Source of the DNA: Armatimonadia bacterium
GTDB lineage: Bacteria; Armatimonadota; Zipacnadia; Zipacnadales; JABUFB01
Direction of reading: 5' to 3'
Assembly: GCA_039679385.1 (NCBI GenBank)
Contig: JBDKVB010000178.1
Span: forward strand, 1 to 63,502
Length of the DNA: 63,502 nt
Of the stretch, positions 1 through 63,502 are shown piece by piece. Made by a program: the position numbers and the translations under genes. Below the pieces are notes generated by a model. It saw nothing but the letters and a program-made list of their open reading frames with translations. It was not told the origin of the DNA and ran no database searches. Position 1 is the first letter of the stretch, and each line of letters begins with the position of its first letter.

Positions 1-40
1 AGGTTGAGCGTAGCGAGTTCCAACAGAAGCCAGTCAAACA

Positions 41-60
41 TGCTTGAGTCACCTCAAGCA
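41..60 (+). terminator. hairpin, possible terminator of an upstream gene
   Basis: TGCTTGAG (41-48) and CTCAAGCA (53-60) form a perfect 8-bp stem with a TCAC loop. It overlaps the TGA at 45-47 of a possible upstream frame. The following bases are only moderately T-rich, so termination is an inference. Confidence 0.4.
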
Positions 61-148
61 CCTATACTTCTTGCCGCCCGGCTGAGAACCTCCTCCCCCC
101 AGAAAACAAGATGTGGGTAATGTATAGGCTGCGGTGTGAGGGGGACGA

Positions 149-187
149 CAACGGCCCAAGGCAACGGCCCAAGGCAACGGCGAAAGG
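149..187. repeat. 13-bp tandem repeat, three copies
   Basis: The unit CAACGGCCCAAGG occurs perfectly at 149-161 and 162-174. A third, altered copy (CAACGGCGAAAGG) follows at 175-187. It lies about 80 bp upstream of the putative ftsK promoter. Function is unknown. Confidence 0.85.
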
Positions 188-267
188 CAAAGACGGCCTG
201 TCATCCGGCTGCCTCTGGAGGCGTCGAAGGGGAGTCAGAGGACCAGCGGCAGAGGGGCTGGCAGCTT

Positions 268-294
268 TTGCTGGCACCGCATTTGTGCTATAGT
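268..294 (+). promoter_or_regulatory. putative ftsK promoter
   Basis: A TATAGT -10 box lies at 289-294. A TTGCTG at 268-273 is the best -35 match but gives a short 15-bp spacer. Transcription would begin near 301, about 95 nt before the proposed TTG start of ftsK. This argues against a start in the upstream open frame at 136. Confidence 0.4.
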
Positions 295-393
295 GGCGGG
301 AAGAACATGGGCCTCCGGGGAACCCTCGAGGCCGGCCTGGTGTGTCACCCCCACTCTATGACGCTCTCATCACACGACCGGAGGGTGAATTCG

Positions 394-2865
394 TTGGCGA
401 AGGCACGTGCGGCGGCTCCACCGAAGGACGATAGTCTCAAACGCGACCTCATGGCCATCGGGCTCGCAACGCTGGGCACGTTGATCCTGGTCAGTCTTCT
501 GTACCAGGGCGACGGCATCGGCGTGGTCCCGAGCGGCCTTGCAGCGGGCTTACGCCTGGCCTTTGGGCTGGGAAGCTACGCGGTACCCCTGGTTCTCTTC
601 CTCCTGGCTGCACTCTATGGTTTCGACCGCCGCCCATCACCATCGACGAAGGTGCTGGTGGGTGCGAGCCTGCTGGCTGTGGCTGCGCTGGTGCTGCTGC
701 AACTCCGGCTGACCGATGACGCGGCGACGGTGTTCGCCAGTCAAGAGAACCTTCTGTCCGGCGGCGGTTACCTGGGCGCTGGTCTGGCCTGGGTGTGCCT
801 GAGCCTGCTGGGGCAGGTCGGCACACTGATTTTGACGTGTTCCATGGCCTGCGTCGGGCTGATCCTGCTGACGCAATCGACGCTGCGGGACCTGTGCCGA
901 GGAGTTGGCGGACGGCTTGCCCGAGGCGCCGACCTTGCCGGTGAAGGGGCTCGGACGCTGGCACAACACGCCACACTCGGGCCACGACCGTACCTGGAAC
1001 GCGAAGAGGAAGAGCCACCCAAGCCGAAGCGGCGCAGGAAGGGCTCGAAGGTGGACATCGACGAGCCGCCTGGTCCGGTTCTGGCGCCTCGGGCGCCAGA
1101 GGCCGCCTCCGCGCCTGTCGTGCTTGCGGCTCGGCAACCGGAGCGCCAGCGCGAGGAGAAGCCCATCGAGGCCGAGGCTTCCGCGGCCTCGGGCGCGGTC
1201 GCCAGGGATGAGCCGAAAGGCCGGACTTGCTCCAAAGCTGCCAAGGGCATCGCCCATCAGCCGAAGCTGCTGCGCAACTCCGACCTGTTTGTGCTTCCCG
1301 CCACCACTCTACTGACGACCTTCGATGATGACGTCGAGAGCGCTGCCGCGAGGCAGGAGGCTGCCGAGCAGATCATCAAGCTGGAGGATACGCTGGCCAG
1401 CTTCGGCATCACCGCCAAGGTGGTGCACTTCGAGCCCGGTCCCGTGCTCACCCGCTATGAAGTGGAGCCGGAGCGCGGAATCCGGGTCAATCAGGTCGTG
1501 CGGCTCGCGGATGACCTGGCCATGGCGCTGGCAGCCGTGGATGTCCGCGTAGAAGCGCCGATCCCGGGCAAGTCGGCCATTGGTATCGAGGTGCCGAACG
1601 CGAATCGCGTGACCGTCGGGCTGCGAGCTCTGCTGGAGACCGAGAGCTTCCAGAGCCACTCGTCGAGGCTCGCCGTCGCGCTGGGTCGTGACATCGCCGG
1701 GCAGCCCGTGATTGCCGATATCAGCACCATGCCTCACTTGCTGATCGCCGGCGCAACAGGCTCGGGCAAGAGCGTGTGCCTGCACGGGATCATCATGAGC
1801 CTGCTGCTGCGGTCCACGCCCGACGAGGTGCGGTTCATCATGATCGACCCCAAGCGGGTCGAACTGGCCGTCTATGACGGCATCCCGCACCTGATGGCGC
1901 CGGTCGTCTACAGCGTCAAGCATGCCGCCGACGTGCTGCGCAAGGCCATCCGGGAGATGGAGAAGCGCTACGACAAGTTCGCGCTGAAGGGCGTCGTGAA
2001 TCTGGCCGAGTACAACGCGCTCGCCGGGATGCCGAAGGAGCACGCGACCGACGAGTTCGAGCCTCTGCCTCATGTGGTCATCATCATCGACGAGTTGGCC
2101 GACCTGATGATGCAGGGGCGGGCGGAGTTCGAGTTCTCGATCTGTCGCATCGCCCAGCTCGCGCGCGCGACGGGGATTCACCTGATCCTGGCCACGCAGC
2201 GCCCGTCGGTCAAGGTCGTGACGGGCAACATCAAGGCCAACATCCCGACCCGTATTGCGCTGGCGGTGGCGTCGCAGGTGGACTCCCGCACGATCCTCGA
2301 CGGCCAGGGCGCCGAGCGTCTCATCGGTCGCGGCGACATGCTCTACTCGCCGCTGGACGCCAGCAAGCCCCGGCGGATTCAGGGAGCCTTCGTGCCCCGG
2401 GGTGACATCGAGCGGGTGGTCGAGCACCTGCGCCACCAGGGCGAGCCGCAGTTCGAGATCATCCCCGAGGCGCAGGAGGAAGAAGGAGACTTCGCGGACG
2501 ACATGGACACCAGCGACGAGCTCTATGCGGGCGCCGTGCAGTATGTAGTGCAAGAGGGCGAAGCTTCCGTGTCGATGATCCAGCGGCGGTTCAAGGTGGG
2601 CTACGCTCGCGCCGGACGACTGATCGATGTGATGGAGCAGCGGGGTGTCGTAGGACCTCACGAGGGCTCCAAGCCCCGGCAGGTACTCCTTGGTCCGCAC
2701 GGTCTGGACGGGGTGCTGCAGGGACGTCGTCCCCTGGGGCCGACGGAGGACGACCTGGCGCAGGCTGAGGAGGAAGACAGCGAGGGCGAGATCACGGCAG
2801 AGGACGTCCTGATGTCGGCGCCTGCAGGGGAGGCCGACGAAGGGCTGGAGGAAGAGGAGAGTTAG
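394..2865 (+). CDS. ftsK: DNA translocase FtsK/SpoIIIE
   Basis: This is a membrane-anchored, ATP-driven DNA pump that clears chromosome termini through the closing division septum. The 823-aa product has a hydrophobic N-terminal region of about four membrane spans (residues 20-165), then a charged Pro/Ala-rich linker. The motor follows, with Walker A GATGSGKS at about 453 and Walker B IIIDELADLMM at about 563. A C-terminal winged-helix gamma domain (about 705-770, ending near EGSKPRQVL) would read KOPS-like orienting sites. The frame stays open upstream to 136. I chose TTG at 394 because GGAGG (380-384) sits 9 nt before it and because a promoter-like -10 box lies inside the longer frame. GTG 385 and ATG 358 are alternatives with worse spacing. 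Identity is certain; only the start is open. Confidence 0.96.
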   Translation: MAKARAAAPPKDDSLKRDLMAIGLATLGTLILVSLLYQGDGIGVVPSGLAAGLRLAFGLGSYAVPLVLFLLAALYGFDRRPSPSTKVLVGASLLAVAALVLLQLRLTDDAATVFASQENLLSGGGYLGAGLAWVCLSLLGQVGTLILTCSMACVGLILLTQSTLRDLCRGVGGRLARGADLAGEGARTLAQHATLGPRPYLEREEEEPPKPKRRRKGSKVDIDEPPGPVLAPRAPEAASAPVVLAARQPERQREEKPIEAEASAASGAVARDEPKGRTCSKAAKGIAHQPKLLRNSDLFVLPATTLLTTFDDDVESAAARQEAAEQIIKLEDTLASFGITAKVVHFEPGPVLTRYEVEPERGIRVNQVVRLADDLAMALAAVDVRVEAPIPGKSAIGIEVPNANRVTVGLRALLETESFQSHSSRLAVALGRDIAGQPVIADISTMPHLLIAGATGSGKSVCLHGIIMSLLLRSTPDEVRFIMIDPKRVELAVYDGIPHLMAPVVYSVKHAADVLRKAIREMEKRYDKFALKGVVNLAEYNALAGMPKEHATDEFEPLPHVVIIIDELADLMMQGRAEFEFSICRIAQLARATGIHLILATQRPSVKVVTGNIKANIPTRIALAVASQVDSRTILDGQGAERLIGRGDMLYSPLDASKPRRIQGAFVPRGDIERVVEHLRHQGEPQFEIIPEAQEEEGDFADDMDTSDELYAGAVQYVVQEGEASVSMIQRRFKVGYARAGRLIDVMEQRGVVGPHEGSKPRQVLLGPHGLDGVLQGRRPLGPTEDDLAQAEEEDSEGEITAEDVLMSAPAGEADEGLEEEES

Positions 2866-2900
2866 GACCGCCGACCGGCGAACACGGATATGGTTATGCA

Positions 2901-2930
2901 GGGGCCGACCCTTACCCAGGGGTCGGCCCC
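2901..2930 (+). terminator. hairpin downstream of ftsK
   Basis: GGGGCCGACCC (2901-2911) pairs perfectly with GGGTCGGCCCC (2920-2930) across an 8-nt loop. There is no T tract, so it is terminator-like only by position, 35 nt after the ftsK stop. Confidence 0.6.
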
Positions 2931-3021
2931 GATTGCGTCTGGAGGAAGGCGGGGTGGTACCCACGCGACTTGGTGCACGTCCATGTGGGACCCAGCAGTG
3001 CTGCGAGGGCCAGGTTCGCGT

Positions 3022-3092
3022 ACCTCACCCCCGTCTCGCTGCCGCTCGACTCCCCCTCTCCACGCGTGGAGTGGGGGCTCGGGGGGTGAGGT
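3022..3092. repeat. large palindromic intergenic repeat
   Basis: An outer stem ACCTCACCCCC (3022-3032) pairs with GGGGGTGAGGT (3082-3092). Inside it, CTCCAC (3058-3063) pairs with GTGGAG (3066-3071), flanked by C5 and G5 runs. A degenerate relative sits at 32488-32520, which suggests a dispersed repeat family. Confidence 0.7.
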
Positions 3093-3245
3093 GTTTCTGC
3101 GAAACCGCAACACTCTGGGCCGCGCTCCCCAGCCCTCAATACGTCCAGCTGCGACCCGAACCCACGCGTGCGAAGACTGCACCAAGGGGACGGCCAAGAG
3201 GCCTTGGGCCAGCCACCCCTTCGCGTCACCTGAGATGCCGCAGGG

Positions 3246-4076
3246 TCAAGGCCGCGTCATCTCCCAGAGTTTGCCTGCCATGGCGGCTCCGCGGGCGATC
3301 TCGTCGCGAAGGTGTGGTGCTCGGGCGTCACCGGGGTGGTCGGTAAGCTCCAGCATGAGGCAGCCGTCATAGCCGGTCTCCCGCAGGGCGACGGCTACTT
3401 CATCCCAGTCGATCAGGCCGTCACCGGGAGGAAGGTGCTCGTCGCGGGTGCCAAGGTTGTCCTGCAGATGGGTGGTGATCAGGCGGTGTCCGGCCCGGCG
3501 CAGAGCCGTCGGCGCCCCGAGGTCGGCACCCAGGTTGGCATGGCCGGTGTCGACGCAGATCCCGGCGACCTCCGGGCCAAGGCGGTCGACCAAGGTGATC
3601 AGGTAGTCCACCTGGGCCAGGCTGGACATGTTCTCAAGGGCGAAGAGAAAGCCGGGCCGGTGAGCGGCGCGGATCAGATCGGCCTCGCAGGCCAGTCGCT
3701 GCATACCGTCACCCTCGAGGGAACCTCCGCTGGGATGGTGGACGACGCGACCGGCTCCTAGGGCGAGCGCGACCTCCGCAGCACGGTGCAGGATCTGGGA
3801 GGCTTTCTCGGCGTGCTCCTCCTGGAGGACATCACCGGCGGCCCAGGCATGGAGGGACCACACGCCGATGCCGATCTCCTCCGTCATCTTCCGAACGACC
3901 TGCAGCTCCTCGTCCGTCCAGTGCAGGGCGTGGGAGAACTCGACGGCGTCGAAGCCCAACTCGGCGAGGAACTCCAGGGAACGGCGGCCTACGGGTAGTG
4001 TGTAGTCGGTGCCGGGGCCGACCTCCAGCAGCGGATCGATGACGTTGCAGCCGATGCGGTACCGGGAAGCTGCCAT
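3246..4076 (-). CDS. sugar phosphate isomerase/epimerase (AP endonuclease 2-like TIM barrel)
   Basis: A 276-aa cytoplasmic protein of the xylose isomerase-like TIM-barrel family, whose members usually isomerise or epimerise sugars or polyols with a divalent metal. Probable metal and active-site segments are visible: ALENMSS, then VDTGHANLG, then THLQDN followed by DEHLPPGDG, and a late LELTDHPG. The frame extends upstream to 4415, but the ATG at 4076 begins family-like sequence and has GAAAGG 9 nt before it. It lies 121 nt downstream of a thioredoxin-like gene on the same strand. The exact substrate cannot be read from the sequence. Confidence 0.85.
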   Translation of the reverse strand: MAASRYRIGCNVIDPLLEVGPGTDYTLPVGRRSLEFLAELGFDAVEFSHALHWTDEELQVVRKMTEEIGIGVWSLHAWAAGDVLQEEHAEKASQILHRAAEVALALGAGRVVHHPSGGSLEGDGMQRLACEADLIRAAHRPGFLFALENMSSLAQVDYLITLVDRLGPEVAGICVDTGHANLGADLGAPTALRRAGHRLITTHLQDNLGTRDEHLPPGDGLIDWDEVAVALRETGYDGCLMLELTDHPGDARAPHLRDEIARGAAMAGKLWEMTRP

Positions 4077-4197
4077 GTTCAGCGGACCTTTCGGGAAGCA
4101 GCGGTGCGGATAGAACGAAGCGGCCAGCGAGGATTCCTCGCCGGCCGCCAAAGGACCTTCGGGACGCGGACCGACCGGTCCGCTCAGGTTAGCCGCC

Positions 4198-5067
4198 TCA
4201 CCCACCGGTGATTGGGCGTTGTGCCTCGGGCCCGAGTATCTGGGCCTGGTACTTAGCGAGAATGCCCCAGTCGTTGGTCGGCGCGGCCTTCGCGAGCGTG
4301 TTGAAGGTGGAGTAGGCAGTGGCAGCCTGGCTGGTGGTCGCCTGGGCCATGCCAAGCTGGTACTGGGCCTCCCAGCGCTCGACATGCTTCGGGTTCGCGA
4401 CGATCCAGCCTTCAAGCGATCCGAGGGCCGTCTGCGTGCCCTTAGTGGAGTCGAGGATGGCCTTGTCGAGCTGCGCCAGGACGGCCTCAGGGCTCTCGGG
4501 CTTGAGGGCTGTCAGAGCCTGGGTCAGGTACTTGGCCGCCTCGGCCGGCCGGTCGAACTTGCGGAGCAGTCGGCCCAGGCGCGCCAGTTGCTGCGGCGTG
4601 GCAGTTCCTGCGTCCGCTTTGGCCTGGAGGGTTGCCAGCTCTGTCCTGGCCGGAGCAAGACGCAGTGCCGTGCGCAGGTAGACGCAGAAGACCTCGGCCG
4701 GCGTGTAGCCGGAGAAGCGGTAGATGACCTCGCCCCTGGCGTCGGTGAAGAGGTAAGTCGGCAGGACGTAGGCCTTGTACTTGACGACGAGGTCGTCGCG
4801 CTTGTCGGCGTCGATGCGGGCGCACTCGAAGCTGCGACTGAGCTGGATGACCTTGGCGTCGGTGATGACGTCCCTGTCCATGCGGTCGCAGAACTCACAA
4901 TAGGCACTGCCGACGGCGAGGAGGGTTGTCTTGCCGGAGCCGGTGGCGGCCTTCAGTGCGGCCTCGTAGCCGCCGGGCAGCCAGTTGATGTCGCCGGCGG
5001 CCTGGGCCAGAGTGGCGAGGCTCACGAGGAGGAGGCAGAGAACGAGAGGCGTGCATCTGCGGGTCAT
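4198..5067 (-). CDS. secreted thioredoxin-like protein with C-terminal helical (TPR-like) region
   Basis: A 289-aa protein starting with an Arg-rich signal peptide (MTRRCTPLVLCLLLVSLATL). A thioredoxin-fold domain follows, with CEFC in YCEFCDRMDRDV replacing the classical CGPC and the cis-Pro loop in VLPTYLF. This matches the thioredoxin_7/DsbD-gamma type that acts outside the cytoplasm as a disulfide reductase or chaperone. The last 140 residues are helical repeats resembling TPRs (AQQLARLGRLL, WEAQYQLGMAQ). ATG 5067 is preceded by GGGAG at 7 nt; the frame continues to 5124 without a ribosome site. The redox partner is unknown. Confidence 0.8.
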   Translation of the reverse strand: MTRRCTPLVLCLLLVSLATLAQAAGDINWLPGGYEAALKAATGSGKTTLLAVGSAYCEFCDRMDRDVITDAKVIQLSRSFECARIDADKRDDLVVKYKAYVLPTYLFTDARGEVIYRFSGYTPAEVFCVYLRTALRLAPARTELATLQAKADAGTATPQQLARLGRLLRKFDRPAEAAKYLTQALTALKPESPEAVLAQLDKAILDSTKGTQTALGSLEGWIVANPKHVERWEAQYQLGMAQATTSQAATAYSTFNTLAKAAPTNDWGILAKYQAQILGPEAQRPITGG

Positions 5068-5237
5068 GGTTCGTCTCCCGGGGTTGCCTGATTGGGGGCA
5101 TGAGGACGGCAACGGGCCCCTCAACCCTATAGTATGTTGACGCTGCGGGTGGTGAGGAAGTTTCCGTGATTATACGAGTGAAGGGGAGCGGATTCAAGGC
5201 AGCACAAGGGGCGGCGGGGCTTGCTGAGGAGGCTGCA

Positions 5238-5267
5238 TTGCAAGGAATGCGGGGCTTGTGCTATACT
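5238..5267 (+). promoter_or_regulatory. promoter of rpsF-ssb
   Basis: TTGCAA (5238-5243), an 18-bp spacer and TATACT (5262-5267) form a convincing primary-sigma promoter. Predicted transcription starts near 5274, giving an approximately 135-nt leader before rpsF. Confidence 0.7.
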
Positions 5268-5350
5268 GCGAAGGGATAGACAGGGCTTGGTAAAGAGGCG
5301 CAGGCGCTGAAGGTTTTGGGGTGCCGACGCAACACAGAAGGCCCTTCCTG

Positions 5351-5375
5351 CTCCGGCCGGTTGGCATGGCCGGAG
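5351..5375 (+). promoter_or_regulatory. rpsF leader hairpin
   Basis: CTCCGGCC (5351-5358) pairs with GGCCGGAG (5368-5375) around a 9-nt loop, about 35 nt before the rpsF start. Many bacteria autoregulate rpsF through a leader structure bound by S6:S18. Whether this hairpin is that motif is not shown by the sequence. Confidence 0.35.
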
Positions 5376-5409
5376 CCAATTGTCCATAGGAAGAAGGTAA
5401 TAGGGGAAT

Positions 5410-6018
5410 ATGGCGAAAGAAGCAGTGCTGTACGAGGCGATGTACATCCTGGATTCCAGCCTGACCGATGAAGAGGTCGCCGCGCTGGAGGAGCAGTTCC
5501 GCACCGCTATTGAGGGGCAGGGCGCGACGTTCGAGTCCGTCCACGAGTTCGCGCGGCGCCGCCTGGCCTACGCGATCAAGGGGCATACAGACGGCATCTA
5601 CCGGGTTATGTACTTCCGGAGCTCGGGCGCGGCCGTCGAGGAGATCAAGCACGAGTTTGCGCTGAGCGAGGACGTCGTGCGCGGTATCGTGACCGTGGCG
5701 AACCCGAAGATGCTCGTGGGCCCGAAGCCGGCGCCCAAGGCTGAGGAAGCAGAGACTCCCGCGGAGGCTGCCGAAGAGGCTCCCGCAAAGGCTGCCGAAG
5801 AGGCTCCCGCAAAGGCTGCTGAAGAGGCTCCCGCAGAGACTGCTGAAGAGGCTCCCGTAGAGGCTGCTGCCGAGGCTCCCGTAGAGGCTGCTGCCGAGGC
5901 TCCCGCAGAGGCTGCTGCCGAAGCCCCCGTAGAGGCTGCTGCCGAAGCTCCCGCAGAGGCCGCTGCCGAAGCTCCCGCAGAGGCCGCCGAGGCCCCGGCC
6001 GAGACTCCGACTGAGTAG
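5410..6018 (+). CDS. rpsF: 30S ribosomal protein bS6 with long repetitive C-terminal tail
   Basis: Residues 1-105 are a standard bS6 domain (LYEAMYILDSSLTDEEV, RRRLAYAIKGHTDGIY, MYFRSSGAAVEEIKHEF), which binds 16S rRNA with bS18 on the small-subunit platform. The protein is 202 aa, about twice the usual length. Residues 121-198 are Ala/Glu/Pro repeats of eight residues (AEEAPAKA, then AAEAPVEA types) and should be acidic and disordered. ATG 5410 follows AGGGG at a short spacing. ssb follows as usual, but genes for bS18 and bL9 do not. E. coli bS6 also has a post-translationally added Glu tail; any functional parallel here is speculation. Confidence 0.95.
   Translation: MAKEAVLYEAMYILDSSLTDEEVAALEEQFRTAIEGQGATFESVHEFARRRLAYAIKGHTDGIYRVMYFRSSGAAVEEIKHEFALSEDVVRGIVTVANPKMLVGPKPAPKAEEAETPAEAAEEAPAKAAEEAPAKAAEEAPAETAEEAPVEAAAEAPVEAAAEAPAEAAAEAPVEAAAEAPAEAAAEAPAEAAEAPAETPTE
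5770..6003 (+). repeat. 24-bp coding tandem repeat in rpsF
   Basis: Nine full 24-bp units plus a partial one encode the eight-residue Ala/Glu/Pro repeat at the C-terminus of bS6. Units differ at few bases, including at synonymous sites, which suggests recent expansion. The unit length keeps the reading frame whatever the copy number. Confidence 0.9.
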
Positions 6019-6181
6019 TCTGTGTGGAACAAGCCGGCTTTTGCGGGTCAGGATGCTCGGCCCGGGAAGCTGGTGGCCATGTCGGTAGACAGTGATCCGG
6101 AGACGCCCATGCCGGGCGTCTCCGTTGCGATTAGGGAACACGTTCAAGGGATCTGCGCGTGCCGTCAGGAGGCGACTCGTA

Positions 6182-6673
6182 GTGATCAATAACTGCGTGC
6201 TCGTGGGCCGTATCGCCCGAGACCCGGAGATGCGCTACACCACCAGCGGCATGGCCGTCGTGAACTTCCGGATTGCCGTCGCTCGGCAACGTCGAGGCCA
6301 GGACCAGGAGGAGCAGACGGACTGGCTGGATATTGTCGCCTTCGGCAAGACCGGCGAGTTCGTGGCTCAGTACCTGGACAAGGGCTCACTGATCGGGGTT
6401 GAGGGGCGCATTCAGTCTCGGAACTGGCAGGCCCAGGACGGTCAGCAGCGGTACTCGGTGGAGATCGTGGCCAACTCGGTGCAGGCGCTTGAGAGTCGCC
6501 AGGAAGCCGAACGACGACGGGCATCTCGGGCAGCGAACGGTGGCAGTGCCGCAGCCCCGGCAGGCCCGGCAGGCCCGCGAGGGCCCCGGCCTCAGGCTGC
6601 TCCGCCGACCACGGACTCGCAAGAGGATTACGGCCCCATCAGCGAGGACGAGGACCCCTTCGGCGACCAGTAG
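6182..6673 (+). CDS. ssb: single-stranded DNA-binding protein
   Basis: A 163-aa SSB. The OB fold spans residues 1-110 (NNCVLVGRIARDPEMRYT, VVNFRIAV, DWLDIVAFGKTGEF, GSLIGVEGRIQSRNW). A Gly/Pro/Ala-rich linker follows, ending in an acidic tip EDEDPFGDQ that would dock replication and repair partners. The tip differs from the common DDDIPF end by carrying three residues after the Phe. GTG 6182 is chosen because AGGAGG (6167-6172) lies 9 nt upstream; the frame is open to 6092 but without family sequence. It is probably co-transcribed with rpsF. Confidence 0.95.
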   Translation: MINNCVLVGRIARDPEMRYTTSGMAVVNFRIAVARQRRGQDQEEQTDWLDIVAFGKTGEFVAQYLDKGSLIGVEGRIQSRNWQAQDGQQRYSVEIVANSVQALESRQEAERRRASRAANGGSAAAPAGPAGPRGPRPQAAPPTTDSQEDYGPISEDEDPFGDQ

Positions 6674-6736
6674 TCGTGAACCGGGCTGCCGGAGCCTGAC
6701 GACCTGACGGACTTCCCCGCGCAGAGGCGATCCATA

Positions 6737-7711
6737 GTGAAGAGCAAGGGCTCATACGGCATCGGCATCGACCTGGGAGGCACCACCTTTGCCGTCGGTG
6801 TGTTCGACGCGGAAGGCGGCCTCGTAGATCGCTCCTCTCATGACACCCCGGTGACCTCCAGCGCGGAGGTGGTGGCCGATGCTCTGGCACAGGCGGCCCG
6901 CGAAGGAATGGCGCTGCCGCAGGTGGCAGAGGGGTCCGTGGTGGGCCTGGCCGTCGGCTTCCCGGGACCGGTCGACCCCGAGGCGGGCGTCGTCAAGAAG
7001 GCTCCCAACCTCCAGTGTCTGGCAGGCTACTCGCTGACGAAGGCTCTCTCCGATCGTCTCGGCGGGCTGAAGGTTTCGCTACAGAATGACGCTTACTGCG
7101 CGACGCTTGCCGAACTGCGCTGGGGCGCCGGCAAGGGCAGTCGCAACCTGCTGATGCTCACCCTGGGCACGGGGATCGGCGGCGGGATCGCTATCGACGG
7201 CAAGGTAGTTCGCGGGCCCCGGCAGATCATGGGCGAGATCGGCCACATGATCCTCGACCCGGCAGGGCGCAAGTGCGGCTGCGGCAACTACGGCTGCTTC
7301 GAGGCCATGGCCGCTCGGGATGCCATCGTGGAGTGGGCGGCTCGGGAGATTCAGACCGGACGGCCGACGCAACTGCTCGACCTGGTGGAGGGCGACCAGC
7401 GGCGCCTGACGCCGGAGATCGTCAGCAAGGCAGCGCAGGCAGGCGATGCGGCGGCCCAGGAAGTCTACCAGCGCGTCGGGTTCTACATCGGGATCGGCAT
7501 CTGCAACTGCATCGTGATGTGCGATCCGGATGTGGTAGTGCTTGGTGGCGGGATTGCAGAGGCCGGCGACGTGCTCTTTGAGCCGGTTCGCCGGACGGTG
7601 AAGGCCCGGGGGCTGATCAGCGGCTTTGACGTGAGCAAGATCGTATCCGCACAGTACAAGAATCTGGCAGGCATCTACGGCGCCGGCGCCCTTGCCTGGG
7701 AGCAGGCCTGA
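6737..7711 (+). CDS. ROK-family sugar kinase (glucokinase-like)
   Basis: A 324-aa ROK protein that should phosphorylate glucose or a related hexose with ATP. Visible motifs are the N-terminal phosphate loop GIDLGGTTFAVGVFD, the central LTLGTGIGGGIAIDGK and the ROK signature with zinc ligands (GHMILDPAGRKCGCGNYGC). The C-terminal VVVLGGGIAEAGD is also typical. There is no N-terminal DNA-binding domain, so it is an enzyme rather than a NagC-type repressor. GTG 6737 has AGAGG 9 nt upstream. It follows ssb by 63 nt, in the place often held by rpsR. Confidence 0.9.
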   Translation: MKSKGSYGIGIDLGGTTFAVGVFDAEGGLVDRSSHDTPVTSSAEVVADALAQAAREGMALPQVAEGSVVGLAVGFPGPVDPEAGVVKKAPNLQCLAGYSLTKALSDRLGGLKVSLQNDAYCATLAELRWGAGKGSRNLLMLTLGTGIGGGIAIDGKVVRGPRQIMGEIGHMILDPAGRKCGCGNYGCFEAMAARDAIVEWAAREIQTGRPTQLLDLVEGDQRRLTPEIVSKAAQAGDAAAQEVYQRVGFYIGIGICNCIVMCDPDVVVLGGGIAEAGDVLFEPVRRTVKARGLISGFDVSKIVSAQYKNLAGIYGAGALAWEQA

Positions 7712-7805
7712 GAAGTCGGCGAGGTTTCGTGCCGGTGGCAGTACCGTTTCTCCTGGCGGTGACGGGGTTTTGTTCGTCCAGGTAGTCGGTGTAGTCGTGT
7801 GGACC

Positions 7806-7826
7806 AGCCCGAGGTTTCCTCGGGCT
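7806..7826. terminator. hairpin between the ROK kinase gene and mfd
   Basis: AGCCCGAGG (7806-7814) and CCTCGGGCT (7818-7826) form a perfect 9-bp stem with a TTT loop. There is no T tract on either side. It lies about 95 nt past the ROK stop and 50 nt before mfd. Confidence 0.5.
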
Positions 7827-7875
7827 ACTTGCGTTGCCTCGCGACAGGGGTACGGAGTCGGGGATCACTAGAGCT

Positions 7876-10800
7876 ATGGGCACGGGTGTTCGCGACAGTC
7901 TGGTGGAGTGCCTGAAGGAAGCGCGGGAGTTCGGCGACCTGGTCGGCCGTCTCGCGCACGGTGTCGGTTCCGTCTGCGTCGAGGGCGTGAGCGGAGCCGG
8001 GAAGGCCCTGCTGTGTGCCGGCGTGCTGGCCGACCCGCAGGCCACCGCACTGCTGGCTACCTACAATGACGAGCGTGCCCAGGCGCTGGTGGGCGACCTG
8101 AAGGCTTTCCTGGGCGATTCCGACAGCGCCGCGGGCCATGAGCGAGTGCTGCTGTACCCTTCCATCGCTTCGGCCCTGTATGATGGTGTCGAGCCCGAGC
8201 GGGAGGCTGTGCGCGACCGGTTGACGGTGCTGGAGCGGCTGTGTGCGGGGACACCGACGATTGTGGTCGCGAGCGTGAAGTCTTTGCTGCACCTGACCTT
8301 GCCCAGCGAGGTGATGGTGGAGGCACGTCGCGAGGTGGCTAAGGGGCAGTCCTATGACCGCGATGAGCTGGCAGCGGGGTTACTGAAGCTGGGCTATGAG
8401 CGCGTGAACCTGGTTGATGACAGCGGGCAGTTCTCGGTACGGGGCGACATCCTGGATGTCTCGCCGCCGACCTCGCCCAAGCCGGCACGGATCGAGTTCT
8501 TCGGCGATGAGGTGGAGCGGATTCGGCTCTTCGAGCCCATCACTCAGCGCTCGACGGAGGAGCTTGAACGGATCGGTCTCGGCCCGGCCGGGGAACTGCT
8601 GCTGACCGAGGTGACGCTGCGCCGGGCGCTGCCGACCATCAAGAGCGCGTACCGGCGGGAATTGGACCAGCTCAACGAGCAGGGCAAGCAGCGCGAGGCG
8701 ACCCGACTCAAGGAGCGCATGGAGCAGGATCTGGAAGCCCTGGAGCGTCTCGCACCGGCGCCGGGACTCATTCATTACCTGCCCTACATCTACTCGGACC
8801 CGGACAGCCTGTGCGACTACCTGCCGCCGGATACCTATGTGCTCGTGGACGAGCCGGTGCGGTTCCAGTCCCACGCGGAGCAGTTTGAGAGCGATGTACA
8901 TGAGGCCTACCGCAAGGGCGTGAAGCTCGGGAGTCACCTGCGGCTCCCCGACACGGCCTGCATGCCCTTTGCCAAGTTCGTGGCCCGGCATCTGGTCGGG
9001 GCTCGACGCCAGCACCCGGTGGTCTACATGACCACGCTGCAGCGCGACGTGCCCTGGGCGCCCAAGGCGGAGAAGATGCTGGTGCGCACGCCGCCGGTGG
9101 ACAGCTTCGGCGGCAAGCTCGAGCTTCTGATCGGCGGCCTGGACGAGTGGCAGCATGAGGGCAAGCGCGTTCTTGTCTGCTGCAATGACATGGACCAGAC
9201 CGCGGGAGTGCTGCGGCAGCGCGGGCTGTCCAAGGTCACTGAGGCCAGGGATGGGCTCCCGCTGGAGCGGGGCACGGTTGTTGTTGCGGAGCTGGACATC
9301 TCCGGCGGTTTCGCCTTCCCGGCGTCTGACCTGGTGGTCCTGACCGGGCGCGAGATCTACGGGTGGCGCAAGCTTCGGCGGCCCGAGGAGCCGACCTACC
9401 GACGGGGCTTCTCGCTGCTGTCGCTGCGAGACCTGCACGAGGGCGACTACGTGGTGCATATCACCCACGGCATCGCCATCTACAGGGGTCTCGCCAAGCA
9501 GACGGTCGGCGGCATGGAGCGCGACTACCTGCTCCTGGAGTACGCGGAGAACGACAAGCTGTACGTGCCGGTAACGCAGCTTGACCGGGTGCAGAAGTAT
9601 ATCGGTTCCGAGGGCGGCGCACCGGCCGTAACCGCTCTCAAGAGCGGTCGCTGGGAGCAGGCCAAGAAGAAGGCGCGACGGTCAACCCAGTTGCTGGCCC
9701 GCGAGCTCATGAAGCTGTACGCGGCCCGGGAAGCCGCCGGCGGATATGCCTTCGCGACGGACTCGCCGTGGCTGCGGGAGCTGGAGAGCTCCTTCCGCTT
9801 CGAGGAGACGCCCGACCAGTACCAGGCGATCCAGGACACCTACGCGGACATGGCCAAGCCCGAGCCCGCGGACCGGCTGATCTGTGGGGATGTGGGGTTC
9901 GGCAAGACCGAAGTGGCGATTCGCGCCGCCTTCCTGTCGGTGCTGAACGGCAAGCAGGTCGCCCTTCTGGTTCCGACGACGGTTCTGGCGCAGCAGCATT
10001 ACAACACGCTGCGGGAACGACTGTCGCGGTATCCTGTCGAGATCGGCATGCTGAGCCGGTTCAAGGAGAAGTCGGAGCAGCACAAGATCGTGCAGGCCAT
10101 CAAGGAGGGGCGTGTCGACATCGTCATCGGCACCCACCGGCTGCTGGTCTCCGACGTAAGCTTCAAGGACCTCGGGCTCATTGTCATTGACGAGGAACAG
10201 CGGTTCGGGGTGAAGCAGAAGGAGCGGCTCAAGAAGCTGCGCGAGAGCGTGGACGTGCTGACGCTCACGGCGACGCCGATTCCGCGGACCTTGAACATGT
10301 CGCTGTCGGGCATTCGCGACATCTCGGTCATCAACGACCCGCCACAGGGGCGGATGCCGATTCGGACCTTCGTGCGCGAGCGGGACGATGCGCTGATCGC
10401 TGAGGCCATCCGGCGCGAGTTGGAGCGAGGCGGTCAGGTATACTTCGTACACAACCGGGTGAAGTCGATCGCCCACATCGCGTCCAGTGTCCAGCGCGTA
10501 GTGCCGGAAGCTCGGGTCGCGGTGGCCCACGGCCAGCTTGCCGAAGAGGACCTCGAGCAGGTGATGCTGGCCTTCTATGCAGAGGAGTTCGACGTCCTCG
10601 TCTGCACGACGATCATCGAGAACGGCCTCGATGTTCCGAATGTTAATACTATTATCATCGACGACGCCGACCGCCTCGGGCTCAGCCAACTGTACCAGTT
10701 GCGAGGTCGCGTCGGGCGCTCGAACCGGCAGGCCTATGCATACCTGCTGTATCGCTACCCGGACCGAATGTCGGAAGAGGCGGAGCAGCGGCTGGAGACG

Positions 10801-11517
10801 ATCGAGGAGTTCAGCGAACTGGGCAGCGGGTTCAAGATTGCGCTGCGCGACCTGGAGATTCGCGGCGCCGGGGAGATTCTGGGCGCCGAGCAGAGCGGGC
10901 ACATGAGCGCCGTCGGACTGGACCTGTACTGCCAGATGCTCGGCGATGCGGTCAAGACGCTCAAGGGCGGGCAGGTGCATGACCTGGAGGAGGCTCCCTC
11001 CATCGATCTACCGGTGGAGGCGGTCATTCCGGCCGACTATGTACCGGGAGAGGGGCAACGCCTCGACCTGTACCGACGGCTGGCAGCAGTGCGTGCCTCG
11101 GAGGAACTGGAGGACCTGGTCGCGGAGCTTGGCGACCGGTATGGGGAACCGCCGGAGCCGGTGCAGGTTCTCATCAAGCTGGCACGGCTGAAGCTCGAGG
11201 CGCTTGAGGCCCGTGTGGCGGATATCAGCACGCAGGAAGGTCGCGTGAACGTGCGGCTTAGCGAGGACGCACGGTTGACGCCACGCGAGCAGCGGGTCAT
11301 TGAGGGCATATTCAAGCCCACGGCGCAGATGGCTCGCAAGGGAGCCCGGTCGCCGCTGCCACGAGCCGTGTTCACCTCGCTGCAGATCAGTTTCGGGTAT
11401 GACCGCAGGGACCGGGAAGCGATGTTCACGGCCCTGGGGCTAGTTTTGGATACGTTGCGCCGTCGTGTAGCCATGAGACCACAGACGGCGGGGCGTACAG
11501 ACAGCGTCGCTGTCTGA
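7876..11517 (+). CDS. mfd: transcription-repair coupling factor Mfd
   Basis: A 1213-aa ATPase that pushes stalled RNA polymerase off DNA lesions and recruits UvrA. In order it has a UvrB-like N-terminal region (1-400), a CarD-like RNA-polymerase-interacting domain (about 525-590, LHEGDYVVHITHGIAIYRG), and a RecG-like translocase. The translocase shows Walker A GDVGFGKTE (about 672), DEEQRFGV and TATPIPRTL. The C-terminal TRCF domain is last (VPADYVPGEGQRLDLYRRL-like region). Length is normal for the family. The open frame begins at TTG 7834; ATG 7876 gives a better N-terminus, though its ribosome site is weak. A RicT-like gene starts 21 nt after the stop. Confidence 0.97.
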   Translation: MGTGVRDSLVECLKEAREFGDLVGRLAHGVGSVCVEGVSGAGKALLCAGVLADPQATALLATYNDERAQALVGDLKAFLGDSDSAAGHERVLLYPSIASALYDGVEPEREAVRDRLTVLERLCAGTPTIVVASVKSLLHLTLPSEVMVEARREVAKGQSYDRDELAAGLLKLGYERVNLVDDSGQFSVRGDILDVSPPTSPKPARIEFFGDEVERIRLFEPITQRSTEELERIGLGPAGELLLTEVTLRRALPTIKSAYRRELDQLNEQGKQREATRLKERMEQDLEALERLAPAPGLIHYLPYIYSDPDSLCDYLPPDTYVLVDEPVRFQSHAEQFESDVHEAYRKGVKLGSHLRLPDTACMPFAKFVARHLVGARRQHPVVYMTTLQRDVPWAPKAEKMLVRTPPVDSFGGKLELLIGGLDEWQHEGKRVLVCCNDMDQTAGVLRQRGLSKVTEARDGLPLERGTVVVAELDISGGFAFPASDLVVLTGREIYGWRKLRRPEEPTYRRGFSLLSLRDLHEGDYVVHITHGIAIYRGLAKQTVGGMERDYLLLEYAENDKLYVPVTQLDRVQKYIGSEGGAPAVTALKSGRWEQAKKKARRSTQLLARELMKLYAAREAAGGYAFATDSPWLRELESSFRFEETPDQYQAIQDTYADMAKPEPADRLICGDVGFGKTEVAIRAAFLSVLNGKQVALLVPTTVLAQQHYNTLRERLSRYPVEIGMLSRFKEKSEQHKIVQAIKEGRVDIVIGTHRLLVSDVSFKDLGLIVIDEEQRFGVKQKERLKKLRESVDVLTLTATPIPRTLNMSLSGIRDISVINDPPQGRMPIRTFVRERDDALIAEAIRRELERGGQVYFVHNRVKSIAHIASSVQRVVPEARVAVAHGQLAEEDLEQVMLAFYAEEFDVLVCTTIIENGLDVPNVNTIIIDDADRLGLSQLYQLRGRVGRSNRQAYAYLLYRYPDRMSEEAEQRLETIEEFSELGSGFKIALRDLEIRGAGEILGAEQSGHMSAVGLDLYCQMLGDAVKTLKGGQVHDLEEAPSIDLPVEAVIPADYVPGEGQRLDLYRRLAAVRASEELEDLVAELGDRYGEPPEPVQVLIKLARLKLEALEARVADISTQEGRVNVRLSEDARLTPREQRVIEGIFKPTAQMARKGARSPLPRAVFTSLQISFGYDRRDREAMFTALGLVLDTLRRRVAMRPQTAGRTDSVAV

Positions 11518-11538
11518 GCTTACTGGGCGGAAGGGTAC

Positions 11539-13053
11539 ATGAGCGAAAACACAGAGAAGAAGCTCCCGCTCGCCGTAGGGGTCAGCTTCCGCACGGGGGG
11601 CAAGGTCTACCACTTTGCTCCGAACGGCGTGCGGGTGACTCCCGGTGACTATGTGCTTGCGAAGACGGAACGCGGCGTGGACATCGGCGAGGTGGTGTAC
11701 CTCAAGGACGAGCTGTCGGCGGAGGACAACGAGAGACAGCTCAAGCCCCTGGTGCGCCGCGCGACGCGGGATGATGTGCTGCGTGAGGAACGGCTCCGCG
11801 AACGGGAAAAGGAAGCGACAAAGATCTGTGAGGCGCAGATCGCTGAGCATAAGCTGCCGATGAAGCTCATCGACGCCGACTATGCCTTTGATGCTCAGCG
11901 GATCACGTTCTTTTTCAGCGCAGAGGGTCGTGTGGACTTCCGGGCCCTGGTGCGCGACCTGGCTGAGGTACTGCACTGCCGGATCGAGCTGCGGCAGATC
12001 GGAGTCCGTGACGAGGCGAAGATGATCGGGGGGCTCGGGCCCTGTGGGCGGCCTCTGTGCTGCGCGCAGTGGCTGCGGAGCTTCGACCCGGTCGGGATCA
12101 AGGTGGCCAAGGACCAGGGGATGCCGCTGAATCCGGCCAAGATCAGCGGGATCTGCGACCGGTTGATGTGCTGCTTGCGCTACGAGCACGAGGTCTACAA
12201 GGAGCTTGCTGCGCGTCTGCCGCAAGCGGGCGACGAAGTGCGCGGACAGGGACGTGTGGGCAGGGTACGCAGCGTGGCCCTGCTGCGAGAGATGGTGACC
12301 GTCGACTTCCAGGACGCTGAGAGCAGGCAGACGGTGGAGGTTCCGGCGCAGGATCTGCGTCGGTCGCGAGGCTACTGGCTGCAGATCTCAGCGGGGAAGG
12401 CGACACCTTTCAGTCCGCCCGGAGGGCCTGCCGAGGAGCCCGAACCGGAACCGGCTCGCGAACCCGCACCGGTCCCCAGCGAAGAGCCGCGGGTGATCAT
12501 GCGGGAGCCGCGACGCGGTCGCCCCACGACGGGAAGCCAGCCTGCCCAGGCGCCGGTCGAGACACCTGCACCGGCAGGCGAAGAGAAGGCAACCGAGGAG
12601 GCGAAGCCGCACAAGTCGCATCGCTCGCATCGCCGTCGCGGCAAGCCGCGTGGTGAGCAGCAGCAGGCGGCTCCGACTGCGCCTCGGCCCTCCGAGAGCA
12701 AGCCGGAGGAGAAGGCGGAGGCGAAGCCCGAAGGAACCCCGGCTGCCAAACCCGGCGGCGGCTCAAGCCGACGACGCTCGCGCAGACCGGGACATCGCTC
12801 GACACCGCGTCCTGAAGGCGCGGGCGAGGCAAAGCCCGAGGCCAAGGCGGCCCCGGCTCCGCAGAAACCGAGAGAAGGTTCGGCGGCCGCTCCGACCGGC
12901 GAAACACCTGCTTCCCAGACCGGGGAGAAGAAGGCCTCCGGTTCGGGTCGGCGGCAGTGGCGTCGACGACGTCCCCAACATGGGGGCAGCGGAACGTCGG
13001 GCGGGGATGGCGAGGGTTCCGGGGGCAGTAATCCGCCGGAAGGCGGGTCGTAG
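11539..13053 (+). CDS. ricT: PSP1-domain protein, RicT (YaaT)-like, with long disordered tail
   Basis: Residues 1-270 match the PSP1/RicT family: VGVSFRTGGKVYHFAPNG, then the cysteine-rich GPCGRPLCCAQWL and GICDRLMCCLRYEHEVY. In Bacillus, RicT joins RicA and RicF in a 4Fe-4S complex that steers RNase Y processing, sporulation and biofilm control; the cysteines needed are present. The remaining 230 residues are an unusual low-complexity tail rich in Pro, Ala, Glu, Lys and Arg, with basic clusters such as KSHRSHRRRGKPR and GRRQWRRRRPQHGG. ATG 11539 has AAGGG just upstream. The order mfd-ricT-fmdB-metG recalls the ricT-metG proximity in Firmicutes. Confidence 0.88.
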   Translation: MSENTEKKLPLAVGVSFRTGGKVYHFAPNGVRVTPGDYVLAKTERGVDIGEVVYLKDELSAEDNERQLKPLVRRATRDDVLREERLREREKEATKICEAQIAEHKLPMKLIDADYAFDAQRITFFFSAEGRVDFRALVRDLAEVLHCRIELRQIGVRDEAKMIGGLGPCGRPLCCAQWLRSFDPVGIKVAKDQGMPLNPAKISGICDRLMCCLRYEHEVYKELAARLPQAGDEVRGQGRVGRVRSVALLREMVTVDFQDAESRQTVEVPAQDLRRSRGYWLQISAGKATPFSPPGGPAEEPEPEPAREPAPVPSEEPRVIMREPRRGRPTTGSQPAQAPVETPAPAGEEKATEEAKPHKSHRSHRRRGKPRGEQQQAAPTAPRPSESKPEEKAEAKPEGTPAAKPGGGSSRRRSRRPGHRSTPRPEGAGEAKPEAKAAPAPQKPREGSAAAPTGETPASQTGEKKASGSGRRQWRRRRPQHGGSGTSGGDGEGSGGSNPPEGGS

Positions 13054-13077
13054 TCGTCCTGATTTCGAGGTGAAACT

Positions 13078-13314
13078 ATGCCGCTTTACGAGTACAAATG
13101 CGGGAAGTGCAGCCAGGTCGCAGAGCTGCTGCGGGAGCGTTCTCAGCGAGATGCCCCGGCGGCGTGTCCGTCCTGTGGGAGCGAGAAGATGCGCCGCATG
13201 ATGTCCACTTTCGCAGGCCATGTGAGCAGTGGCGGCGGCTCGACGAGTAGTGTGGCCGGAGGCGGCGGTTGCGGTGGTTGCAGCCGGTCCAGTTGTGCCG
13301 GTTGCCATCACTGA
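13078..13314 (+). CDS. FmdB-type zinc-ribbon protein
   Basis: A 78-aa protein opening with the FmdB/CxxC_CXXC_SSSS signature: MPLYEYKCGKC and, after 20 residues, CPSCGS, which together should bind one zinc. The C-terminus is Gly/Ser-rich and ends in a second cysteine cluster (GGCGGCSRSSCAGCHH), a feature of many family members. FmdB was named as a putative regulator in methylotrophs, but its molecular role is not settled. ATG 13078 has GAGGTG 6 nt upstream. It is 24 nt after the RicT-like gene. Confidence 0.88.
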   Translation: MPLYEYKCGKCSQVAELLRERSQRDAPAACPSCGSEKMRRMMSTFAGHVSSGGGSTSSVAGGGGCGGCSRSSCAGCHH

Positions 13315-13429
13315 GCAGGCTTCGGGTGTTCCGGCCCGCAGTCATGAGTGCGGGCTTCCTGCGTAACTCCCATCTGTCCGTCCATGTGCGCGCAGAACTG
13401 TGACGTTCAACAAGGTAGAAGATGGAATA

Positions 13430-15382
13430 ATGCCAACGGAACAAACCTCGCCCAAGAGTTTCTACATCACTACGCCGATCTACTATGTGACTGCGAGCCC
13501 GCACATCGGGACCTCCTACACGACAATCGCGGCCGATACCCTGGCGCGATACCACCGGATGCGGGGCGAGGATGTCCTGCTGGTGACCGGTGTCGATGAG
13601 CACGCACAGAAGGTCATGCGGGCTGCGCAGGAAGCCGGCGCTGACGTGATGGACTTCGTCGACGGCTTCGCGAAGGTCTATCGTGACGCCTGGCAGACGC
13701 TCCACATCAGCTACGATCGGTTCATCCGCACGACGGAGGATGTACACAAGGCCGCCGTGCAGGAGGTGTTCCGGAAGCTCCTGGCGAGCGGGGACATCTA
13801 CAAGGGCGAGTACCAGGGCTGGTACTGCGTCCCCTGCGAGACCTATTTTCCCGAGTCTGAACTGGTGGAGGGTAAGTGTCCGGACTGCGGGAGGCCGGTG
13901 GAAGAACTCGCCCAGCCGGCGTACTTCTTCCGCACCTCGAAGTACTCGCAGGCGCTGCTTGAGTACATTGAGAGTCATCCGGGCTTCATCCTACCCGAAT
14001 CCCGGCGCAACGAGGTCGTTGCCTTTGTGAAGGGCGGGCTGCGCGACACCTGCGTCAGCCGGATTGGCCAGGGCTTCGGCATCCCGGTGCCCGGCGATGA
14101 GAGCCATATCGTCTATGTGTGGTTCGACGCGCTGATCAACTACCTGACGGTGGCGGGGTATCCGGAGCTTGACAGCACCAAGTGGCCGCCGGACGTGCAG
14201 CTGATGGGCAAGGACATTCTGCCCCGGTTCCACGCAACGATCTGGCCGGCGATGCTCATGGCCCTGGGTCTGCCCCAGCCGCGCATGCTCTTCGGTCACG
14301 GCTGGTGGGTCTCGGACGACGGCGACAAGATGAGCAAGTCCAAGGGCAACATCGTTGTGCCGCAGGAGGCCGCCCGGTCCCTGGCAGAGCTGTCGGGGTG
14401 CGACTTCGAGGTGGCCGTCGATGCGGTGCGTTACTTCGTGCTGCGTGAGGTGCAGTTCGGCCTCGACGGGAGCTTCTCCCAGCGTGCGCTGGTGGGTCGG
14501 TTCAATGCGGACCTGGCCAACGATCTCGGCAACATCCTCAACCGTGCGCTGCCGTTGGTGGATCGGTTCCTGGAAGGCGTAGTTCCGGCGCCGAGCGAGA
14601 AGACCGGCGCGTTTGGAGAGCTCGTCGATTCGGTAAAGGGAAAGGTGGAGGCTGCGCTTGCGGTGGCGGATTTCCGGGGTAGCCTGGAGGCGGTCTGGGA
14701 GCTGCTCTCGGCCGGCAACAAGTTCATCGACGAGAAGGAGCCCTGGGCGCTGTACAAGCAGGGCAAGATGGACGAGGTCGGTGCGGTTCTGTACGACGTA
14801 CTTGATCTGGTGCGGATTGTCGCTACACTGCTTGAGCCTACGATGCCGGTGGTCGCCGAGGAGATCTGGAAGCAGCTGGGGCTTGCAGGGCACGAGGAAC
14901 TGCGGTGCTGGGACAAGTGCGTGGCGGGTCTGTTCCCCGCCGGTACCAGGGTGTGCAAGGGCGAGCCGATTTTCCCGCGCGTAGACCTGGCCGCGCTGGA
15001 TAAGGCGAAGGCGCCCGCGAAGAAGCAGGATACGAAGAAGGGACACAAAGAGACGGCCATGATCTCCTACGAGCAGTTCGCACAGCTAGACCTGCGCGTG
15101 GGGAAGGTTCTCAACGTCGAGAACATCCCTGACGCGGACAAGCTGTACAAGCTCACCGTGGACCTGGGCGAGGAGGAGCCGCGTACAGTCGTCGCCGGGC
15201 TGGCACAGGCTTTCGGGGCGCGTGAGCTGCTGGACGCCATGGTAGTCGTAGTGGCGAACCTGGAACCTGCCAAGATCCGTGGCGTGCAGTCGCAGGGCAT
15301 GATCCTGGCGGCCGGCGAGAAGCAGCCGCTGGCGCTCGTGACCCTTGACCGGGACTGTGAAGTCGGCAGCAAGATTCGCTAA
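13430..15382 (+). CDS. metG: methionyl-tRNA synthetase with C-terminal tRNA-binding domain
   Basis: A 650-aa class I synthetase charging tRNA-Met. The adenylate-binding HIGH site reads HIGT (residues 25-28). The KMSKS loop is intact (GDKMSKSKGN, about 305). A zinc knuckle carries CVPC and CPDC near 125-150. The anticodon-binding helical domain follows. After an Ala/Lys-rich linker, residues 545-650 form an Arc1p/CsaA-type tRNA-binding OB fold (FAQLDLRVGKVLNVENIPDADKLYKL-type start, MILAAG end). The frame is open to GTG 13400; ATG 13430 begins family-like sequence. Neither start has a strong ribosome site. Confidence 0.95.
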   Translation: MPTEQTSPKSFYITTPIYYVTASPHIGTSYTTIAADTLARYHRMRGEDVLLVTGVDEHAQKVMRAAQEAGADVMDFVDGFAKVYRDAWQTLHISYDRFIRTTEDVHKAAVQEVFRKLLASGDIYKGEYQGWYCVPCETYFPESELVEGKCPDCGRPVEELAQPAYFFRTSKYSQALLEYIESHPGFILPESRRNEVVAFVKGGLRDTCVSRIGQGFGIPVPGDESHIVYVWFDALINYLTVAGYPELDSTKWPPDVQLMGKDILPRFHATIWPAMLMALGLPQPRMLFGHGWWVSDDGDKMSKSKGNIVVPQEAARSLAELSGCDFEVAVDAVRYFVLREVQFGLDGSFSQRALVGRFNADLANDLGNILNRALPLVDRFLEGVVPAPSEKTGAFGELVDSVKGKVEAALAVADFRGSLEAVWELLSAGNKFIDEKEPWALYKQGKMDEVGAVLYDVLDLVRIVATLLEPTMPVVAEEIWKQLGLAGHEELRCWDKCVAGLFPAGTRVCKGEPIFPRVDLAALDKAKAPAKKQDTKKGHKETAMISYEQFAQLDLRVGKVLNVENIPDADKLYKLTVDLGEEEPRTVVAGLAQAFGARELLDAMVVVVANLEPAKIRGVQSQGMILAAGEKQPLALVTLDRDCEVGSKIR

Positions 15383-15406
15383 CCTCACACAGAGGGAGGT
15401 GACGGC

Positions 15407-16903
15407 ATGAAAGCCAAGAGGCGAGCAACAACGCTGGCAGGCATCGGCACCGCGATCACGGTGCTGCTGGGCGCCGTTGCTATTCTGGTCTATGTAAGCG
15501 GGACGAACGGTGTCGCCGTGCACTTCTTCTACATCCCGATCATCTTCGCCGGCTTCGCCTTCGGAGATGTGGGTGCTGTGATCGTGGCCCTGGCGGCCGC
15601 AGCGCTGTGTGGTCCCTGGGCACCGAGTGAGGTGACCGCAGCCGGCCCCATCGAGCAGCCCCTGCAGGACGTCATTCTGCGCGCACTCATCTTCTTCGTC
15701 ATCGGGGTCGCTTCGTCGCGCACCTTTGCCGAACTGAAGCGACGTCTGCGGGAGATCGACACTCTCTACGACGTGGCTCGGAGCATCACCTCGTCCTTGC
15801 GGATTCGCCAAGTGCTGAGCGCCATCACCGAGCATGCCGTCGGTGTGACCAACGCCAAGGCCTGCGCCATCCGCCTGCTGAATAGGGACTCCTCTGAGCT
15901 GGAGTTGGCTGCGCAGTACGGCCTCAGTGACGAGTACAAGGACAAAGGCCCCGTCTCTCTCGATGGCAGTGAACTGGACCGCCAGGTGCTGGCCGGTGAG
16001 GTCATCGAGATCGCCAACGTGGCGCGGGACCCGCGGTTCCAGTACCCGCAGCAGGCGGCCGAAGAGGGCATCGCCTCTGTCCTGAGCGTTCCCCTGATGA
16101 GCAAGGACGATGCCCGGGGTGTCATCCGCATCTACAGCGCCAGACCCCATCGGTTCCGCCTGCGTGAGATTGAGCTGGTCCAGGCCTTCGCCCGGCAGGC
16201 GGCCATTGCGATCGAGAACGCCGAGCTGTACGAGGACATCCGGCGGAACTACTTCGAGACCGTCCGGGCCCTCACGATCGCGATGGAGGCCAAGGACAGC
16301 GCGACCTACAGCCACTCGGAGCGCGTAACCGAGTTGGCTGTGCAGCTCGCGCAGAAACTGGGCATCACCGACGATGACCTGGAGCTCCTGCGCTTCGGCG
16401 CGATGCTCCACGACATCGGCAAGATCGGCGTCGCGGAGTCAGCGCTGGAGGATACCGACCGCATCAGCGAGGGGCAGATCTTCTACCGCATGCACCCGCT
16501 CATTGGCCGCAGTATCCTGCAGCCCATAACCTTCCTGGCGCCGGTGCTGCCCGTGGTGGTTTCGCATCACGAGTACTGGGACGGGACCGGCTTCCCGCAG
16601 GGCCTCAAGGGCGACGACATCCCGCGGCTTGCGCGTATCGTGGCCGTCGTCGACCGCTACGAGCGGCTGGTCAACCCCGGCTTCACTTCCGAGCATGACC
16701 CGATCACGCCTCGGGAAGCCCTCGACACGATCATGGGCGAGTCCGGCCATCGGTTCGACCCGCAGATCGTCTCGGTTTTCAGTTGGATGCAGACCCATGC
16801 CGATAAGCCGACCAAGAAACCTGCCGAGGAGGATGCTGCTGCAGCAGTCGCCCCGGGCAGTGCTAGCTCAGAGGATGGGAAGTCAACCGAACCGGCGTCA
16901 TGA
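15407..16903 (+). CDS. membrane-anchored GAF/HD-GYP phosphodiesterase-like protein
   Basis: A 498-aa signalling protein. Residues 10-105 hold three or four membrane spans, followed by a coiled segment and a GAF domain (about 118-275). The HD-GYP domain follows, with HDIGKIG (H335-D336) and HHEYWDGTGFP (387-397). HD-GYP enzymes hydrolyse cyclic di-GMP. Here GYP is GFP, and the usual RI..V.D.YDALT motif reads VVDRYERLVNPG, so activity is not assured. The C-terminus is a Lys/Ala-rich tail. ATG 15407 has GGGAGGTGA upstream. A transglutaminase-like gene starts 20 nt after the stop and is likely co-transcribed. Confidence 0.88.
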   Translation: MKAKRRATTLAGIGTAITVLLGAVAILVYVSGTNGVAVHFFYIPIIFAGFAFGDVGAVIVALAAAALCGPWAPSEVTAAGPIEQPLQDVILRALIFFVIGVASSRTFAELKRRLREIDTLYDVARSITSSLRIRQVLSAITEHAVGVTNAKACAIRLLNRDSSELELAAQYGLSDEYKDKGPVSLDGSELDRQVLAGEVIEIANVARDPRFQYPQQAAEEGIASVLSVPLMSKDDARGVIRIYSARPHRFRLREIELVQAFARQAAIAIENAELYEDIRRNYFETVRALTIAMEAKDSATYSHSERVTELAVQLAQKLGITDDDLELLRFGAMLHDIGKIGVAESALEDTDRISEGQIFYRMHPLIGRSILQPITFLAPVLPVVVSHHEYWDGTGFPQGLKGDDIPRLARIVAVVDRYERLVNPGFTSEHDPITPREALDTIMGESGHRFDPQIVSVFSWMQTHADKPTKKPAEEDAAAAVAPGSASSEDGKSTEPAS

Positions 16904-16923
16904 CCCCGACCGGGAGGAACACC

Positions 16924-18405
16924 GTGAGCATCGTCTGCCGCCGGCGGTCGGCAGTGCTGATAGGGCTTGCTCTGATCGCCATAGTGCCCTGCCATGCTCG
17001 GCCCATCGACGACGCTCGCAAGCTCGTGGGTAGCACCTGGTATACGGTATCCTTGCTGGACCAGCGCGCAGGATATGCGCGATCCGACACCACCCTCGTG
17101 ACCTCCGCGGCGGGTCAGCCGCAACTGCGGGTGGTGGAGCGGATGCGTGCCCGGATCCAGCTCGCCGGGATGCCGGAGGCACTAACTCTCGACAGCGAGG
17201 TCGCCACCTACTACGACGCCGACCTGCGTCCGGAGCGCATGGTTATGCGCAATGACGAGTTCGGACGTGTGCGCGAGGTGGAGGCCGTACTGCGCGATGG
17301 TAACCTCGAGGTGACGCTGCGAGCCGGCGGCGAGGAAGCCCACAAGGTCGTGGCGACGACGCCCGCCTATGGTTCCGAGATGCAGCTGACCCTGGCGATC
17401 CTCCGAGGCGAGGCAAAGCCCGGCGACCACTTCGATGTGGAGGTGTTCAACCCCGAGTTGGTTGCCATCGACCACCACAGGGTGGCGGTGACCGACCGCG
17501 TGCAGCTACCCGACGGGCGTGCGGGCTACCGGGTCACCTCGACCAGCAGTCTGGTGCCGGTGGAGACCGTCAACGTCATCGCCGCCGACGGCACGCTCGT
17601 GTCCTCCTCGACGGCCTCAATCCTCAAGATGCAACTGCAAGAGGCCACCGAGACCGAGGCCCTCGCAGCGGCAGCGCCCCTCGTCTTGTCCAGCAGCATC
17701 CCCACCAACAAGGACATCGCCGACTACCGTCACCTCGCGCTGCTCAAGGTGCGACTCCGAGCGGGCGCTATTGGCGTTGGCGACCTGATTCCCGCGACGG
17801 TGCGCCAGGAAGTAGTCGCTGAGGATGGGGCGGTTGTGGTCACTGCGCGGCGCCTGCCCCGCGGGACCCGGAGTATCCCCCGGCCGGTGACCGGACCTGA
17901 GTTTGCGCCGTTTCTGGCGCCCTCCGAGCTGGCCCAGGTGAACGACCCCGGCATCCAGGCGCAGGCACGGGAGATCGTCGGCGAGGAGAAGGACTGCCGA
18001 CGGGCTGCCGAGCGAATCGTGCATTGGGTGTTCGAGAACCTGGAGAAGGTAAAGAGCGAGCCGCGGCTGGTCTCGGCGCGCGAGATCCTGAGCCAGAAGA
18101 GCGGCGATTGCACGGAGCACGCGATTCTGTGCGCGACGCTCTGCGCAGCAGTCGGGATCCCGGCCAAGATGGTGACCGGCATCGCCTACGCTCACGGCGC
18201 CTTCTACTACCACGCCTGGAATGAGATCTACGTGGGCGAGTGGGTGGAGATGGACGGTGCCTGGGATGAGGCCGCCGTCGGTGCCGGGCATATCCGGATG
18301 ACCGCCGGAGGGCTGGCGCCGGAGTCTTTGGCGAAGCTGGCTCTCGGGGCCGGACGGACTCTCGGTGCGCTGTCCGCCGAGATCCTCGACTACAAGCAGG
18401 ACTGA
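16924..18405 (+). CDS. secreted transglutaminase-like (TGc) cysteine protein
   Basis: A 493-aa exported protein. An N-terminal signal peptide (CRRRSAVLIGLALIAIVPCHA) precedes about 330 residues of beta-rich sequence and a C-terminal transglutaminase core. The core keeps a full catalytic triad: Cys396 (SGDCTEHA), His430 (YYHAWNE) and Asp444 (WVEMDGAW). Bacterial members are usually proteases or peptidoglycan/peptide amidases rather than cross-linkers. An ATG at 16900 overlaps the previous stop, but GTG 16924 has GGGAGG 7 nt upstream and gives a clean signal peptide. It directly follows the HD-GYP protein. The substrate is unknown. Confidence 0.85.
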   Translation: MSIVCRRRSAVLIGLALIAIVPCHARPIDDARKLVGSTWYTVSLLDQRAGYARSDTTLVTSAAGQPQLRVVERMRARIQLAGMPEALTLDSEVATYYDADLRPERMVMRNDEFGRVREVEAVLRDGNLEVTLRAGGEEAHKVVATTPAYGSEMQLTLAILRGEAKPGDHFDVEVFNPELVAIDHHRVAVTDRVQLPDGRAGYRVTSTSSLVPVETVNVIAADGTLVSSSTASILKMQLQEATETEALAAAAPLVLSSSIPTNKDIADYRHLALLKVRLRAGAIGVGDLIPATVRQEVVAEDGAVVVTARRLPRGTRSIPRPVTGPEFAPFLAPSELAQVNDPGIQAQAREIVGEEKDCRRAAERIVHWVFENLEKVKSEPRLVSAREILSQKSGDCTEHAILCATLCAAVGIPAKMVTGIAYAHGAFYYHAWNEIYVGEWVEMDGAWDEAAVGAGHIRMTAGGLAPESLAKLALGAGRTLGALSAEILDYKQD

Positions 18406-18499
18406 TCGGAAGGTTGCCAACTCGCCTGCTGCGGAAGGTCACAGGTCGGCGGGCTCCTCGCAGTACCCTACCTCACCAATCACACGGACGGGTGATCAC

Positions 18500-19300
18500 A
18501 TGAAGGCTTGCTTTTCCACCCTTGGCTGCCCGGACTGGAAGGTTGACCAGATACTGGCGTGCGTGAAGGACCTCGGCTTTGAGGGGATCGAGATTCGCGG
18601 GCTTGAGGGCGAGATGTTCGCTCCGAAGAGCCCGCATCTGCAGCCGGATTCGCGCTTCCTGCAGGAGCTGGAGGGTCTCGGGTGCGCCGTCGCGGGTCTT
18701 GGGAGCTCAGCGTCCTTCGGCAAGCCCGCCGAGGCGCTGGCGGAGTGCCGGGCCTACGTCGATGCGGCTGCGGCGATTGACTGCAGGCTGGTGCGCGTGT
18801 TCGGAGGGCGCGTCCCCGAGGGGATGGATCATGCCGAGGGAGCGAAGGCCCTTGCCCCTGCTCTGCGTGAGGCCTGCCAGTATGCGCAGGAGAAGGACGT
18901 CATCGTCGGGCTCGAGACCCATGACGACTGGTGCCGGGGCGACGAACTCGCGCTGATTCTGCAAACTGTGGATCACCCGGCGCTGCAAGTGATCTGGGAC
19001 ATGCACCACTCGTACCGGCATGGCGAGGCGCCCGCGGAGACCCAGGCAGCCCTGGGCAATCGGGTCGTGCACGTGCACCTCAAAGACGGGTTCGAGCGCG
19101 AGGGAAAGGTCGACTACCGGCTCTTCGGCGAGGGCGACCTGCCCCTGGTAGAGATGCTGCAGACGCTCAAGGATGCCGGGTATGAGGGGTTCCTCTCGCT
19201 GGAGTGGGAGAAGAAGTGGCATCCGGAGATCGCGGAACCTGAAGTCGCCTTCCCGCAGTTCCGGGCTAAGCTAACGGAACTGCTGTCGCAACTGGCCTAA
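18500..19300 (+). CDS. sugar phosphate isomerase/epimerase (TIM barrel)
   Basis: A 266-aa xylose isomerase-like TIM-barrel enzyme. Metal-site segments are clear: VGLETHDDW, IWDMHHSYRHGE, VHVHLKDG and a terminal LSLEWEKKWHPEI. The last resembles hexulose-6-phosphate or inosose-type enzymes of the IolE/hydroxypyruvate isomerase group, but the substrate cannot be assigned. The frame is open upstream to 18365; ATG 18500 begins the family sequence and has GGGTGA just before it. It is unrelated in close sequence to the isomerase at 3246-4076. Confidence 0.87.
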   Translation: MKACFSTLGCPDWKVDQILACVKDLGFEGIEIRGLEGEMFAPKSPHLQPDSRFLQELEGLGCAVAGLGSSASFGKPAEALAECRAYVDAAAAIDCRLVRVFGGRVPEGMDHAEGAKALAPALREACQYAQEKDVIVGLETHDDWCRGDELALILQTVDHPALQVIWDMHHSYRHGEAPAETQAALGNRVVHVHLKDGFEREGKVDYRLFGEGDLPLVEMLQTLKDAGYEGFLSLEWEKKWHPEIAEPEVAFPQFRAKLTELLSQLA

Positions 19301-19355
19301 GCAAACCCGCCGCCCCTGGCCCGGGCTACCTTCATCTTTGTCACGTGGTGCCGCC

Positions 19356-20597
19356 ATGCGCAGACTGTTGGTCCTGCTCACGCTATCCCTGGGGTTGGCC
19401 GGTCTCGCCCACTGCCAGCCGGCAAAGAACACGGAGGAGAAGCCGGAGGAGCGTCTGGTTCCGGTCCTGGGGAGGATCCTCTGGGCCAAGCATGACCTCT
19501 CGAAGGCCCAGATACGCCTCTATGCCGACCCGGAGCAGCGCAAGCTCATCGACGTGTATCCGACCGGCGGGCCCAACGGCGCCTTCGTGATGGCGCTCGG
19601 CGCCGGGACTTACTACCTCATGGCCTATGCCGATGATGACGGCGACGGAAAGGTGAGCCCCGGCGACGGCATCGGATTCCTGGGAGTGGTCGACGAGGAG
19701 ACCGGCCCGCAGCCGCTGGTGGTTGATGCAGGGGCGAACGCCCTGAGCGTGAGCATCCCGATCAGCCTGCGCGTGAACGAGGACCTGAGGCTTGAGCCGG
19801 TGCCGGTGCAGCCGCCCGAGTTCGTTCCGAGCGCCATGCAGAGCGGAGTCAGCGGAAAGGTGGAGGGCCTGCTGGAGGCGTCCGGCGAGAGACTCGTGCT
19901 GCTGGTGCCGCTGACGCTGGGCAATCCTCCGCAGGTGGCCACGGTCGCCGCGGACGGGAGCTTCTCGATCGTGTGCCCGCCGGGCGCGTACCAACTGATG
20001 GCGATCGAGAACCTGGACCAGTCGGAGGCGATCGATACCGGCGACCTGTTCGCGCTGCTGGACTACTCGCCGCGACTGGGCGTGTCCCTGCCAATTCTGC
20101 GGCTGGATGGCGAGCGTCCCGTGAAGGATATCTCGCTGGGTCTGGACTGGGCACTGGCCTCCGACGGACGGCTGCGCACCGGTGACGGCGCCGAGCTTGG
20201 CCCGCGGATCATGCCCGCCAGCCTGCCTGCGGTGATCAGCGGGACCGTCCTGCGCCGTGGTCAGCCCGTGCCCGGCGCGATTCTGCACGCTTATGCCGAT
20301 CCGTCCCTGCGGGAGTTGCGTCAAGGCGCCAAGGCCGATGCCCAGGGGCGCTTCACCATGGCTCTGGACTCGGCTACCTACTACCTGACGGCGTTCCGCG
20401 ATGTCGACGGCAATGGGTCGTCGAACACCGGCGATGAGCTGGGGTGCTTCGGCGTAACCGAGGCTGATCCCTCGGCGCCGCCCAAGGCGCTGACCCTCAA
20501 GGCCGCCGAACTGCGGTCGAAGGTCAACCTCGATCTCGTCGCGAGCATTGATGCCGACGGCAAGCCGGCAGCCCTGCCCGCGGAAGCGGAACCGTAA
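19356..20597 (+). CDS. secreted protein with three beta-sandwich modules and Asp/Gly-rich loops
   Basis: A 413-aa exported protein with a signal peptide (MRRLLVLLTLSLGLAGLAHC). The LAHC site is a poor lipobox, so lipidation is uncertain. Three related modules follow. Each has a strand pattern ending in Y(Q/Y)L(M/T)A and an Asp-rich loop: DDDGDGKVSPGD, NLDQSEAIDTGD and DVDGNGSSNTGD. These look like calcium-binding, dockerin- or carboxypeptidase-regulatory-like loops. Such modules are common in surface proteins that display or stabilise other domains. No enzymatic motif is visible. ATG 19356 is preferred over TTG 19338. Confidence 0.75.
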   Translation: MRRLLVLLTLSLGLAGLAHCQPAKNTEEKPEERLVPVLGRILWAKHDLSKAQIRLYADPEQRKLIDVYPTGGPNGAFVMALGAGTYYLMAYADDDGDGKVSPGDGIGFLGVVDEETGPQPLVVDAGANALSVSIPISLRVNEDLRLEPVPVQPPEFVPSAMQSGVSGKVEGLLEASGERLVLLVPLTLGNPPQVATVAADGSFSIVCPPGAYQLMAIENLDQSEAIDTGDLFALLDYSPRLGVSLPILRLDGERPVKDISLGLDWALASDGRLRTGDGAELGPRIMPASLPAVISGTVLRRGQPVPGAILHAYADPSLRELRQGAKADAQGRFTMALDSATYYLTAFRDVDGNGSSNTGDELGCFGVTEADPSAPPKALTLKAAELRSKVNLDLVASIDADGKPAALPAEAEP

Positions 20598-20628
20598 CGC
20601 AGGCAGGGCGTCTTCCGGTCTGTTGTGG

Positions 20629-21954
20629 CTAAGGGATCTGGTCCTGGATGGGTGCGCGCTGGCGGAGGGGCAGGACGGGATCGTAGACGAAGTCCTTCGT
20701 CCGGCGGGCGAACTCCTCGCGGGCCTCCTTGAGCAGCTTCGCGTCTGTCAGCAGGTCGTAAGCGGTGAGCCCGAGGACCTGGACGGCGACGGCCAGGCCC
20801 TTCATGGCTGCCGGCGCGACGGACTGCAGGTGGACGAGGTAGTTGTGCCCCGGCGTGCCCTGCGCCCAGCAGGCGGTGTGAAGCACTGCCAGCGGCGCGA
20901 TCCAGCTCACGTTGGCCTCGTCGCTCGAGCCCGCTCCCCTCGACGTGCTGATCTCCCGCACCTTCGAGTCAAACTCCCCCGTGATCCCAAGACTCTCCGC
21001 GAAGGCCCGGTCCTGCTTCGTGAACTTCGGCCCACCCACCAACTTCAGGTTCGCATCGAGGGCGCCGGCGATGGCGTCGTTTGCCAGGCGGTCGTAGCAG
21101 ACGCTGAGGAGCGTGCGCTTCATCCGCGTGCCGGTGGCCAGGGCTGCACCACGCGCACAGTCATGGACCCGACGACTGACCTCGGCGACCTGCGGCCGGT
21201 CGGTGCCGCGCACGTAGTACCAGCTTCGCGCATAGGAGGGCACCACGTTCGGGGCCTTTCCGCCATCCATGATCGCGTAGTGGAGGCGGACCTGCGGCGG
21301 GACGTGCTCGCGGAGGAAGTTGACCGCAACGTTCATGATCTCGATGGCATCGAGGGCGCTGCGACCATCGTGAGGGTTCCCGGCGGCATGGGCAGTGCGA
21401 CCGAAGAACTCGTAGGCCAGGGAGTCCATGGCGGTGCCACTGCCGCTGCTGGCTTCGTTGTGGACCCCGGGATGCCAGGCCAGACAGGCATCGAGCCCCT
21501 CGAAAGCGCCATCCCGGGCCATGTAGGGCTTGCCGACGAGGGTCTCCTCCGCCGGGCAGCCGAAGAGCCTCACCGTTCCCGGAATCTGCTGGGCCTCCAT
21601 CACCCGGGCGAGGGCAATCGCCGCAAAGGTGCTGGCGGCGCCAAGGAGATTGTGGCCGCAGCCGTGTCCGGGGCCCTTTCCACCGGGGCCACAGTCAGGA
21701 AGGGCGTCATACTCGGCCAGCAGACCGATCACCGGGCCACCGGAGCCGTAGTCGGCGACGAAGGCATTTGGAATCAGCGGGAACTGCTGCGTGATGCGGA
21801 AGCCGTGGGCGACCAGTCGCTCCTGCAGGAGCGCCGCCGATCGCTCCTCGCGCATCGGCAGCTCGGGGTTGTTCCCGATGGACAGGGCGACCTCTTCGGA
21901 CTCTTTGCGCAGCCGTCGTGCCTCGGCGATCAGGTTCTGCTTGAGGGCATCCAC
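20629..21954 (-). CDS. M20-family amidohydrolase (AbgB/amidobenzoyl-glutamate hydrolase-like)
   Basis: A 441-aa zinc amidohydrolase of the M20D group. Characteristic segments are IGLLAEYDALPDCG, GPGHGCGHNLLGAAS, the acid pair in CPAEETLVGKPYM, and LAWHPGVHNEASSG. GRTAHAAGNPHDGRSALDA marks the lid/dimerisation domain. AbgB-type enzymes cut aminoacyl-glutamate or related amides. Arrangement with a stalk-domain protein and a Gfo/Idh/MocA oxidoreductase upstream suggests one operon. GTG 21954 is chosen because GAGGAG sits 9 nt upstream; the frame itself is open to 22008. Confidence 0.88.
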   Translation of the reverse strand: MDALKQNLIAEARRLRKESEEVALSIGNNPELPMREERSAALLQERLVAHGFRITQQFPLIPNAFVADYGSGGPVIGLLAEYDALPDCGPGGKGPGHGCGHNLLGAASTFAAIALARVMEAQQIPGTVRLFGCPAEETLVGKPYMARDGAFEGLDACLAWHPGVHNEASSGSGTAMDSLAYEFFGRTAHAAGNPHDGRSALDAIEIMNVAVNFLREHVPPQVRLHYAIMDGGKAPNVVPSYARSWYYVRGTDRPQVAEVSRRVHDCARGAALATGTRMKRTLLSVCYDRLANDAIAGALDANLKLVGGPKFTKQDRAFAESLGITGEFDSKVREISTSRGAGSSDEANVSWIAPLAVLHTACWAQGTPGHNYLVHLQSVAPAAMKGLAVAVQVLGLTAYDLLTDAKLLKEAREEFARRTKDFVYDPVLPLRQRAPIQDQIP

Positions 21955-22050
21955 GAAAGGCGTCTCCTCTCGGCACGATGGGGACCGCCCCTGCAGGGCC
22001 GTCCCCATCTCGTTGCGTATCCATTGATTGTCGGTGAGGCAGACGGCCGG

Positions 22051-22899
22051 TTAGCCGCCGATGGTCCAGGTGTATGCACGACGCGGCAGCAGCGTCAGCT
22101 GCCCGGTGGAAGCCTGCGCTTCCCCCATCACGATGCCGTACTCGTAGTCGCCTGAATCCAGGTCGCGGGTCTCCGAGGTGCGTCCGGCGGGGATCGCCCA
22201 CATCTGCTGAGCGCCCTCTCGCTCCATGACGACCATGATGTTCTGACCCGTCTGGTTCACGACCCTGAGGGTCGGGCGGTCGCTCTCGGTAGCCACGCTG
22301 GTGAGGCCGGGCTGTGCGAGCGCCGGAGCCGCTCCGCCCGCAGTCGTGGTGACGTTCAGCCTGCCCTCGGAGGCTTTGTACTGGAACTTCCAGCCCATGA
22401 GGTAGCCGATGGCCTCGATGGGCATGTACACGCGGCCATCATACCAGCAGGGCGCAACCGGGAGCTTCACGGTCTCCTCGCCATAGTCGGCGAGGTTCGA
22501 GCCCAGCATGATCTTGAGGACCTTCGGGCCGCCGGCGAGGGTCATCAGGCGGCTGTTAAGGGCGCTGCGAGTTGCCCCGAGGCCGAAGTACTCGGCAGCG
22601 GTCACCGGGACCATGAGCTGGCCCTTCATGCGGACGGCCAGGGGGCCCAGGTCGGTGTCGCGGCCATTGACGGCGATCTTGTACCAGGGCATCTGCGGGT
22701 AGCGATCTTGCTGGCCCGGGACGAGAAGCCAGTAGCCGGTGCTGAGAGCGGGCTTTACGCCGGGGACGCAACGGTCGCAAGGCTCTGCCCGGTAGCCGGC
22801 ATAGCCCTGCTCCTCGTTGATGGGGAACTGCGCGAAGGCGGCAACGGCAAGCAGCGAGAACCCGACGATCAGGCCAGTGGTGATGGCGCGGCGTGTCAT
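22051..22899 (-). CDS. secreted stalk-domain (copper amine oxidase N1-like) protein
   Basis: A 282-aa exported protein. After a signal peptide (MTRRAITTGLIVGFSLLAVA) comes a CDRC pair, which could bind metal or form a disulfide. Two stalk-type motifs follow: LGPLAVRMKGQLMVPVTAAE and YDGRVYMPIEAIGYLMGW. Such Cu_amine_oxidN1 domains are protein-protein or wall-association modules in Gram-positive-type and Armatimonadota-type bacteria, not amine oxidases. The last 90 residues are a beta-rich domain ending in AYTWTIGG. ATG 22899 has GGAGGG 8 nt upstream. It sits 95 nt after the Gfo/Idh/MocA gene in the same operon. Confidence 0.8.
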   Translation of the reverse strand: MTRRAITTGLIVGFSLLAVAAFAQFPINEEQGYAGYRAEPCDRCVPGVKPALSTGYWLLVPGQQDRYPQMPWYKIAVNGRDTDLGPLAVRMKGQLMVPVTAAEYFGLGATRSALNSRLMTLAGGPKVLKIMLGSNLADYGEETVKLPVAPCWYDGRVYMPIEAIGYLMGWKFQYKASEGRLNVTTTAGGAAPALAQPGLTSVATESDRPTLRVVNQTGQNIMVVMEREGAQQMWAIPAGRTSETRDLDSGDYEYGIVMGEAQASTGQLTLLPRRAYTWTIGG

Positions 22900-22994
22900 G
22901 CTCCGATCCCTCCCAGTTGCGGGTCAACTCCAGCCAAGGACGATGGGGCAACCTGCAGGGAGAGCCCGAACAGGGGCCCTCCCCGCAAGGGTTT

Positions 22995-24098
22995 CTAGAG
23001 CTTGACGATGCCGCCGGTCTCCAGGCTCTTGTGCACACCGGCAGCGATCTTGGTGGCCTCGAGGCCGTCCTGACCGGTCGGATAGCCGCTCAGATCGGCG
23101 ATCTTGGCGCCGTCCAGCAGGACACCAAGATTGTATGCGAAGTCGGCGATGGAGTCCATACCATAGCCTTCCCAGATTTCGCGTCCCTGTTTGTCGAACT
23201 TCTGTCGCAGGAAGCTCTTGTTGTGGGTCTCCATTCCGGCCTGTGCCGTCTTGCCGGAGAGGATGCCGGGAGCATCCTTGGAGATGCAGGTGATCGTGCC
23301 GCGATCCTGGGAGTCGCACTCGAGCATGCCGTGAGTGCCGACCAGCCGGATGCCCTGGTTCACAACGGCCTCGAACTCGTAGGGCAGGATCCAGGAGGTG
23401 TCGAAGGAGACGGTCGCGCCGTTCTTGAAGGTGACCTTGGCGCTGACGCTGTCCCAGGTGTCTACGCCGAGGCTCTGGAGCCGGGCCTTGCAGCCGGTGG
23501 CCCAGACTTCGGCGCCGTCGGAGCCGATGAGGTAGCGGGCCAGGTCGTAGAAGTGGATGCCCAGGAACCAGGCCGGGGACGACTTGACCGCCCAGCCGGG
23601 GAACCAGTCTTTCGGCACCTCGATGCGGTCCTCCATGTGCGCATAGCCGTACTGGATCGCGCCGAAGTCGCCGGCGTCGATCTTCTGCTTCATGGCGATG
23701 TGGTACTCGTCATAGCGCTTGTGGAAGTCGACCATGAGCAGGATCCCGGCCTTCTCGCAGGCATCGATCATCTGCTGGCAGCCATCGACGGTGACGTCCA
23801 GGGGCTTCTCGCAGAGCACGTTCACGCCAGCCTCAGCGGCGGCCAGGACGACGTCCTTGTGGAAGGGGTCGGGCGTGACGACGGTGATGCCGTCCAGCTT
23901 CTCCTTGGCCAGCATCTCATGGTAGTCGGCGTACGGAGTGAAGTTGAACTCCTTGGAGCGTTCGTCAAGCAGCTTCTCGTTCAGATCGGCGGCGGCGACG
24001 AGTTCAGCGGCACCGATGTAGCCGAGCTGCCGGAAGCAGCGCAGGTGATTGATGCCGAAGGTTCCGATGCCAACAACGCCGATGCGTGGAATTGCCAT
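22995..24098 (-). CDS. Gfo/Idh/MocA family oxidoreductase
   Basis: A 367-aa NAD(P)-dependent dehydrogenase. The N-terminal Rossmann fold shows GVVGIGTFGINH, and the family motif is LCEKPLDVTVDG with its catalytic Lys. The C-terminal alpha/beta domain has SSPAWFLGIHFYDLARYLIG with the conserved His/Asp. These enzymes oxidise sugars, inositols or sugar acids, and the substrate is not predictable here. ATG 24098 has GGGAGG about 8 nt upstream. It heads the likely operon that continues to the stalk-domain protein and the M20 hydrolase. Confidence 0.9.
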   Translation of the reverse strand: MAIPRIGVVGIGTFGINHLRCFRQLGYIGAAELVAAADLNEKLLDERSKEFNFTPYADYHEMLAKEKLDGITVVTPDPFHKDVVLAAAEAGVNVLCEKPLDVTVDGCQQMIDACEKAGILLMVDFHKRYDEYHIAMKQKIDAGDFGAIQYGYAHMEDRIEVPKDWFPGWAVKSSPAWFLGIHFYDLARYLIGSDGAEVWATGCKARLQSLGVDTWDSVSAKVTFKNGATVSFDTSWILPYEFEAVVNQGIRLVGTHGMLECDSQDRGTITCISKDAPGILSGKTAQAGMETHNKSFLRQKFDKQGREIWEGYGMDSIADFAYNLGVLLDGAKIADLSGYPTGQDGLEATKIAAGVHKSLETGGIVKL

Positions 24099-24223
24099 GA
24101 CATGTGCCTCCCAACAGACTTAGGGCCGACCGAAAGGCGGTCCGGGAAATCAGATGACGAAAATCTCTTCTTCCCCACTGCAGGGCCACCGACCTTCCGC
24201 CTCACAGCAGGACTCGGCACAGG

Positions 24224-24991
24224 CTACCAGAATTGCCAGGCTCCCTGCAAGAGCACCCAGGCGGCGAGCGCGGCATTTGCAGCGGCATGGGCCACGATGC
24301 AGGTGAACAGGTCGCGCCGCCAGTACAAGAGCAGGTTGAAGGCGGCGCCACAGAAAAGTGCGGCCAGCCACTCATGATGGGTCAGCCCGAAGAAGGCGAC
24401 GGTGGCCAGAAAGGACAGCCAGGTGAATCGGCCAATCGGGACCGCGGCGAAGTTGTCCTTCACCAGGAAGCGAATCAGCCAACTGCGCCAGAACAGCTCC
24501 TCGAAGACCGGCACCAACAGCACAGCTCCGATGAGGCGGAACAGCAGGGCCACAGGCGGCGGCACAAGGGAGCCCTCCGCAAAGGGATCGAAGGCACCCG
24601 TGAGCTTGTCGGCATGTTCGAAGTGCTGCAGGCCTGTCTGCTGGAGAGCCCTCCACTCGTCGCTTGATTGCGGGTAGAAGGGGTCGAGGCCGAGCCAGGC
24701 CACGATGACCAGCACACCCACCAGGGCAGCGACGACCAGTGCCGACGACCAGCGCACAGACACCTCGGTGTAGCTGCGGCGGTAGTGCCACAGCAGGTAG
24801 CCGACCACGAGCACCTTCACGAGGTAGACCGCCGAGCGGTAGGTCTCGGGAAGGTAGTCGGCCGCCATCGTCAGGACCCCAAAGGCGGCGTAGGGGACCA
24901 CGTAAGGCAGCGCCTCGGCCAGAACATCGCGGTCCTGTCCGGGCTTCGCGCTGGTCTGCGGGGCCCCGGAGGGGTCCTGAAGCCCGCTCAC
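24224..24991 (-). CDS. CPBP (CAAX-like) family intramembrane glutamic protease
   Basis: A 255-aa polytopic membrane protein. The three conserved motifs of the ABI/CPBP family are present in order: EELFWRSW (EExxxR), FGLTHHEW (FxxxH) and IVAHAAANA (HxxxN/D). Some members cut prenylated or bacteriocin-related substrates, but most bacterial ones have no known substrate. GTG 24991 overlaps the stop of the ceramidase-like gene by 4 nt (GTGA) and has AAGGCGG 7 nt upstream, so the two are probably translationally coupled. The frame is open to a TTG at 25018. Confidence 0.85.
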   Translation of the reverse strand: MSGLQDPSGAPQTSAKPGQDRDVLAEALPYVVPYAAFGVLTMAADYLPETYRSAVYLVKVLVVGYLLWHYRRSYTEVSVRWSSALVVAALVGVLVIVAWLGLDPFYPQSSDEWRALQQTGLQHFEHADKLTGAFDPFAEGSLVPPPVALLFRLIGAVLLVPVFEELFWRSWLIRFLVKDNFAAVPIGRFTWLSFLATVAFFGLTHHEWLAALFCGAAFNLLLYWRRDLFTCIVAHAAANAALAAWVLLQGAWQFW

Positions 24992-26421
24992 GATTTGTCC
25001 GCCTTTGAGGAGCCCCAACCCCAGGCAGTCTGAGGTTGACTGAGGGTCGGCCGCGGTGGCTCCTGTCCGGGAGTGAGGGTGCTGAGCAGGTCTACGGAGG
25101 CGTCCTCGATCTGCCCGCCGGCCTCTGGCACGAGCTTGCTGCTCATGGCGAGGCGAGTCTCGTAGCCACCGCCTCGCGAGCTGAGTGCTTCGGCGGTCGG
25201 GACATAGCCCACGCAGCCGTTCGCCAGCTCGACCACCCAGGTGTAGGGGAAGCTCGACCGGGCCTTGATGTTGAGGCCGAACCGGCAGAAGTACTCGGCG
25301 GGATTGGCGGCATAGACGGCCGGGCCGATCTGGATCGCCTGGATCTCGGCCGGGACTTCAGGCTCCCACTTGTTGGCCTCGTGGAGCAGGACCTCATCGC
25401 GGGCGAAGACCCAGTCTCCGCCCTTGTCAGGCTCGGTGCGGACCATCTTCAAGGCGGCCTCGAAGCGCTCCTCGGAGACCTCACGGGGCCTGAGCTTGAT
25501 CCGGCGAGTGACGGCCGCAAGGGGAGTGACCTCACCGGGCTCTGCGTCGGCAAGGACCTTGAGGGCCTCCGCACCAACCTTGTGGCCGACGCGACGGGCC
25601 CACTTCTCGCCGAACTCGCGCTCCTGCATCGAGAGGTTGTCGACCTGGGTGATGTCGCCGCAGGCGCCGTTGAGGAAGACCACGGTGGCCTTCGGATTCA
25701 GGGAGTCGGTGATCAGCGTCCGCATCCAGTAGGGCCAGTCGGCGGACAGGCCGCCACTGAAGACGGTACCGTGGCAGGTGAAGTTGACGACGGCGCCGAG
25801 GAACCGGCCCTCGGGTGTCCAGGCGCTGAGGACGCCGACCTCCGGATCCACGGGACCGGCAGGCTCGAGGATGTCAGGGTTGCCCTTGCCCGGGTGCGTC
25901 GTCTGAGTTCCGTCTTTCATCCTGAAGCGGCGGTTGAAGGCCACCGTCTTCTCCTCGCCGCGACCGAAGGCCAGCAGGGCCCGTTGCTTGCGCTGATCGG
26001 CGAGGAGGACGGCTGTGGCGATCTGGGCGCTGAGGTCGCGCAGGTACTCAGGGTCGGCCGCCATCGCGTGGTCCTGGGCCAGCTTCTCGCACAGTTCCGG
26101 GTCGAAGGCCTGGGAGAACTCACCTGGGACCGCACCCACCGAGGGACCGGCGTTGTGGCTATGCGAGCACCCGACCAGGACGTTGGTCGCCGGGATGCCG
26201 CTGCGCTCCTCGATCATCTCGCGGGCGGCCTGGACGGTAGAGTGGCGGATGGAGAGAGCATCGACGCCGACGAGGGCAACTCGCGTGTCGCCGTCGCCGA
26301 TCACTACTGCGCTCGCCAGCAGCGGATCATGGACGCTGGTGCCGTAGCGCTTGCCGAGGCTGCCGGGGACCTCCTTGCCGAGTGGCGGGGTGATGTCCGC
26401 GACAGCAAAGCCTACGAGCAT
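24988..26421 (-). CDS. neutral/alkaline ceramidase-like hydrolase
   Basis: A 477-aa protein with the non-lysosomal ceramidase N-terminal domain architecture: GFAVADITPPLGKEVPG at the start, then VGCSHSHNAGPS with candidate zinc histidines, NFTCHGTVFSGG and LNGACGDITQVDN. True neutral ceramidases (about 650 aa or more) have a C-terminal Ig-like domain and are exported. This protein is shorter and lacks an evident signal peptide. It may therefore be a cytoplasmic amidase of another substrate. ATG 26421 has AGGAGG about 8 nt upstream. It overlaps the CPBP gene by 4 nt. Confidence 0.82.
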   Translation of the reverse strand: MLVGFAVADITPPLGKEVPGSLGKRYGTSVHDPLLASAVVIGDGDTRVALVGVDALSIRHSTVQAAREMIEERSGIPATNVLVGCSHSHNAGPSVGAVPGEFSQAFDPELCEKLAQDHAMAADPEYLRDLSAQIATAVLLADQRKQRALLAFGRGEEKTVAFNRRFRMKDGTQTTHPGKGNPDILEPAGPVDPEVGVLSAWTPEGRFLGAVVNFTCHGTVFSGGLSADWPYWMRTLITDSLNPKATVVFLNGACGDITQVDNLSMQEREFGEKWARRVGHKVGAEALKVLADAEPGEVTPLAAVTRRIKLRPREVSEERFEAALKMVRTEPDKGGDWVFARDEVLLHEANKWEPEVPAEIQAIQIGPAVYAANPAEYFCRFGLNIKARSSFPYTWVVELANGCVGYVPTAEALSSRGGGYETRLAMSSKLVPEAGGQIEDASVDLLSTLTPGQEPPRPTLSQPQTAWGWGSSKADKS

Positions 26422-26571
26422 GGCAGCTGCCTCCTGTCAGAAGTGCTAAGGGCACCGGCCTGGTCATCACAGGTCGCCGGAGCTCCAGCCTAGGGCGGTG
26501 CAGTGTTCCGCTCTGAGGGTACGAGGGCCTCCCTGCAGGGGTCGTCTGGGAGGGACAGACGAGCGAGTGGG

Positions 26572-27657
26572 TCAGACGGCTTCCTCTGCCGGTAGCTGCA
26601 GCGGGTAGTCCGCGTGCCTGTAGAAGAAGCGGATGAACTCGTTGTAGACGGCCGGGGCGATGTCGGGGCCGATGCTGTGACTGCCGAGCACCAGACCGCC
26701 CTCCTTGCCGGCCGAGAGCACGTCGAGGACATGCCTGTGCAGGGCCGACTCGTCACCGGCAGGCAGGATGACGGAGTTGCAGATCCCGCCCACGAGGGCA
26801 AGGCGATTGCCGTACCGGGCTCGCAGCTCACTGGCCCGCAGTCCCGCTCGGGGTTCGACCGGGTTGATGCCGTCGAACCCAAGGTCCACGAGCAGGTCCA
26901 GCACGGGGCCAAGGTTGCCGTCGCTATGGAAGATGATCTTGCGGGCCCCGGCGGCGCGGAAGGCCTTGATCATGTAGGCCCAGGCCGGGGCGAGCACCTT
27001 CTCGGCGGTCCGGGGAGAGAACATGGGGCCCTGCAGGGAGGCCATGTCGTCGTAGACCCAGATCCCGGTGTCGTACAGGTCCCAGCGGCGGAGCTCCTCA
27101 AGACCGATGGAGGTCAGATGCCGGGCCATCCAGAGCGCAAGCTCGGCAGCGAGGTGCGGATCGGCCGCCAGGTCCATCAGGTAGTTGGCTTCACCGCGCA
27201 GGAAGCAGGTGCGTATGAAAGGCCCGCCGACCTTGGCGAAGACGCAGTAGCGCTGCTTCCACTGCTCCATGACAGGGTCGAGGTGAGCGTAGCGGGACTC
27301 GCTCTCCGGGGGATCGATCGGCAGGTCGGCGAAGCGAGAGGGATCGAGCAGGTCGTCTTCGAGCTGTCGGCTGAAGTAGGCGCCCTTCGTCTCGGAGATC
27401 ACGCGTCCCCAGCCGTCGCGGCGGAGGGTAGTGTCGGGGGTCTGCGCAAGAACCTCGGCTCGTGAGGGTGCGAGGGTCTCGTCACCGGCGGCGATGCGGA
27501 TATCGACTGCGTAGTACTCAGAGGGGTCGGTTGTCGGCTTCAAGCTTAGGTCTGTACGCCAGCGGGAGACCCATTCCGGCCAGTAGGTGTCGAATAGGGG
27601 CACGCGGTCGGGCTGGCCAAAGTCCAGGGCCGTCATCACGCGTTCTTTGCTTGTCAT
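26572..27657 (-). CDS. uroporphyrinogen decarboxylase (URO-D) family protein, MtaA/CmuA-like
   Basis: A 361-aa TIM-barrel protein of the URO-D superfamily, with RVMTALDFGQPDRVPLFD at the N-terminus, IIFHSDGNLGPVLDLLVDLG in the middle and FDGINPVEPRAG. Family members that are not HemE are corrinoid methyltransferases or of unknown use. The usual zinc ligands of MtaA (HxC plus a later Cys) are partly changed: HSD replaces HxC, while GGICNS keeps a Cys. A role in haem synthesis is unlikely, given the context and low similarity in the substrate-binding N-terminus. ATG 27657 has GGAGG about 8 nt upstream. Confidence 0.82.
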   Translation of the reverse strand: MTSKERVMTALDFGQPDRVPLFDTYWPEWVSRWRTDLSLKPTTDPSEYYAVDIRIAAGDETLAPSRAEVLAQTPDTTLRRDGWGRVISETKGAYFSRQLEDDLLDPSRFADLPIDPPESESRYAHLDPVMEQWKQRYCVFAKVGGPFIRTCFLRGEANYLMDLAADPHLAAELALWMARHLTSIGLEELRRWDLYDTGIWVYDDMASLQGPMFSPRTAEKVLAPAWAYMIKAFRAAGARKIIFHSDGNLGPVLDLLVDLGFDGINPVEPRAGLRASELRARYGNRLALVGGICNSVILPAGDESALHRHVLDVLSAGKEGGLVLGSHSIGPDIAPAVYNEFIRFFYRHADYPLQLPAEEAV

Positions 27658-27693
27658 CGGTACGTCCTCCGCCCCGAGGGGGCCTTTGGCGCC

Positions 27694-28308
27694 TCATATC
27701 CAGAGGCAGTACTCCTGGGAGATAGTCGTTTTGGGGCCGTGGCCGGGATAGACCACGGTGTCACCGGGAAGGGTGGTCACAAGGCGCTTCAGGGAGGCCC
27801 GGATCTGCGCCTCGCTTCCACCGGGGAAGTCGGTGCGACCCATGCCACCGGCGAAGAGCGTGTCGCCGGTGAAGACCACCTTGTCGAGGAGGAAGGAGCA
27901 GCTACCGGGTGAGTGTCCCGGCGTGTGCCAGACCTTGACGCTCAGGTTACCGACTTGCAGTTCGTCACCTTCGGCGAAGGTCCCGTCGACCTTGCAGGGC
28001 TTCGGGCGCATGCCGATGAGCAGCCAGTGCATGGGCGGGTTCTCGACGGCGTCGCGATCTGCCTCGTGAACCAGGAGACGGCCGCCGACCAGCTGCTGCA
28101 CCTCGCGGTTGGCCTCGATGTGGTCGGGGTGACCGTGGGTGTTGAGGATGCAGTCGATCTGCAGGTCGTAGCCGGTGACGGCATCGGCGATCTTCTTGGC
28201 ATCCCCGCCCGGATCGATGATGAAGCCGTGCTTGGTGGCGTCACAACCGACGATATAGCAGTTGGCCATCAGTTGGCCGACTTCGAGGCACTGAATCGTG
28301 ATGCTCAT
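27694..28308 (-). CDS. MBL-fold metallo-hydrolase (glyoxalase II-like)
   Basis: A 204-aa metallo-beta-lactamase-fold enzyme. Metal ligands are complete: THGHPDH (THxHxDH), HTPGHSPGS, FTGDTLFAGGMGRTDFPGG and YPGHGPKTTI. This short form (YcbL type) hydrolyses thioesters such as S-lactoylglutathione analogues, without the C-terminal glutathione-binding domain of GloB. ATG 28308 has only a weak ribosome site. It lies between a TPR gene upstream and the URO-D-like gene downstream, all on the minus strand. Confidence 0.88.
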   Translation of the reverse strand: MSITIQCLEVGQLMANCYIVGCDATKHGFIIDPGGDAKKIADAVTGYDLQIDCILNTHGHPDHIEANREVQQLVGGRLLVHEADRDAVENPPMHWLLIGMRPKPCKVDGTFAEGDELQVGNLSVKVWHTPGHSPGSCSFLLDKVVFTGDTLFAGGMGRTDFPGGSEAQIRASLKRLVTTLPGDTVVYPGHGPKTTISQEYCLWI

Positions 28309-28363
28309 GGGTGGATTGACCTGCGCGGAGGGAGTGAGTGGCTACAGGTGCTCGGCCCCGAGC

Positions 28364-29248
28364 CTAGCCAAGGACGCCGTTTGACGGCCCACGAAGGTCC
28401 TCATCGCCGAGGTCGGCGACCGGGGCCCCCTGCTCGGCGCTCCAGCCACAGCGGAGGCGCACGCGACGCACATAGTCGAGGTCGTACTCATCCAGCAGTC
28501 CGGCGTAGTCGTACTGACGCTGGGCTTCCTGCTCCAGGCCCATCATGGATAGCTGCTCGGCGAGCAGGAACCTGTAGGCGGCGTTGCGCGGCTCGATGCG
28601 GACGGTGCGCCGGAAGGCTCGCAGGGCCTCGTCATTGCGCCCCTGGACGGCATACACAACGGCCAGTCGCACGTGATAGAAGTCGTCGGCCGGTGCGTGG
28701 CGGCAGGCGAGTTCGTAGCTTCGTGCGGCCTCGGCCCTGCGTCCCTGGCGCAAGCGGACCTCTCCGAGCTTGAAGTGGTAGAAGGGGTCCTCGGGAGACA
28801 AGTCGACGGCACGCAGGAACTGCTCCTCGGCATCCTCGTGTTGCCCCAGGAGGAGGAAGAGCTCACCGAGACGGTAGGCGTAGTACGGGCGCTCGGGGTC
28901 GCAGGAGACAGCAGACGACATGGCCTTGAGGGCCGCCCTCGCCCGTCCGAGGGAGAGGAAGAACTCGCCCAGGGAGAAGTGGCACTCGGCGTGACGCGGC
29001 TCCGTCTTGAGTACCTTGCGGTAGGCGCGGTAGGCCTTCGCCGGCATCTCGTTGGCGAAGTAGGTATCCGCCAGGGCGACCCGGGCTGCGACGTTGCGAC
29101 CATCGAGCTCAGTGGCACGCTCGTACTGCTCGATGGCCTGATCGAGCAGCCCTTCCTGAATCAGTTGATCGCCGATGCGACGACGGATTTCCGCTTGTCG
29201 CTTCTTGGCGAGGCTCTTGCGCCGTTGGATTCGCTCGTTGGACGACAT
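28364..29248 (-). CDS. TPR-repeat protein
   Basis: A 294-aa protein with about seven consecutive tetratricopeptide repeats (GLLDQAIEQYERATELDG, MPAKAYRAYRKVLKTEP, QHEDAEEQFLRAVDLSPED, RRAEAARSYELACRHAP, RNDEALRAFRRTVRIEP). It has a very basic N-terminus (RIQRRKSLAKKRQAEIRRRIG) and no signal peptide or membrane span. It is probably a cytoplasmic scaffold, with partners unknown. ATG 29248 begins the protein; the frame runs up to 29356, overlapping dtd, without a ribosome site. Its start is 20 nt after the dtd stop, so the two are likely co-transcribed. Confidence 0.85.
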   Translation of the reverse strand: MSSNERIQRRKSLAKKRQAEIRRRIGDQLIQEGLLDQAIEQYERATELDGRNVAARVALADTYFANEMPAKAYRAYRKVLKTEPRHAECHFSLGEFFLSLGRARAALKAMSSAVSCDPERPYYAYRLGELFLLLGQHEDAEEQFLRAVDLSPEDPFYHFKLGEVRLRQGRRAEAARSYELACRHAPADDFYHVRLAVVYAVQGRNDEALRAFRRTVRIEPRNAAYRFLLAEQLSMMGLEQEAQRQYDYAGLLDEYDLDYVRRVRLRCGWSAEQGAPVADLGDEDLRGPSNGVLG

Positions 29249-29268
29249 GGCTCGGATAGGGCAGCGCC

Positions 29269-29715
29269 CTAGAAGGCTCCTGTGGAATCCAGTAACAACG
29301 TGATTGGTCCGTCGTTGGTCAGAGCAAGGTGCATATGTGAGCCGAAGACGCCGCACTGCGAGGGCACCTGGGCTGAAAGCAACTCGCAGAAGTCGTCGAA
29401 GAGGCCGGTGGCGACCTCCGGCGGCGCAGCGTTCGAGAAGCCAGGCCTGCGACCTTTGCGACAGTCGCCGTGGAGGGTGAAGTTCGGGACCACCAGCACT
29501 TCTCCGCCGATGTCGAGCACTGACAGGTTCATCTTACCCTCCTCATCGGGGAAGATGCGCAGCCCGGCGATCTTGTCGGCAGTCCAGCGCAGGTCCTGGG
29601 GCGTGTCCGTCGGTCCGAAGCCGACCAAGAGGACGAGCCCCTGGCCGATCGAGGCATGCCGATTGTCATCGATGGTGAGCGTAGCCTCACTCACCCGTTG
29701 TACCACAGCGCGCAA
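29269..29715 (-). CDS. dtd: D-aminoacyl-tRNA deacylase
   Basis: A 148-aa DTD that removes mis-attached D-amino acids (and glycine from tRNA-Ala) from tRNA. The N-terminus MRAVVQRVSEATL and the cross-subunit Gly-cisPro motif TNDGPIT (G136-P137) are standard, as is CRKGRRPGFSNAAPP. The SQ pair of the SQFTL motif is PN here (VVPNFTL, P77-N78), while the Thr80 position is kept. TTG 29715 is the likely start because GGGAGG lies 8 nt upstream and it gives the canonical N-terminus; GTG 29721 is too close to that site. Confidence 0.93.
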   Translation of the reverse strand: MRAVVQRVSEATLTIDDNRHASIGQGLVLLVGFGPTDTPQDLRWTADKIAGLRIFPDEEGKMNLSVLDIGGEVLVVPNFTLHGDCRKGRRPGFSNAAPPEVATGLFDDFCELLSAQVPSQCGVFGSHMHLALTNDGPITLLLDSTGAF

Positions 29716-29855
29716 TCGCACGACCTCCCTTGCACATTAGGATGATACCTGCCGGGCAGACCTGAGTCAAACCACCCGCGTCGGCGCAGGAGTGTGACGA
29801 CCTGGTCACCGAGGCTGGAAGGTGGGGTCCGTCGCATCGGTACCGAGGGCGAGGG

Positions 29856-29884
29856 TTTCGCTCCTTCGCCGGTCATGCTATAAT
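29856..29884 (+). promoter_or_regulatory. promoter of the beta-propeller gene
   Basis: A perfect TATAAT -10 box lies at 29879-29884, 28 nt before the ATG at 29913. The 17-bp-distant -35 position reads TTTCGC, a weak match. The site lies in the divergent gap with dtd. Confidence 0.55.
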
Positions 29885-29912
29885 CCGCCCAACTTCCCCT
29901 GAGATCTCCTCT

Positions 29913-31010
29913 ATGGATTACCGTGAACGATGGCAGCAGCGACGTCGCAAGGAGGCCCGCCGGAACTACACGACGGGTGCTGCGATCCTGGCTGTTCTTG
30001 TGGCGGTCATCGGGTTGGTGCGAATGCACCGCGACGGGCGGCCGCTGTGGTGCTCGCAGTTTCAGCAGGCCTGCCCAATCTACTTCACGCCCTCCGGTAA
30101 CCTGTTGTACTGCGCGCTCCCCTCTGGTGAGGCCGTGGCCTTGCGCCTCGACAACGGGAGACGGGCCTGGAAGAAGGTCCTGCTTCAGCCCGACAGTTTC
30201 GGCGCTCCTCCGGCGGTCAGTGCGCCGCTGGTGGTTCTGGGCGATGACGGCGGGCGAGTCACAGCCTACGACGCAGGGTCTGCGACTCCGGTGTGGCAGT
30301 TCTGCGCACAGGGACCGGTGCGGTCGCCACTCCTGATAAGCGACGGCGTGGTGTTCTTCGGCTCCGACGGCGGCCAGGTTCATGCCCTGGAACTGGCGAG
30401 TGGCCGCGAGCTGTGGCGCTATGAAGTGGGTGCCCCGGTGAACTGCGGCGCGGTCCTGTGCAACGGGGTGCTGGTCGTCGGCGCCATGGACGGCAGCATC
30501 CTGGGCATCGACGCCGGAACCGGGACACGTCGCTGGGACTTCCAGGTGGGAGCTTCGGTGATGGCGACCCCGGCGCTGATCAGCGGCCAGGTGATCGTGG
30601 GAGCCGACAATGGCACAGTCTACCAACTGGACCCGATGACGGGGCGGAGTGTCGCCAAGGCCGACGTGCCGGAGTCGGGGCTGATTCGGTCCGCGCCCGT
30701 GGTCGATGCTTCGCGGGTGTATGTGGCGACGACGGATGGCTGGCTGATGGCGATGGAGCGGACCGCCCTGGGTAGAGTGTGGTCGCGCAAGCTCGGACGC
30801 GAGATCTCCGCCGGCCCGGCGATCGACGACACGTATCTGTACTGCGCGACCGGCGAGGCGGAGGTGCTGGCCATCGACAAGAAGACCGGGCGGATCCGCA
30901 AGCGATGGGACTGCCCGGCCCGGGTGGAAGGGTCACTGGTGGCTCTGCAGGGGATGATCGTTGCTTCTACGGCCGACGGCCAACTGATCGCCTTCCGAAC
31001 TTTGCCCTAA
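29913..31010 (+). CDS. PQQ-like beta-propeller repeat protein, membrane anchored
   Basis: A 365-aa protein with a basic N-terminus, one membrane anchor (about 20-38, TGAAILAVLVAVIGLV) and then about seven PQQ-type blades. Each blade carries the pattern V..G..DG.v.ALd..tG...W (for example VVFFGSDGGQVHALELASGRELW and VLVVGAMDGSILGIDAGTGTRRW). The family includes BamB-like assembly factors and serine/threonine kinase sensor domains. No kinase or dehydrogenase domain is attached, so it likely serves as an extracytoplasmic scaffold. ATG 29913 lacks a clear ribosome site but sits just after a good -10 box. Confidence 0.85.
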   Translation: MDYRERWQQRRRKEARRNYTTGAAILAVLVAVIGLVRMHRDGRPLWCSQFQQACPIYFTPSGNLLYCALPSGEAVALRLDNGRRAWKKVLLQPDSFGAPPAVSAPLVVLGDDGGRVTAYDAGSATPVWQFCAQGPVRSPLLISDGVVFFGSDGGQVHALELASGRELWRYEVGAPVNCGAVLCNGVLVVGAMDGSILGIDAGTGTRRWDFQVGASVMATPALISGQVIVGADNGTVYQLDPMTGRSVAKADVPESGLIRSAPVVDASRVYVATTDGWLMAMERTALGRVWSRKLGREISAGPAIDDTYLYCATGEAEVLAIDKKTGRIRKRWDCPARVEGSLVALQGMIVASTADGQLIAFRTLP

Positions 31011-31087
31011 AGAAACGCCGTGCCCTCTCAGCGCCCCAGAAGTCGCCGGGTTATCTCCGCGGCGACTCCTTTCTTCCCCGGCAGCCA

Positions 31088-31285
31088 AACCTGCAGGCAA
31101 AAAAAGACCCGCCGTAATCATGAGGTGCTGTTCCCGACCACCTAATGAGTTCTGGCGGGTGCCTCCCCCAGGGTTGATGCCTATAAACCCCCCTGGCGAA
31201 AGCGCAGGTTCACCTTGATCGAGCCGTCGCTTAGGGTTGACGCACTGTCGCCAGGAAGGTTCAGTTTTTTTGCCTGAGGCAGGTT
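31088..31285. repeat. 198-bp element bounded by an inverted repeat; candidate structured RNA
   Basis: The left arm AACCTGCAGGCAAAAAAA (31088-31105) is complementary to the right arm TTTTTTTGCCTG plus CAGGTT (31265-31285), with a 3-nt AGG insertion. Inside lie a long hairpin (31107-31160), a second stem CCTGGCGA (31192-31199) with TCGCCAGG (31248-31255), and a direct repeat AGGGTTGAYGC at 31170-31180 and 31233-31243. There is no open frame with a ribosome site. It fills the gap between two convergent genes. It could be a non-coding RNA on the minus strand ending at the T7 run, or a small mobile palindromic element. No flanking duplication is seen. Confidence 0.55.
31099..31160 (-). terminator. 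rho-independent terminator, minus strand
   Basis: On the minus strand ACCCGCC/GGCGGGT (31107-31113 with 31154-31160) encloses TCAT/ATGA and AGGTG/CACCT pairs, giving a stem of 16 base pairs with one mismatch between the inner two blocks. It is followed by C and seven T residues (31105-31099). It would end transcription from the PfkB gene or from an RNA encoded in the element. Confidence 0.8.
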
Positions 31286-31307
31286 CTTTTGTAGGAGAGC
31301 CCTCAGG

Positions 31308-32249
31308 TCACTGCTGCGCCATGAAGCGGTCGACGTCTTGTCGGAAGGAGGCTCCTTCCATCGGCCCCTTGCGGGTAGCGCCGAGACCACCGCAGGCATT
31401 GGCAAGTCGGCCGACCTTCTCGAGCGGGAGCCCCTCCAGAAGACCCACGACGCAGCCGGCATCAAAGCAGTCCCCGGCACCGGTGGGATCCACTGCATCG
31501 ACCTTGAAGGCCGCTACCTCGACCATTTCGCCCGATGCATAGAGGGTGCAGCCCGCTGAGCCCCGCTTGAGTGCAACCACCTCGGCACCTCGATCCAGGA
31601 GCGCCTTGCAGGCCGCGTCGGCGCCGTCGACGCCGGTGAGGATCTCGGCTTCGCTGGAACTGGGCAGCACGAGGTTCGCGCAGTCCATGACGGGCTTGCA
31701 GACCTTGCGCAGCGCTTCCTCGCCACCCAGAAGCTCGGGACGCAGGTTCGGATCGAAGGAGACCTTCCCGCCGGCGGCCTTGGTCAGCTCGCAGGCCAGG
31801 TAGCATTTCCGCCGCATCTCTTCGCCCGCCGACAGGGTGGAGCCGCAGACATGCAGCCACTTGACGCCCTGGAACTGGTCGGCAGTCGGGTCGGGCAGTT
31901 GGCCCGCGGCACTGTTGGCGATGTGGAAGATGAACATGCGCTCGCCGTCGGCGAAGTAGGTGACGAAGGCGCAGCCGGTCGCCAGACCCTCAACACGCAC
32001 GACGGCAGAGGCGTCGACACCGTCGGCCTGAAAGCGGTTGACGAGGCAATCGCCGAAGCCGTCCTTGCCGCAGGCGCCGAGGAAGCCTACGGTGTGCCCG
32101 AGCCGGGCTGCCTGGTCGGCGAAGATGGCAGGAGCGCCGCTGGGGAAGGGGCCGACGAAGTCCCCGGCCTGATCCAGAGGTACGTCGACCTCCTTGCGCA
32201 TGATCTCGACAATCAACTCACCAATCGACAGGATTTCGTTGGCTCGCAT
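31308..32249 (-). CDS. PfkB-family carbohydrate kinase
   Basis: A 313-aa ribokinase-like enzyme that transfers phosphate from ATP to a sugar or nucleoside. Visible are SIGELIVEIMRK, the Gly-Ala region FPSGAPAIFADQAARLG, and the C-terminal PfkB signature DAVDPTGAGDCFDAG with the catalytic Asp and anion hole. 2-keto-3-deoxygluconate or fructose kinases look similar; I cannot choose between them. ATG 32249 has GGAGG 5 nt upstream. Transcription likely starts at a TATAAT-type -10 box about 110 nt upstream and ends at the terminator at 31099-31160. Confidence 0.9.
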   Translation of the reverse strand: MRANEILSIGELIVEIMRKEVDVPLDQAGDFVGPFPSGAPAIFADQAARLGHTVGFLGACGKDGFGDCLVNRFQADGVDASAVVRVEGLATGCAFVTYFADGERMFIFHIANSAAGQLPDPTADQFQGVKWLHVCGSTLSAGEEMRRKCYLACELTKAAGGKVSFDPNLRPELLGGEEALRKVCKPVMDCANLVLPSSSEAEILTGVDGADAACKALLDRGAEVVALKRGSAGCTLYASGEMVEVAAFKVDAVDPTGAGDCFDAGCVVGLLEGLPLEKVGRLANACGGLGATRKGPMEGASFRQDVDRFMAQQ

Positions 32250-32356
32250 GGCTACCTCCAGATATGGGTAAATCGTCCACGGCCGGTCGCTGCCTGTATG
32301 GTGTGCCCGGTGGCAGGAACGGCACGGCCAAGCCCTTCAGACAAGACGTCAACGGT

Positions 32357-32362
32357 CGCATT
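32357..32362 (-). promoter_or_regulatory. -10 box of the PfkB kinase gene
   Basis: TATAAT is present on the minus strand. No good -35 box is found at 16-18 bp, so the promoter may need an activator or be weak. Predicted leader is about 100 nt. Confidence 0.4.
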
Positions 32363-32487
32363 ATACCGCTTCGTGGCTCTCGTGGGGCAGGGGGATTGTC
32401 AGCGCCGTTGGGAGGGTTGCTTCGCCTGTCCACAGGGCTGTGGAGAACTGGCGCTTGCCGACCTTCACCGCTGGAAGCCGAAGCGGC

Positions 32488-32520
32488 CCCTCACTCCCCG
32501 GCCCTCTCTCCACTCGTGGA
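32488..32520. repeat. degenerate copy of the palindromic intergenic repeat
   Basis: CCCTCACTCCCC followed by CCCTCTCTCCACTCGTGGA matches the left half and centre of the element at 3022-3092 with few differences. The right arm is decayed or missing. Confidence 0.5.
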
Positions 32521-32576
32521 AAGCTCTGGTTCCGCTCCTCACCAGGAAGTGGGTGAGCGCCCAAGGTGGAGAACTC

Positions 32577-32606
32577 TTGCGCTCTCAGCGCAGGCCGGTT
32601 TACAAT
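32577..32606 (+). promoter_or_regulatory. promoter of the HlyD-like fusion gene
   Basis: TTGCGC (32577-32582), an 18-bp spacer and TACAAT (32601-32606). The predicted start lies about 90 nt before the ATG at 32703. Confidence 0.55.
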
Positions 32607-32702
32607 TCCACGATACTACTGACAGGGGAACCGCCGGTCTGACCACGCTGTTGAACCGATTCAGTGCAGCGCGTGTCTAATCAAGCGGTGATAGGAACAG
32701 TG

Positions 32703-35117
32703 ATGGTCCAGCCCAGGCGCGCCTGGACGCTGATCGCGAGTGTGACCGCCTTTGCCCTCGCAGTCAGTGCCCTTGCCGCGCAGCCAAAACCAGCCAACAA
32801 ACCTAACTCGTCGCAGAAGCCTGCCGCTCAGGTAGCTGCGGCGAGTAATGGTGTCTCCAAGCCGGCCGCACCGAAGGTGGCGACGCCCGCAATCAAGTCG
32901 CTGCCTGCGATCCCGGCCAGCAACCTACCGCGGATTGAGAGGCTCCTGGCCACTCCCCGTGCACGACTTACCCTCCACCCGTCGCTTTCCGATCCGAGCC
33001 AGCTCGTGGAGCTCTCCGGCCGGATGGGCTGCAGTTACAGCCTGCGGTCGATCGCTGCGGGCGTGTTCGAGTTCCTCTTCCCCGGCGCAGGGCTTTTCCA
33101 CCGAGGCGACCCTCTGTTCCGGCTCTACGACCCGGCCATCCTGGCGGACCTGACGGCTGCTCAGCAGGCGATGCAGGAGGGCAGCACCACGCCGCTCTTG
33201 ATTGCGGGAGCGCCGGTGCGACGAGGCCTGGTCTCGGCGGTGCCCCTGGGGATCGGTCGAGTTCAGGTCGTGGGCGTTCCGGGAGACTTCCCGTCGCCAA
33301 CGCTGCGGGCTTCGTCACCGACCCTCAGCAGGCCGGCGGCTACGTCCAGCCGCCGTGCAAGCAGTGCAGCTCCCAGTCCTCAACCGGCGAGACCTGCGGC
33401 GCAGCCAAAGAGGCCTGCTCGTCTGAGGATCGCACCGGCGTCAAGAGCGACGGCCGGCGTCGACCTCAAACCTTACGAGTCGGCTGTAGACGGGGCGCAG
33501 GCGGACCTTGCGGAGGCCGAGAGCGCGTCGGCAACCAGGCAGCAGGACTACGACGCCAAGAAGCGGCTCGTCGACCTGGGTGCTCTGGCCCAGCGGTCGC
33601 TCGATGAGTCGGCCAGTCGGCTGCAGGTAGCCAAGAACCGTGAACAGGACGCACGCGACCGTCTCGGCGCCGCCAGGGACCGACTGGCGCAGGAGAAGGA
33701 GCGGGCTACCCGGGTTGCCGCTGAACAGCGCGAGAGTGACCGCGTGGCGGCAACAGCGTCCGGCGTTGAGGTGATTCGCGGGGCCCAGGGAGGGCAAGGC
33801 TCGAACCGGGGTGCGGAGAACGCGGTGCAGGTGATCCGCGGACTGTCCGGCAACCGGCCCACCCAGCTGGCTGCAGCGAGACCGACCGCGACGCCCCGAG
33901 CCTCGACGCGCACAGCCCAGACCGCCTCGCGGCGGTCAACTTCCTCGCCGGTGTACAGGTCTTTGCCCGGTCCGCCGCCTTCGAGCGGGCTGCAGTACCG
34001 CGGCACCGGCACGACGATGGTCTCGCAGACCTTCGGGAAGACCCCCGAGGAGCTGAACCGCCTTACCCAGGAGAGATGGACCGAGTACCATGCTCCGGCG
34101 GACGGGTTCGTTGCGCAGCGCCTCGTCAAAGACGGCACGCTCATCCAGCCCGGCCAGGAACTCCTGCGGGTGATCAATACCCAGTGGGCACGGGCCTACC
34201 TGACGGTCGCCCGGGAGGATGTAGAGCAGTTCCGCCCCGGCACAGTCGTCACGGTCACCTTTGATGACTATCCCGACGTGCTCTTCGAGGGCTGGATCAA
34301 CTCGCTGGGCAGGGCGCCGGAAGCCGACGGCTACCGAGCGGAGATTCTGGTCTTCTGCCGCGAGGGCTACTTCGGGACCGACGCCTTCGCGACACTGCAA
34401 TGGCTGGCGCTCGCGACTCCGCTCCAGGACAGCGGCGACCAGGTGGACCCGGTTGAGGCCGTGGTGGAGGACACGCCCGAGGCGCACTACACCCGTGACC
34501 TCAATGGGCCGCTGTCGCTCGTGCCGCGCGACATCTACGCGCTGAGTGTTGGGCTCGACCAGCTCAAGCGCTCGGAGACAGAGTACCAGGGCCAGTTGCA
34601 GCTCGTGGAGCTGTCCGGCCCCGAGGGTACCAGTCCGTCGGCCGACTCGCCCAGCGTCAGGCGCCTGGCAGCACTCAGGAAGTGGCGCGAGGGTTTCGTC
34701 GAGGGGATGACGCGCACGATCTTCGACCACAACGTGGTGCTCACCTATCCGAGGTCGGGCGAGATCCGTCGGGCGATTGAGAAGATGGCTACGGCGCAGG
34801 TCACGCATGACCCCAACTTCTGCGCACGAACCATGCGCGAGGCACTCGGCTGGGGTCTCGGCGACGCCCACGTGTGGGCCGAACTGCTACCCTCTCGCGG
34901 GTACATCGCTCGACGTGACGGCCTGGCGCGACCCGGCGATATCCTGGTGTGGCCCTACACCTTCCCGCCGCGGGGCAGTCAGCACATTGGAGTTGCAGTT
35001 CAGCAGAACGGGCGGCTGATGCTGCTGTCGAACCTGAACGGGCGTCTCGGAACCTCCGCGATCGAGGGCGGCTACCTCGCCTTCTACGATCCGCGACAGA
35101 CGGGTTCCGGCCGGTAG
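32703..35117 (+). CDS. secreted HlyD-like adaptor fused to a CHAP/NlpC-like domain
   Basis: An 804-aa exported protein. A signal peptide (ending near VSALAAQ) precedes a Pro/Ala linker and a half barrel-sandwich segment (AGVFEFLFPGAGLFHRGDPLFRLYDPA). A long coiled coil follows (about 265-360). A second lipoyl-like half (YHAPADGFVAQRLVKDGTLIQPGQELLRVI) and a beta-barrel (RPGTVVTVTFDDYPDVLFEGWI) come next. This order is that of RND/HlyD membrane-fusion proteins. The last 110 residues (NFCARTMREALGWG, RPGDILVWPY, GSQHIGVAV, LLSNLNG) look like an NlpC/CHAP peptidoglycan hydrolase with Cys707, His761 and a later Asn. ATG 32703 has AGGA upstream; GTG 32664 is the longer alternative. No transporter gene adjoins it. 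Confidence 0.7.
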   Translation: MVQPRRAWTLIASVTAFALAVSALAAQPKPANKPNSSQKPAAQVAAASNGVSKPAAPKVATPAIKSLPAIPASNLPRIERLLATPRARLTLHPSLSDPSQLVELSGRMGCSYSLRSIAAGVFEFLFPGAGLFHRGDPLFRLYDPAILADLTAAQQAMQEGSTTPLLIAGAPVRRGLVSAVPLGIGRVQVVGVPGDFPSPTLRASSPTLSRPAATSSRRASSAAPSPQPARPAAQPKRPARLRIAPASRATAGVDLKPYESAVDGAQADLAEAESASATRQQDYDAKKRLVDLGALAQRSLDESASRLQVAKNREQDARDRLGAARDRLAQEKERATRVAAEQRESDRVAATASGVEVIRGAQGGQGSNRGAENAVQVIRGLSGNRPTQLAAARPTATPRASTRTAQTASRRSTSSPVYRSLPGPPPSSGLQYRGTGTTMVSQTFGKTPEELNRLTQERWTEYHAPADGFVAQRLVKDGTLIQPGQELLRVINTQWARAYLTVAREDVEQFRPGTVVTVTFDDYPDVLFEGWINSLGRAPEADGYRAEILVFCREGYFGTDAFATLQWLALATPLQDSGDQVDPVEAVVEDTPEAHYTRDLNGPLSLVPRDIYALSVGLDQLKRSETEYQGQLQLVELSGPEGTSPSADSPSVRRLAALRKWREGFVEGMTRTIFDHNVVLTYPRSGEIRRAIEKMATAQVTHDPNFCARTMREALGWGLGDAHVWAELLPSRGYIARRDGLARPGDILVWPYTFPPRGSQHIGVAVQQNGRLMLLSNLNGRLGTSAIEGGYLAFYDPRQTGSGR

Positions 35118-35142
35118 CAAGCCGATCTACTGTCGACCCTCA

Positions 35143-35180
35143 GGGCCCTTCGACTACCTGGTCGGAGGGCTCTTTCGTTT
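35143..35180 (+). terminator. terminator of the HlyD-like fusion gene
   Basis: GGGCCCTTCGAC (35143-35154) pairs with GTCGGAGGGCTC (35161-35172) with two G-U pairs. A 6-nt loop separates them, and TTTCGTTT follows. Confidence 0.75.
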
Positions 35181-35229
35181 GCAGAGGTGAGTTCGCGAGC
35201 CAGTGGCGGCCCTCCCAGGCAGGCAGCAA

Positions 35230-35261
35230 GAAGGGCAGAACCACACGGGGTCCTGCCCTTC
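35230..35261 (-). terminator. terminator of the GHL6 glycosidase operon
   Basis: GAAGGGCAG (35230-35238) pairs with CTGCCCTTC (35253-35261), with an additional inner ACC/GGT pairing. On the minus strand it lies about 30 nt after the stop of the glycosidase gene. The following bases are only weakly T-rich. Confidence 0.55.
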
Positions 35262-35292
35262 GCTTGTCCTCAGGCTGGGAGATCGACAGACT

Positions 35293-37281
35293 CTACTCGG
35301 CCAGCGCGATCTCCACCATCTGGTGGCCGTCGACTCGCGGGATTACGAACTCCACGCGGTCGCCCACTTCTTCGAACTCCAGCGGCACTCCCTGCGGCAC
35401 CAGCTTCACCGACTGCACCCTTCCCTCGACGCGTACCGAAGTCTTGAGGCTGTAGATCGGGAGCACCTCCTCGATCACGTCGAAGTCGCGCCCACGGCGC
35501 TCGGGGACATAGTGGAGCACATGCAGGACCAGCCGGTTCTGCTCGGGCTGAGCGTTGAGGGTCATCAGCGCGGTGCTCGGAGCGTTGGTGGTCACCAGGG
35601 GCTCCGGCAGCAGGAGCTTGAGAGCGTTGACGACGAGCTTCTTGCACCACAGCGGCGCGTTGCGGTCGTACTGTGTGAAGACCGGGTGCATGAGGTAGAT
35701 GCAACTTCCCTGGCGCACGATGCCGGGGTAGTCGGCCGATCCCTGCGCGGGCGTGTGACGGTGTGAGCAGAAGTGCTCCCAGGTGCGGTTGAAGTAGGGT
35801 CGGATCACCGGCGAGAGCACCTCGGCGCCGGCAGCGGGCTCGACCGCAATCCCCTTCATGTACATGACATGGCCGGTGTCCGCCAGGCCCTCGTGCAGCT
35901 TGCCGGGGACGAGGAAGTCCGGTGAGAACTCCGCTTCGCCGCGATAGGTCACGCCAAGCTCAGGCACGTTGAAGCGGTCGCCCTGTGGAGCCAGGCCGGA
36001 CTTGTAGGAGGCCAGGATCGCACCACCGGCGGCAACGTACCGGCTCAGCTTCGCGGAGAGCTCGTCACTTACCTGGATCTCATCGGGCAGGACCAGGACG
36101 CGGTATTTGCTGAAGTCGGACTGCGAGTCGATGATGTCGAACTGGAGCTTGGCTTCCTGCAGCATTCGAGTTGCACCGATGGCCGCTGCCGGAAGGCCGC
36201 CATGGCCACCCGTTCCGGCGAACTCCTCGGGAGTCAGCAGCCCGAGGTCGACGAGCGGCTGAGCACCCTTGCACCAGGGCTCCGCCGCCTCGACCTTCTC
36301 ATAGACCGGACCGATCAGAGCATAGGTGTCGGCGTCGATCTTGCCGGTCGGGTGGAGCTGATCGCCCACGGAGCACTTGGCGCCCAGGGCCAGCATGTTG
36401 AGGCACTCGAACTCCAGCGCCGCCGGATTCTTGAAGGAGGAGAAGTCGCCCCAACTGGTGTGGAACTTGCCGGTCATGCCGAGGCAGTCCAGCCCCAGGC
36501 CACGCGCATAGCGCTGAGCCAGCGGGAAGTGCATGTAGCCCCAACCGCCACTGGGTAGCGACTCGAGCTCCAGGTGGGAGAAGGCGCCGATCATCTTGCG
36601 GTGCTTGGGGCCGCAGTGGCCGGAGTTGAAGAAGACGGAGGCCTCCGGGTGGTAGCTCGTGACCAGCCGGTAGAAGCGGTCCTGGAAGTCGAAGAGGACC
36701 TTGTCGGCGTAGTCACGACGGCTCTCAGGCTTGGAGGGGTCGAGGCCCTCCTCAATCATCCCCTCCAGGCACCAGGGGCAGCAGCACGGCATGGCGGCGA
36801 CGATGTCGAAGAAGATGCCGTCGACGGGCATCGTCTCGCACACCTCGCGAGTCTGTGCCTCGAGGAAGTCCAGGTAGGGAGTGTTCAGACAGAAGCGGCG
36901 GTAGAAGCCGGCCTCGAAGGGCTTGGTGCCGGGGATACGGCCCTCTTCGTCGACGACCAGCCACTGGGGGTGACGTCGGCAGGTGTACATGTCCCACTGC
37001 ACGGTGATGTAGATGGGCACGCGGATGTCCCGAGCGTGGCAGGCGTCGATCTGCTCTTTGAGGAGGTTGCAGGTGAGGTTCGGGTGGCGCCGCTCGGGGA
37101 ACTTCGCCGTGTCGTGGTAGATCATCCCGTGGTGGCAGCGGGAGAAGCAGGTGATGGAGTCGACATGAGCCGCCTTGAGGGTGTCGGCGAACTCGTCGGC
37201 ATCGAAGGCGCTACCGATGCCGGGGATCAGCTCACTGGTGTGGAAGTCGAGATGGACCTGACGGAACCTGAGGTCGAACAT
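35293..37281 (-). CDS. GHL6-type glycoside hydrolase-like protein with beta-galactosidase trimerisation-like domain
   Basis: A 662-aa protein with no signal peptide. The N-terminal 330 residues are a TIM barrel resembling the hypothetical glycosyl hydrolase 6 family: FHTSELIPGIGSAFDADEF, CFSRCHHGMIYHDT, HARDIRVPIYITVQWD, and VDGIFFDIVAAMPCCCPWC with candidate catalytic Asp. A central flavodoxin-like domain (YRVLVLPDEIQVSDELSAKL, YVAAGGAILASYKSG) resembles the GH42 trimerisation domain. A beta-sandwich closes the protein. ATG 37281 has AGGAGTGAGG upstream. It is the last gene of a three-gene operon with two amidohydrolases. The glycosidic substrate is unknown. Confidence 0.8.
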   Translation of the reverse strand: MFDLRFRQVHLDFHTSELIPGIGSAFDADEFADTLKAAHVDSITCFSRCHHGMIYHDTAKFPERRHPNLTCNLLKEQIDACHARDIRVPIYITVQWDMYTCRRHPQWLVVDEEGRIPGTKPFEAGFYRRFCLNTPYLDFLEAQTREVCETMPVDGIFFDIVAAMPCCCPWCLEGMIEEGLDPSKPESRRDYADKVLFDFQDRFYRLVTSYHPEASVFFNSGHCGPKHRKMIGAFSHLELESLPSGGWGYMHFPLAQRYARGLGLDCLGMTGKFHTSWGDFSSFKNPAALEFECLNMLALGAKCSVGDQLHPTGKIDADTYALIGPVYEKVEAAEPWCKGAQPLVDLGLLTPEEFAGTGGHGGLPAAAIGATRMLQEAKLQFDIIDSQSDFSKYRVLVLPDEIQVSDELSAKLSRYVAAGGAILASYKSGLAPQGDRFNVPELGVTYRGEAEFSPDFLVPGKLHEGLADTGHVMYMKGIAVEPAAGAEVLSPVIRPYFNRTWEHFCSHRHTPAQGSADYPGIVRQGSCIYLMHPVFTQYDRNAPLWCKKLVVNALKLLLPEPLVTTNAPSTALMTLNAQPEQNRLVLHVLHYVPERRGRDFDVIEEVLPIYSLKTSVRVEGRVQSVKLVPQGVPLEFEEVGDRVEFVIPRVDGHQMVEIALAE

Positions 37282-37411
37282 GGCCTCACTCCTAGGCGTA
37301 AAGTATTGGCGCCGCAGACAGCAGACACGGCTCCGTGCAGGCGGCTTCTGCAGGTAGTCGTCGTAGAGGGCCGGCGGTCACAACCTTTGCCGAGGCGGCC
37401 GCGAAGTGGGC

Positions 37412-38212
37412 TTAGAGCCCGAAGATACGCTTGGCGTTGAGGCCCAGGATCTGCCGCTTGTCGTCATCGCTGATCCGCGCCATGAGCAGTCGCCCGAGTC
37501 CGGGACGCGGGTCGATGAAGGGGTTGTCGGTGCCGAAGAGGATCTTGTCGACCCCGAGGCGCTCGACCATCTCCTCCAGGCAGCCGTAGAGAAGGATCGA
37601 CCCGGCGACGTCGAAGTACAGGTTGTCGTGCGCCTTGGTCTCGGCCGCCGCCTCATCGACCATCTGCCAACTCGTTGCCGAGTGCGCAGTGATATACTTC
37701 GCCTCCGGGTACTTCTCGGCCAGCCCGGCGAGGACGCTCGGTCCGCCGAGACGGTCACCGGCCCAGGAGTGCACCAGGATGGGCAGACCGTGGGCCTGGG
37801 CGTACTCGTAGACGGGGAAGTAGTTCTCACCGGAGGCCTTGTACTGATGGGTACCGGGGTGGATCTTGAAGGCGCAGATCGGCCCCTGCGAGTCCCAGTA
37901 GTCGATCTCGGTCTGGATCTCGGCGGCGCCGGCGTTCGGGTTCACGGTAATGTAGGGCACGATGCGTCCCGGGAACTGCGCAGCGGCTGCCGCGACCTCC
38001 CGGTTGCCCCTGTGATAGTCCGGGCCGATGCAGACATGCGGGCTGACGATGGCAACGTCGATGCCCAGCAGGTCCATCGAGTGGACCATGGCTTCCGGCG
38101 AGCCGTCCTCCGGCACGTGGAAGTTGTACCACGGTCCCATGTGGCAGTGACTGTCGATCACGAGCTCACCGGCAAGCGGAGTGCCGGTCTGCAGGGCCTC
38201 TTGAAGGGTCAT
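37412..38212 (-). CDS. amidohydrolase family 2 protein (metal-dependent, ACMSD-like)
   Basis: A 266-aa TIM-barrel amidohydrolase. The expected metal ligands are present: DSHCH near the N-terminus, FKIHPGTHQ, LVHSWAGD, ITAHSA and LFGTDNPFID with the catalytic Asp. Family members include decarboxylases and lactonases, and hydrolases acting on sugar lactones are common in such operons. ATG 38212 has AGGAGC 8 nt upstream. It sits between the metal-less paralogue upstream and the GHL6-like gene downstream. Confidence 0.87.
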   Translation of the reverse strand: MTLQEALQTGTPLAGELVIDSHCHMGPWYNFHVPEDGSPEAMVHSMDLLGIDVAIVSPHVCIGPDYHRGNREVAAAAAQFPGRIVPYITVNPNAGAAEIQTEIDYWDSQGPICAFKIHPGTHQYKASGENYFPVYEYAQAHGLPILVHSWAGDRLGGPSVLAGLAEKYPEAKYITAHSATSWQMVDEAAAETKAHDNLYFDVAGSILLYGCLEEMVERLGVDKILFGTDNPFIDPRPGLGRLLMARISDDDKRQILGLNAKRIFGL

Positions 38213-38256
38213 GATCTGGCTCCTGATGAAGGCGTTTGGGGTTACGTGCGGCCAGG

Positions 38257-39003
38257 CTACAGGCCCAGCAGGTTCTTGAGTGTGCCACCGGCGATGGCCT
38301 GCTTGGCCTCGTCGGGAAGCTCGGCATAGACGATCTGGGCGATGGGGCCGCCGGTCTCGAGCTTCGGGAGGTTGGTGCCGAAGAGGAGGCGCTCATGGCC
38401 GAAGCGGCGGCAGATGTCCTCGATGCCTCGGAAGACCTGGTGAGTGGTGGTCTCCAGATACAGGTTCGCGTGCTTGTCCATGAGCGGGTAGAAGTAGCGG
38501 TCCATGCGGTAGTAGCAGTTGAGGACGATGACCGGCAGTCCGGGATGGGTCTGCAGCACACCCGCGATGTCATCCCAGGTGGTCTGGCCCATCTCGATCA
38601 GGACGGGAACCCGGCGAGCTTCGAGAGCCCCAAGGGTATCGGCCATGCACCAGTTGGTGAAGCGGAACTGCTGGTCCTTGGGGAACAGCCGCACTGCCCC
38701 ATGGGCCTCGTGGACCTGAGCGGCGAACTCAGCGGGCGAAGGCATCTCCTCGGTGGCACCGGGAAGCGCCGCAAAGCACGGAAAGAGGCGGTCCTGTGCC
38801 GCGATCTCCTCGACGAGGGTCTCGTTGCCGTCTCGTGGCGACCACTGCGCAGCGAGGCTGTGGTGAACGAGTGCTCGCGAGATGCCCGCGTAGTCCATCT
38901 CGGCGAGGATCCCGTCAGTTGTAGTCAATTCGCCCGGACGCCAGACCGTCGGACGCCCGATTCTGGCATTGCAGTCGAAGAACTCCAGCTTGGTGGCCAA
39001 CAT
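38257..39003 (-). CDS. amidohydrolase family 2 paralogue with missing metal ligands
   Basis: A 248-aa protein of the same fold as its neighbour, but the ligand positions are altered. The N-terminal DxHxH reads FFDCNARIG. The usual His after the strand of LIEMGQTTWDD and the one in VLNCYYRMDRYF are not evident. The terminal GTD is GTN in LLFGTNLP. The fold-level features (LVHHSLAAQ, RLFPCFAALPG, GHERLLFGTN, LKNLLGL) are intact. It may be a non-catalytic partner of the active paralogue, or a metal-independent enzyme. ATG 39003 has GGGAGG 5 nt upstream; the frame is open to 39018. It heads the three-gene operon. Confidence 0.78.
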   Translation of the reverse strand: MLATKLEFFDCNARIGRPTVWRPGELTTTDGILAEMDYAGISRALVHHSLAAQWSPRDGNETLVEEIAAQDRLFPCFAALPGATEEMPSPAEFAAQVHEAHGAVRLFPKDQQFRFTNWCMADTLGALEARRVPVLIEMGQTTWDDIAGVLQTHPGLPVIVLNCYYRMDRYFYPLMDKHANLYLETTTHQVFRGIEDICRRFGHERLLFGTNLPKLETGGPIAQIVYAELPDEAKQAIAGGTLKNLLGL

Positions 39004-39063
39004 CGGTGCCTCCCTCATCTTATTGGGGCGTGCAGAGGGTTTCCCCGTCCGGTCCAGCAGTCC

Positions 39064-39093
39064 TTCCTGAGGGCTCGGAAAGTGATGTATACT
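39064..39093 (+). promoter_or_regulatory. putative promoter of the Nudix and polyglucan genes
   Basis: TATACT (39088-39093) is a good -10 box. TTCCTG (39064-39069) at 18 bp is a weak -35. It lies in the divergent gap before the Nudix gene. Confidence 0.4.
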
Positions 39094-39175
39094 ACCCAGG
39101 ATTTCGCGAAGTTGGCGCCGCCGGAAGCGGGCGGCACAGCCAAGGGAAACACCGTAGATTCAGATGGAGAAGACA

Positions 39176-39754
39176 ATGAGCGTCAAGCACCAAAGACCCG
39201 CCGAATCCGCCGTCGTATGCGAGACCCTGGTGAGCTCCGAGCGCGCCTTCGAGGGGCGTCTGATCAACCTGCGCGTGGACCAGGTAGAGCTGGACGGCGG
39301 CAAGCTGGCACGACGCGAAGTGGTGGAGCACCGCGGAGCTGTGGCGATCGTGGCTCTCACAGCAGACGACCAGGTGGCGCTCGTGGAGCAGTGGCGGCAT
39401 GCCGCCGGAGAAGCTCTGGTGGAGATTCCGGCAGGGACGCTGGACCCCGAGGAAGACCCGGCTGAGTGCGCCCTGCGCGAGCTGGGTGAGGAGACGGGAT
39501 TCGCCGCCGGGCGGCTGGATCACGTGGTGTCCTTCTGGTCCGCGCCGGGCTTCACCACCGAAAAGATGCACCTGTTTCTTGCACGAGACCTTATACCGGT
39601 GCAGGCTGAGGCCGATGAAGACGAGAGGATCGACGCCTTTCTCGTCCCCTGGGAAGAGGCCCTGGCGATGTGCGCCGACGGACGTATTCAGGATGCCAAG
39701 AGCATTGCCGGGATACTCTCGGTGCAGCGCTTCCTGAGCCGAGACGGGCACTAG
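39176..39754 (+). CDS. Nudix hydrolase (ADP-ribose pyrophosphatase-like)
   Basis: A 192-aa Nudix enzyme with the complete box G-x5-E-x7-REUxEExGU: GTLDPEEDPAECALRELGEE followed by TGF. The upstream VALVEQWRHAAGEALVEIPA and downstream SFWSAPGFTTEKMHLFLARDL are typical of ADP-ribose or ADP-sugar pyrophosphatases. An ADP-glucose-cleaving activity would fit the polyglucan genes that follow, but this is inference from position. ATG 39176 has GGAG 6 nt upstream; an in-frame ATG at 39164 has none. The debranching enzyme gene starts 95 nt later. Confidence 0.9.
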   Translation: MSVKHQRPAESAVVCETLVSSERAFEGRLINLRVDQVELDGGKLARREVVEHRGAVAIVALTADDQVALVEQWRHAAGEALVEIPAGTLDPEEDPAECALRELGEETGFAAGRLDHVVSFWSAPGFTTEKMHLFLARDLIPVQAEADEDERIDAFLVPWEEALAMCADGRIQDAKSIAGILSVQRFLSRDGH

Positions 39755-39849
39755 CCGACTCGCCCAGGGCCTGAAGACCGCCCTGGGCAGGCGTGGTTCG
39801 AGTACCTTCTGCCTGCCCCGAATCACAGTGGTGAGGGGGTTTCCGACCC

Positions 39850-41820
39850 ATGATGAACCTTGCACCCGCCGAGTTAGGCGACCTGTCGCGGCTGCTGCGA
39901 CTGGAATGGCTGGAGACCAATGGTCTGGGCAGCTATGCGATGGGGACCGTAGCCGGTGCGAACACGCGCCGGTATCACGGATTGCTGTGCGCTGCTGTGA
40001 GGCCGCCGGTGGACCGCCGGATGATGCTGCAGACCCTTGAGGTTGAGGTCCGCAGCAACGGTGAGCGCTTTCCCCTGTCCACCCACCTCTATGGAGAGAC
40101 GGTACACCCCGACGGCTGGACCCGACTGATCGGCTTTCGTCTCGATCCCTGGCCCGTGTGGACCTACCGGGCAGGCAGTATGGTCATCGAGCAGGCTGTG
40201 TTCATGCCCCACGGCCGGAACGCGACGGTCGTCCACTACACCTGCCTCGAAGCCGAGCATCCTCTGTCGATGTGCAACCGCGTTCTCCTCGCACCCCGTG
40301 ACCACCATCATCTGGGATGCGCCTGTGTGGACTTCGAGATGGACGTGGAGATGCATGACGGGGAGCCCACTCTCGTGACGGAGGGCTACCCGCCACTCAC
40401 GCTGCAGATCGTCGGCGGCGACTTCTGGCCCTCCAGCGACTGGTATTACCGCTTCACCTACCCCGAGGAACAGGCGCGAGGCCTGGACTACACCGAGGAC
40501 CTGTACACGCCGGGCGAGATTGGGTGGACTTTGCGAGCCGGGGAGACGGCCACCCTGATCGCCTCGACCGAAGGGCCTCTGTCCGAGTCGGTGGAGGAGC
40601 TCATACAGACCGAGCGCGCACGACGTGAAGCCTTGGTGGCCGGAGTCGCAGAAGAGGATGAGGTTGCCCGGAGGCTGTTCGTAGCGGCCGACCAGTTCGT
40701 TGTCGCCCGGCCCGATCAGGGACCGACCGCGAAGAGTACCATCGCCGGTTACCCGTGGTTTGGCGACTGGGGTCGAGACAGCATGATCGCCTTCCACGGG
40801 CTGCTGCTCTCCACAGGTCGCTTCGAGGAGGCCAGGGGAGTTCTGCGGGCCTATGCGGCCGCCATGGAGGATGGGCTGATCCCAAACCTGTTCTCCGAAG
40901 AAGGCGGCGGGGCTGCCTACAACACCGTCGACGCTACCCTGTGGATGTTCGTCGCCGCCAAGCGATACTACGAGCGCACCGGGGACCTGGACTTCATCCG
41001 CGACGAGCTCCTCGACCGCCTCGTGTGGGCCGTCACGCTGCACATGCAGGGCACCCGCTACGATATCAGGATGGATGAGGACGGCCTGCTCATCGCCGGT
41101 GACGAGAGCACGCAACTGACGTGGATGGATGCCAAGGTGGGCGACTGGGTAGTGACCCCGCGGCATGGTAAGGCCGTCGAGATCAACGCCCTGTGGTACT
41201 CGGCGGTGCGGACGCTGGAGTTTTTCGCCCGCAAGCTGGACCGGGACTACGCCAAGTACGCCCGGCTGGCGCGGCGGATCAAGGAGTCCTTTGTTCGCGA
41301 GTTCTGGAGCGAGGAACTGGGCTACTGCTACGACTGTGTGCGGGGCGAGGAGAAGGACGCTTCGCTGCGCCCGAACCAGATCCTTGCCCTGGCTCTCCCC
41401 TATTCGCTCCTGAGCGTTGACCAGGAGCGGTCGGTGCTGCGGGTTGTTACTGAGAAGCTGCTGACGCCTTACGGTCTGCGAACGCTGTCGCCTGAGGATC
41501 CGGCCTACCGGGGCCAATATGAAGGCGATCCGGTGTCGCGTGACGGCGCCTATCATCAGGGGACCGTGTGGCCGTGGCTGCTGGGTCCGTATCTATCGGC
41601 GTACTTCGTCTTGTCGAACCGGTCGCCGGAGTCGAAGAAGTGGGTTCGCGAGCTGGTGCAGCCGCTGCTGGACCACCTCGGCGGACCTGGGCTCGGACAG
41701 CTCCCGGAGGTCTTCGACGGTGACCCGCCCCACAGGCCGGGAGGATGCCCGGCACAGGCCTGGAGCGTAGCAGCCCTGCTGCGCATCTGGGTCGATACTC
41801 AGCTCGGCGACGTCTCCTAG
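39850..41820 (+). CDS. glycogen debranching enzyme (amylo-alpha-1,6-glucosidase, GH133-type)
   Basis: A 656-aa cytoplasmic enzyme. The N-terminal GDE domain (LEWLETNGLGSYAMGTVAG, RRYHGLLCAA) is followed by an (alpha/alpha)6 barrel with GYPWFGDWGRDSMIAFHGLL, EINALWYSAVRTL and AYHQGTVWPWLLGPY. These are the expected signatures of bacterial amylo-1,6-glucosidases that remove branch stubs from glycogen. ATG 39850 has GAGGGG about 11 nt upstream. A GH15 glucoamylase-like gene starts 24 nt after the stop. The residues forming the active site look complete. Confidence 0.92.
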   Translation: MMNLAPAELGDLSRLLRLEWLETNGLGSYAMGTVAGANTRRYHGLLCAAVRPPVDRRMMLQTLEVEVRSNGERFPLSTHLYGETVHPDGWTRLIGFRLDPWPVWTYRAGSMVIEQAVFMPHGRNATVVHYTCLEAEHPLSMCNRVLLAPRDHHHLGCACVDFEMDVEMHDGEPTLVTEGYPPLTLQIVGGDFWPSSDWYYRFTYPEEQARGLDYTEDLYTPGEIGWTLRAGETATLIASTEGPLSESVEELIQTERARREALVAGVAEEDEVARRLFVAADQFVVARPDQGPTAKSTIAGYPWFGDWGRDSMIAFHGLLLSTGRFEEARGVLRAYAAAMEDGLIPNLFSEEGGGAAYNTVDATLWMFVAAKRYYERTGDLDFIRDELLDRLVWAVTLHMQGTRYDIRMDEDGLLIAGDESTQLTWMDAKVGDWVVTPRHGKAVEINALWYSAVRTLEFFARKLDRDYAKYARLARRIKESFVREFWSEELGYCYDCVRGEEKDASLRPNQILALALPYSLLSVDQERSVLRVVTEKLLTPYGLRTLSPEDPAYRGQYEGDPVSRDGAYHQGTVWPWLLGPYLSAYFVLSNRSPESKKWVRELVQPLLDHLGGPGLGQLPEVFDGDPPHRPGGCPAQAWSVAALLRIWVDTQLGDVS

Positions 41821-41844
41821 ACTGCGACAGGCAGGCAATGCGAT

Positions 41845-43788
41845 ATGGCCGTCTACCTACCCACTGCTGCCGTCGGGAACGGTCGGGTGCTCTGCACCCT
41901 CGGCCGAGCCGGCGAGATCATGTCGTTCTTCTACCCGCATATCGACTTTGCCCAGAACGTGCGCCAGCTTCTCCCGGCGCTATACGTGGGTGACCCCGGG
42001 CATGGTCGTTTCCTGTGGGCCTTCGACGGGGAGTTTGCGACCCACCAGGAGTATGTGGCCGGGACCAACGTCCTGCGCACGGTCCTGGAGCTTCCCCTGG
42101 CAGACCTGACGGTGACCTTTACCGACCTGTGCCCTCCGGGCTCGACGGCGCTGGTGCGACGGGTCCGTGTACAGGCTGGCGAGCACTCCGGCTTCCGGGG
42201 CACGCTGATGCTCTACGGCGAGCTTCGGCTGTGCGAGGTCACCGGCAAGCAGTCGGTGCAGCACCGGATGCAGGACGGAATCACGGTGCAGTACTTCCGC
42301 GACGTCGCGCTGGCAGTCGGCGGCGAGCGACCGGCGACCTGGCGCTGCGGCAAGTCCATCGATGAGGGTCCGCGGAGCGCCAAGAGTGACATGTACGACG
42401 GTCACCTCAATGGCCAGCCCGAGGACATCGGGCAGGTGGACTTCGCCCTGGGCTGGCACGTCGCCCTCGGTCCGCGGGAGTTCCGCGAGTTCGACATCAT
42501 CCTGGCTGCCGGACGTGTCCGGCGCGAAGCCGTCCAGCATGCTACGGAGCTCGCGCAGGTCGGCGGCGCGGAGCTGGAGCGCCAGACTGCCGAGGACGAC
42601 CGTGAGTGGCTGTCGCAGCTTGTCCAGCCGACGGTGGAGGCGACCTTCCTGCGTGCCTACGAGCGGGCGTTGCTGTCGCTGCGGATGCTGCAGGATTCGC
42701 AGGCCCACTCGGTGGTCGCTGCGCCGGAGTTCGACCCCTCCTATGAACTGTGCGGTGGCTACGGCTACTGCTGGCCACGGGACGCTACGGAGGCCATGGT
42801 GGCTCTCGCCCGGGCCGGGGAACCCTCCGGGCTGACCCGGATTGCGCACTGGTACCTCAAGGCGCAGCTCCCCTCCGGGCAGTGGGGCCAGCGGTACTGG
42901 AGTGATGGCCGGATGGCCTCCTCCTGGGCCCTGCGCGAGGACTTCCTGCAGGTCGACCAGACGGCGGCTGCGCTGCTGGCGCTGTGTGAGGCTGCCCGAC
43001 CGGAGGCTCCGACTGGCGGTGAGACGCCGGTCATGTCCGTGGAGCTTGCCTGGCCTGCGGTGCAGCGTGGCGCTTCGGCCCTGGCGGCGATGGTGGATGA
43101 CAGCGGCTGGCACGCCTTCGCCTGCGACCTGTGGGAGACGTTCTGCGGCAGCTTCGTCTACACCAATGCGGCGATCTGGGCGGCCCTGCATAGCTCGGCA
43201 CAGGTAGCAAGGGCACGAGGCGAGGTCGACCTGGCTGCAAGCTGGGAGGCGACCTGCACTCGGATGAAGCGGGCGACCATGGCCCTGCATAACGGCCGGC
43301 ACTTCCCGCGCGGTGTCTTTGCCGACGGCCGTCCGGACATGATTGTGGACTCCTCGACCCTGGGCGTCTCGGAGCCCTTCGCGATGCTCTCGGCGCAAGT
43401 CCCGCAGGAGCGAAGGCTCATCGAGTCGAACCTGCAGGTGATCGAGGAGCGTCTCAACTACCGGCTGCCGGATGGCGGAGTGGGAATCCGGCGCTATGAG
43501 GGTGACGGGTACCTCGGCGGCGTCATCGGCTGCGTGAACACCCTGTGGTTTGCGCTGGTGTGCCTGCAGCTTGCGGTGTCCTATCGCGACGAGAAGCCCG
43601 ACCGCGCGGAGCAGTTGCGGAACAAGGCAGAGGGCTACCTGCGTTTCTGCCTCCAGCACACAACGCCGACCGGACTGCTGCCGGAGCTCATCGGAACGCA
43701 CCCAGAGTACCCCTACTGGGCGGTTCCGCATAGCTGGGCGTCGGGACTGATGGTCAAGGCCGTCCTGGAACTGGCAAAGCTCGACTAA
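41845..43788 (+). CDS. GH15 glucoamylase/glucodextranase-like glycoside hydrolase
   Basis: A 647-aa protein with a beta-sandwich N-terminal domain (about 1-245) and an (alpha/alpha)6 barrel. The barrel shows the GH15 signature GYGYCWPRDATEAMVALARAG, WGQRYWSDGRMASSW, and LLPELIG near PHSWASGLM, where one catalytic Glu is expected. GH15 enzymes release glucose from the non-reducing ends of alpha-glucans, trehalose or dextran. No signal peptide is seen, so it should act in the cytoplasm, perhaps on glycogen or malto-oligosaccharides. It follows the debranching enzyme by 24 nt. Confidence 0.88.
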   Translation: MAVYLPTAAVGNGRVLCTLGRAGEIMSFFYPHIDFAQNVRQLLPALYVGDPGHGRFLWAFDGEFATHQEYVAGTNVLRTVLELPLADLTVTFTDLCPPGSTALVRRVRVQAGEHSGFRGTLMLYGELRLCEVTGKQSVQHRMQDGITVQYFRDVALAVGGERPATWRCGKSIDEGPRSAKSDMYDGHLNGQPEDIGQVDFALGWHVALGPREFREFDIILAAGRVRREAVQHATELAQVGGAELERQTAEDDREWLSQLVQPTVEATFLRAYERALLSLRMLQDSQAHSVVAAPEFDPSYELCGGYGYCWPRDATEAMVALARAGEPSGLTRIAHWYLKAQLPSGQWGQRYWSDGRMASSWALREDFLQVDQTAAALLALCEAARPEAPTGGETPVMSVELAWPAVQRGASALAAMVDDSGWHAFACDLWETFCGSFVYTNAAIWAALHSSAQVARARGEVDLAASWEATCTRMKRATMALHNGRHFPRGVFADGRPDMIVDSSTLGVSEPFAMLSAQVPQERRLIESNLQVIEERLNYRLPDGGVGIRRYEGDGYLGGVIGCVNTLWFALVCLQLAVSYRDEKPDRAEQLRNKAEGYLRFCLQHTTPTGLLPELIGTHPEYPYWAVPHSWASGLMVKAVLELAKLD

Positions 43789-43818
43789 CAGCAGAATCCG
43801 GACCAGTGCAGCCGCTGT

Positions 43819-43846
43819 GGAGAGAGCCCCTCCCGGGGCTCTCTCC
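43819..43846. terminator. 12-bp perfect hairpin between GH15 and GH57 genes
   Basis: GGAGAGAGCCCC (43819-43830) and GGGGCTCTCTCC (43835-43846) form a perfect stem with a TCCC loop. No T tract follows. It may attenuate read-through from the GH15 gene or protect an mRNA end. Confidence 0.6.
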
Positions 43847-43928
43847 GTTGTCGCGCGTTGCACAAACTCGCGACCGTGCCCTGTGCCAGCCCTGCGGGGT
43901 CACTGGTCGCCAAATCGGGGATCGCTGG

Positions 43929-45668
43929 ATGAAATCACCCTTCGGCGCCTTCGTGATGATCCTGCACGGCCATATCCCCTATGTTCTCGGACACGGGACC
44001 TGGCCCCATGGCAGCAACATGATCTATGAGGCCGCGGCGGAGACCTACATCCCCTTGCTCTGGGCGCTGGAGGAGTTGGTGCATGAGGGCATCTCGCCCA
44101 ACATCACCATCAGCCTGAGCCCGATCACGGTGGAGCAGCTTGCCGATGAGCGGTTCAAGATGTGGTTCGAGGCCTACCTGACGGACAAGCAGAAGACCGC
44201 CCAGAGGGACGCGGCGGAGTTTCAGGCTCGTGGCGACGGACACCTGGCCTTCCTCGCCGGGCAGTGGGAAGGGCGCTATCGGTCCGTGTGCGAGGCCTTC
44301 ATCGACGGCTACGACAGGGACCTGGTGGCAGCCTTCCGGCGACTGCAGGATGGCGGGCACATCGAGGTCATGACCTGTGCCGCCACTCACGGCTATCTGC
44401 CCTTGCTCCACGAGGACGCCAGCATCCAGGCGCAGATCCTGCAGTCGGTGCAGACCTACGAGCAGCACTTCGGCCGACGACCGCGTGGCATCTGGCTACC
44501 GGAGTGCGCCTATCGACCGCGCTGCCGCTGGGCGCCGCCGCCGGAGATCGGCTACCCGGAGACGCCCTATCCGCGTAAGGGCATCGAGGAGTTCCTGGGC
44601 GAGAACGGCTTCGACTACTTCGTCGTCGACACTCACATGCTCGGCGGCGGGAATCCGCTGCCTGTGAGTGTGAGCCGCGAGGACACACTCGGGAAGGCTT
44701 GGGGCCACATCCGGCACGTCCGTGAGGCCTCGCCCTACTACGGCGCGAAGACCCCTTACCGTCCGTACTTCGTGGGCGACCGCTTTGAAGACCATCCGCC
44801 GGTCGCAATCCTGGTGCGCGACCCGGACACGAGTCAGCAGGTGTGGAGTGGCTGGCGGGGCTATCCGGGCGACTACTGCTACCTGGAGTTCCACAAGAAG
44901 CACATGCCCGGCGACTTGCGCTACTGGCGAGTGACGGACGACCTCAACGACCTCTCCAGCAAGGCGCCCTACGAGCCCCAGCTTGCCAACGACCGCCTCC
45001 AGGAGCATGCCGGGCACTTCCTGTCGCTGGTGAAGGAGAAGCTGCGAAACGCGCCCTGGGAAGGCGGCATGCCGCTGGTCTGCGCGCCCTTCGATGCGGA
45101 GCTGTTCGGGCACTGGTGGTTCGAGGGTCCACGCTGGATGAGCAAGATGCTGCGGTGGATGAACCAGGACCCGGAGATCAGTGTGATGACCGCGTCGGCC
45201 TACCTGGCGGCTCACTCACCGGACCGGGCGACCGCACTTCCCGAGGGTTCCTGGGGTGCCGGTGGTGGGCATTACGTGTGGATGAACAACGAGACCGCCT
45301 GGACCTGGCACCGCGTGTACGATGCAGAGAAGGACTTCCGCGCCCTGGTGCGGGAGCATGGTCGGGGACACGACGAAGTGATGCAGCGGCTAGTCCGTCA
45401 GGCGGCCAGGGAGCTGCTGCTCCTCCAGGCCTCAGACTGGCAGTTCCTGATCACCACCTGGTCGGCTCGCGACTACGCCGAGGCGCGGCTGAACTCCCAC
45501 TACAACGACTTCAAGAGCCTGATGCGGGTGGCCCGGGACTATGCCGCCGGTCGGGTCGTCTCTGACGCTTCCTGGGCAGCCGTCGGTCGAATCAGCGACC
45601 GCGACCGTCCCTTTGCCAAGATCGATCCTACCTGGTGGGGTCGCGTCAAGCGCCCCGCTATCGGCTAA
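43929..45668 (+). CDS. GH57 alpha-glucan enzyme, probable 1,4-alpha-glucan branching enzyme
   Basis: A 579-aa (beta/alpha)7-barrel protein. GH57 motifs are in order: HGHIPYV (the HxPYV start), GIWLPECAY with nucleophile Glu192, and APFDAELFGHWWFEG with acid Asp389. The FDAELFGHWW signature and the DUF1957-like C-terminus are those of branching enzymes of the TK1436/TTHA1902 type. It would add alpha-1,6 branches to linear glucan. ATG 43929 has GGGGAT about 8 nt upstream; the frame opens earlier at 43806 but without family sequence. It is the third of a run with a debranching and a GH15 enzyme. Confidence 0.9.
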   Translation: MKSPFGAFVMILHGHIPYVLGHGTWPHGSNMIYEAAAETYIPLLWALEELVHEGISPNITISLSPITVEQLADERFKMWFEAYLTDKQKTAQRDAAEFQARGDGHLAFLAGQWEGRYRSVCEAFIDGYDRDLVAAFRRLQDGGHIEVMTCAATHGYLPLLHEDASIQAQILQSVQTYEQHFGRRPRGIWLPECAYRPRCRWAPPPEIGYPETPYPRKGIEEFLGENGFDYFVVDTHMLGGGNPLPVSVSREDTLGKAWGHIRHVREASPYYGAKTPYRPYFVGDRFEDHPPVAILVRDPDTSQQVWSGWRGYPGDYCYLEFHKKHMPGDLRYWRVTDDLNDLSSKAPYEPQLANDRLQEHAGHFLSLVKEKLRNAPWEGGMPLVCAPFDAELFGHWWFEGPRWMSKMLRWMNQDPEISVMTASAYLAAHSPDRATALPEGSWGAGGGHYVWMNNETAWTWHRVYDAEKDFRALVREHGRGHDEVMQRLVRQAARELLLLQASDWQFLITTWSARDYAEARLNSHYNDFKSLMRVARDYAAGRVVSDASWAAVGRISDRDRPFAKIDPTWWGRVKRPAIG

Positions 45669-45704
45669 CCCACCAGGTCTTCAGCACGCAGCGAGCATCG
45701 CAAG

Positions 45705-45738
45705 AAAAAACGGCCACCACTGCTGAAGTGGTGGCCGT
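45705..45738 (-). terminator. bidirectional terminator between GH57 and M60 genes
   Basis: ACGGCCACCACT (45710-45721) pairs with AGTGGTGGCCGT (45727-45738) around GCTGA. On the minus strand it is followed by six T residues, 5 nt past the M60 stop. It could also serve the GH57 gene. Confidence 0.85.
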
Positions 45739-45743
45739 GTTCG

Positions 45744-47969
45744 TTACTGGGTCTTGGCGGGCGGGAAGTTTGGCGGCATCCACGCCGGCAGATCGGCTAT
45801 CGATTGCCGTGCCTTCTCCGACGTCGGCACGCCCCAGGTCTGGAAGAAGGGCCCCAGGTTCTTGCCGACCTGTCGCGAGAACCGCACCATCCACTGGTCG
45901 CGCTTCTCGTCATCGTTCTTGGGCAACTCCGCCGCCGGAGCCTTGCGGTACTGGTTGATGACCACGCGGAAGGGGTCCCAGCCGAAGCCCTCCTGAAGCT
46001 GTGCGTACATGCGCAGCGCGAGGAAGGGGTCGCTCTTCCACTTGTCAAAGGGTGCGCCCGCCGCAAGATAGTCGGCGACCTTCTTGTCCATCTTGTCCGC
46101 CGACACACGGCCGGTGACGACCGGCTGCCCGCAGACCTTGTCGAAGACGTACATCGTGAAGAGGTTGACGGTCACCTCACCGGTACCGCCGAAGGTGTAG
46201 TTCCCCGACTGGTGATTGTGGCCCAACTCGTGGAACAGGCCCCAGTCACCGGCCTTGATCTTGTCATAGCTGACCATGCGCGCAGGCGCGTCGAGCCAGG
46301 TCATGATGGGGTAGCCGGAGTGCATGTAACCGGCGCTGATCTGCTCGTCGGAGCAGATACGCTCGGGACGCTTGCGCTCGTGAGGGATGCCCGCGAAGTC
46401 GGCCTCGGTGTCCAGCACCTGATCCCACAGGCGCATGAGCTGCTCCGGGTCGTCAAGGGTGCGCACATGCTCCGCGGGGACGGTGAGGATGACCTTGCTC
46501 GAGGCCAGTTCGGCCCAGGGCCCCGGGGCCTGACGGATCGTGCTGCGCCACTGGTCGAGACTGGTCTTGCCCAGCTCATAGAGGGGAGCTTCGACCGCAC
46601 CGGACACGCCAACCGAGAGGGAGCCCAGCTTGCAGTTCTCGGGGACCTCGACATAGACCAGTCCGCCGAAGGGGCTGGCCACGGTCGTCTCTGCGCTGGA
46701 CAGTTTCCAGGAGCGGCTGATTTCGGGGAAGCGCTTCCAACTGTCCAGTCCCCAGAGCTTGTCGGTGTGAGAGCCGATCCTCACGCTCAGCCCCTTCCCC
46801 ACCGCAGCGGCAGGAAGAGTGACGGTCACGGACTCACCGGGAGCTGCGTAGAGGCCGAGACTGTGCCAGGCAGGAACGGCGGTATCGAGGCTGACCTGTC
46901 GGCTGACCCGCGGGGCATCGGCAGGAACCGAACCAGGGAAGCTCGCCGCCGAGGGATAGGCTTTCACCTGCGGTACCGGCACGTTGCGCATCTGAGAGAA
47001 GTCGCGGATGATGGAGAGGCGGGCGAAGGGCTGCTTGACGGTCACCGGCGCCTTGTCCGTTGGGAGGGCCTGCTCGCCGCGCTCCGCGATGAGTGAGTTC
47101 AGTCGCGGGTTGATGAACTGGTCGTCGGGCGGCAGAGCACGCAGCGCCAGGGACAGAGTCGACCCGATCTGGGCGTTCTCGGCCTCGGGGATCTCGGTGC
47201 CCTGCGCCAGTCGGCTAAGGGCCACGGAGGACTGGGTGAGTTCCAGCTCGGCGGGTGCGGTGAGGTAGCCCTTGGGGTCGGTCTCATCGACCATGGCATC
47301 GGCCCAGGTGATCCCCATCGGTGCGCAGATGCGGTTGCCGCCCATCTCGGTTCGCACGTCGCGACCCGGGTTGAGCTGCTGCCAACCCCAGGAGCAGGCA
47401 TGAAGGAACAGGCCGCCGCCCTGGCGGACGAAGTCGGTCAGCGCCGCCGCTGCCGGTGAAGTTGTGGTGCCGCCGAAGGACTGCGCCGGACCAAAGAGCA
47501 CCTGCACCTGGTTGAGCTTGGCGGGGACGTCGGCCTCCGTGAGGACGAGCACCTTGTAGCCCGATTCACGCAGGACGCTGGCGACCTCCGGCAGGCCAAT
47601 CACACCGACGACCGGGTCGGTCTTCCCGGCGGCCAGCCACTTCGCGATGTTCCCGGTGAGTTGGCGGTTGTCGACGCTCTTGAGGGACGCCCCACCGAAG
47701 AAGCCGCCGTGACCTGCGGCGAACAACCGACCCTTGCCGTAGTGAGCAGCGGCAAGGAAGGGTGCCCGGTACTTGCCCGTGCGTGCTGTGGCGACGACGA
47801 AGGCCTGATCGCCCGACACGACGATGGCCGCAGGGATGCAGCCGGGCGCGATCAGTAGCCGCGTGCCCTTCAGGAGCGCGTCAACATCCTCGGGCGCCGC
47901 GAGACTGACGACTTGTGAGGAGATGAGCAGAAGCAGCGCGAGAGCAGCGGTGGCCAGGCGGGCACGCAT
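45744..47969 (-). CDS. secreted M60-family (mucinase-like) metallopeptidase
   Basis: A 741-aa exported protein. A signal peptide (ending VSLAAPED) precedes about 300 residues with a glutamine-amidotransferase-like or Rossmann-like fold (PVVGVIGLPEVASVLRESGY, LFLHACSWGWQQLNP) and a beta domain. The peptidase has HELGHNHQ (about 577-584), a zinc-site HExxH, and a later Glu in GGTGEVTVN. These are hallmarks of the M60/enhancin group, whose members cut mucins and related glycoproteins. ATG 47969 follows GGAG by 10 nt; GTG 47972 is equally possible. It ends a long minus-strand run that includes a transporter. Confidence 0.87.
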   Translation of the reverse strand: MRARLATAALALLLLISSQVVSLAAPEDVDALLKGTRLLIAPGCIPAAIVVSGDQAFVVATARTGKYRAPFLAAAHYGKGRLFAAGHGGFFGGASLKSVDNRQLTGNIAKWLAAGKTDPVVGVIGLPEVASVLRESGYKVLVLTEADVPAKLNQVQVLFGPAQSFGGTTTSPAAAALTDFVRQGGGLFLHACSWGWQQLNPGRDVRTEMGGNRICAPMGITWADAMVDETDPKGYLTAPAELELTQSSVALSRLAQGTEIPEAENAQIGSTLSLALRALPPDDQFINPRLNSLIAERGEQALPTDKAPVTVKQPFARLSIIRDFSQMRNVPVPQVKAYPSAASFPGSVPADAPRVSRQVSLDTAVPAWHSLGLYAAPGESVTVTLPAAAVGKGLSVRIGSHTDKLWGLDSWKRFPEISRSWKLSSAETTVASPFGGLVYVEVPENCKLGSLSVGVSGAVEAPLYELGKTSLDQWRSTIRQAPGPWAELASSKVILTVPAEHVRTLDDPEQLMRLWDQVLDTEADFAGIPHERKRPERICSDEQISAGYMHSGYPIMTWLDAPARMVSYDKIKAGDWGLFHELGHNHQSGNYTFGGTGEVTVNLFTMYVFDKVCGQPVVTGRVSADKMDKKVADYLAAGAPFDKWKSDPFLALRMYAQLQEGFGWDPFRVVINQYRKAPAAELPKNDDEKRDQWMVRFSRQVGKNLGPFFQTWGVPTSEKARQSIADLPAWMPPNFPPAKTQ

Positions 47970-48026
47970 CACAGATCAGCTCCTTGTGTGTTGCGAACTG
48001 GGGCCCTTGGTCCGCGCCGACGTGCG

Positions 48027-48299
48027 TCAGATCACCTTGAGCAGCATCAGGAGGCCCATCACGATGAAGGCTGCACCGGCCAGGTAGCGGATGATCTGCT
48101 CCGGGAAGCACGTTGCGCAGAGCTGGCCAAGAACCACGCCGAGTGCGCTGACGATCGTCAGGGCAAGCGCGGCGCCGGCGAGCACGAGATAGGGGCTGTT
48201 GAACTTCGCTGACTGGGTGATGACGGCGAGCTGTGTCTTGTCGCCGAGCTCGGCAAGAAGCAGGAGCGTAAAGGTAGATACGAAGGGCTTCCAATCCAC
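48027..48299 (-). CDS. half-size GDT1/TMEM165-family (UPF0016) transporter
   Basis: A 90-aa membrane protein with three hydrophobic helices and one copy of the family signature, LLLLAELGDKTQLAVI. Full-length GDT1-type Mn/Ca exporters carry two such E-x-G-D-(K/R)-(T/S) motifs in about 190 aa. Single-motif proteins are expected to work as dimers, either homodimers or with another half; no partner gene is seen here. GTG 48299 has GGAGG 8 nt upstream; the frame begins at a TTG at 48314. A 16-bp hairpin lies just upstream of the ribosome site. Confidence 0.85.
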   Translation of the reverse strand: MDWKPFVSTFTLLLLAELGDKTQLAVITQSAKFNSPYLVLAGAALALTIVSALGVVLGQLCATCFPEQIIRYLAGAAFIVMGLLMLLKVI

Positions 48300-48319
48300 G
48301 GTAGGGACCTCCAATATGC

Positions 48320-48356
48320 ACTGACGCGCCGCAGCCGGTAGCTGCGGCGCGTCAGT
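48320..48356. promoter_or_regulatory. 16-bp perfect hairpin before the GDT1-like gene
   Basis: A16-bp stem pairs 48320-48335 with 48341-48356 around CGGTA. CTGACGCGCCGCAGC on one arm matches GCTGCGGCGCGTCAG on the other. On the minus strand it sits 8 nt before the ribosome site of the GDT1-like gene. A TACAAT box overlaps its outer edge (48362-48357). It may be a terminator of the upstream Gfo/Idh/MocA gene, or a regulatory structure. Confidence 0.6.
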
Positions 48357-48436
48357 ATTGTACCATAGGGCAAGGGCTGCGAGGTAGCCGTGACGTCAGC
48401 ACGTCCAACCGACGGCGACCAGAAGCCCTCCTGGCG

Positions 48437-49438
48437 CTAGAGCGATGGGATCGCGAGGTTCGTCGCACCCGTGTCGGCCGCCTGCTGAGCGGTGAGCGCA
48501 ACCATCGTCGAGCGGAAGCACTCTTCTCGGCACAGGAAGGGCTCGGCCCCGAACTCGACCTGCCGGGCGAAGTCCTCGAAGGGATCCACGCCGGGACCTT
48601 CGGCCTGCTCTATCACGGCTTCAGGCTCCCCGGCACGCTGGAGGATCAGCCGCTTGTCGCTCTCGTAGGCCAGATGGCCCTCGCTTCCCCAGAGGAAGAA
48701 ACGCCAGTGAGCGGCATGACCCGCAGGTGCCAGGTAGGAGCAGTCGCCCATCATGCGGGCACCGTCCTCCATTTGCAGGAAGCTCTGGGCCGACTGCTGG
48801 AAGTGCTCCGGTGCCGGTGAGCCCTGAACAGGTCCGGCGGCCGCGCTCAGCACGTGGCTGAACTCCTTGCCGGTGATCCAGCGCAGCATGTCGAAGCCGT
48901 GGATCATGATGTCATTGATCGTGCCGCCCTGCTTGCCGGGCTCGAAGTACCACCCTGGACGCGAGCCCCAGTTCAGCGGGTGCAGCCCGAAGACGGTGGC
49001 CGTCGCGAGGTTGCCGATCGCGCCCGAGCGGACCAGGTCGCGCATCTTCATCGCAAGTCCGCTGTAGCGCATGGTGAAGTCGGCGTGGACGACCAGGTTC
49101 TTCTCACGGGCCAGAGCGGCGATCTGCCGCAACTGGTCGACCTCGGTGCACAGGGGCTTGTCCGTCACGACATGCTTACCCGCTTCGAGGGCTTTGATCA
49201 GGATCGGCCCGCGACGGGCGAAGTAGTCGATGCAGGCCAGGGCGTCGAAGTCGACCTCCTGCAAGACCTGGTCGAAGGTGTCGTGGGTCAGTGTGACCCC
49301 CAACTGCACCGGGATCTGGTCGCGCGCAGCGGGATCCTCCTCGACACAGGCCACCACATCGACGTGTTCGAGCCGCTGCGCCGTCTGGTAGAGGGCGGCA
49401 GCGTGAGCGTGACGGAACCCCACGATCGCTAGTCTCAT
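48437..49438 (-). CDS. Gfo/Idh/MocA family oxidoreductase, divergent NAD motif
   Basis: A 333-aa protein of the Gfo/Idh/MocA fold. The nucleotide loop reads IVGFRHAHAAAL rather than GxGxxG, and the signature EKP is replaced by DKP in VVTDKPLCTEVD. The C-terminal domain has GTINDIMIHGFDMLRWITG with the conserved Asp/His. It should still bind a dinucleotide, but affinity may differ. Substrate unknown. ATG 49438 overlaps the symporter stop by 4 nt (ATGA) and has GAGGAG 8 nt upstream inside that gene, so translation is probably coupled. The symporter may import its substrate. Confidence 0.87.
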   Translation of the reverse strand: MRLAIVGFRHAHAAALYQTAQRLEHVDVVACVEEDPAARDQIPVQLGVTLTHDTFDQVLQEVDFDALACIDYFARRGPILIKALEAGKHVVTDKPLCTEVDQLRQIAALAREKNLVVHADFTMRYSGLAMKMRDLVRSGAIGNLATATVFGLHPLNWGSRPGWYFEPGKQGGTINDIMIHGFDMLRWITGKEFSHVLSAAAGPVQGSPAPEHFQQSAQSFLQMEDGARMMGDCSYLAPAGHAAHWRFFLWGSEGHLAYESDKRLILQRAGEPEAVIEQAEGPGVDPFEDFARQVEFGAEPFLCREECFRSTMVALTAQQAADTGATNLAIPSL

Positions 49439-50964
49439 GAAGCAGGCTCCTCAGCCGGAACGGTCTCGCCGTAGGCCCTGGCGAGTCGCTTCTCAGAGAC
49501 AGGCACGGTGACAAGGCTCACGAGCGGTACCAGAACGAGGGAGACGATCATGCCCAGGGACGCCGCCACCGGAGCGTTCGCAGGCCCGAGGACGAAGAAG
49601 CCGCCGACGGAAGTGATCAGACCGCACAGAAGGCCACAGACTGCGCCGGCCGGAGTAGTCTTGCGCCACAGAATACCCCAGACGAAGGGGCCGATGAAGG
49701 CGCCGGAGAGGGCACCCCAGGACATGGACATCAAGGTGACGATGGCACCGACCTTGCCGGCAGCCATGATCACCGAGAGCGCCACGAAGACGCCGCAGAG
49801 GACCCGCATGAGCAGAAGACCGTGCCTGGATTCCTGGCCCTTGCGGTTCCGGGCTCCGAGCAGGTCGACGGTGATCGCGGCGCTGGAGACCAGCACCAGC
49901 GAGGACAGCGTGGACATCGAGGCAGCCAGGACGACCAACAGGACGACTACCGAGAACCAGGTCGGAGTGTACTTGGTGAGCAGCTCCGGCGTGATCTTGT
50001 CGAAGTCGGGACCGTGTCCGTTGGCCAGTTGCGGGAGGTCTGCAGCGCTGGCATAGAAGTGATGGGAGAGACCGCCGCAGTAGTAGGCGCTGAAGGAGAT
50101 AATCGCCGAGAAGATGGTGGCGATGATGATCCCGCGCTTGATGGCATCGCGGCTCTTGATCGAATAGAACTTCTGGACCATCTGCGGCAAGCCCATCGGC
50201 CCGACGCTGGTCATGAACACGAGCCCCAGCAGCGAGATGAAGCCCGGGAACAGCGGTGCGGGCGCACCGGGAGGCGGCGGATTGAGCGCCGGAGCGCTGG
50301 CTGGCAAGAGCCCTTGCTCGAAGGAGCCGAATACTCCCAGACCGGTCGCCTGGGCCAGGAGCAGCACCATGATGATGACGCCGAAAATCTGCATCACACC
50401 CTGCACCATGTCGGTGAGGGTCACTGCGAAGTACCCGCCCATGACCAGATACACGCCGGTCAGCACGGCCATGAAGATGATCGCCTGGAGGTAGCCGATC
50501 CCCAGGTTCACCTCGAACAGGTGCGAGAGGCCCTGGTAGACGCCAGCGGAATAGGGAACAAGAAAGACAAAGATGATGATCGCCGAGAGCGGCTTGAGCC
50601 AACTGACGCCATAGCGGGCTGCGAGGAACTCCGGCATGGTGATGGCGTCGAGACGCTCGGTCATCTCTCGTGTCTTGGTGGCAAGTAGCGCCCAGGCCAG
50701 AGCTGTGCCGATCACGGCGTTACCCAGAGCGACCCACAGGGCGTGCATCCCGAAGCCCCAACCGATCTTGCCGGCAAAACCAACGAAGAGAACAGCGGAG
50801 AAGTACGTGGTGCCGTAGGCCATGGCGGAAACCCAGGGCCCGATGGTGCGGCCGCCGATGAAGAAGTCACCGACGTTCTTGGTGCGACGCATCGACCACC
50901 AGCCAATGCCGAGCATGACGCAGATGTACAGCAGAACCGCAAGACCTTTGCCAAACGTTTCCAA
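49435..50964 (-). CDS. sodium:solute symporter (SSS family)
   Basis: A 509-aa inner-membrane transporter with about 13 hydrophobic helices. Typical family segments are FFIGGRTIGPWVSAMAYGTTYFSA, GGYFAVTLTDMVQGVMQ and VLAASMSTLSSLVLVSSAAITVD. Substrates of the family include sugars, proline, pantothenate, acetate and sialic acids; none can be chosen here. The start is a TTG (50964), fixed by GGAGGG 7 nt upstream. It is coupled to the Gfo/Idh/MocA gene and lies 122 nt after a secreted TPR gene. Confidence 0.92.
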   Translation of the reverse strand: METFGKGLAVLLYICVMLGIGWWSMRRTKNVGDFFIGGRTIGPWVSAMAYGTTYFSAVLFVGFAGKIGWGFGMHALWVALGNAVIGTALAWALLATKTREMTERLDAITMPEFLAARYGVSWLKPLSAIIIFVFLVPYSAGVYQGLSHLFEVNLGIGYLQAIIFMAVLTGVYLVMGGYFAVTLTDMVQGVMQIFGVIIMVLLLAQATGLGVFGSFEQGLLPASAPALNPPPPGAPAPLFPGFISLLGLVFMTSVGPMGLPQMVQKFYSIKSRDAIKRGIIIATIFSAIISFSAYYCGGLSHHFYASAADLPQLANGHGPDFDKITPELLTKYTPTWFSVVVLLVVLAASMSTLSSLVLVSSAAITVDLLGARNRKGQESRHGLLLMRVLCGVFVALSVIMAAGKVGAIVTLMSMSWGALSGAFIGPFVWGILWRKTTPAGAVCGLLCGLITSVGGFFVLGPANAPVAASLGMIVSLVLVPLVSLVTVPVSEKRLARAYGETVPAEEPAS

Positions 50965-51086
50965 GTGAGAACCCTCCCAGGGCTACGACGAATCTGAACA
51001 CCCTTCCGTCTCACCGGTTACGCGGCTGTGCCTCTCTCCCGAAGCACAGGCCCCGCGCCTCCCACCGCGACGGGCGGCGATGTTGT

Positions 51087-52586
51087 CTACTGGGCGTCAA
51101 GGCCCAGCTCTTTAGCGACACGCTGCAGCCCCTCACTGGGGGGCCACATCGATATCGCCTGTTTCACCATCCTTCGGCCTTCGTCAACCTCTCCCAACAG
51201 GGCGAGACAGGTGCCCCAGGCCAGCAGGACCTCGGGTTCGTTCTGGCTCTTCTCCCATGCGGCCTGAAGGGGAAGCAACGCCTCCACGGGGCTTGCCCCT
51301 TGCTTGAGCAGGACTACACCGAGTCCCAGATTGGCCGCAGAAGAGGAGTCATCGTAGTTGGTGGCCATGCGGAAGGACTCCTCGGCCGCCTTCCACTGGC
51401 GTTGCTCGGCGTATATGCGCCCTAGCCAGGTGTAAGACCTCCCACTGGGTTTGCGCGTTTTGATCTCCTCTGAGGCGAGGAGCGCCTGCGCCCAGTTGCC
51501 CTCCTGGGCCAGGAATCCGACCATAACCTCCAGCGCCGTCGTGCTCTTGGGGTCAGCATCGGCGGCGGCCCGCAGGTGCTCGTACATGGACTTCTTGTCG
51601 GCCATGGAGAAACACGCAACGGCTGCGAAGGTGAGCGCTTCCGCCTTGAGCGAGGGGATCTGCTCGGACAGCTTGAGGTAGTCGTCGCGACAGGAGGTCA
51701 GCACCCGCCGCTGGGCGTCATCCAGGCTGTCCCAGAGGGGCTTGTCAAGGCCGCCGGACATCTGCGAGGTGAAGAAGGGCATCATCTTGGCTGAGACGGC
51801 ATACTCGGCCAGACGTGGGAAACCCGGGGCCAGCGCAGACGCCTTCTTGAGGATCTCGCTCATTTCCTCGAAGGCCCCAAGACGTTTGAGCCCTGACTTG
51901 GGGTCCGCGCGCAACTCCAGCACCTCGGGCAGCCACTTGGCGATGAACAGCATCACCTGTGGACGGGGATCATCGGGTGCGAGCCGCAGGGCTTCTTTGG
52001 CCTCGGACTCGGCGGCCTCCAGGTGCCCGCGCATGAGCTGGGGCATGTTCAGGCTGTGGGCCATCACCGCGTGCTTGGCGTGCAGGTCGGCTGCCAGCTC
52101 ATGGGGCTTCCACAGCGTCTCGTCCGCCACCATCGCCAGCTCGATCTGGGTGGCTGCATCCTCATCGCGCGACAGGGCGACCAGTACCTCTGCATAGCCG
52201 GTGTGGGCACGAGCATTCTGCGGCTCCGCCTGGAGGAGCTTGTCGTAGCCTTCTGCTGCCTTCTGATAGCTGGTGGCCGCATCGTCATAGCGCCCGAGTT
52301 GCTGCTGCAGGCGAGCCAGTCGCAGCCACAGATCGGGCCGCTCCCCGGCCTTGAGCTCCTCCTGCACCTTTGCGACGTCGCCCTCCGGGTCAAGCGAATC
52401 GGGGATCCGCAGGTCGCTCGTAGCGAAGGTGACGTTGAGGTTCAGCGCGATCTTGGGGAGCTGCAACTCCTGGATCAGCACGCCGGGATCAAGAGCGAAG
52501 GCAGGCGACACGACGGCGGCAAGACATGCCGTCGCCAGGGCCCTCCAGGTAACGCATCGTAGGGAACGGCTACACCGTGCGCCCAA
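51087..52586 (-). CDS. secreted TPR-repeat protein
   Basis: A 499-aa exported protein. An N-terminal signal peptide (SLRCVTWRALATACLAAVVS) precedes a chain of about nine TPR-type helical repeats (for example QLGRYDDAATSYQKAAEGYD, YTWLGRIYAEQRQWKAAEESF). The middle segment is more divergent and has little repeat order. It is likely a periplasmic or surface scaffold. TTG 52586 is chosen as start, because AAGGAG sits 6 nt upstream and it gives a short signal peptide; ATG 52610 has none. It overlaps the upstream oxidoreductase gene by 17 nt. Confidence 0.8.
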   Translation of the reverse strand: MGARCSRSLRCVTWRALATACLAAVVSPAFALDPGVLIQELQLPKIALNLNVTFATSDLRIPDSLDPEGDVAKVQEELKAGERPDLWLRLARLQQQLGRYDDAATSYQKAAEGYDKLLQAEPQNARAHTGYAEVLVALSRDEDAATQIELAMVADETLWKPHELAADLHAKHAVMAHSLNMPQLMRGHLEAAESEAKEALRLAPDDPRPQVMLFIAKWLPEVLELRADPKSGLKRLGAFEEMSEILKKASALAPGFPRLAEYAVSAKMMPFFTSQMSGGLDKPLWDSLDDAQRRVLTSCRDDYLKLSEQIPSLKAEALTFAAVACFSMADKKSMYEHLRAAADADPKSTTALEVMVGFLAQEGNWAQALLASEEIKTRKPSGRSYTWLGRIYAEQRQWKAAEESFRMATNYDDSSSAANLGLGVVLLKQGASPVEALLPLQAAWEKSQNEPEVLLAWGTCLALLGEVDEGRRMVKQAISMWPPSEGLQRVAKELGLDAQ

Positions 52587-54540
52587 TTTGTGCTCCTTCC
52601 CAGATCGCATGATGCAGCGTGCGTGCCTCCACGCAATCGCCGATCGAGTAGACCTGCAGCCCCGGCGGTGCAGCCTCGGGAGCCGGGCCCTGCTGTGAGC
52701 GATGGCCCAGGGCGAGCACCACGGAACCCGCGGGCAAGCTCCTCAGGACGCCCTCGCTTCCCCGGACTGTCACCGTGCCCTCGGCAACGCTCAGCACCTC
52801 GCAGGCTGTATACACCTTTACGCCGAGGTCCGCAAGTTGCCGGGCGACGAAGTGCTGAACTCCAGCAGCCATCCGCGGCCCAACAAGGGGCTCCCTTTCG
52901 AGCAGCGTCACCTCGTGCCCACGTCGCGCCAGATGCAGGGCGGCAAGGCAGCCGGACTCCCCGGCACCAAGGATCGTCACCACGTGCGAGAGGGGCCTCT
53001 GCGGGTTCTGAAGGCAGTCGAGGACATCGACGACCGTGCCTGAGACGCCGCCGACCACGGACTCCCGCGCCGTCGCAGGTCGTGAGCCCGTTGCGATCAC
53101 TACCACGTCGGGAGCTGCCGCGGCAATCGTCTCCCAATCAGCCTTCTGCTGCCAGAGCACCTGCACACCCGAGGCGTCCAGAGCGCCGACCATGCTGCCC
53201 AGGAGATCGGCGAAGGCGCCGCTCCGGTCTGCACAGACCAGGTCGGCGAGACGGCCTCCCAAGGTCGGCCGTTGCTCCCAGAGAGTCACCTCGTGTCCGC
53301 GCCGGGCGGCCACGGCTGCAGCCGTCATCCCGGCCGGTCCGCCGCCGATCACCAGCACCTTGCGCCTCGGCTCGGCAGGTGGCAGGGCATCGTCTTCCCA
53401 CTCCGCCTCGTGACCGGTGGTGGGGTTCGTGACGCACTCGCAGCCGGCTTCAGGATCACGGGCCTTCCCCAGGCATCCCAGGTTGCACTGCACGCAGGTG
53501 ATGATATCGCGCTCTCGGCCCTGGCGCGCTTTGTTGGCCCATTCCGGATCGGCCAGCAGAGCTCGTCCCAGGGCGACGAGGTGGCACTGGCCTGCGCTCA
53601 GGGCTTCCTCGGCCCGCGCAGGAGTGCGCAGGTTGCCGACACCAATCACCGGCACACTGACCACCCGCGCTACGGCGGCGGCGAGAGGCAGCAGATGGCC
53701 CTGTGGCATCAGGAAGGGCGCTGAGGCGTAGGAGGAGGTCTCGCCGATCCCCGCCGAGACGTGGATCGCACAGTAGCCGTAGCCCTGGAGCAGGACGGCC
53801 ACCTGCTGCATCATCTCCGGCGTCATCCCGCCGGGAACGTACTCCTCGGCGGACACCCGACACCACACGGGGAAGTCCTGTCCACAACGCTTGCGGATGG
53901 CGGCGATCACCTCAGCGGCAAAGCGCGTGCGTTTCCGCAGATCGCCACCGTAGGCGTCGGTGCGCCGGTTGAGGTGCGGCGAAAGGAAGGAGCAGCCCAG
54001 GTAGCCGTGGGCCATGTGGACTTCGACCCCATCGAGGCCTGCCTGCCTGGCTCGTCGTGCACCCTCGCCAAAGGCCTCTACTGCCTCGCGGATCTCCCTG
54101 ACCGTCATCTCGCGAGGCAGTCGTCCGTCGCGGCCGGTCGGGACGGCCGAGGGCGAAAGCGTCTCCTGGCCGATGACCTGCACACTCGCCTGGCGTCCAC
54201 CGTGCTGAAGCTGCAGCGCGATTCGGCCACCGGCCTCATGTACGGCATCGGCGAGGCGGCGGAAGCCGTCGATGTAGGTGTCATCGAGGATTGCCAGCAT
54301 TCGCGGAGCCGTCAGCCCCAGCGGGTGGACCGCCGTGTGCTCGACGATGTTCAGCCCTGTGCCGCCGCGCGCACGCGCCACATGATAGGCGATCAGCCGA
54401 TCCGTCACGCGGTGCTGAAGGTCCGCGTAATGGGTCCCCATCGGCGCCATGACGATGCGGTTCGGCAACTCCAGGCCGCCCAGGGAAAGGGGAGAGAAGA
54501 GTCTGGGATAGCGCATAGGCTCCGGGACCTTCGTGATCAT
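52570..54540 (-). CDS. NADH:flavin oxidoreductase/2,4-dienoyl-CoA reductase-like FMN-FAD-FeS protein
   Basis: A 656-aa multidomain flavoenzyme. Residues 1-340 are an Old Yellow Enzyme barrel (LELPNRIVMAPMGTHYAD, HGYLGCSFLSPHLNRRTDAYGG). A 4Fe-4S site follows with CVQCNLGCLG and a later CECV. The C-terminal half binds FAD and NAD(P)H (VLVIGGGPAGMTAAAVAARR, VTILGAGESGCLAALHLARRG). Similar proteins reduce enoyl-CoA, bile-acid intermediates or trimethylamine; a flavin enoate reductase role is likely, with the substrate open. Start 54540 has no ribosome site; ATG 54516 gives a normal family N-terminus with a close GGAG. Confidence 0.9.
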   Translation of the reverse strand: MITKVPEPMRYPRLFSPLSLGGLELPNRIVMAPMGTHYADLQHRVTDRLIAYHVARARGGTGLNIVEHTAVHPLGLTAPRMLAILDDTYIDGFRRLADAVHEAGGRIALQLQHGGRQASVQVIGQETLSPSAVPTGRDGRLPREMTVREIREAVEAFGEGARRARQAGLDGVEVHMAHGYLGCSFLSPHLNRRTDAYGGDLRKRTRFAAEVIAAIRKRCGQDFPVWCRVSAEEYVPGGMTPEMMQQVAVLLQGYGYCAIHVSAGIGETSSYASAPFLMPQGHLLPLAAAVARVVSVPVIGVGNLRTPARAEEALSAGQCHLVALGRALLADPEWANKARQGRERDIITCVQCNLGCLGKARDPEAGCECVTNPTTGHEAEWEDDALPPAEPRRKVLVIGGGPAGMTAAAVAARRGHEVTLWEQRPTLGGRLADLVCADRSGAFADLLGSMVGALDASGVQVLWQQKADWETIAAAAPDVVVIATGSRPATARESVVGGVSGTVVDVLDCLQNPQRPLSHVVTILGAGESGCLAALHLARRGHEVTLLEREPLVGPRMAAGVQHFVARQLADLGVKVYTACEVLSVAEGTVTVRGSEGVLRSLPAGSVVLALGHRSQQGPAPEAAPPGLQVYSIGDCVEARTLHHAIWEGAQIGRTV

Positions 54541-54723
54541 GCAAATCCACTACTGGACTGTTCGCCGCTACCGTGCCTTTGCCCTCCGTCTCGGCGCTTG
54601 TGGCAGGAGTCGCCTCCTACACCCCGAATCCTTCCAAGGGTCCTGCCTGGCCTAGTGACGAGCCGGGAGGCCGTCACAGGGGATGCAGCCGGGTAGGTTT
54701 TGACCTGGAAAGGATGATGGTGG

Positions 54724-55593
54724 ATGCGTGTCTCGGTAGGTGTGTTGGTCTGTCTTCTGCTCCTGGTCGTGTCCTGCTGGTCCTTTTGCGCGGAGGAAAC
54801 AGCCACTCTATCGTCTTCGAACGAGACCGCACTGGAGAAGCTGCCGACCGTCTCGCCCAAACTGCCGAGCGAAACGAAACTGGTTCTGCCGGAGCTCAGC
54901 AACCTGGTTCTGGCGGCCGACCGGGCGGCAATCCCGGGCACGATTCGACGTCTCCCCGATGCCGCCGGGGCGATTGCCCCCTGGTTCGTACGACCTCGCG
55001 CCGCTAGTCTGCATAGCTTCTGCATCGGGCGCTGGCTGTGGGATCCGCCGGCCGCCCGACGAAGGATCCTCTACTACTGCGACTCGAACGACCGGCGCAT
55101 CTTCTTCTCCGTGGGCCCCGGTCACGAGGCGGTTCTCGGCGTCCACAGAACCCTGGTGCGTGAGGTCTGCTTCGGCCCGGGGAACCAGTTGTACTTCTCC
55201 GAGGCCAGTGGCGCCCAGGCCGACGGCAAGGTCTTCCGCATCGTCCCCGGGGCCGGAGTGGTCCTGTATGCCACGGTCAGCATCGGGCGCATCGGCGGGT
55301 TCTGGTCGGGCAACTTCGGCTTCGATCGATCCGGCATGATGTACGTGTCAAACGGCAACCTCGCTGCTTCGGCTCTGTGGCGGTACCCAATCGGAGCCAT
55401 GCCGGTTCCGCTGTTCCGGCACCCCAACCTGAGTGGGTTCTTCGTCCGCCAGGGCGCTGAGGCGATGCGAGGGGTGTTCTTCAGCGACCTGACCAACGTG
55501 GTGAACTACCGGGTGATTGGTGGGGCGGGTGCGCCGGCTCACTACCCCGGCCCTGCGCGTTGCGAGTTCTGTGACGTCTGGGTGCCGTCCTAG
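54724..55593 (+). CDS. secreted NHL/SMP-30-like protein of unknown function
   Basis: A 289-aa protein with a signal peptide (GVLVCLLLLVVSCWSFC). The C-terminal 190 residues contain strands of the form VREVCFGPGNQLYFSEASG and GNFGFDRSGMMYVSNGNL, the pattern of NHL or gluconolactonase-like propeller blades. The blade count is small for a full propeller, so it may be a fragment or a distinct fold. No catalytic motif is visible. ATG 54724 has AAAGGA upstream. It is divergent from the OYE-like gene and followed, after 160 nt, by a Gfo/Idh/MocA gene. Confidence 0.65.
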   Translation: MRVSVGVLVCLLLLVVSCWSFCAEETATLSSSNETALEKLPTVSPKLPSETKLVLPELSNLVLAADRAAIPGTIRRLPDAAGAIAPWFVRPRAASLHSFCIGRWLWDPPAARRRILYYCDSNDRRIFFSVGPGHEAVLGVHRTLVREVCFGPGNQLYFSEASGAQADGKVFRIVPGAGVVLYATVSIGRIGGFWSGNFGFDRSGMMYVSNGNLAASALWRYPIGAMPVPLFRHPNLSGFFVRQGAEAMRGVFFSDLTNVVNYRVIGGAGAPAHYPGPARCEFCDVWVPS

Positions 55594-55754
55594 ATTGAGG
55601 AGGAAGGCGAGGCACAGCGGCCTTGTTCCGCACGAGGCCGGCAGGCTGTGGCCCGCGAGGAAGGACTTGGCGTCTGGAGAGCGAAATAGCTTCGCTCATC
55701 AGTGCGAAGACCTGCCGGCGCGGGCCGGCATCGACACCTCAGGGAGGTTTGGGC

Positions 55755-56846
55755 ATGGCCAAGAAGATCAAGGCCGCTGTGATCGGCGCCGGCGTCGGCA
55801 AGTACCACATCGAGGGCTACCAGTCGCATCCGGGCTGCGAGCTCGTGGCGCTGTCTGATATCAACAAAGCCGCTCTCGACGACACCTGCTGCAAGTTCGG
55901 CATCTCCAAGGGCTACACAGATTACAAGGAGATGCTGGCCGACCCGGAGATCGACTGTGTGAGCGTCTGCCTGCCGAATGCGCTGCACAAGTCCGTGGTC
56001 ATCGACTGTCTCGAGGCCGGCAAGAATGTGCTGTGCGAGAAGCCACTGGCACGCGACGCCAAAGAGGGCGCCAAGATGGTTGCGGCGGCCGAGAAGGCCG
56101 GCAAGAAGTTCATGATCCAGTTCAACAACCGCTACCGGCCGGAGGCCCAGTTGCTCAAGAAGTACGTGCAGCAAGACGAGCTGGGCAAGCTGTACTTCGC
56201 GCGCTGCGGCTGGATTCGGCGCAATGGCATTCCCGGATGGGGCGGCTGGTTCACGAACCGCGACCTCGCCGGCGGCGGCCCGCTCATCGACCTGGCTGTG
56301 CACATGCTCGACCTGACCATGTGGCTGATGGGCAACCCCGAGCCGGTCACCGTCCTTGCCTCGACCTACTCGGCCTTCGGCCCGAAGATGGAAGCGCTGG
56401 GTCCCTGGGGCACTCCCAACCTCAAGGGCAAGTTCAACGTCGAGGACATGGCTGTGGCCATGATCAAGTTCGCCGGCGGCCAGACCATCTCGCTGGAGGC
56501 CTCCTGGGCCTCGCGCTGCAAGCGTGAGTGGGTCTACTCGACCCTCATGGGCGACAAGGCCGGTGCGAGCCTGGAGCGCGTCTTCGGCTTCGACGGCGTG
56601 GACGACACCTCGATCGACACGCTGGAGCTGTACACGCAGGAGAACGGCGTCCCGGTCAACCGTGAGCTGATCGTGCAGCCTGATCCGGCCATGGGTCGCC
56701 ACTCCGCAGTGAGCCACTTCGTGGACTGCCTGCTCGACGATTCCGTCGAGATGATCTCCCCGGCGACCGACGGCCTGCGCATCATGAAGATCCTGGATGC
56801 CGCCTACAAGTCGGCGGAGACCGGCAAGGCCGTCAACATCAAGTAG
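55755..56846 (+). CDS. Gfo/Idh/MocA family oxidoreductase
   Basis: A 363-aa NAD(P)-dependent sugar dehydrogenase-like enzyme. The Rossmann loop is VIGAGVGKYHIEGY. The signature NVLCEKPLARDAKEG carries the catalytic Lys. The C-terminal domain shows GGGPLIDLAVHMLDLTMWLMG with the conserved Asp and His. The frame is open upstream to 55623, but ATG 55755 has AGGGAGG about 7 nt upstream and begins family sequence. A strong terminator follows at 56878-56906. Substrate is unknown. Confidence 0.92.
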   Translation: MAKKIKAAVIGAGVGKYHIEGYQSHPGCELVALSDINKAALDDTCCKFGISKGYTDYKEMLADPEIDCVSVCLPNALHKSVVIDCLEAGKNVLCEKPLARDAKEGAKMVAAAEKAGKKFMIQFNNRYRPEAQLLKKYVQQDELGKLYFARCGWIRRNGIPGWGGWFTNRDLAGGGPLIDLAVHMLDLTMWLMGNPEPVTVLASTYSAFGPKMEALGPWGTPNLKGKFNVEDMAVAMIKFAGGQTISLEASWASRCKREWVYSTLMGDKAGASLERVFGFDGVDDTSIDTLELYTQENGVPVNRELIVQPDPAMGRHSAVSHFVDCLLDDSVEMISPATDGLRIMKILDAAYKSAETGKAVNIK

Positions 56847-56877
56847 GTTGCAGGACCGACTGAACCGGAGCGAACAG

Positions 56878-56906
56878 AAGGGCCGAGGCAGATGCCTCGG
56901 CCCTTT
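56878..56906. terminator. bidirectional terminator
   Basis: GGGCCGAGGC (56880-56889) pairs with GCCTCGGCCC (56894-56903) around AGAT. It is flanked by AA and TTT. It lies between convergent genes ending at 56846 and 56939. Confidence 0.8.
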
Positions 56907-56938
56907 GACTCACCTTTAGGTTCGGCGGAACGAGCCGT

Positions 56939-58081
56939 CTACTTCCCCTTCGCGGCCTTCAGTACTGTGGCCGCGTCCGCATACCCCTTCAGGAACTCAT
57001 ACAGGGTCTTGCCGTCTTCGCCCATCGCGGCGGAGTCCGCTTCCGCCGTTTCTTCCTTCGTATCGAGGCGCTTCAGGAGGGCGGCGGAGGGTACCAGCCA
57101 CGCGCTCTTGGACTTCTCGGCAAGCAGAACCACGTACTGCGCGCTCTTCACTCGAGTCACCGGGAGGTTCCACACCAGGGCCTCGCTGGCTTTGTCCTCT
57201 TCGGCCCGGTAGACCTGGACCGAGTACAACTGTCTGGCGCCTGTGCCCGTCGCGAGCAGATCGAAGGGAGCCTCCTTCGCCTCAGGCAGGTACACCGCAA
57301 GACCCGCTCCCTTGAGGAACGCAACAGCCGAGTCGACCGCTCCCTCTGCGGGTCTCGGGGTCGCGGCAGACGGAGTCGGTTCGGCGGGAGTGCTGAACTG
57401 TGGCTTCGCGGCGGGTTCCGGAACGGGCCCCTGCTCAGGTGACGCCGGAGCCGGGACCTCTACTGTCGGCCTGGCAGCCGGAGCAGTGCCCTTCGGCGCT
57501 GTGTACTGGCCGGAGAAGGCGCTGCTGTGAACCAGAGTCTTGAAGGCTGCGTCGATCGCGACCTTGGCGGGCTCGGGGCAGGCCATGACGTAGTAGACCA
57601 GATCGGTGCCGGTGGAGTCGGCCCAGTAGTTGCGTGTGACGGCCAGCTCCATGTAGGTCAGGGTGCCGGCCAGCGCCTCATCGAGGAAGTTGCGGATGCC
57701 CCAGCCGGCCCCGTCGCCGACCATCGCGAACTTCACGGCAGGACGTCCGGCGATGGTGAAGCCCTCATAGCGATTGTAGGCGATCTCCTCTGCACCGAGC
57801 GCGTCCTGGAAGGAGTCGGCGAGACTGGAGAGCAGGAACTGGCCCTGCGAGCGACTGCCGAGGACATACAGGACGGCCGTGCCGCCGTCGGTCTGCTTCT
57901 CCCAGCCTGCGAGGAGACCGGCGCCGAAGTTGGCGACCTTGCGGGTGGGGCTGAGGGGCTTCCATCCCTCAGGGGCTTTGACGGTGAGCAGGTAGTCGGC
58001 GAGGGTAGCCGCCTCGGTAGCGATAGCGAGACAGAGGAAAAGTATGACGAGTGCAGAGACCAGGGACGTCATGCGCCGCAT
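56939..58081 (-). CDS. secreted two-domain protein; C-terminus resembles a decayed PD-(D/E)XK domain
   Basis: A 380-aa exported protein. A signal peptide (MTSLVSALVILFLCLAIATE) precedes a 165-residue domain (LADYLLTVKAPEGWKPLSP, RPAVKFAMVGDGAGWGIRNFL) of no firm family. A 60-residue Pro/Ala/Glu linker follows. The last domain carries PFDLLATGTGARQLYSVQVY, QYVVLLAEKSKSAWLVPSAAL. This order recalls PDDEXK nucleases of the intron-endonuclease type (PYDLI...YRVQVK...YLVP), but the Lys of the QVK motif is Tyr. I would not call it a nuclease. ATG 58081 has GGAGGAG 7 nt upstream. Confidence 0.6.
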   Translation of the reverse strand: MRRMTSLVSALVILFLCLAIATEAATLADYLLTVKAPEGWKPLSPTRKVANFGAGLLAGWEKQTDGGTAVLYVLGSRSQGQFLLSSLADSFQDALGAEEIAYNRYEGFTIAGRPAVKFAMVGDGAGWGIRNFLDEALAGTLTYMELAVTRNYWADSTGTDLVYYVMACPEPAKVAIDAAFKTLVHSSAFSGQYTAPKGTAPAARPTVEVPAPASPEQGPVPEPAAKPQFSTPAEPTPSAATPRPAEGAVDSAVAFLKGAGLAVYLPEAKEAPFDLLATGTGARQLYSVQVYRAEEDKASEALVWNLPVTRVKSAQYVVLLAEKSKSAWLVPSAALLKRLDTKEETAEADSAAMGEDGKTLYEFLKGYADAATVLKAAKGK

Positions 58082-58178
58082 GGTAGAGCTCCTCCCGGGT
58101 GGCATACGACGCGCGCCCTCCGAAGAGGGCGCGCGCTGTCAGGCGGTTCGTCAGGCATCAGCGGCAGTGCAAGGACGG

Positions 58179-58703
58179 CTACGGATCGACCCAGTGGTAA
58201 CCCTTGTGCACGAAGACTTCCTTGGTGTGGTACTTGGTCGCCGGGCTGACGGCAGTGTACTGGGTGATGAAGTAGCTCCAGAAGGTCCAGCCGTCATTGG
58301 TGCGGCCGATGAAGCGTTCATGGCTGTCCTGCTTGGCGTTGGTGGCGGAGTTCGGGTTGGCCCGAACGCGGAGGGACAGCGGCAGCGCACCCTGGTTGTA
58401 GATGAACGCGCGCTTGCACATCGGGATCGTGACGTCGCGGACCATGGTCTCTACATTGGCCGGAGCCGGCAGAGCACCATTGGCAGCGAGAGACTGCGGC
58501 ACGACTAGCTTCATGAACTTGTCAATATTCGGCTTGGTGCCATCGGCGAGAAGGACTTGGACTACGTCCTGGCTCACGTGTGCAGATACTTGAACAGTTG
58601 CGAGCTGCAGCGGGTAGTCGGTCACGACCGCTGAAGTGGCGCCCTGAGCGAAAGCAAACGACACAGACAGCAGCGCGACCAGGACTGGCACGGTCACTTT
58701 CAT
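58179..58703 (-). CDS. small secreted protein of unknown function
   Basis: A 174-aa exported protein with a signal peptide (MKVTVPVLVALLSVSFAFAQ). The mature part is Ala/Val-rich, with few cysteines (one, in IPMCKRAF) and an aromatic C-terminus (DGWTFWSYFITQYTA, HKGYHWVDP). I do not recognise a family. ATG 58703 has AGGGAGG about 10 nt upstream. A perfect promoter lies at 58832-58860, so it is probably well expressed. The next gene on the same strand (56939-58081) starts 97 nt after its stop. Confidence 0.7.
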   Translation of the reverse strand: MKVTVPVLVALLSVSFAFAQGATSAVVTDYPLQLATVQVSAHVSQDVVQVLLADGTKPNIDKFMKLVVPQSLAANGALPAPANVETMVRDVTIPMCKRAFIYNQGALPLSLRVRANPNSATNAKQDSHERFIGRTNDGWTFWSYFITQYTAVSPATKYHTKEVFVHKGYHWVDP

Positions 58704-59064
58704 GAATCCGATCCTCCCTAGGTGTGTTTGGGTCCTTGCCAGGATGAGACTCGCAGCAGGCCTGTACACAGCTTCTACGCCAATCGGTGCGACCGCCAAC
58801 GCCCGACAGCACGGCTGTCATGAACGCCGGAATGATAGTCAATGGCGTCACCGTTGTCAAGGTTACCTGCTTGTTGAGGCTCCTCCACGACCGGCGGCCT
58901 TGATGTCGCCTCGCTTCCTGCTTTGTGAGTCGGCCTAGCGTCTGATGAGGCTACTTTGAGGCGTCTCAGCCACGTTGCCCGTGTCCTGCCAATTGCCCCT
59001 TCCCTCCTTCTCGCGCCGCCGCTATCATAGGGGTTATCTGAGATTCGGGAGTTGAGCTAGCAAC
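58704..59064. other. divergent intergenic region with two promoters
   Basis: This 361-bp gap carries a strong minus-strand promoter (58832-58860) for the small secreted protein. On the plus strand a TATCAT box at 59023-59028 lies 36 nt before the M20 gene, without a matched -35 box. The central 150 bp hold no recognisable element. Confidence 0.6.
58832..58860 (-). promoter_or_regulatory. strong primary-sigma promoter of the small secreted protein
   Basis: On the minus strand TTGACA (58860-58855), exactly 17 bp, then TATCAT (58837-58832). Transcription should begin near 58825, leaving a 120-nt leader before ATG 58703. Confidence 0.85.
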
Positions 59065-60318
59065 ATGACGGACTTGAGATTCGCCGAGGTGCAACGTGCT
59101 CTTGAGGACCAGCAGGACAAGGTCACCAGTCTGCTCTGCGACCTGGTTCGCGTGCCCTCAACAGTCGGAGGCGAGGCTCCAGCGATGGAGTTGCTCGCGG
59201 AGCGACTCCAGGGCCTGGCCGATGTAGTGGAGTTCGTGCCCGTCACCGAGGACCTGCGCAAAGACCCGGACTTCTCCTATCCGGTTGCCGGGCTACACTA
59301 CGGTGACCGCCCGAACCTGCGGGTAGTCAAGAAGGGGTCGGGCAAGGGCAAGTCGCTGCTGTTCAACACCCACCTGGACGTAGTGCCGCCTTCCTCGATG
59401 CAGCAGCGCCCCTTCGACCCGCAGCTGGTTGATGGCAAGATCTACGGTCGTGGCGCCTGCGACGCCAAGGGACAAGTGGCCTGCGCCTATGGCCTGCTCG
59501 CAGCGCTGGATGCCCTGAACATCACCTTGGCCGGTGATCTCATCTTCCACTTCGTGATTGAGGAGGAGGTCGGCGGCAACGGTACCGTCGCGATGGTGCG
59601 GCACGGGGATACCGCAGATGGCTGCGTGGTGCTCGAGCCCTCCGACTTCGTGATCCTGCCGCAGATCCGCGGCGCCGTGTGGTTCGAGACCACCATCTAC
59701 GGCCAGTCGGGGCACAGTGGCAAGCCCGGCGGCACGGTCAGCGCACTGCTCAAGTCCATCGTGGCCATCGACGCCTTCACGCGCTACCACGACGAATGCC
59801 TTGAGCAGTCGCGCGGCAAGTACCCGCTCTTCGATCAGTTCGAGAACCCCGCGCCCTTGACCGTGGGGCAGCTTGAAGCAGGTGACTGGCCGGCCCAGGC
59901 TCCGCAGAAGGCGGTGCTCAAGGGTGTGCTGGGGATCCTCCCGGACCGCACCAAGGAGCAGGTCATGGAGCAGATGCGCCAGGCGCTGCGGGAGGCCGGC
60001 GACGAGTGGCTGGCCGAGCACTTCGAGATGGACTTCACCTACCGGCATGACGCCTCGGTGATCGCCCCGGACCATCCGCTGGTGCAGTCACTCGAGCAAG
60101 CCTGCCGTCACTGCGACCAGGAGCCCTCCGTCTCGGCCATGACCGCCTCCTGCGATGCCTGGATGTACAATAATCAGCTGAAGATCCCCTCACTGGTCTT
60201 CGGCCCGGGGAGCCTGACCGTGGCGCACAGTGACCAGGAACACATCGCCGTGAGCGACGTGTTGAAGGGGTCAGGCATCCTGACGGCGCTGGTAAGTGAC
60301 TGGTGCGGCCTCGCCTGA
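59065..60318 (+). CDS. M20-family peptidase (ArgE/DapE/ACY1 type)
   Basis: A 417-aa di-zinc amidohydrolase. Metal ligands and catalytic residues are in order: FNTHLDVVPP, GRGACDAKGQVAC, IEEEVGGNGT, VLEPSD and, near the end, LTVAHSDQEHIAVSD. The lid domain starts at GAVWFETTIYGQSGHSGKPG. It resembles acetylornithine or succinyl-diaminopimelate deacylases, but such proteins also include dipeptidases, so I do not name a substrate. ATG 59065 has GGGAG at an unusual distance of about 13 nt. A class III cyclase-like gene follows after 90 nt. Confidence 0.9.
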   Translation: MTDLRFAEVQRALEDQQDKVTSLLCDLVRVPSTVGGEAPAMELLAERLQGLADVVEFVPVTEDLRKDPDFSYPVAGLHYGDRPNLRVVKKGSGKGKSLLFNTHLDVVPPSSMQQRPFDPQLVDGKIYGRGACDAKGQVACAYGLLAALDALNITLAGDLIFHFVIEEEVGGNGTVAMVRHGDTADGCVVLEPSDFVILPQIRGAVWFETTIYGQSGHSGKPGGTVSALLKSIVAIDAFTRYHDECLEQSRGKYPLFDQFENPAPLTVGQLEAGDWPAQAPQKAVLKGVLGILPDRTKEQVMEQMRQALREAGDEWLAEHFEMDFTYRHDASVIAPDHPLVQSLEQACRHCDQEPSVSAMTASCDAWMYNNQLKIPSLVFGPGSLTVAHSDQEHIAVSDVLKGSGILTALVSDWCGLA

Positions 60319-60408
60319 GAGCGCAGGGAAGGCCTCTTGCCTCCCACCGTGAGGCGTGGCCGAGGGAAGTCCCGGCCGGGGAATTCGCGACCCAAAGGGG
60401 GTTCGTCA

Positions 60409-60927
60409 ATGAACACACAACACCTTACTGTGTGCGTCGCCGACATTGACCGCTACAACCTGGCGACGCGCCACTTGACGTTAGAGCAGGTCGCCGAGTT
60501 CCTGCAGGGCTTCTACGAGCGTGTCGGCGAGGTCCTGCTTTCGCACAGCGGCAGGCTGGTGAAGTACATCGGCGATGCCGCTCTCATGACCTTCGACGCG
60601 GGCAAGGAAGAGGTCGCCGTGCGGGCGATGTGGTCCCTGCGGAGCGTGTATCAGGAGTGGGTCGACGGGCTCAGCACCGACCTTGCAGTCAGCGAGCTGT
60701 GTGTGGGTATCGCCACCGGCCAGGTGGTGGTCGGGCAGTTTGGCCACCCGCGGATGCTGCAGTATGATGTCGTCGGTCGGCCGGTGACGATCGCCTCCTT
60801 CCTGCTCAACTGCGGCGGCGTGGTCATGGATAAGGCGACCTCCGAGGCGGTGGCGGGACGTGTGCAGATGGAGACCGCGACGGCGCCGGGTGGCGTGACG
60901 GGGTACCGAGTTACCGGACTGCGATGA
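60409..60927 (+). CDS. stand-alone class III adenylate/guanylate cyclase-like domain, catalytically degenerate
   Basis: A 172-aa protein consisting of one cyclase homology domain. The two metal Asp positions are present (Asp12 in VADIDRY, Asp56 in KYIGDAALM), as is a purine-contacting Lys52. The transition-state motif should read VNxASR; here it is VTIASF, so Asn is Thr127 and Arg is Phe131. It therefore probably does not make cAMP or cGMP as a homodimer, and may bind nucleotides or act as a partner. No sensor domain is attached. ATG 60409 has GGGGG about 7 nt upstream. Confidence 0.85.
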   Translation: MNTQHLTVCVADIDRYNLATRHLTLEQVAEFLQGFYERVGEVLLSHSGRLVKYIGDAALMTFDAGKEEVAVRAMWSLRSVYQEWVDGLSTDLAVSELCVGIATGQVVVGQFGHPRMLQYDVVGRPVTIASFLLNCGGVVMDKATSEAVAGRVQMETATAPGGVTGYRVTGLR

Positions 60928-61030
60928 TCTCGCGCGAGGGCTGTCTGTAGGGCGGTCCTTGCACTGGGATCTGCGGTAGAGACACCACAGTGCTGTGGCC
61001 CGTCGCTTGGGCCTGATAGGAGTTGTGAGT

Positions 61031-62065
61031 ATGCTCGCACTGGTCAAGACACAGAAGGGAGAGGGCTTCCTGGAACTGCAGGAGGTTCCCGAGCCCGTGA
61101 ACGCCGAGGACGAGGTCCTCATTGAGGTCAAGGCCGCCGGCATCTGCGGCACGGACATCCATGTGAAGCATGACACCTTCCCCTACTGGCCGCCGGTGAT
61201 TCTGGGGCACGAGTTCTCCGGCGAGATCGTGAAGGTCGGCTCACAGGTCAAGGGCTGGAAGGTCGGCGACCGCGTCGTGGGCGAACCTCACACCAAACAC
61301 TGCGGCGAGTGCTACCTGTGCCGCATGGGCCACATCCAGAACTGCCCCGAGAAGCGCTCACCCGGTTGGGGCATTGACGGTGCCTTCACCCGCTACCTCA
61401 AGTACCCGCCCAAGCTTCTGCATCGGATTCCCGACTCAATGACCTATGAGCAGGCGGCCGTGGTCGAGCCGACGGCGAACGTTGTCACCGACATCATCGT
61501 CCGCGACGCCATCGGGGTAGGCGACTTCGTCGTGGTCTCCGGACCGGGGCCGATCGGTCTGCTGGCGGCGCAGGTCGCCAAGGCCGGCGGTGCCCGTGAA
61601 GTGATGATCGTTGGGGCACCGGCCGATGAGAAGCTGCGCCTGTCGACGGCCCGCAAGCTCGGGATCGATCATGTGGTGAACTTCGCCGAGGTCAATCCGG
61701 TGGAGCGCTGCCTGGAGCTCACCGACGGCCGTGGTGCAGACCTGGTCATCGACTGCAGCGGCGCGCCGCCCGCCATCGCCCAGGCCTTCGACCTCGTGCG
61801 CAAGTGGGGCAAGGTCTGTGCGATCGGCCTCACCGGCAAGCGGCCCGTTACCCTCGACTGGGACGCCGCTATGACCAAGGTCGTAACGCTGTACTTCAAC
61901 ATGTCGACGGAATACCGGAGCTGGGACATGACGATCGGCCTCATCGCCTCCGGCAAGGTGCAGGTCGATCCGCTCCTCACCCATGTGCTGCCGCTGACAG
62001 AATGGGAGAGGGCTTTTGCCGCCGTTGAGGAAATGGAAGGGTTGAAGGCAATCCTCGTTCCCTGA
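61031..62065 (+). CDS. zinc-dependent alcohol/polyol dehydrogenase (MDR superfamily)
   Basis: A 344-aa medium-chain dehydrogenase. The catalytic zinc site has AGICGTDIH and LGHEFSGEIV. The structural zinc lobe is CGECYLCRMGHIQNC. The NAD-binding motif is SGPGPIGLLAAQVAKAGG. This layout fits L-iditol, threonine or galactitol-phosphate dehydrogenases. ATG 61031 has AGGAG 8 nt upstream; the frame is open to 60995. It precedes a Gfo/Idh/MocA gene by 73 nt, and the pair may act in one sugar-oxidation route. Confidence 0.92.
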   Translation: MLALVKTQKGEGFLELQEVPEPVNAEDEVLIEVKAAGICGTDIHVKHDTFPYWPPVILGHEFSGEIVKVGSQVKGWKVGDRVVGEPHTKHCGECYLCRMGHIQNCPEKRSPGWGIDGAFTRYLKYPPKLLHRIPDSMTYEQAAVVEPTANVVTDIIVRDAIGVGDFVVVSGPGPIGLLAAQVAKAGGAREVMIVGAPADEKLRLSTARKLGIDHVVNFAEVNPVERCLELTDGRGADLVIDCSGAPPAIAQAFDLVRKWGKVCAIGLTGKRPVTLDWDAAMTKVVTLYFNMSTEYRSWDMTIGLIASGKVQVDPLLTHVLPLTEWERAFAAVEEMEGLKAILVP

Positions 62066-62138
62066 CCACGACCACCTGCGTTGTGCGGGCAGTGCCACCC
62101 GGCCGCCGGTTGCTGGGCCTTACAAGGGAGTACGCGAC

Positions 62139-63179
62139 ATGTCCAACAAGACTTACGGTTTCGGTATCGTCGGTTGCGGCCTCATCTCGCAGTTCCACGG
62201 ACAGGCGATCAAGGCTGCTCCAGGCGCCAAACTCATCTGCGCCGCAGACCTCAACCAGGAGCGCCTCGGCAAGTTCTGTGCCGACTTCGGTTGCGAAGCC
62301 GCCCCGAGCTTTGAGGCCATGCTTGAGGACCCCCGCGTTGATGTCGTCAACGTCTGCACCCCGAACGCTCTGCACGCCAAGTTCGCAGTTCCAGCGATGA
62401 AGGCCAAGAAGCACGTGATCGTCGAAAAGCCGCCGGAAATGACCCTCGAGAAGTGCGACGAGATGATCGCCGCCCGCGATGCGAACGGGGTCAAGGTGGC
62501 CATCTCGCTGCAGTGCCGGTTCCGCAAGGCCGTGCGGGCCATCAAGGAAGCCATCGAGAGCGGACGCTTCGGACGGCTCATGGCCGGCGACACCTACATG
62601 AAGTGGTACCGCTCACTGGACTACTACAAGATGGATGACTGGCGCAGCAAGCGTGATCAGGGCGCCGGGGTCACCATCCAGCACGCCTTCCACTACATCG
62701 ACCTGCTGCAGCACCTCATGGGGCCGGTGGCACGAGTGGAGGCTCGCATGACCAACCTGGCGCACCCTGAGGTGGAGCTCGAGGACACCGCCTTCGCCTT
62801 CCTGGACTACGCCAACGGGGCCCGCGGCCTGGTGGAAGCCAGCACCGCCTGCTGGCCCGGCACCGACGTCCGGATTGAGATCAACGGTGAGAACGGCACC
62901 GCGATCATGATGGGCGAGCGGATCGTCACCTGGGAGTTCAAGGACAAGCAGCCCGGCGACGAGGAGATGACCCGCATCGGCAGCGCCGACGTGAAGACCG
63001 GCGCCGGCGGTGCTGCGGACCTGGGCTATCACGACCATCAGTCCATGGTGGAGGACATGATCGAGGCGATCAGCACCGACCGCAGCCCGTACATCCCCGT
63101 CGAGAGCGCGCGAGAGAGCCTGGCCATTGCCCTGGCCATGTACCGCTCCGCAGACTCGGGCGAGCCGGTCGAAGTCTAG
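62139..63179 (+). CDS. Gfo/Idh/MocA family oxidoreductase
   Basis: A 346-aa dehydrogenase-like protein. The Rossmann loop is IVGCGLISQFHGQA. The signature HVIVEKPPEMTLEKC holds the catalytic Lys. The C-terminal domain has QGAGVTIQHAFHYIDLLQHLMG with a His and Asp in the active-site helix. ATG 62139 has AAGGGAG 8 nt upstream. A terminator follows at 63227-63259. It is the fourth member of this family in the window. The four share the same motifs at different levels, so they are likely paralogues with separate substrates. Confidence 0.92.
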   Translation: MSNKTYGFGIVGCGLISQFHGQAIKAAPGAKLICAADLNQERLGKFCADFGCEAAPSFEAMLEDPRVDVVNVCTPNALHAKFAVPAMKAKKHVIVEKPPEMTLEKCDEMIAARDANGVKVAISLQCRFRKAVRAIKEAIESGRFGRLMAGDTYMKWYRSLDYYKMDDWRSKRDQGAGVTIQHAFHYIDLLQHLMGPVARVEARMTNLAHPEVELEDTAFAFLDYANGARGLVEASTACWPGTDVRIEINGENGTAIMMGERIVTWEFKDKQPGDEEMTRIGSADVKTGAGGAADLGYHDHQSMVEDMIEAISTDRSPYIPVESARESLAIALAMYRSADSGEPVEV

Positions 63180-63226
63180 TCGCCGACGGCAGGGCCACGT
63201 CGCTGTACACAAGCACACGAAACAAC

Positions 63227-63259
63227 ACGGGCCGCGCTCCTCAAGGGAGTGCGGCCCGT
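63227..63259. terminator. bidirectional terminator
   Basis: ACGGGCCGC (63227-63235) pairs with GCGGCCCGT (63251-63259), extended inward by GCTCC and GGAGT with one G-U pair, around TCAAG. It lies between convergent genes ending at 63179 and 63285. Confidence 0.8.
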
Positions 63260-63284
63260 TGCTTGTGGCGACAGAGGAATGGCG

Positions 63285-63502
63285 CTACTCGCCGCGCAGG
63301 AAGTCGATCTTCACCTCGCCCAGCGGCGTCCCCCCTGTCGGATCGAGGCGCACTGAGGTGATGGTCCCCTGCCAGAGCTTGCTCTCGCCCACCGGGATCA
63401 CGTACTCGTGGAACTGCCCGTCTGGGATGGTGCGGAAGCGCATCGACTTGGGCTCGTCGAGTGATGGCGAGTCTGTGGTGCTCCAGAAGAGCTGCGCATC
63501 GG
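63285..63502 (-). CDS. C-terminal fragment of a carbohydrate-binding or surface protein (cut by window edge)
   Basis: The last 71 residues of a minus-strand gene, ending in a TAG at 63285-63287; the start lies beyond the window. The sequence has beta-strand patterns SMRFRTIPDGQFHEYVIPVG, LWQGTITSVRLDPTGG and GEVKIDFLRGE. This W.G.I..lRlDP....G.v.iD.i pattern is frequent in C-terminal beta-sandwich (CBM-like) domains of secreted glycosidases and related proteins. The rest of the protein and its function are unknown. Confidence 0.75.
   Translation of the reverse strand, partial: DAQLFWSTTDSPSLDEPKSMRFRTIPDGQFHEYVIPVGESKLWQGTITSVRLDPTGGTPLGEVKIDFLRGE

Follow-up and report, generated by a model that had tools for sequence, protein, structure and literature searches.

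What is the function of a 198-bp intergenic segment, seemingly closed by an inverted repeat, that sits between genes for a PfkB-type kinase and a BamB-like protein whose ends face each other in an armatimonadotal genome? The original prediction, made from the letters of the window (the whole stretch of DNA analysed, 63,502 nucleotides), considered a stable small RNA, either 6S-like or unassigned, or else a non-autonomous mobile palindrome. Judging from its sequence and conservation, the "inverted-repeat element" is the gene for a small RNA on the minus strand. The predicted arms, hairpins and minus-strand terminator are all present where they had been placed, with seven T residues (T7) at 31105-31099 closing the minus strand. 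The closing 18-bp inverted repeat exists in the window as well, but is not conserved: relatives keep the T-run and the A-rich stretch, without pairing arms. The closed shape of the repeat comes about because the A-tract upstream of the promoter faces the T-tract of the terminator, so that the functional element is not the 198-bp unit but about 31099-31263 of the minus strand, plus the upstream A-tract (Table 1), for which we infer a role as an UP element. The inverted arms at the ends are what a mobile palindrome would be expected to display; yet there is a single copy in the 5.6-Mb genome (one match), the arms are not conserved, and both covariation and a promoter are present, which makes this reading vanishingly improbable.

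Table 1. Features of the small RNA locus and its neighbours (positions in the window)
Feature	Position	Strand	Evidence or remark
A-rich, UP-element-like tract preceding the -35 box; right-hand arm of the predicted repeat	31264..31290	-	A-rich, not identical in relatives
Apparent ECF-sigma-type promoter: TGAACC, 15 nt, CGTCAA	31237..31263	-	nearly all relatives keep the boxes and their spacing
Small RNA gene, about 131 nt; start inferred, +/- about 3 nt	31099..31229	-	covariance models R1/R2, covariation
5' antisense region; reverse complement AAAGCGCAGGTTCACCTTGATCGAGC	31199..31224	-	prepilin codon match
Core of the antisense region, TTCACCTTGATCGAGC, corresponding to Phe-Thr-Leu-Ile-Glu codons of prepilins	31209-31224	-	
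Hairpin 1 (GCGCUUUCGCCAGGG...CCCUGG..GAGGC)	31161..31203	-	helices 2 and 3, folding
Terminator hairpin, extended in this family	31106..31160	-	helices 4 and 5, folding
Conserved apical motif GGUCGGGAACAGC; antisense of the prepilin Leu-Phe-Pro codons CTG-TTC-CCG	31127..31139	-	
Terminator U-run; left-hand A7 of the predicted repeat	31099..31105	-	
Upstream neighbour, same strand: PfkB carbohydrate kinase	31308..32249	-	Pfam PF00294, 4.4e-45; context only
Convergent neighbour: BamB-like PQQ beta-propeller protein	29913..31010	+	Pfam PF13360, 1.1e-40; context only

The conservation in relatives on which the original prediction had made its case depend was found. BLASTN of the region gave matches in 7 of 60 relatives, with the minus strand as the conserved one; a first covariance model (R1, built from eight sequences) recovered the RNA in 30 of the 46 genomes of the class Ca. 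Zipacnadia/WS1 (Armatimonadota), and a second (R2, built from 30 sequences) in 35 of 46, along with 18 genomes of other Armatimonadota classes at lower scores; the sequences compared come from draft and metagenome assemblies. A genome-wide pattern scan yielded matches outside the phylum mostly in Oxalobacteraceae and Firmicutes; among the scan loci tested with the covariance model, only those from Armatimonadota scored well, bar one low-scoring locus, in sequence that seems to be coding and that, from reading it without a search, we take to be aroQ. Neither the window nor the relatives had a match at the gathering threshold of Rfam 15, and the 6S model (RF00013) found nothing in the window at the gathering threshold or at E<=5. 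The genuine 6S RNA of this genome (on C91) and its SRP RNA lie on other contigs. Known Rfam families, including 6S and SRP, were rejected on these grounds, and with them the 6S-like option, whereas the guess of an unassigned small RNA proved right: the family is absent from Rfam and conserved with covariation.

Nearly all relatives share one layout, in which an A-rich stretch is followed by GGAAC-N16-YGTT, the 5' segment CAGCUCRAUYAGRGUGAA of the RNA, hairpin 1, a terminator hairpin and a U-run, with an intrinsic terminator (stem and U-run) in most of them. Folding, which had been suggested as a check, gave for both strands of 31080-31290 structures better than all 200 dinucleotide shuffles (z -4.1 and -4.2), and the stems indeed display compensatory two-sided changes (75 vs 25 in shuffles). 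In the consensus structure of 22 pairs, 88.6% of pairs are standard compared with 33-47% for slid partners; helices 2 and 3, which form hairpin 1, are paired in 80-93% of cells and include 6 pairs with two-sided changes. The GGUCGGGAACAGC loop on the terminator hairpin is conserved in families f1 and f4, its core being invariant in the eight closest sequences, whereas f6 has a plain terminator. Most relatives also share a GCC right after the terminator U-run (TTTTTTTGCC; window 31096-31098, minus strand).

The sequence upstream of the RNA points to the circumstances in which it might be expressed. Nearly all sequences of the relatives carry a promoter of the form GGAAC-N16-YGTTWW at near-constant spacing, and near-perfect GGAACTTTT...GTCTAA boxes occur in the other classes; the -35 element of Escherichia coli RpoE is GGAACTT (PMC8103513). 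The sRNA promoter is apparently of the ECF-sigma (RpoE-like) form, and sigma-dependent expression is predicted. The genome itself encodes 15 ECF sigma factors above the family cut-off, and the gene for one of them, on contig C130, is preceded by TGGAACC-N15-CGTTTGTA. Orthologues of this gene with a similar site occur in 14 of 21 other genomes of the class. The promoter-like site and an upstream start codon overlap, and the site may be part of coding sequence; within it, in orthologues that are GC-rich genes, Phe is encoded by TTT in 10 of 11 cases and Val mostly by GTA or GTT, a choice of codons that argues for a promoter but is suggestive only, because gene starts often favour A/T. The sigma gene is followed by one for a zf-HC2 anti-sigma-like protein (L167:1367-2094 and 2160-3080), a pair that is a candidate autoregulated stress sigma system. 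The link of the sRNA to one particular sigma gene is ambiguous, and the strict promoter pattern, which across five genomes is no commoner than its reversed control, cannot define a regulon.

The antisense character of the RNA's 5' end, like the promoter, had escaped the original prediction. When the conserved 5' segment is complemented, it reads TTC-ACY-CTR-ATY-GAG-CTG, or Phe-Thr-Leu-Ile-Glu-Leu; this end of the RNA is thus the antisense of GFTLIEL codons, which in type IV prepilins specify the cleavage/methylation motif. Read as its reverse complement, the 5' end spells out five or more of ten prepilin-motif residues, in the same place, for 44 of the 51 sRNAs; of 1020 shuffled sequences, 23 reach five and none exceeds it. 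Among these 44, a set chosen by the amino-acid match, the mean entropy at codon positions 1, 2 and 3 is 0.50, 0.34 and 1.18, variation thus falling mainly on third bases, and the synonymous share in the prepilin frame is 0.66, against a mean of 0.20 and a maximum of 0.44 when columns are permuted. The other antisense frames have synonymous shares of 4-19%; one sense-strand frame reaches 48%, the same variable columns falling on its wobble base. Tandem RNAs in G036 are antisense to KGFTLIELL and RGFTLIELW, for which they use different Thr, Leu, Ile, Glu and Leu codons, and two loci of another class, L141 and L143, differ synonymously (ACA/ACG, TTC/TTT).

Could the likeness to prepilin codons be fortuitous, or left over from a piece of a prepilin gene that was inverted, within what is really a protein-binding or housekeeping structured RNA? 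The hairpins and terminator are conserved, and the RNA is kept without the antisense 5' end in genus g5 of family f3 and in G037, the match being weak in G041 and G022. However, change that is mainly synonymous makes sense only under a pairing or a coding constraint, and the opposite strand is not a gene: a peptide encoded there was rejected, given the stops in the reading frames of the G002 and G003 paralogues and the lack of a conserved start or length. Together with the position of the antisense segment, which in every class is the RNA 5' end, and the absence of an Rfam match, this renders the structured-RNA explanation quite improbable.

Several variants of the RNA deserve mention in their own right. 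In the f3/g5 members (L028, L029, L155, L157, L158), the scaffold and promoter are kept and the prepilin-antisense 5' end is lost, perhaps through retargeting. Second copies lie in tandem downstream of the first in G036 (L025:1315-1423) and G034 (L244:1222-1302); the sequence upstream of these copies looks sigma70-like, not ECF-like, and they differ from the first copy in their antisense codons. Family f1 also has a diverged second paralogue (L153:1280-1473 and L154:1342-1535, in G002 and G003), in which the antisense frame reads GFTLIE and then a stop, and a 5' mini-hairpin (CACUC/GAGUG) is fully paired.

Sites that such an RNA might recognise are abundant. The 13-mer ACYYTRATYGAGC, used in a seed-target search, has several matches in most genomes; its reversed control came out near zero, but contains a stop codon and so is biased and was not relied upon. 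The fully degenerate FTLIEL pattern occurs 56, 74, 50, 56 and 22 times in five genomes and never in the controls; the sampled sites are in prepilin ORFs, mostly 4-8 codons after the nearest start, and two sampled ORFs were confirmed to encode N_methyl (PF07963) and DUF1559 domains. Each of four genomes (G000, which is the genome of the window, G002, G035 and G026) has at least 50 FTLIEL prepilin genes, several of them in tandem arrays, such as the eight copies spaced about 0.9 kb apart at G000:C48:30403-36632.

In the genome of the window, the sRNA is complementary at 23 of 26 nt to the starts of two prepilin genes on contig C18, the maximum among some 4000 random windows being 19; a third prepilin gene has 18 contiguous complementary nucleotides and two more have 16. 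Among prepilin genes fetched as exact variants, five in G035 and four in G026 match their own sRNA over 21-22 contiguous nucleotides. Exact variants of the sRNAs find their match among prepilins of their own genome in 34 cases, vs 18.1 expected after swapping (P 0.002, in a permutation that ignores phylogeny). By duplex energy, the first 35 nt of the RNA favour the sampled prepilin starts (6 targets) over those of 143 other genes (P 0.004), whereas the energies of full-length duplexes, for the same number of targets, do not separate the two groups. Mean duplex energies over all prepilins reveal no tuning of each sRNA to its own genome, so that only subsets may be targets; the sRNA probably serves a subset of prepilins. 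This is a stand-alone RNA with a 5' region complementary to the start regions of genes encoded elsewhere, as in trans-acting sRNAs, and no prepilin gene lies on the opposite strand of its locus, as a cis-antisense RNA of the PilR type would have.

The terminator loop might provide a further point of contact. Its core, CGGGAACAG, is the complement of CTG-TTC-CCG, encoding Leu-Phe-Pro, and a Leu-Phe-Pro site is located 19 codons after the Phe of FTLIEL in 56 prepilin genes, CTGTTCCCG being its commonest version (18 of 56). The loops of relatives vary at the third base of the Pro codon (G, T, A) and once at that of the Phe codon. A second prepilin contact via LFP seems likely but unproven; the match is short, and a structural cause is possible.

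Taken together, the conserved RNA gene, the form of its promoter, its structure and a complementarity that changes mainly at synonymous positions, all of which can be read directly from the genomes, make it quite probable that the RNA, made from an ECF-sigma promoter, acts in trans to repress prepilin mRNAs when the envelope is under stress. Presumably, envelope stress would free the sigma factor, whereupon the sRNA would be transcribed up to its intrinsic terminator; its 5' end would then anneal to some of the prepilin (DUF1559/N_methyl) mRNAs near the beginning of their coding sequence, perhaps helped by contact of the terminator loop with the Leu-Phe-Pro codons farther on. Such pairing would block initiation or trigger decay, lowering prepilin translation or stability, and fewer prepilins would flow into the inner membrane. 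One RNA could shut down many prepilin genes in this manner because its 5' end mirrors a signature common to dozens of them. Complementarity by itself does not tell repression from activation. Because the sites fall within the coding sequence, close to its start, where known sRNA pairing usually represses, as with RybB on ompD (PMC4911921), another outcome appears unlikely, whether activation or stabilisation of the prepilin mRNAs by the RNA or titration of the RNA by these mRNAs acting as sponges. An activating sigmaE-dependent sRNA, FoxJ, is known (PMC11005410), and RybB can bind coding sequence, that of ompD (PMC4911921). Extending the preferred, repressive reading, one may conceive of an sRNA family that mirrors, in antisense, two stretches of codons diagnostic of its target proteins (GFTLIEL and, by the terminator loop, LFP), follows the synonymous drift of its targets, and reaches different prepilin subsets through duplicated copies with different codon versions, with one self-controlling envelope-stress sigma factor over all; this fuller scenario we hold tentatively, with slightly more doubt than belief.

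The proposed arrangement has functional counterparts in other bacteria. The sigmaE-dependent RybB, MicA and MicL of Enterobacteria (PMC8103513) likewise have an RpoE-type GGAAC promoter, a stand-alone gene and an intrinsic terminator, and repress a whole class of envelope proteins, as proposed here for prepilins; in RybB, the pairing region is also at the RNA 5' end. However, they belong to a different phylum, there is no sequence relation (no Rfam match), and the targets here are prepilins rather than porins or Lpp, with a pairing region that copies, in antisense, the codons of a protein-family motif and varies at synonymous positions. FoxI and FoxJ of Fusobacterium (PMC11005410) represent another sigmaE-dependent sRNA arm far from Proteobacteria that targets abundant envelope proteins, but act through C-rich seeds against the porin FomA and are unrelated to the prepilin sRNA in sequence or target type. 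RybB and MicA (PMC8103513) or FoxI (PMC11005410) give a sigma factor, itself capable only of activation, the means to repress as well. The antisense RNA PilR of Synechocystis has been reported to lower a prepilin, PilA11 (PMC5924778), but it is a cis-encoded transcript facing a single gene (positions 677-886 of pilA11), whereas the RNA described here has its gene away from the presumed targets and matches many genes at their N-terminal motif. The logic resembles that of RybB, MicA and FoxI, but the targeting principle would be new; in a limited literature search, neither the prepilin target nor the codon-antisense principle was found.

Prepilin-type genes are numerous in Armatimonadota, with 79 pseudopilins in Fimbriimonas (PMC4072686), and the same limited search found no account of how the dozens of such genes in this phylum are regulated. 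If the interpretation offered here is correct, the sRNA would be a built-in brake for the prepilin family of Armatimonadota, and the envelope-stress logic of a sigma factor plus a repressor RNA would extend to a third, distant phylum, apparently with a separate origin. An antisense copy of the codons of a signature peptide would, moreover, be a new way to control a large gene family, and the synonymous-site test, being general, could find other motif-directed RNAs.
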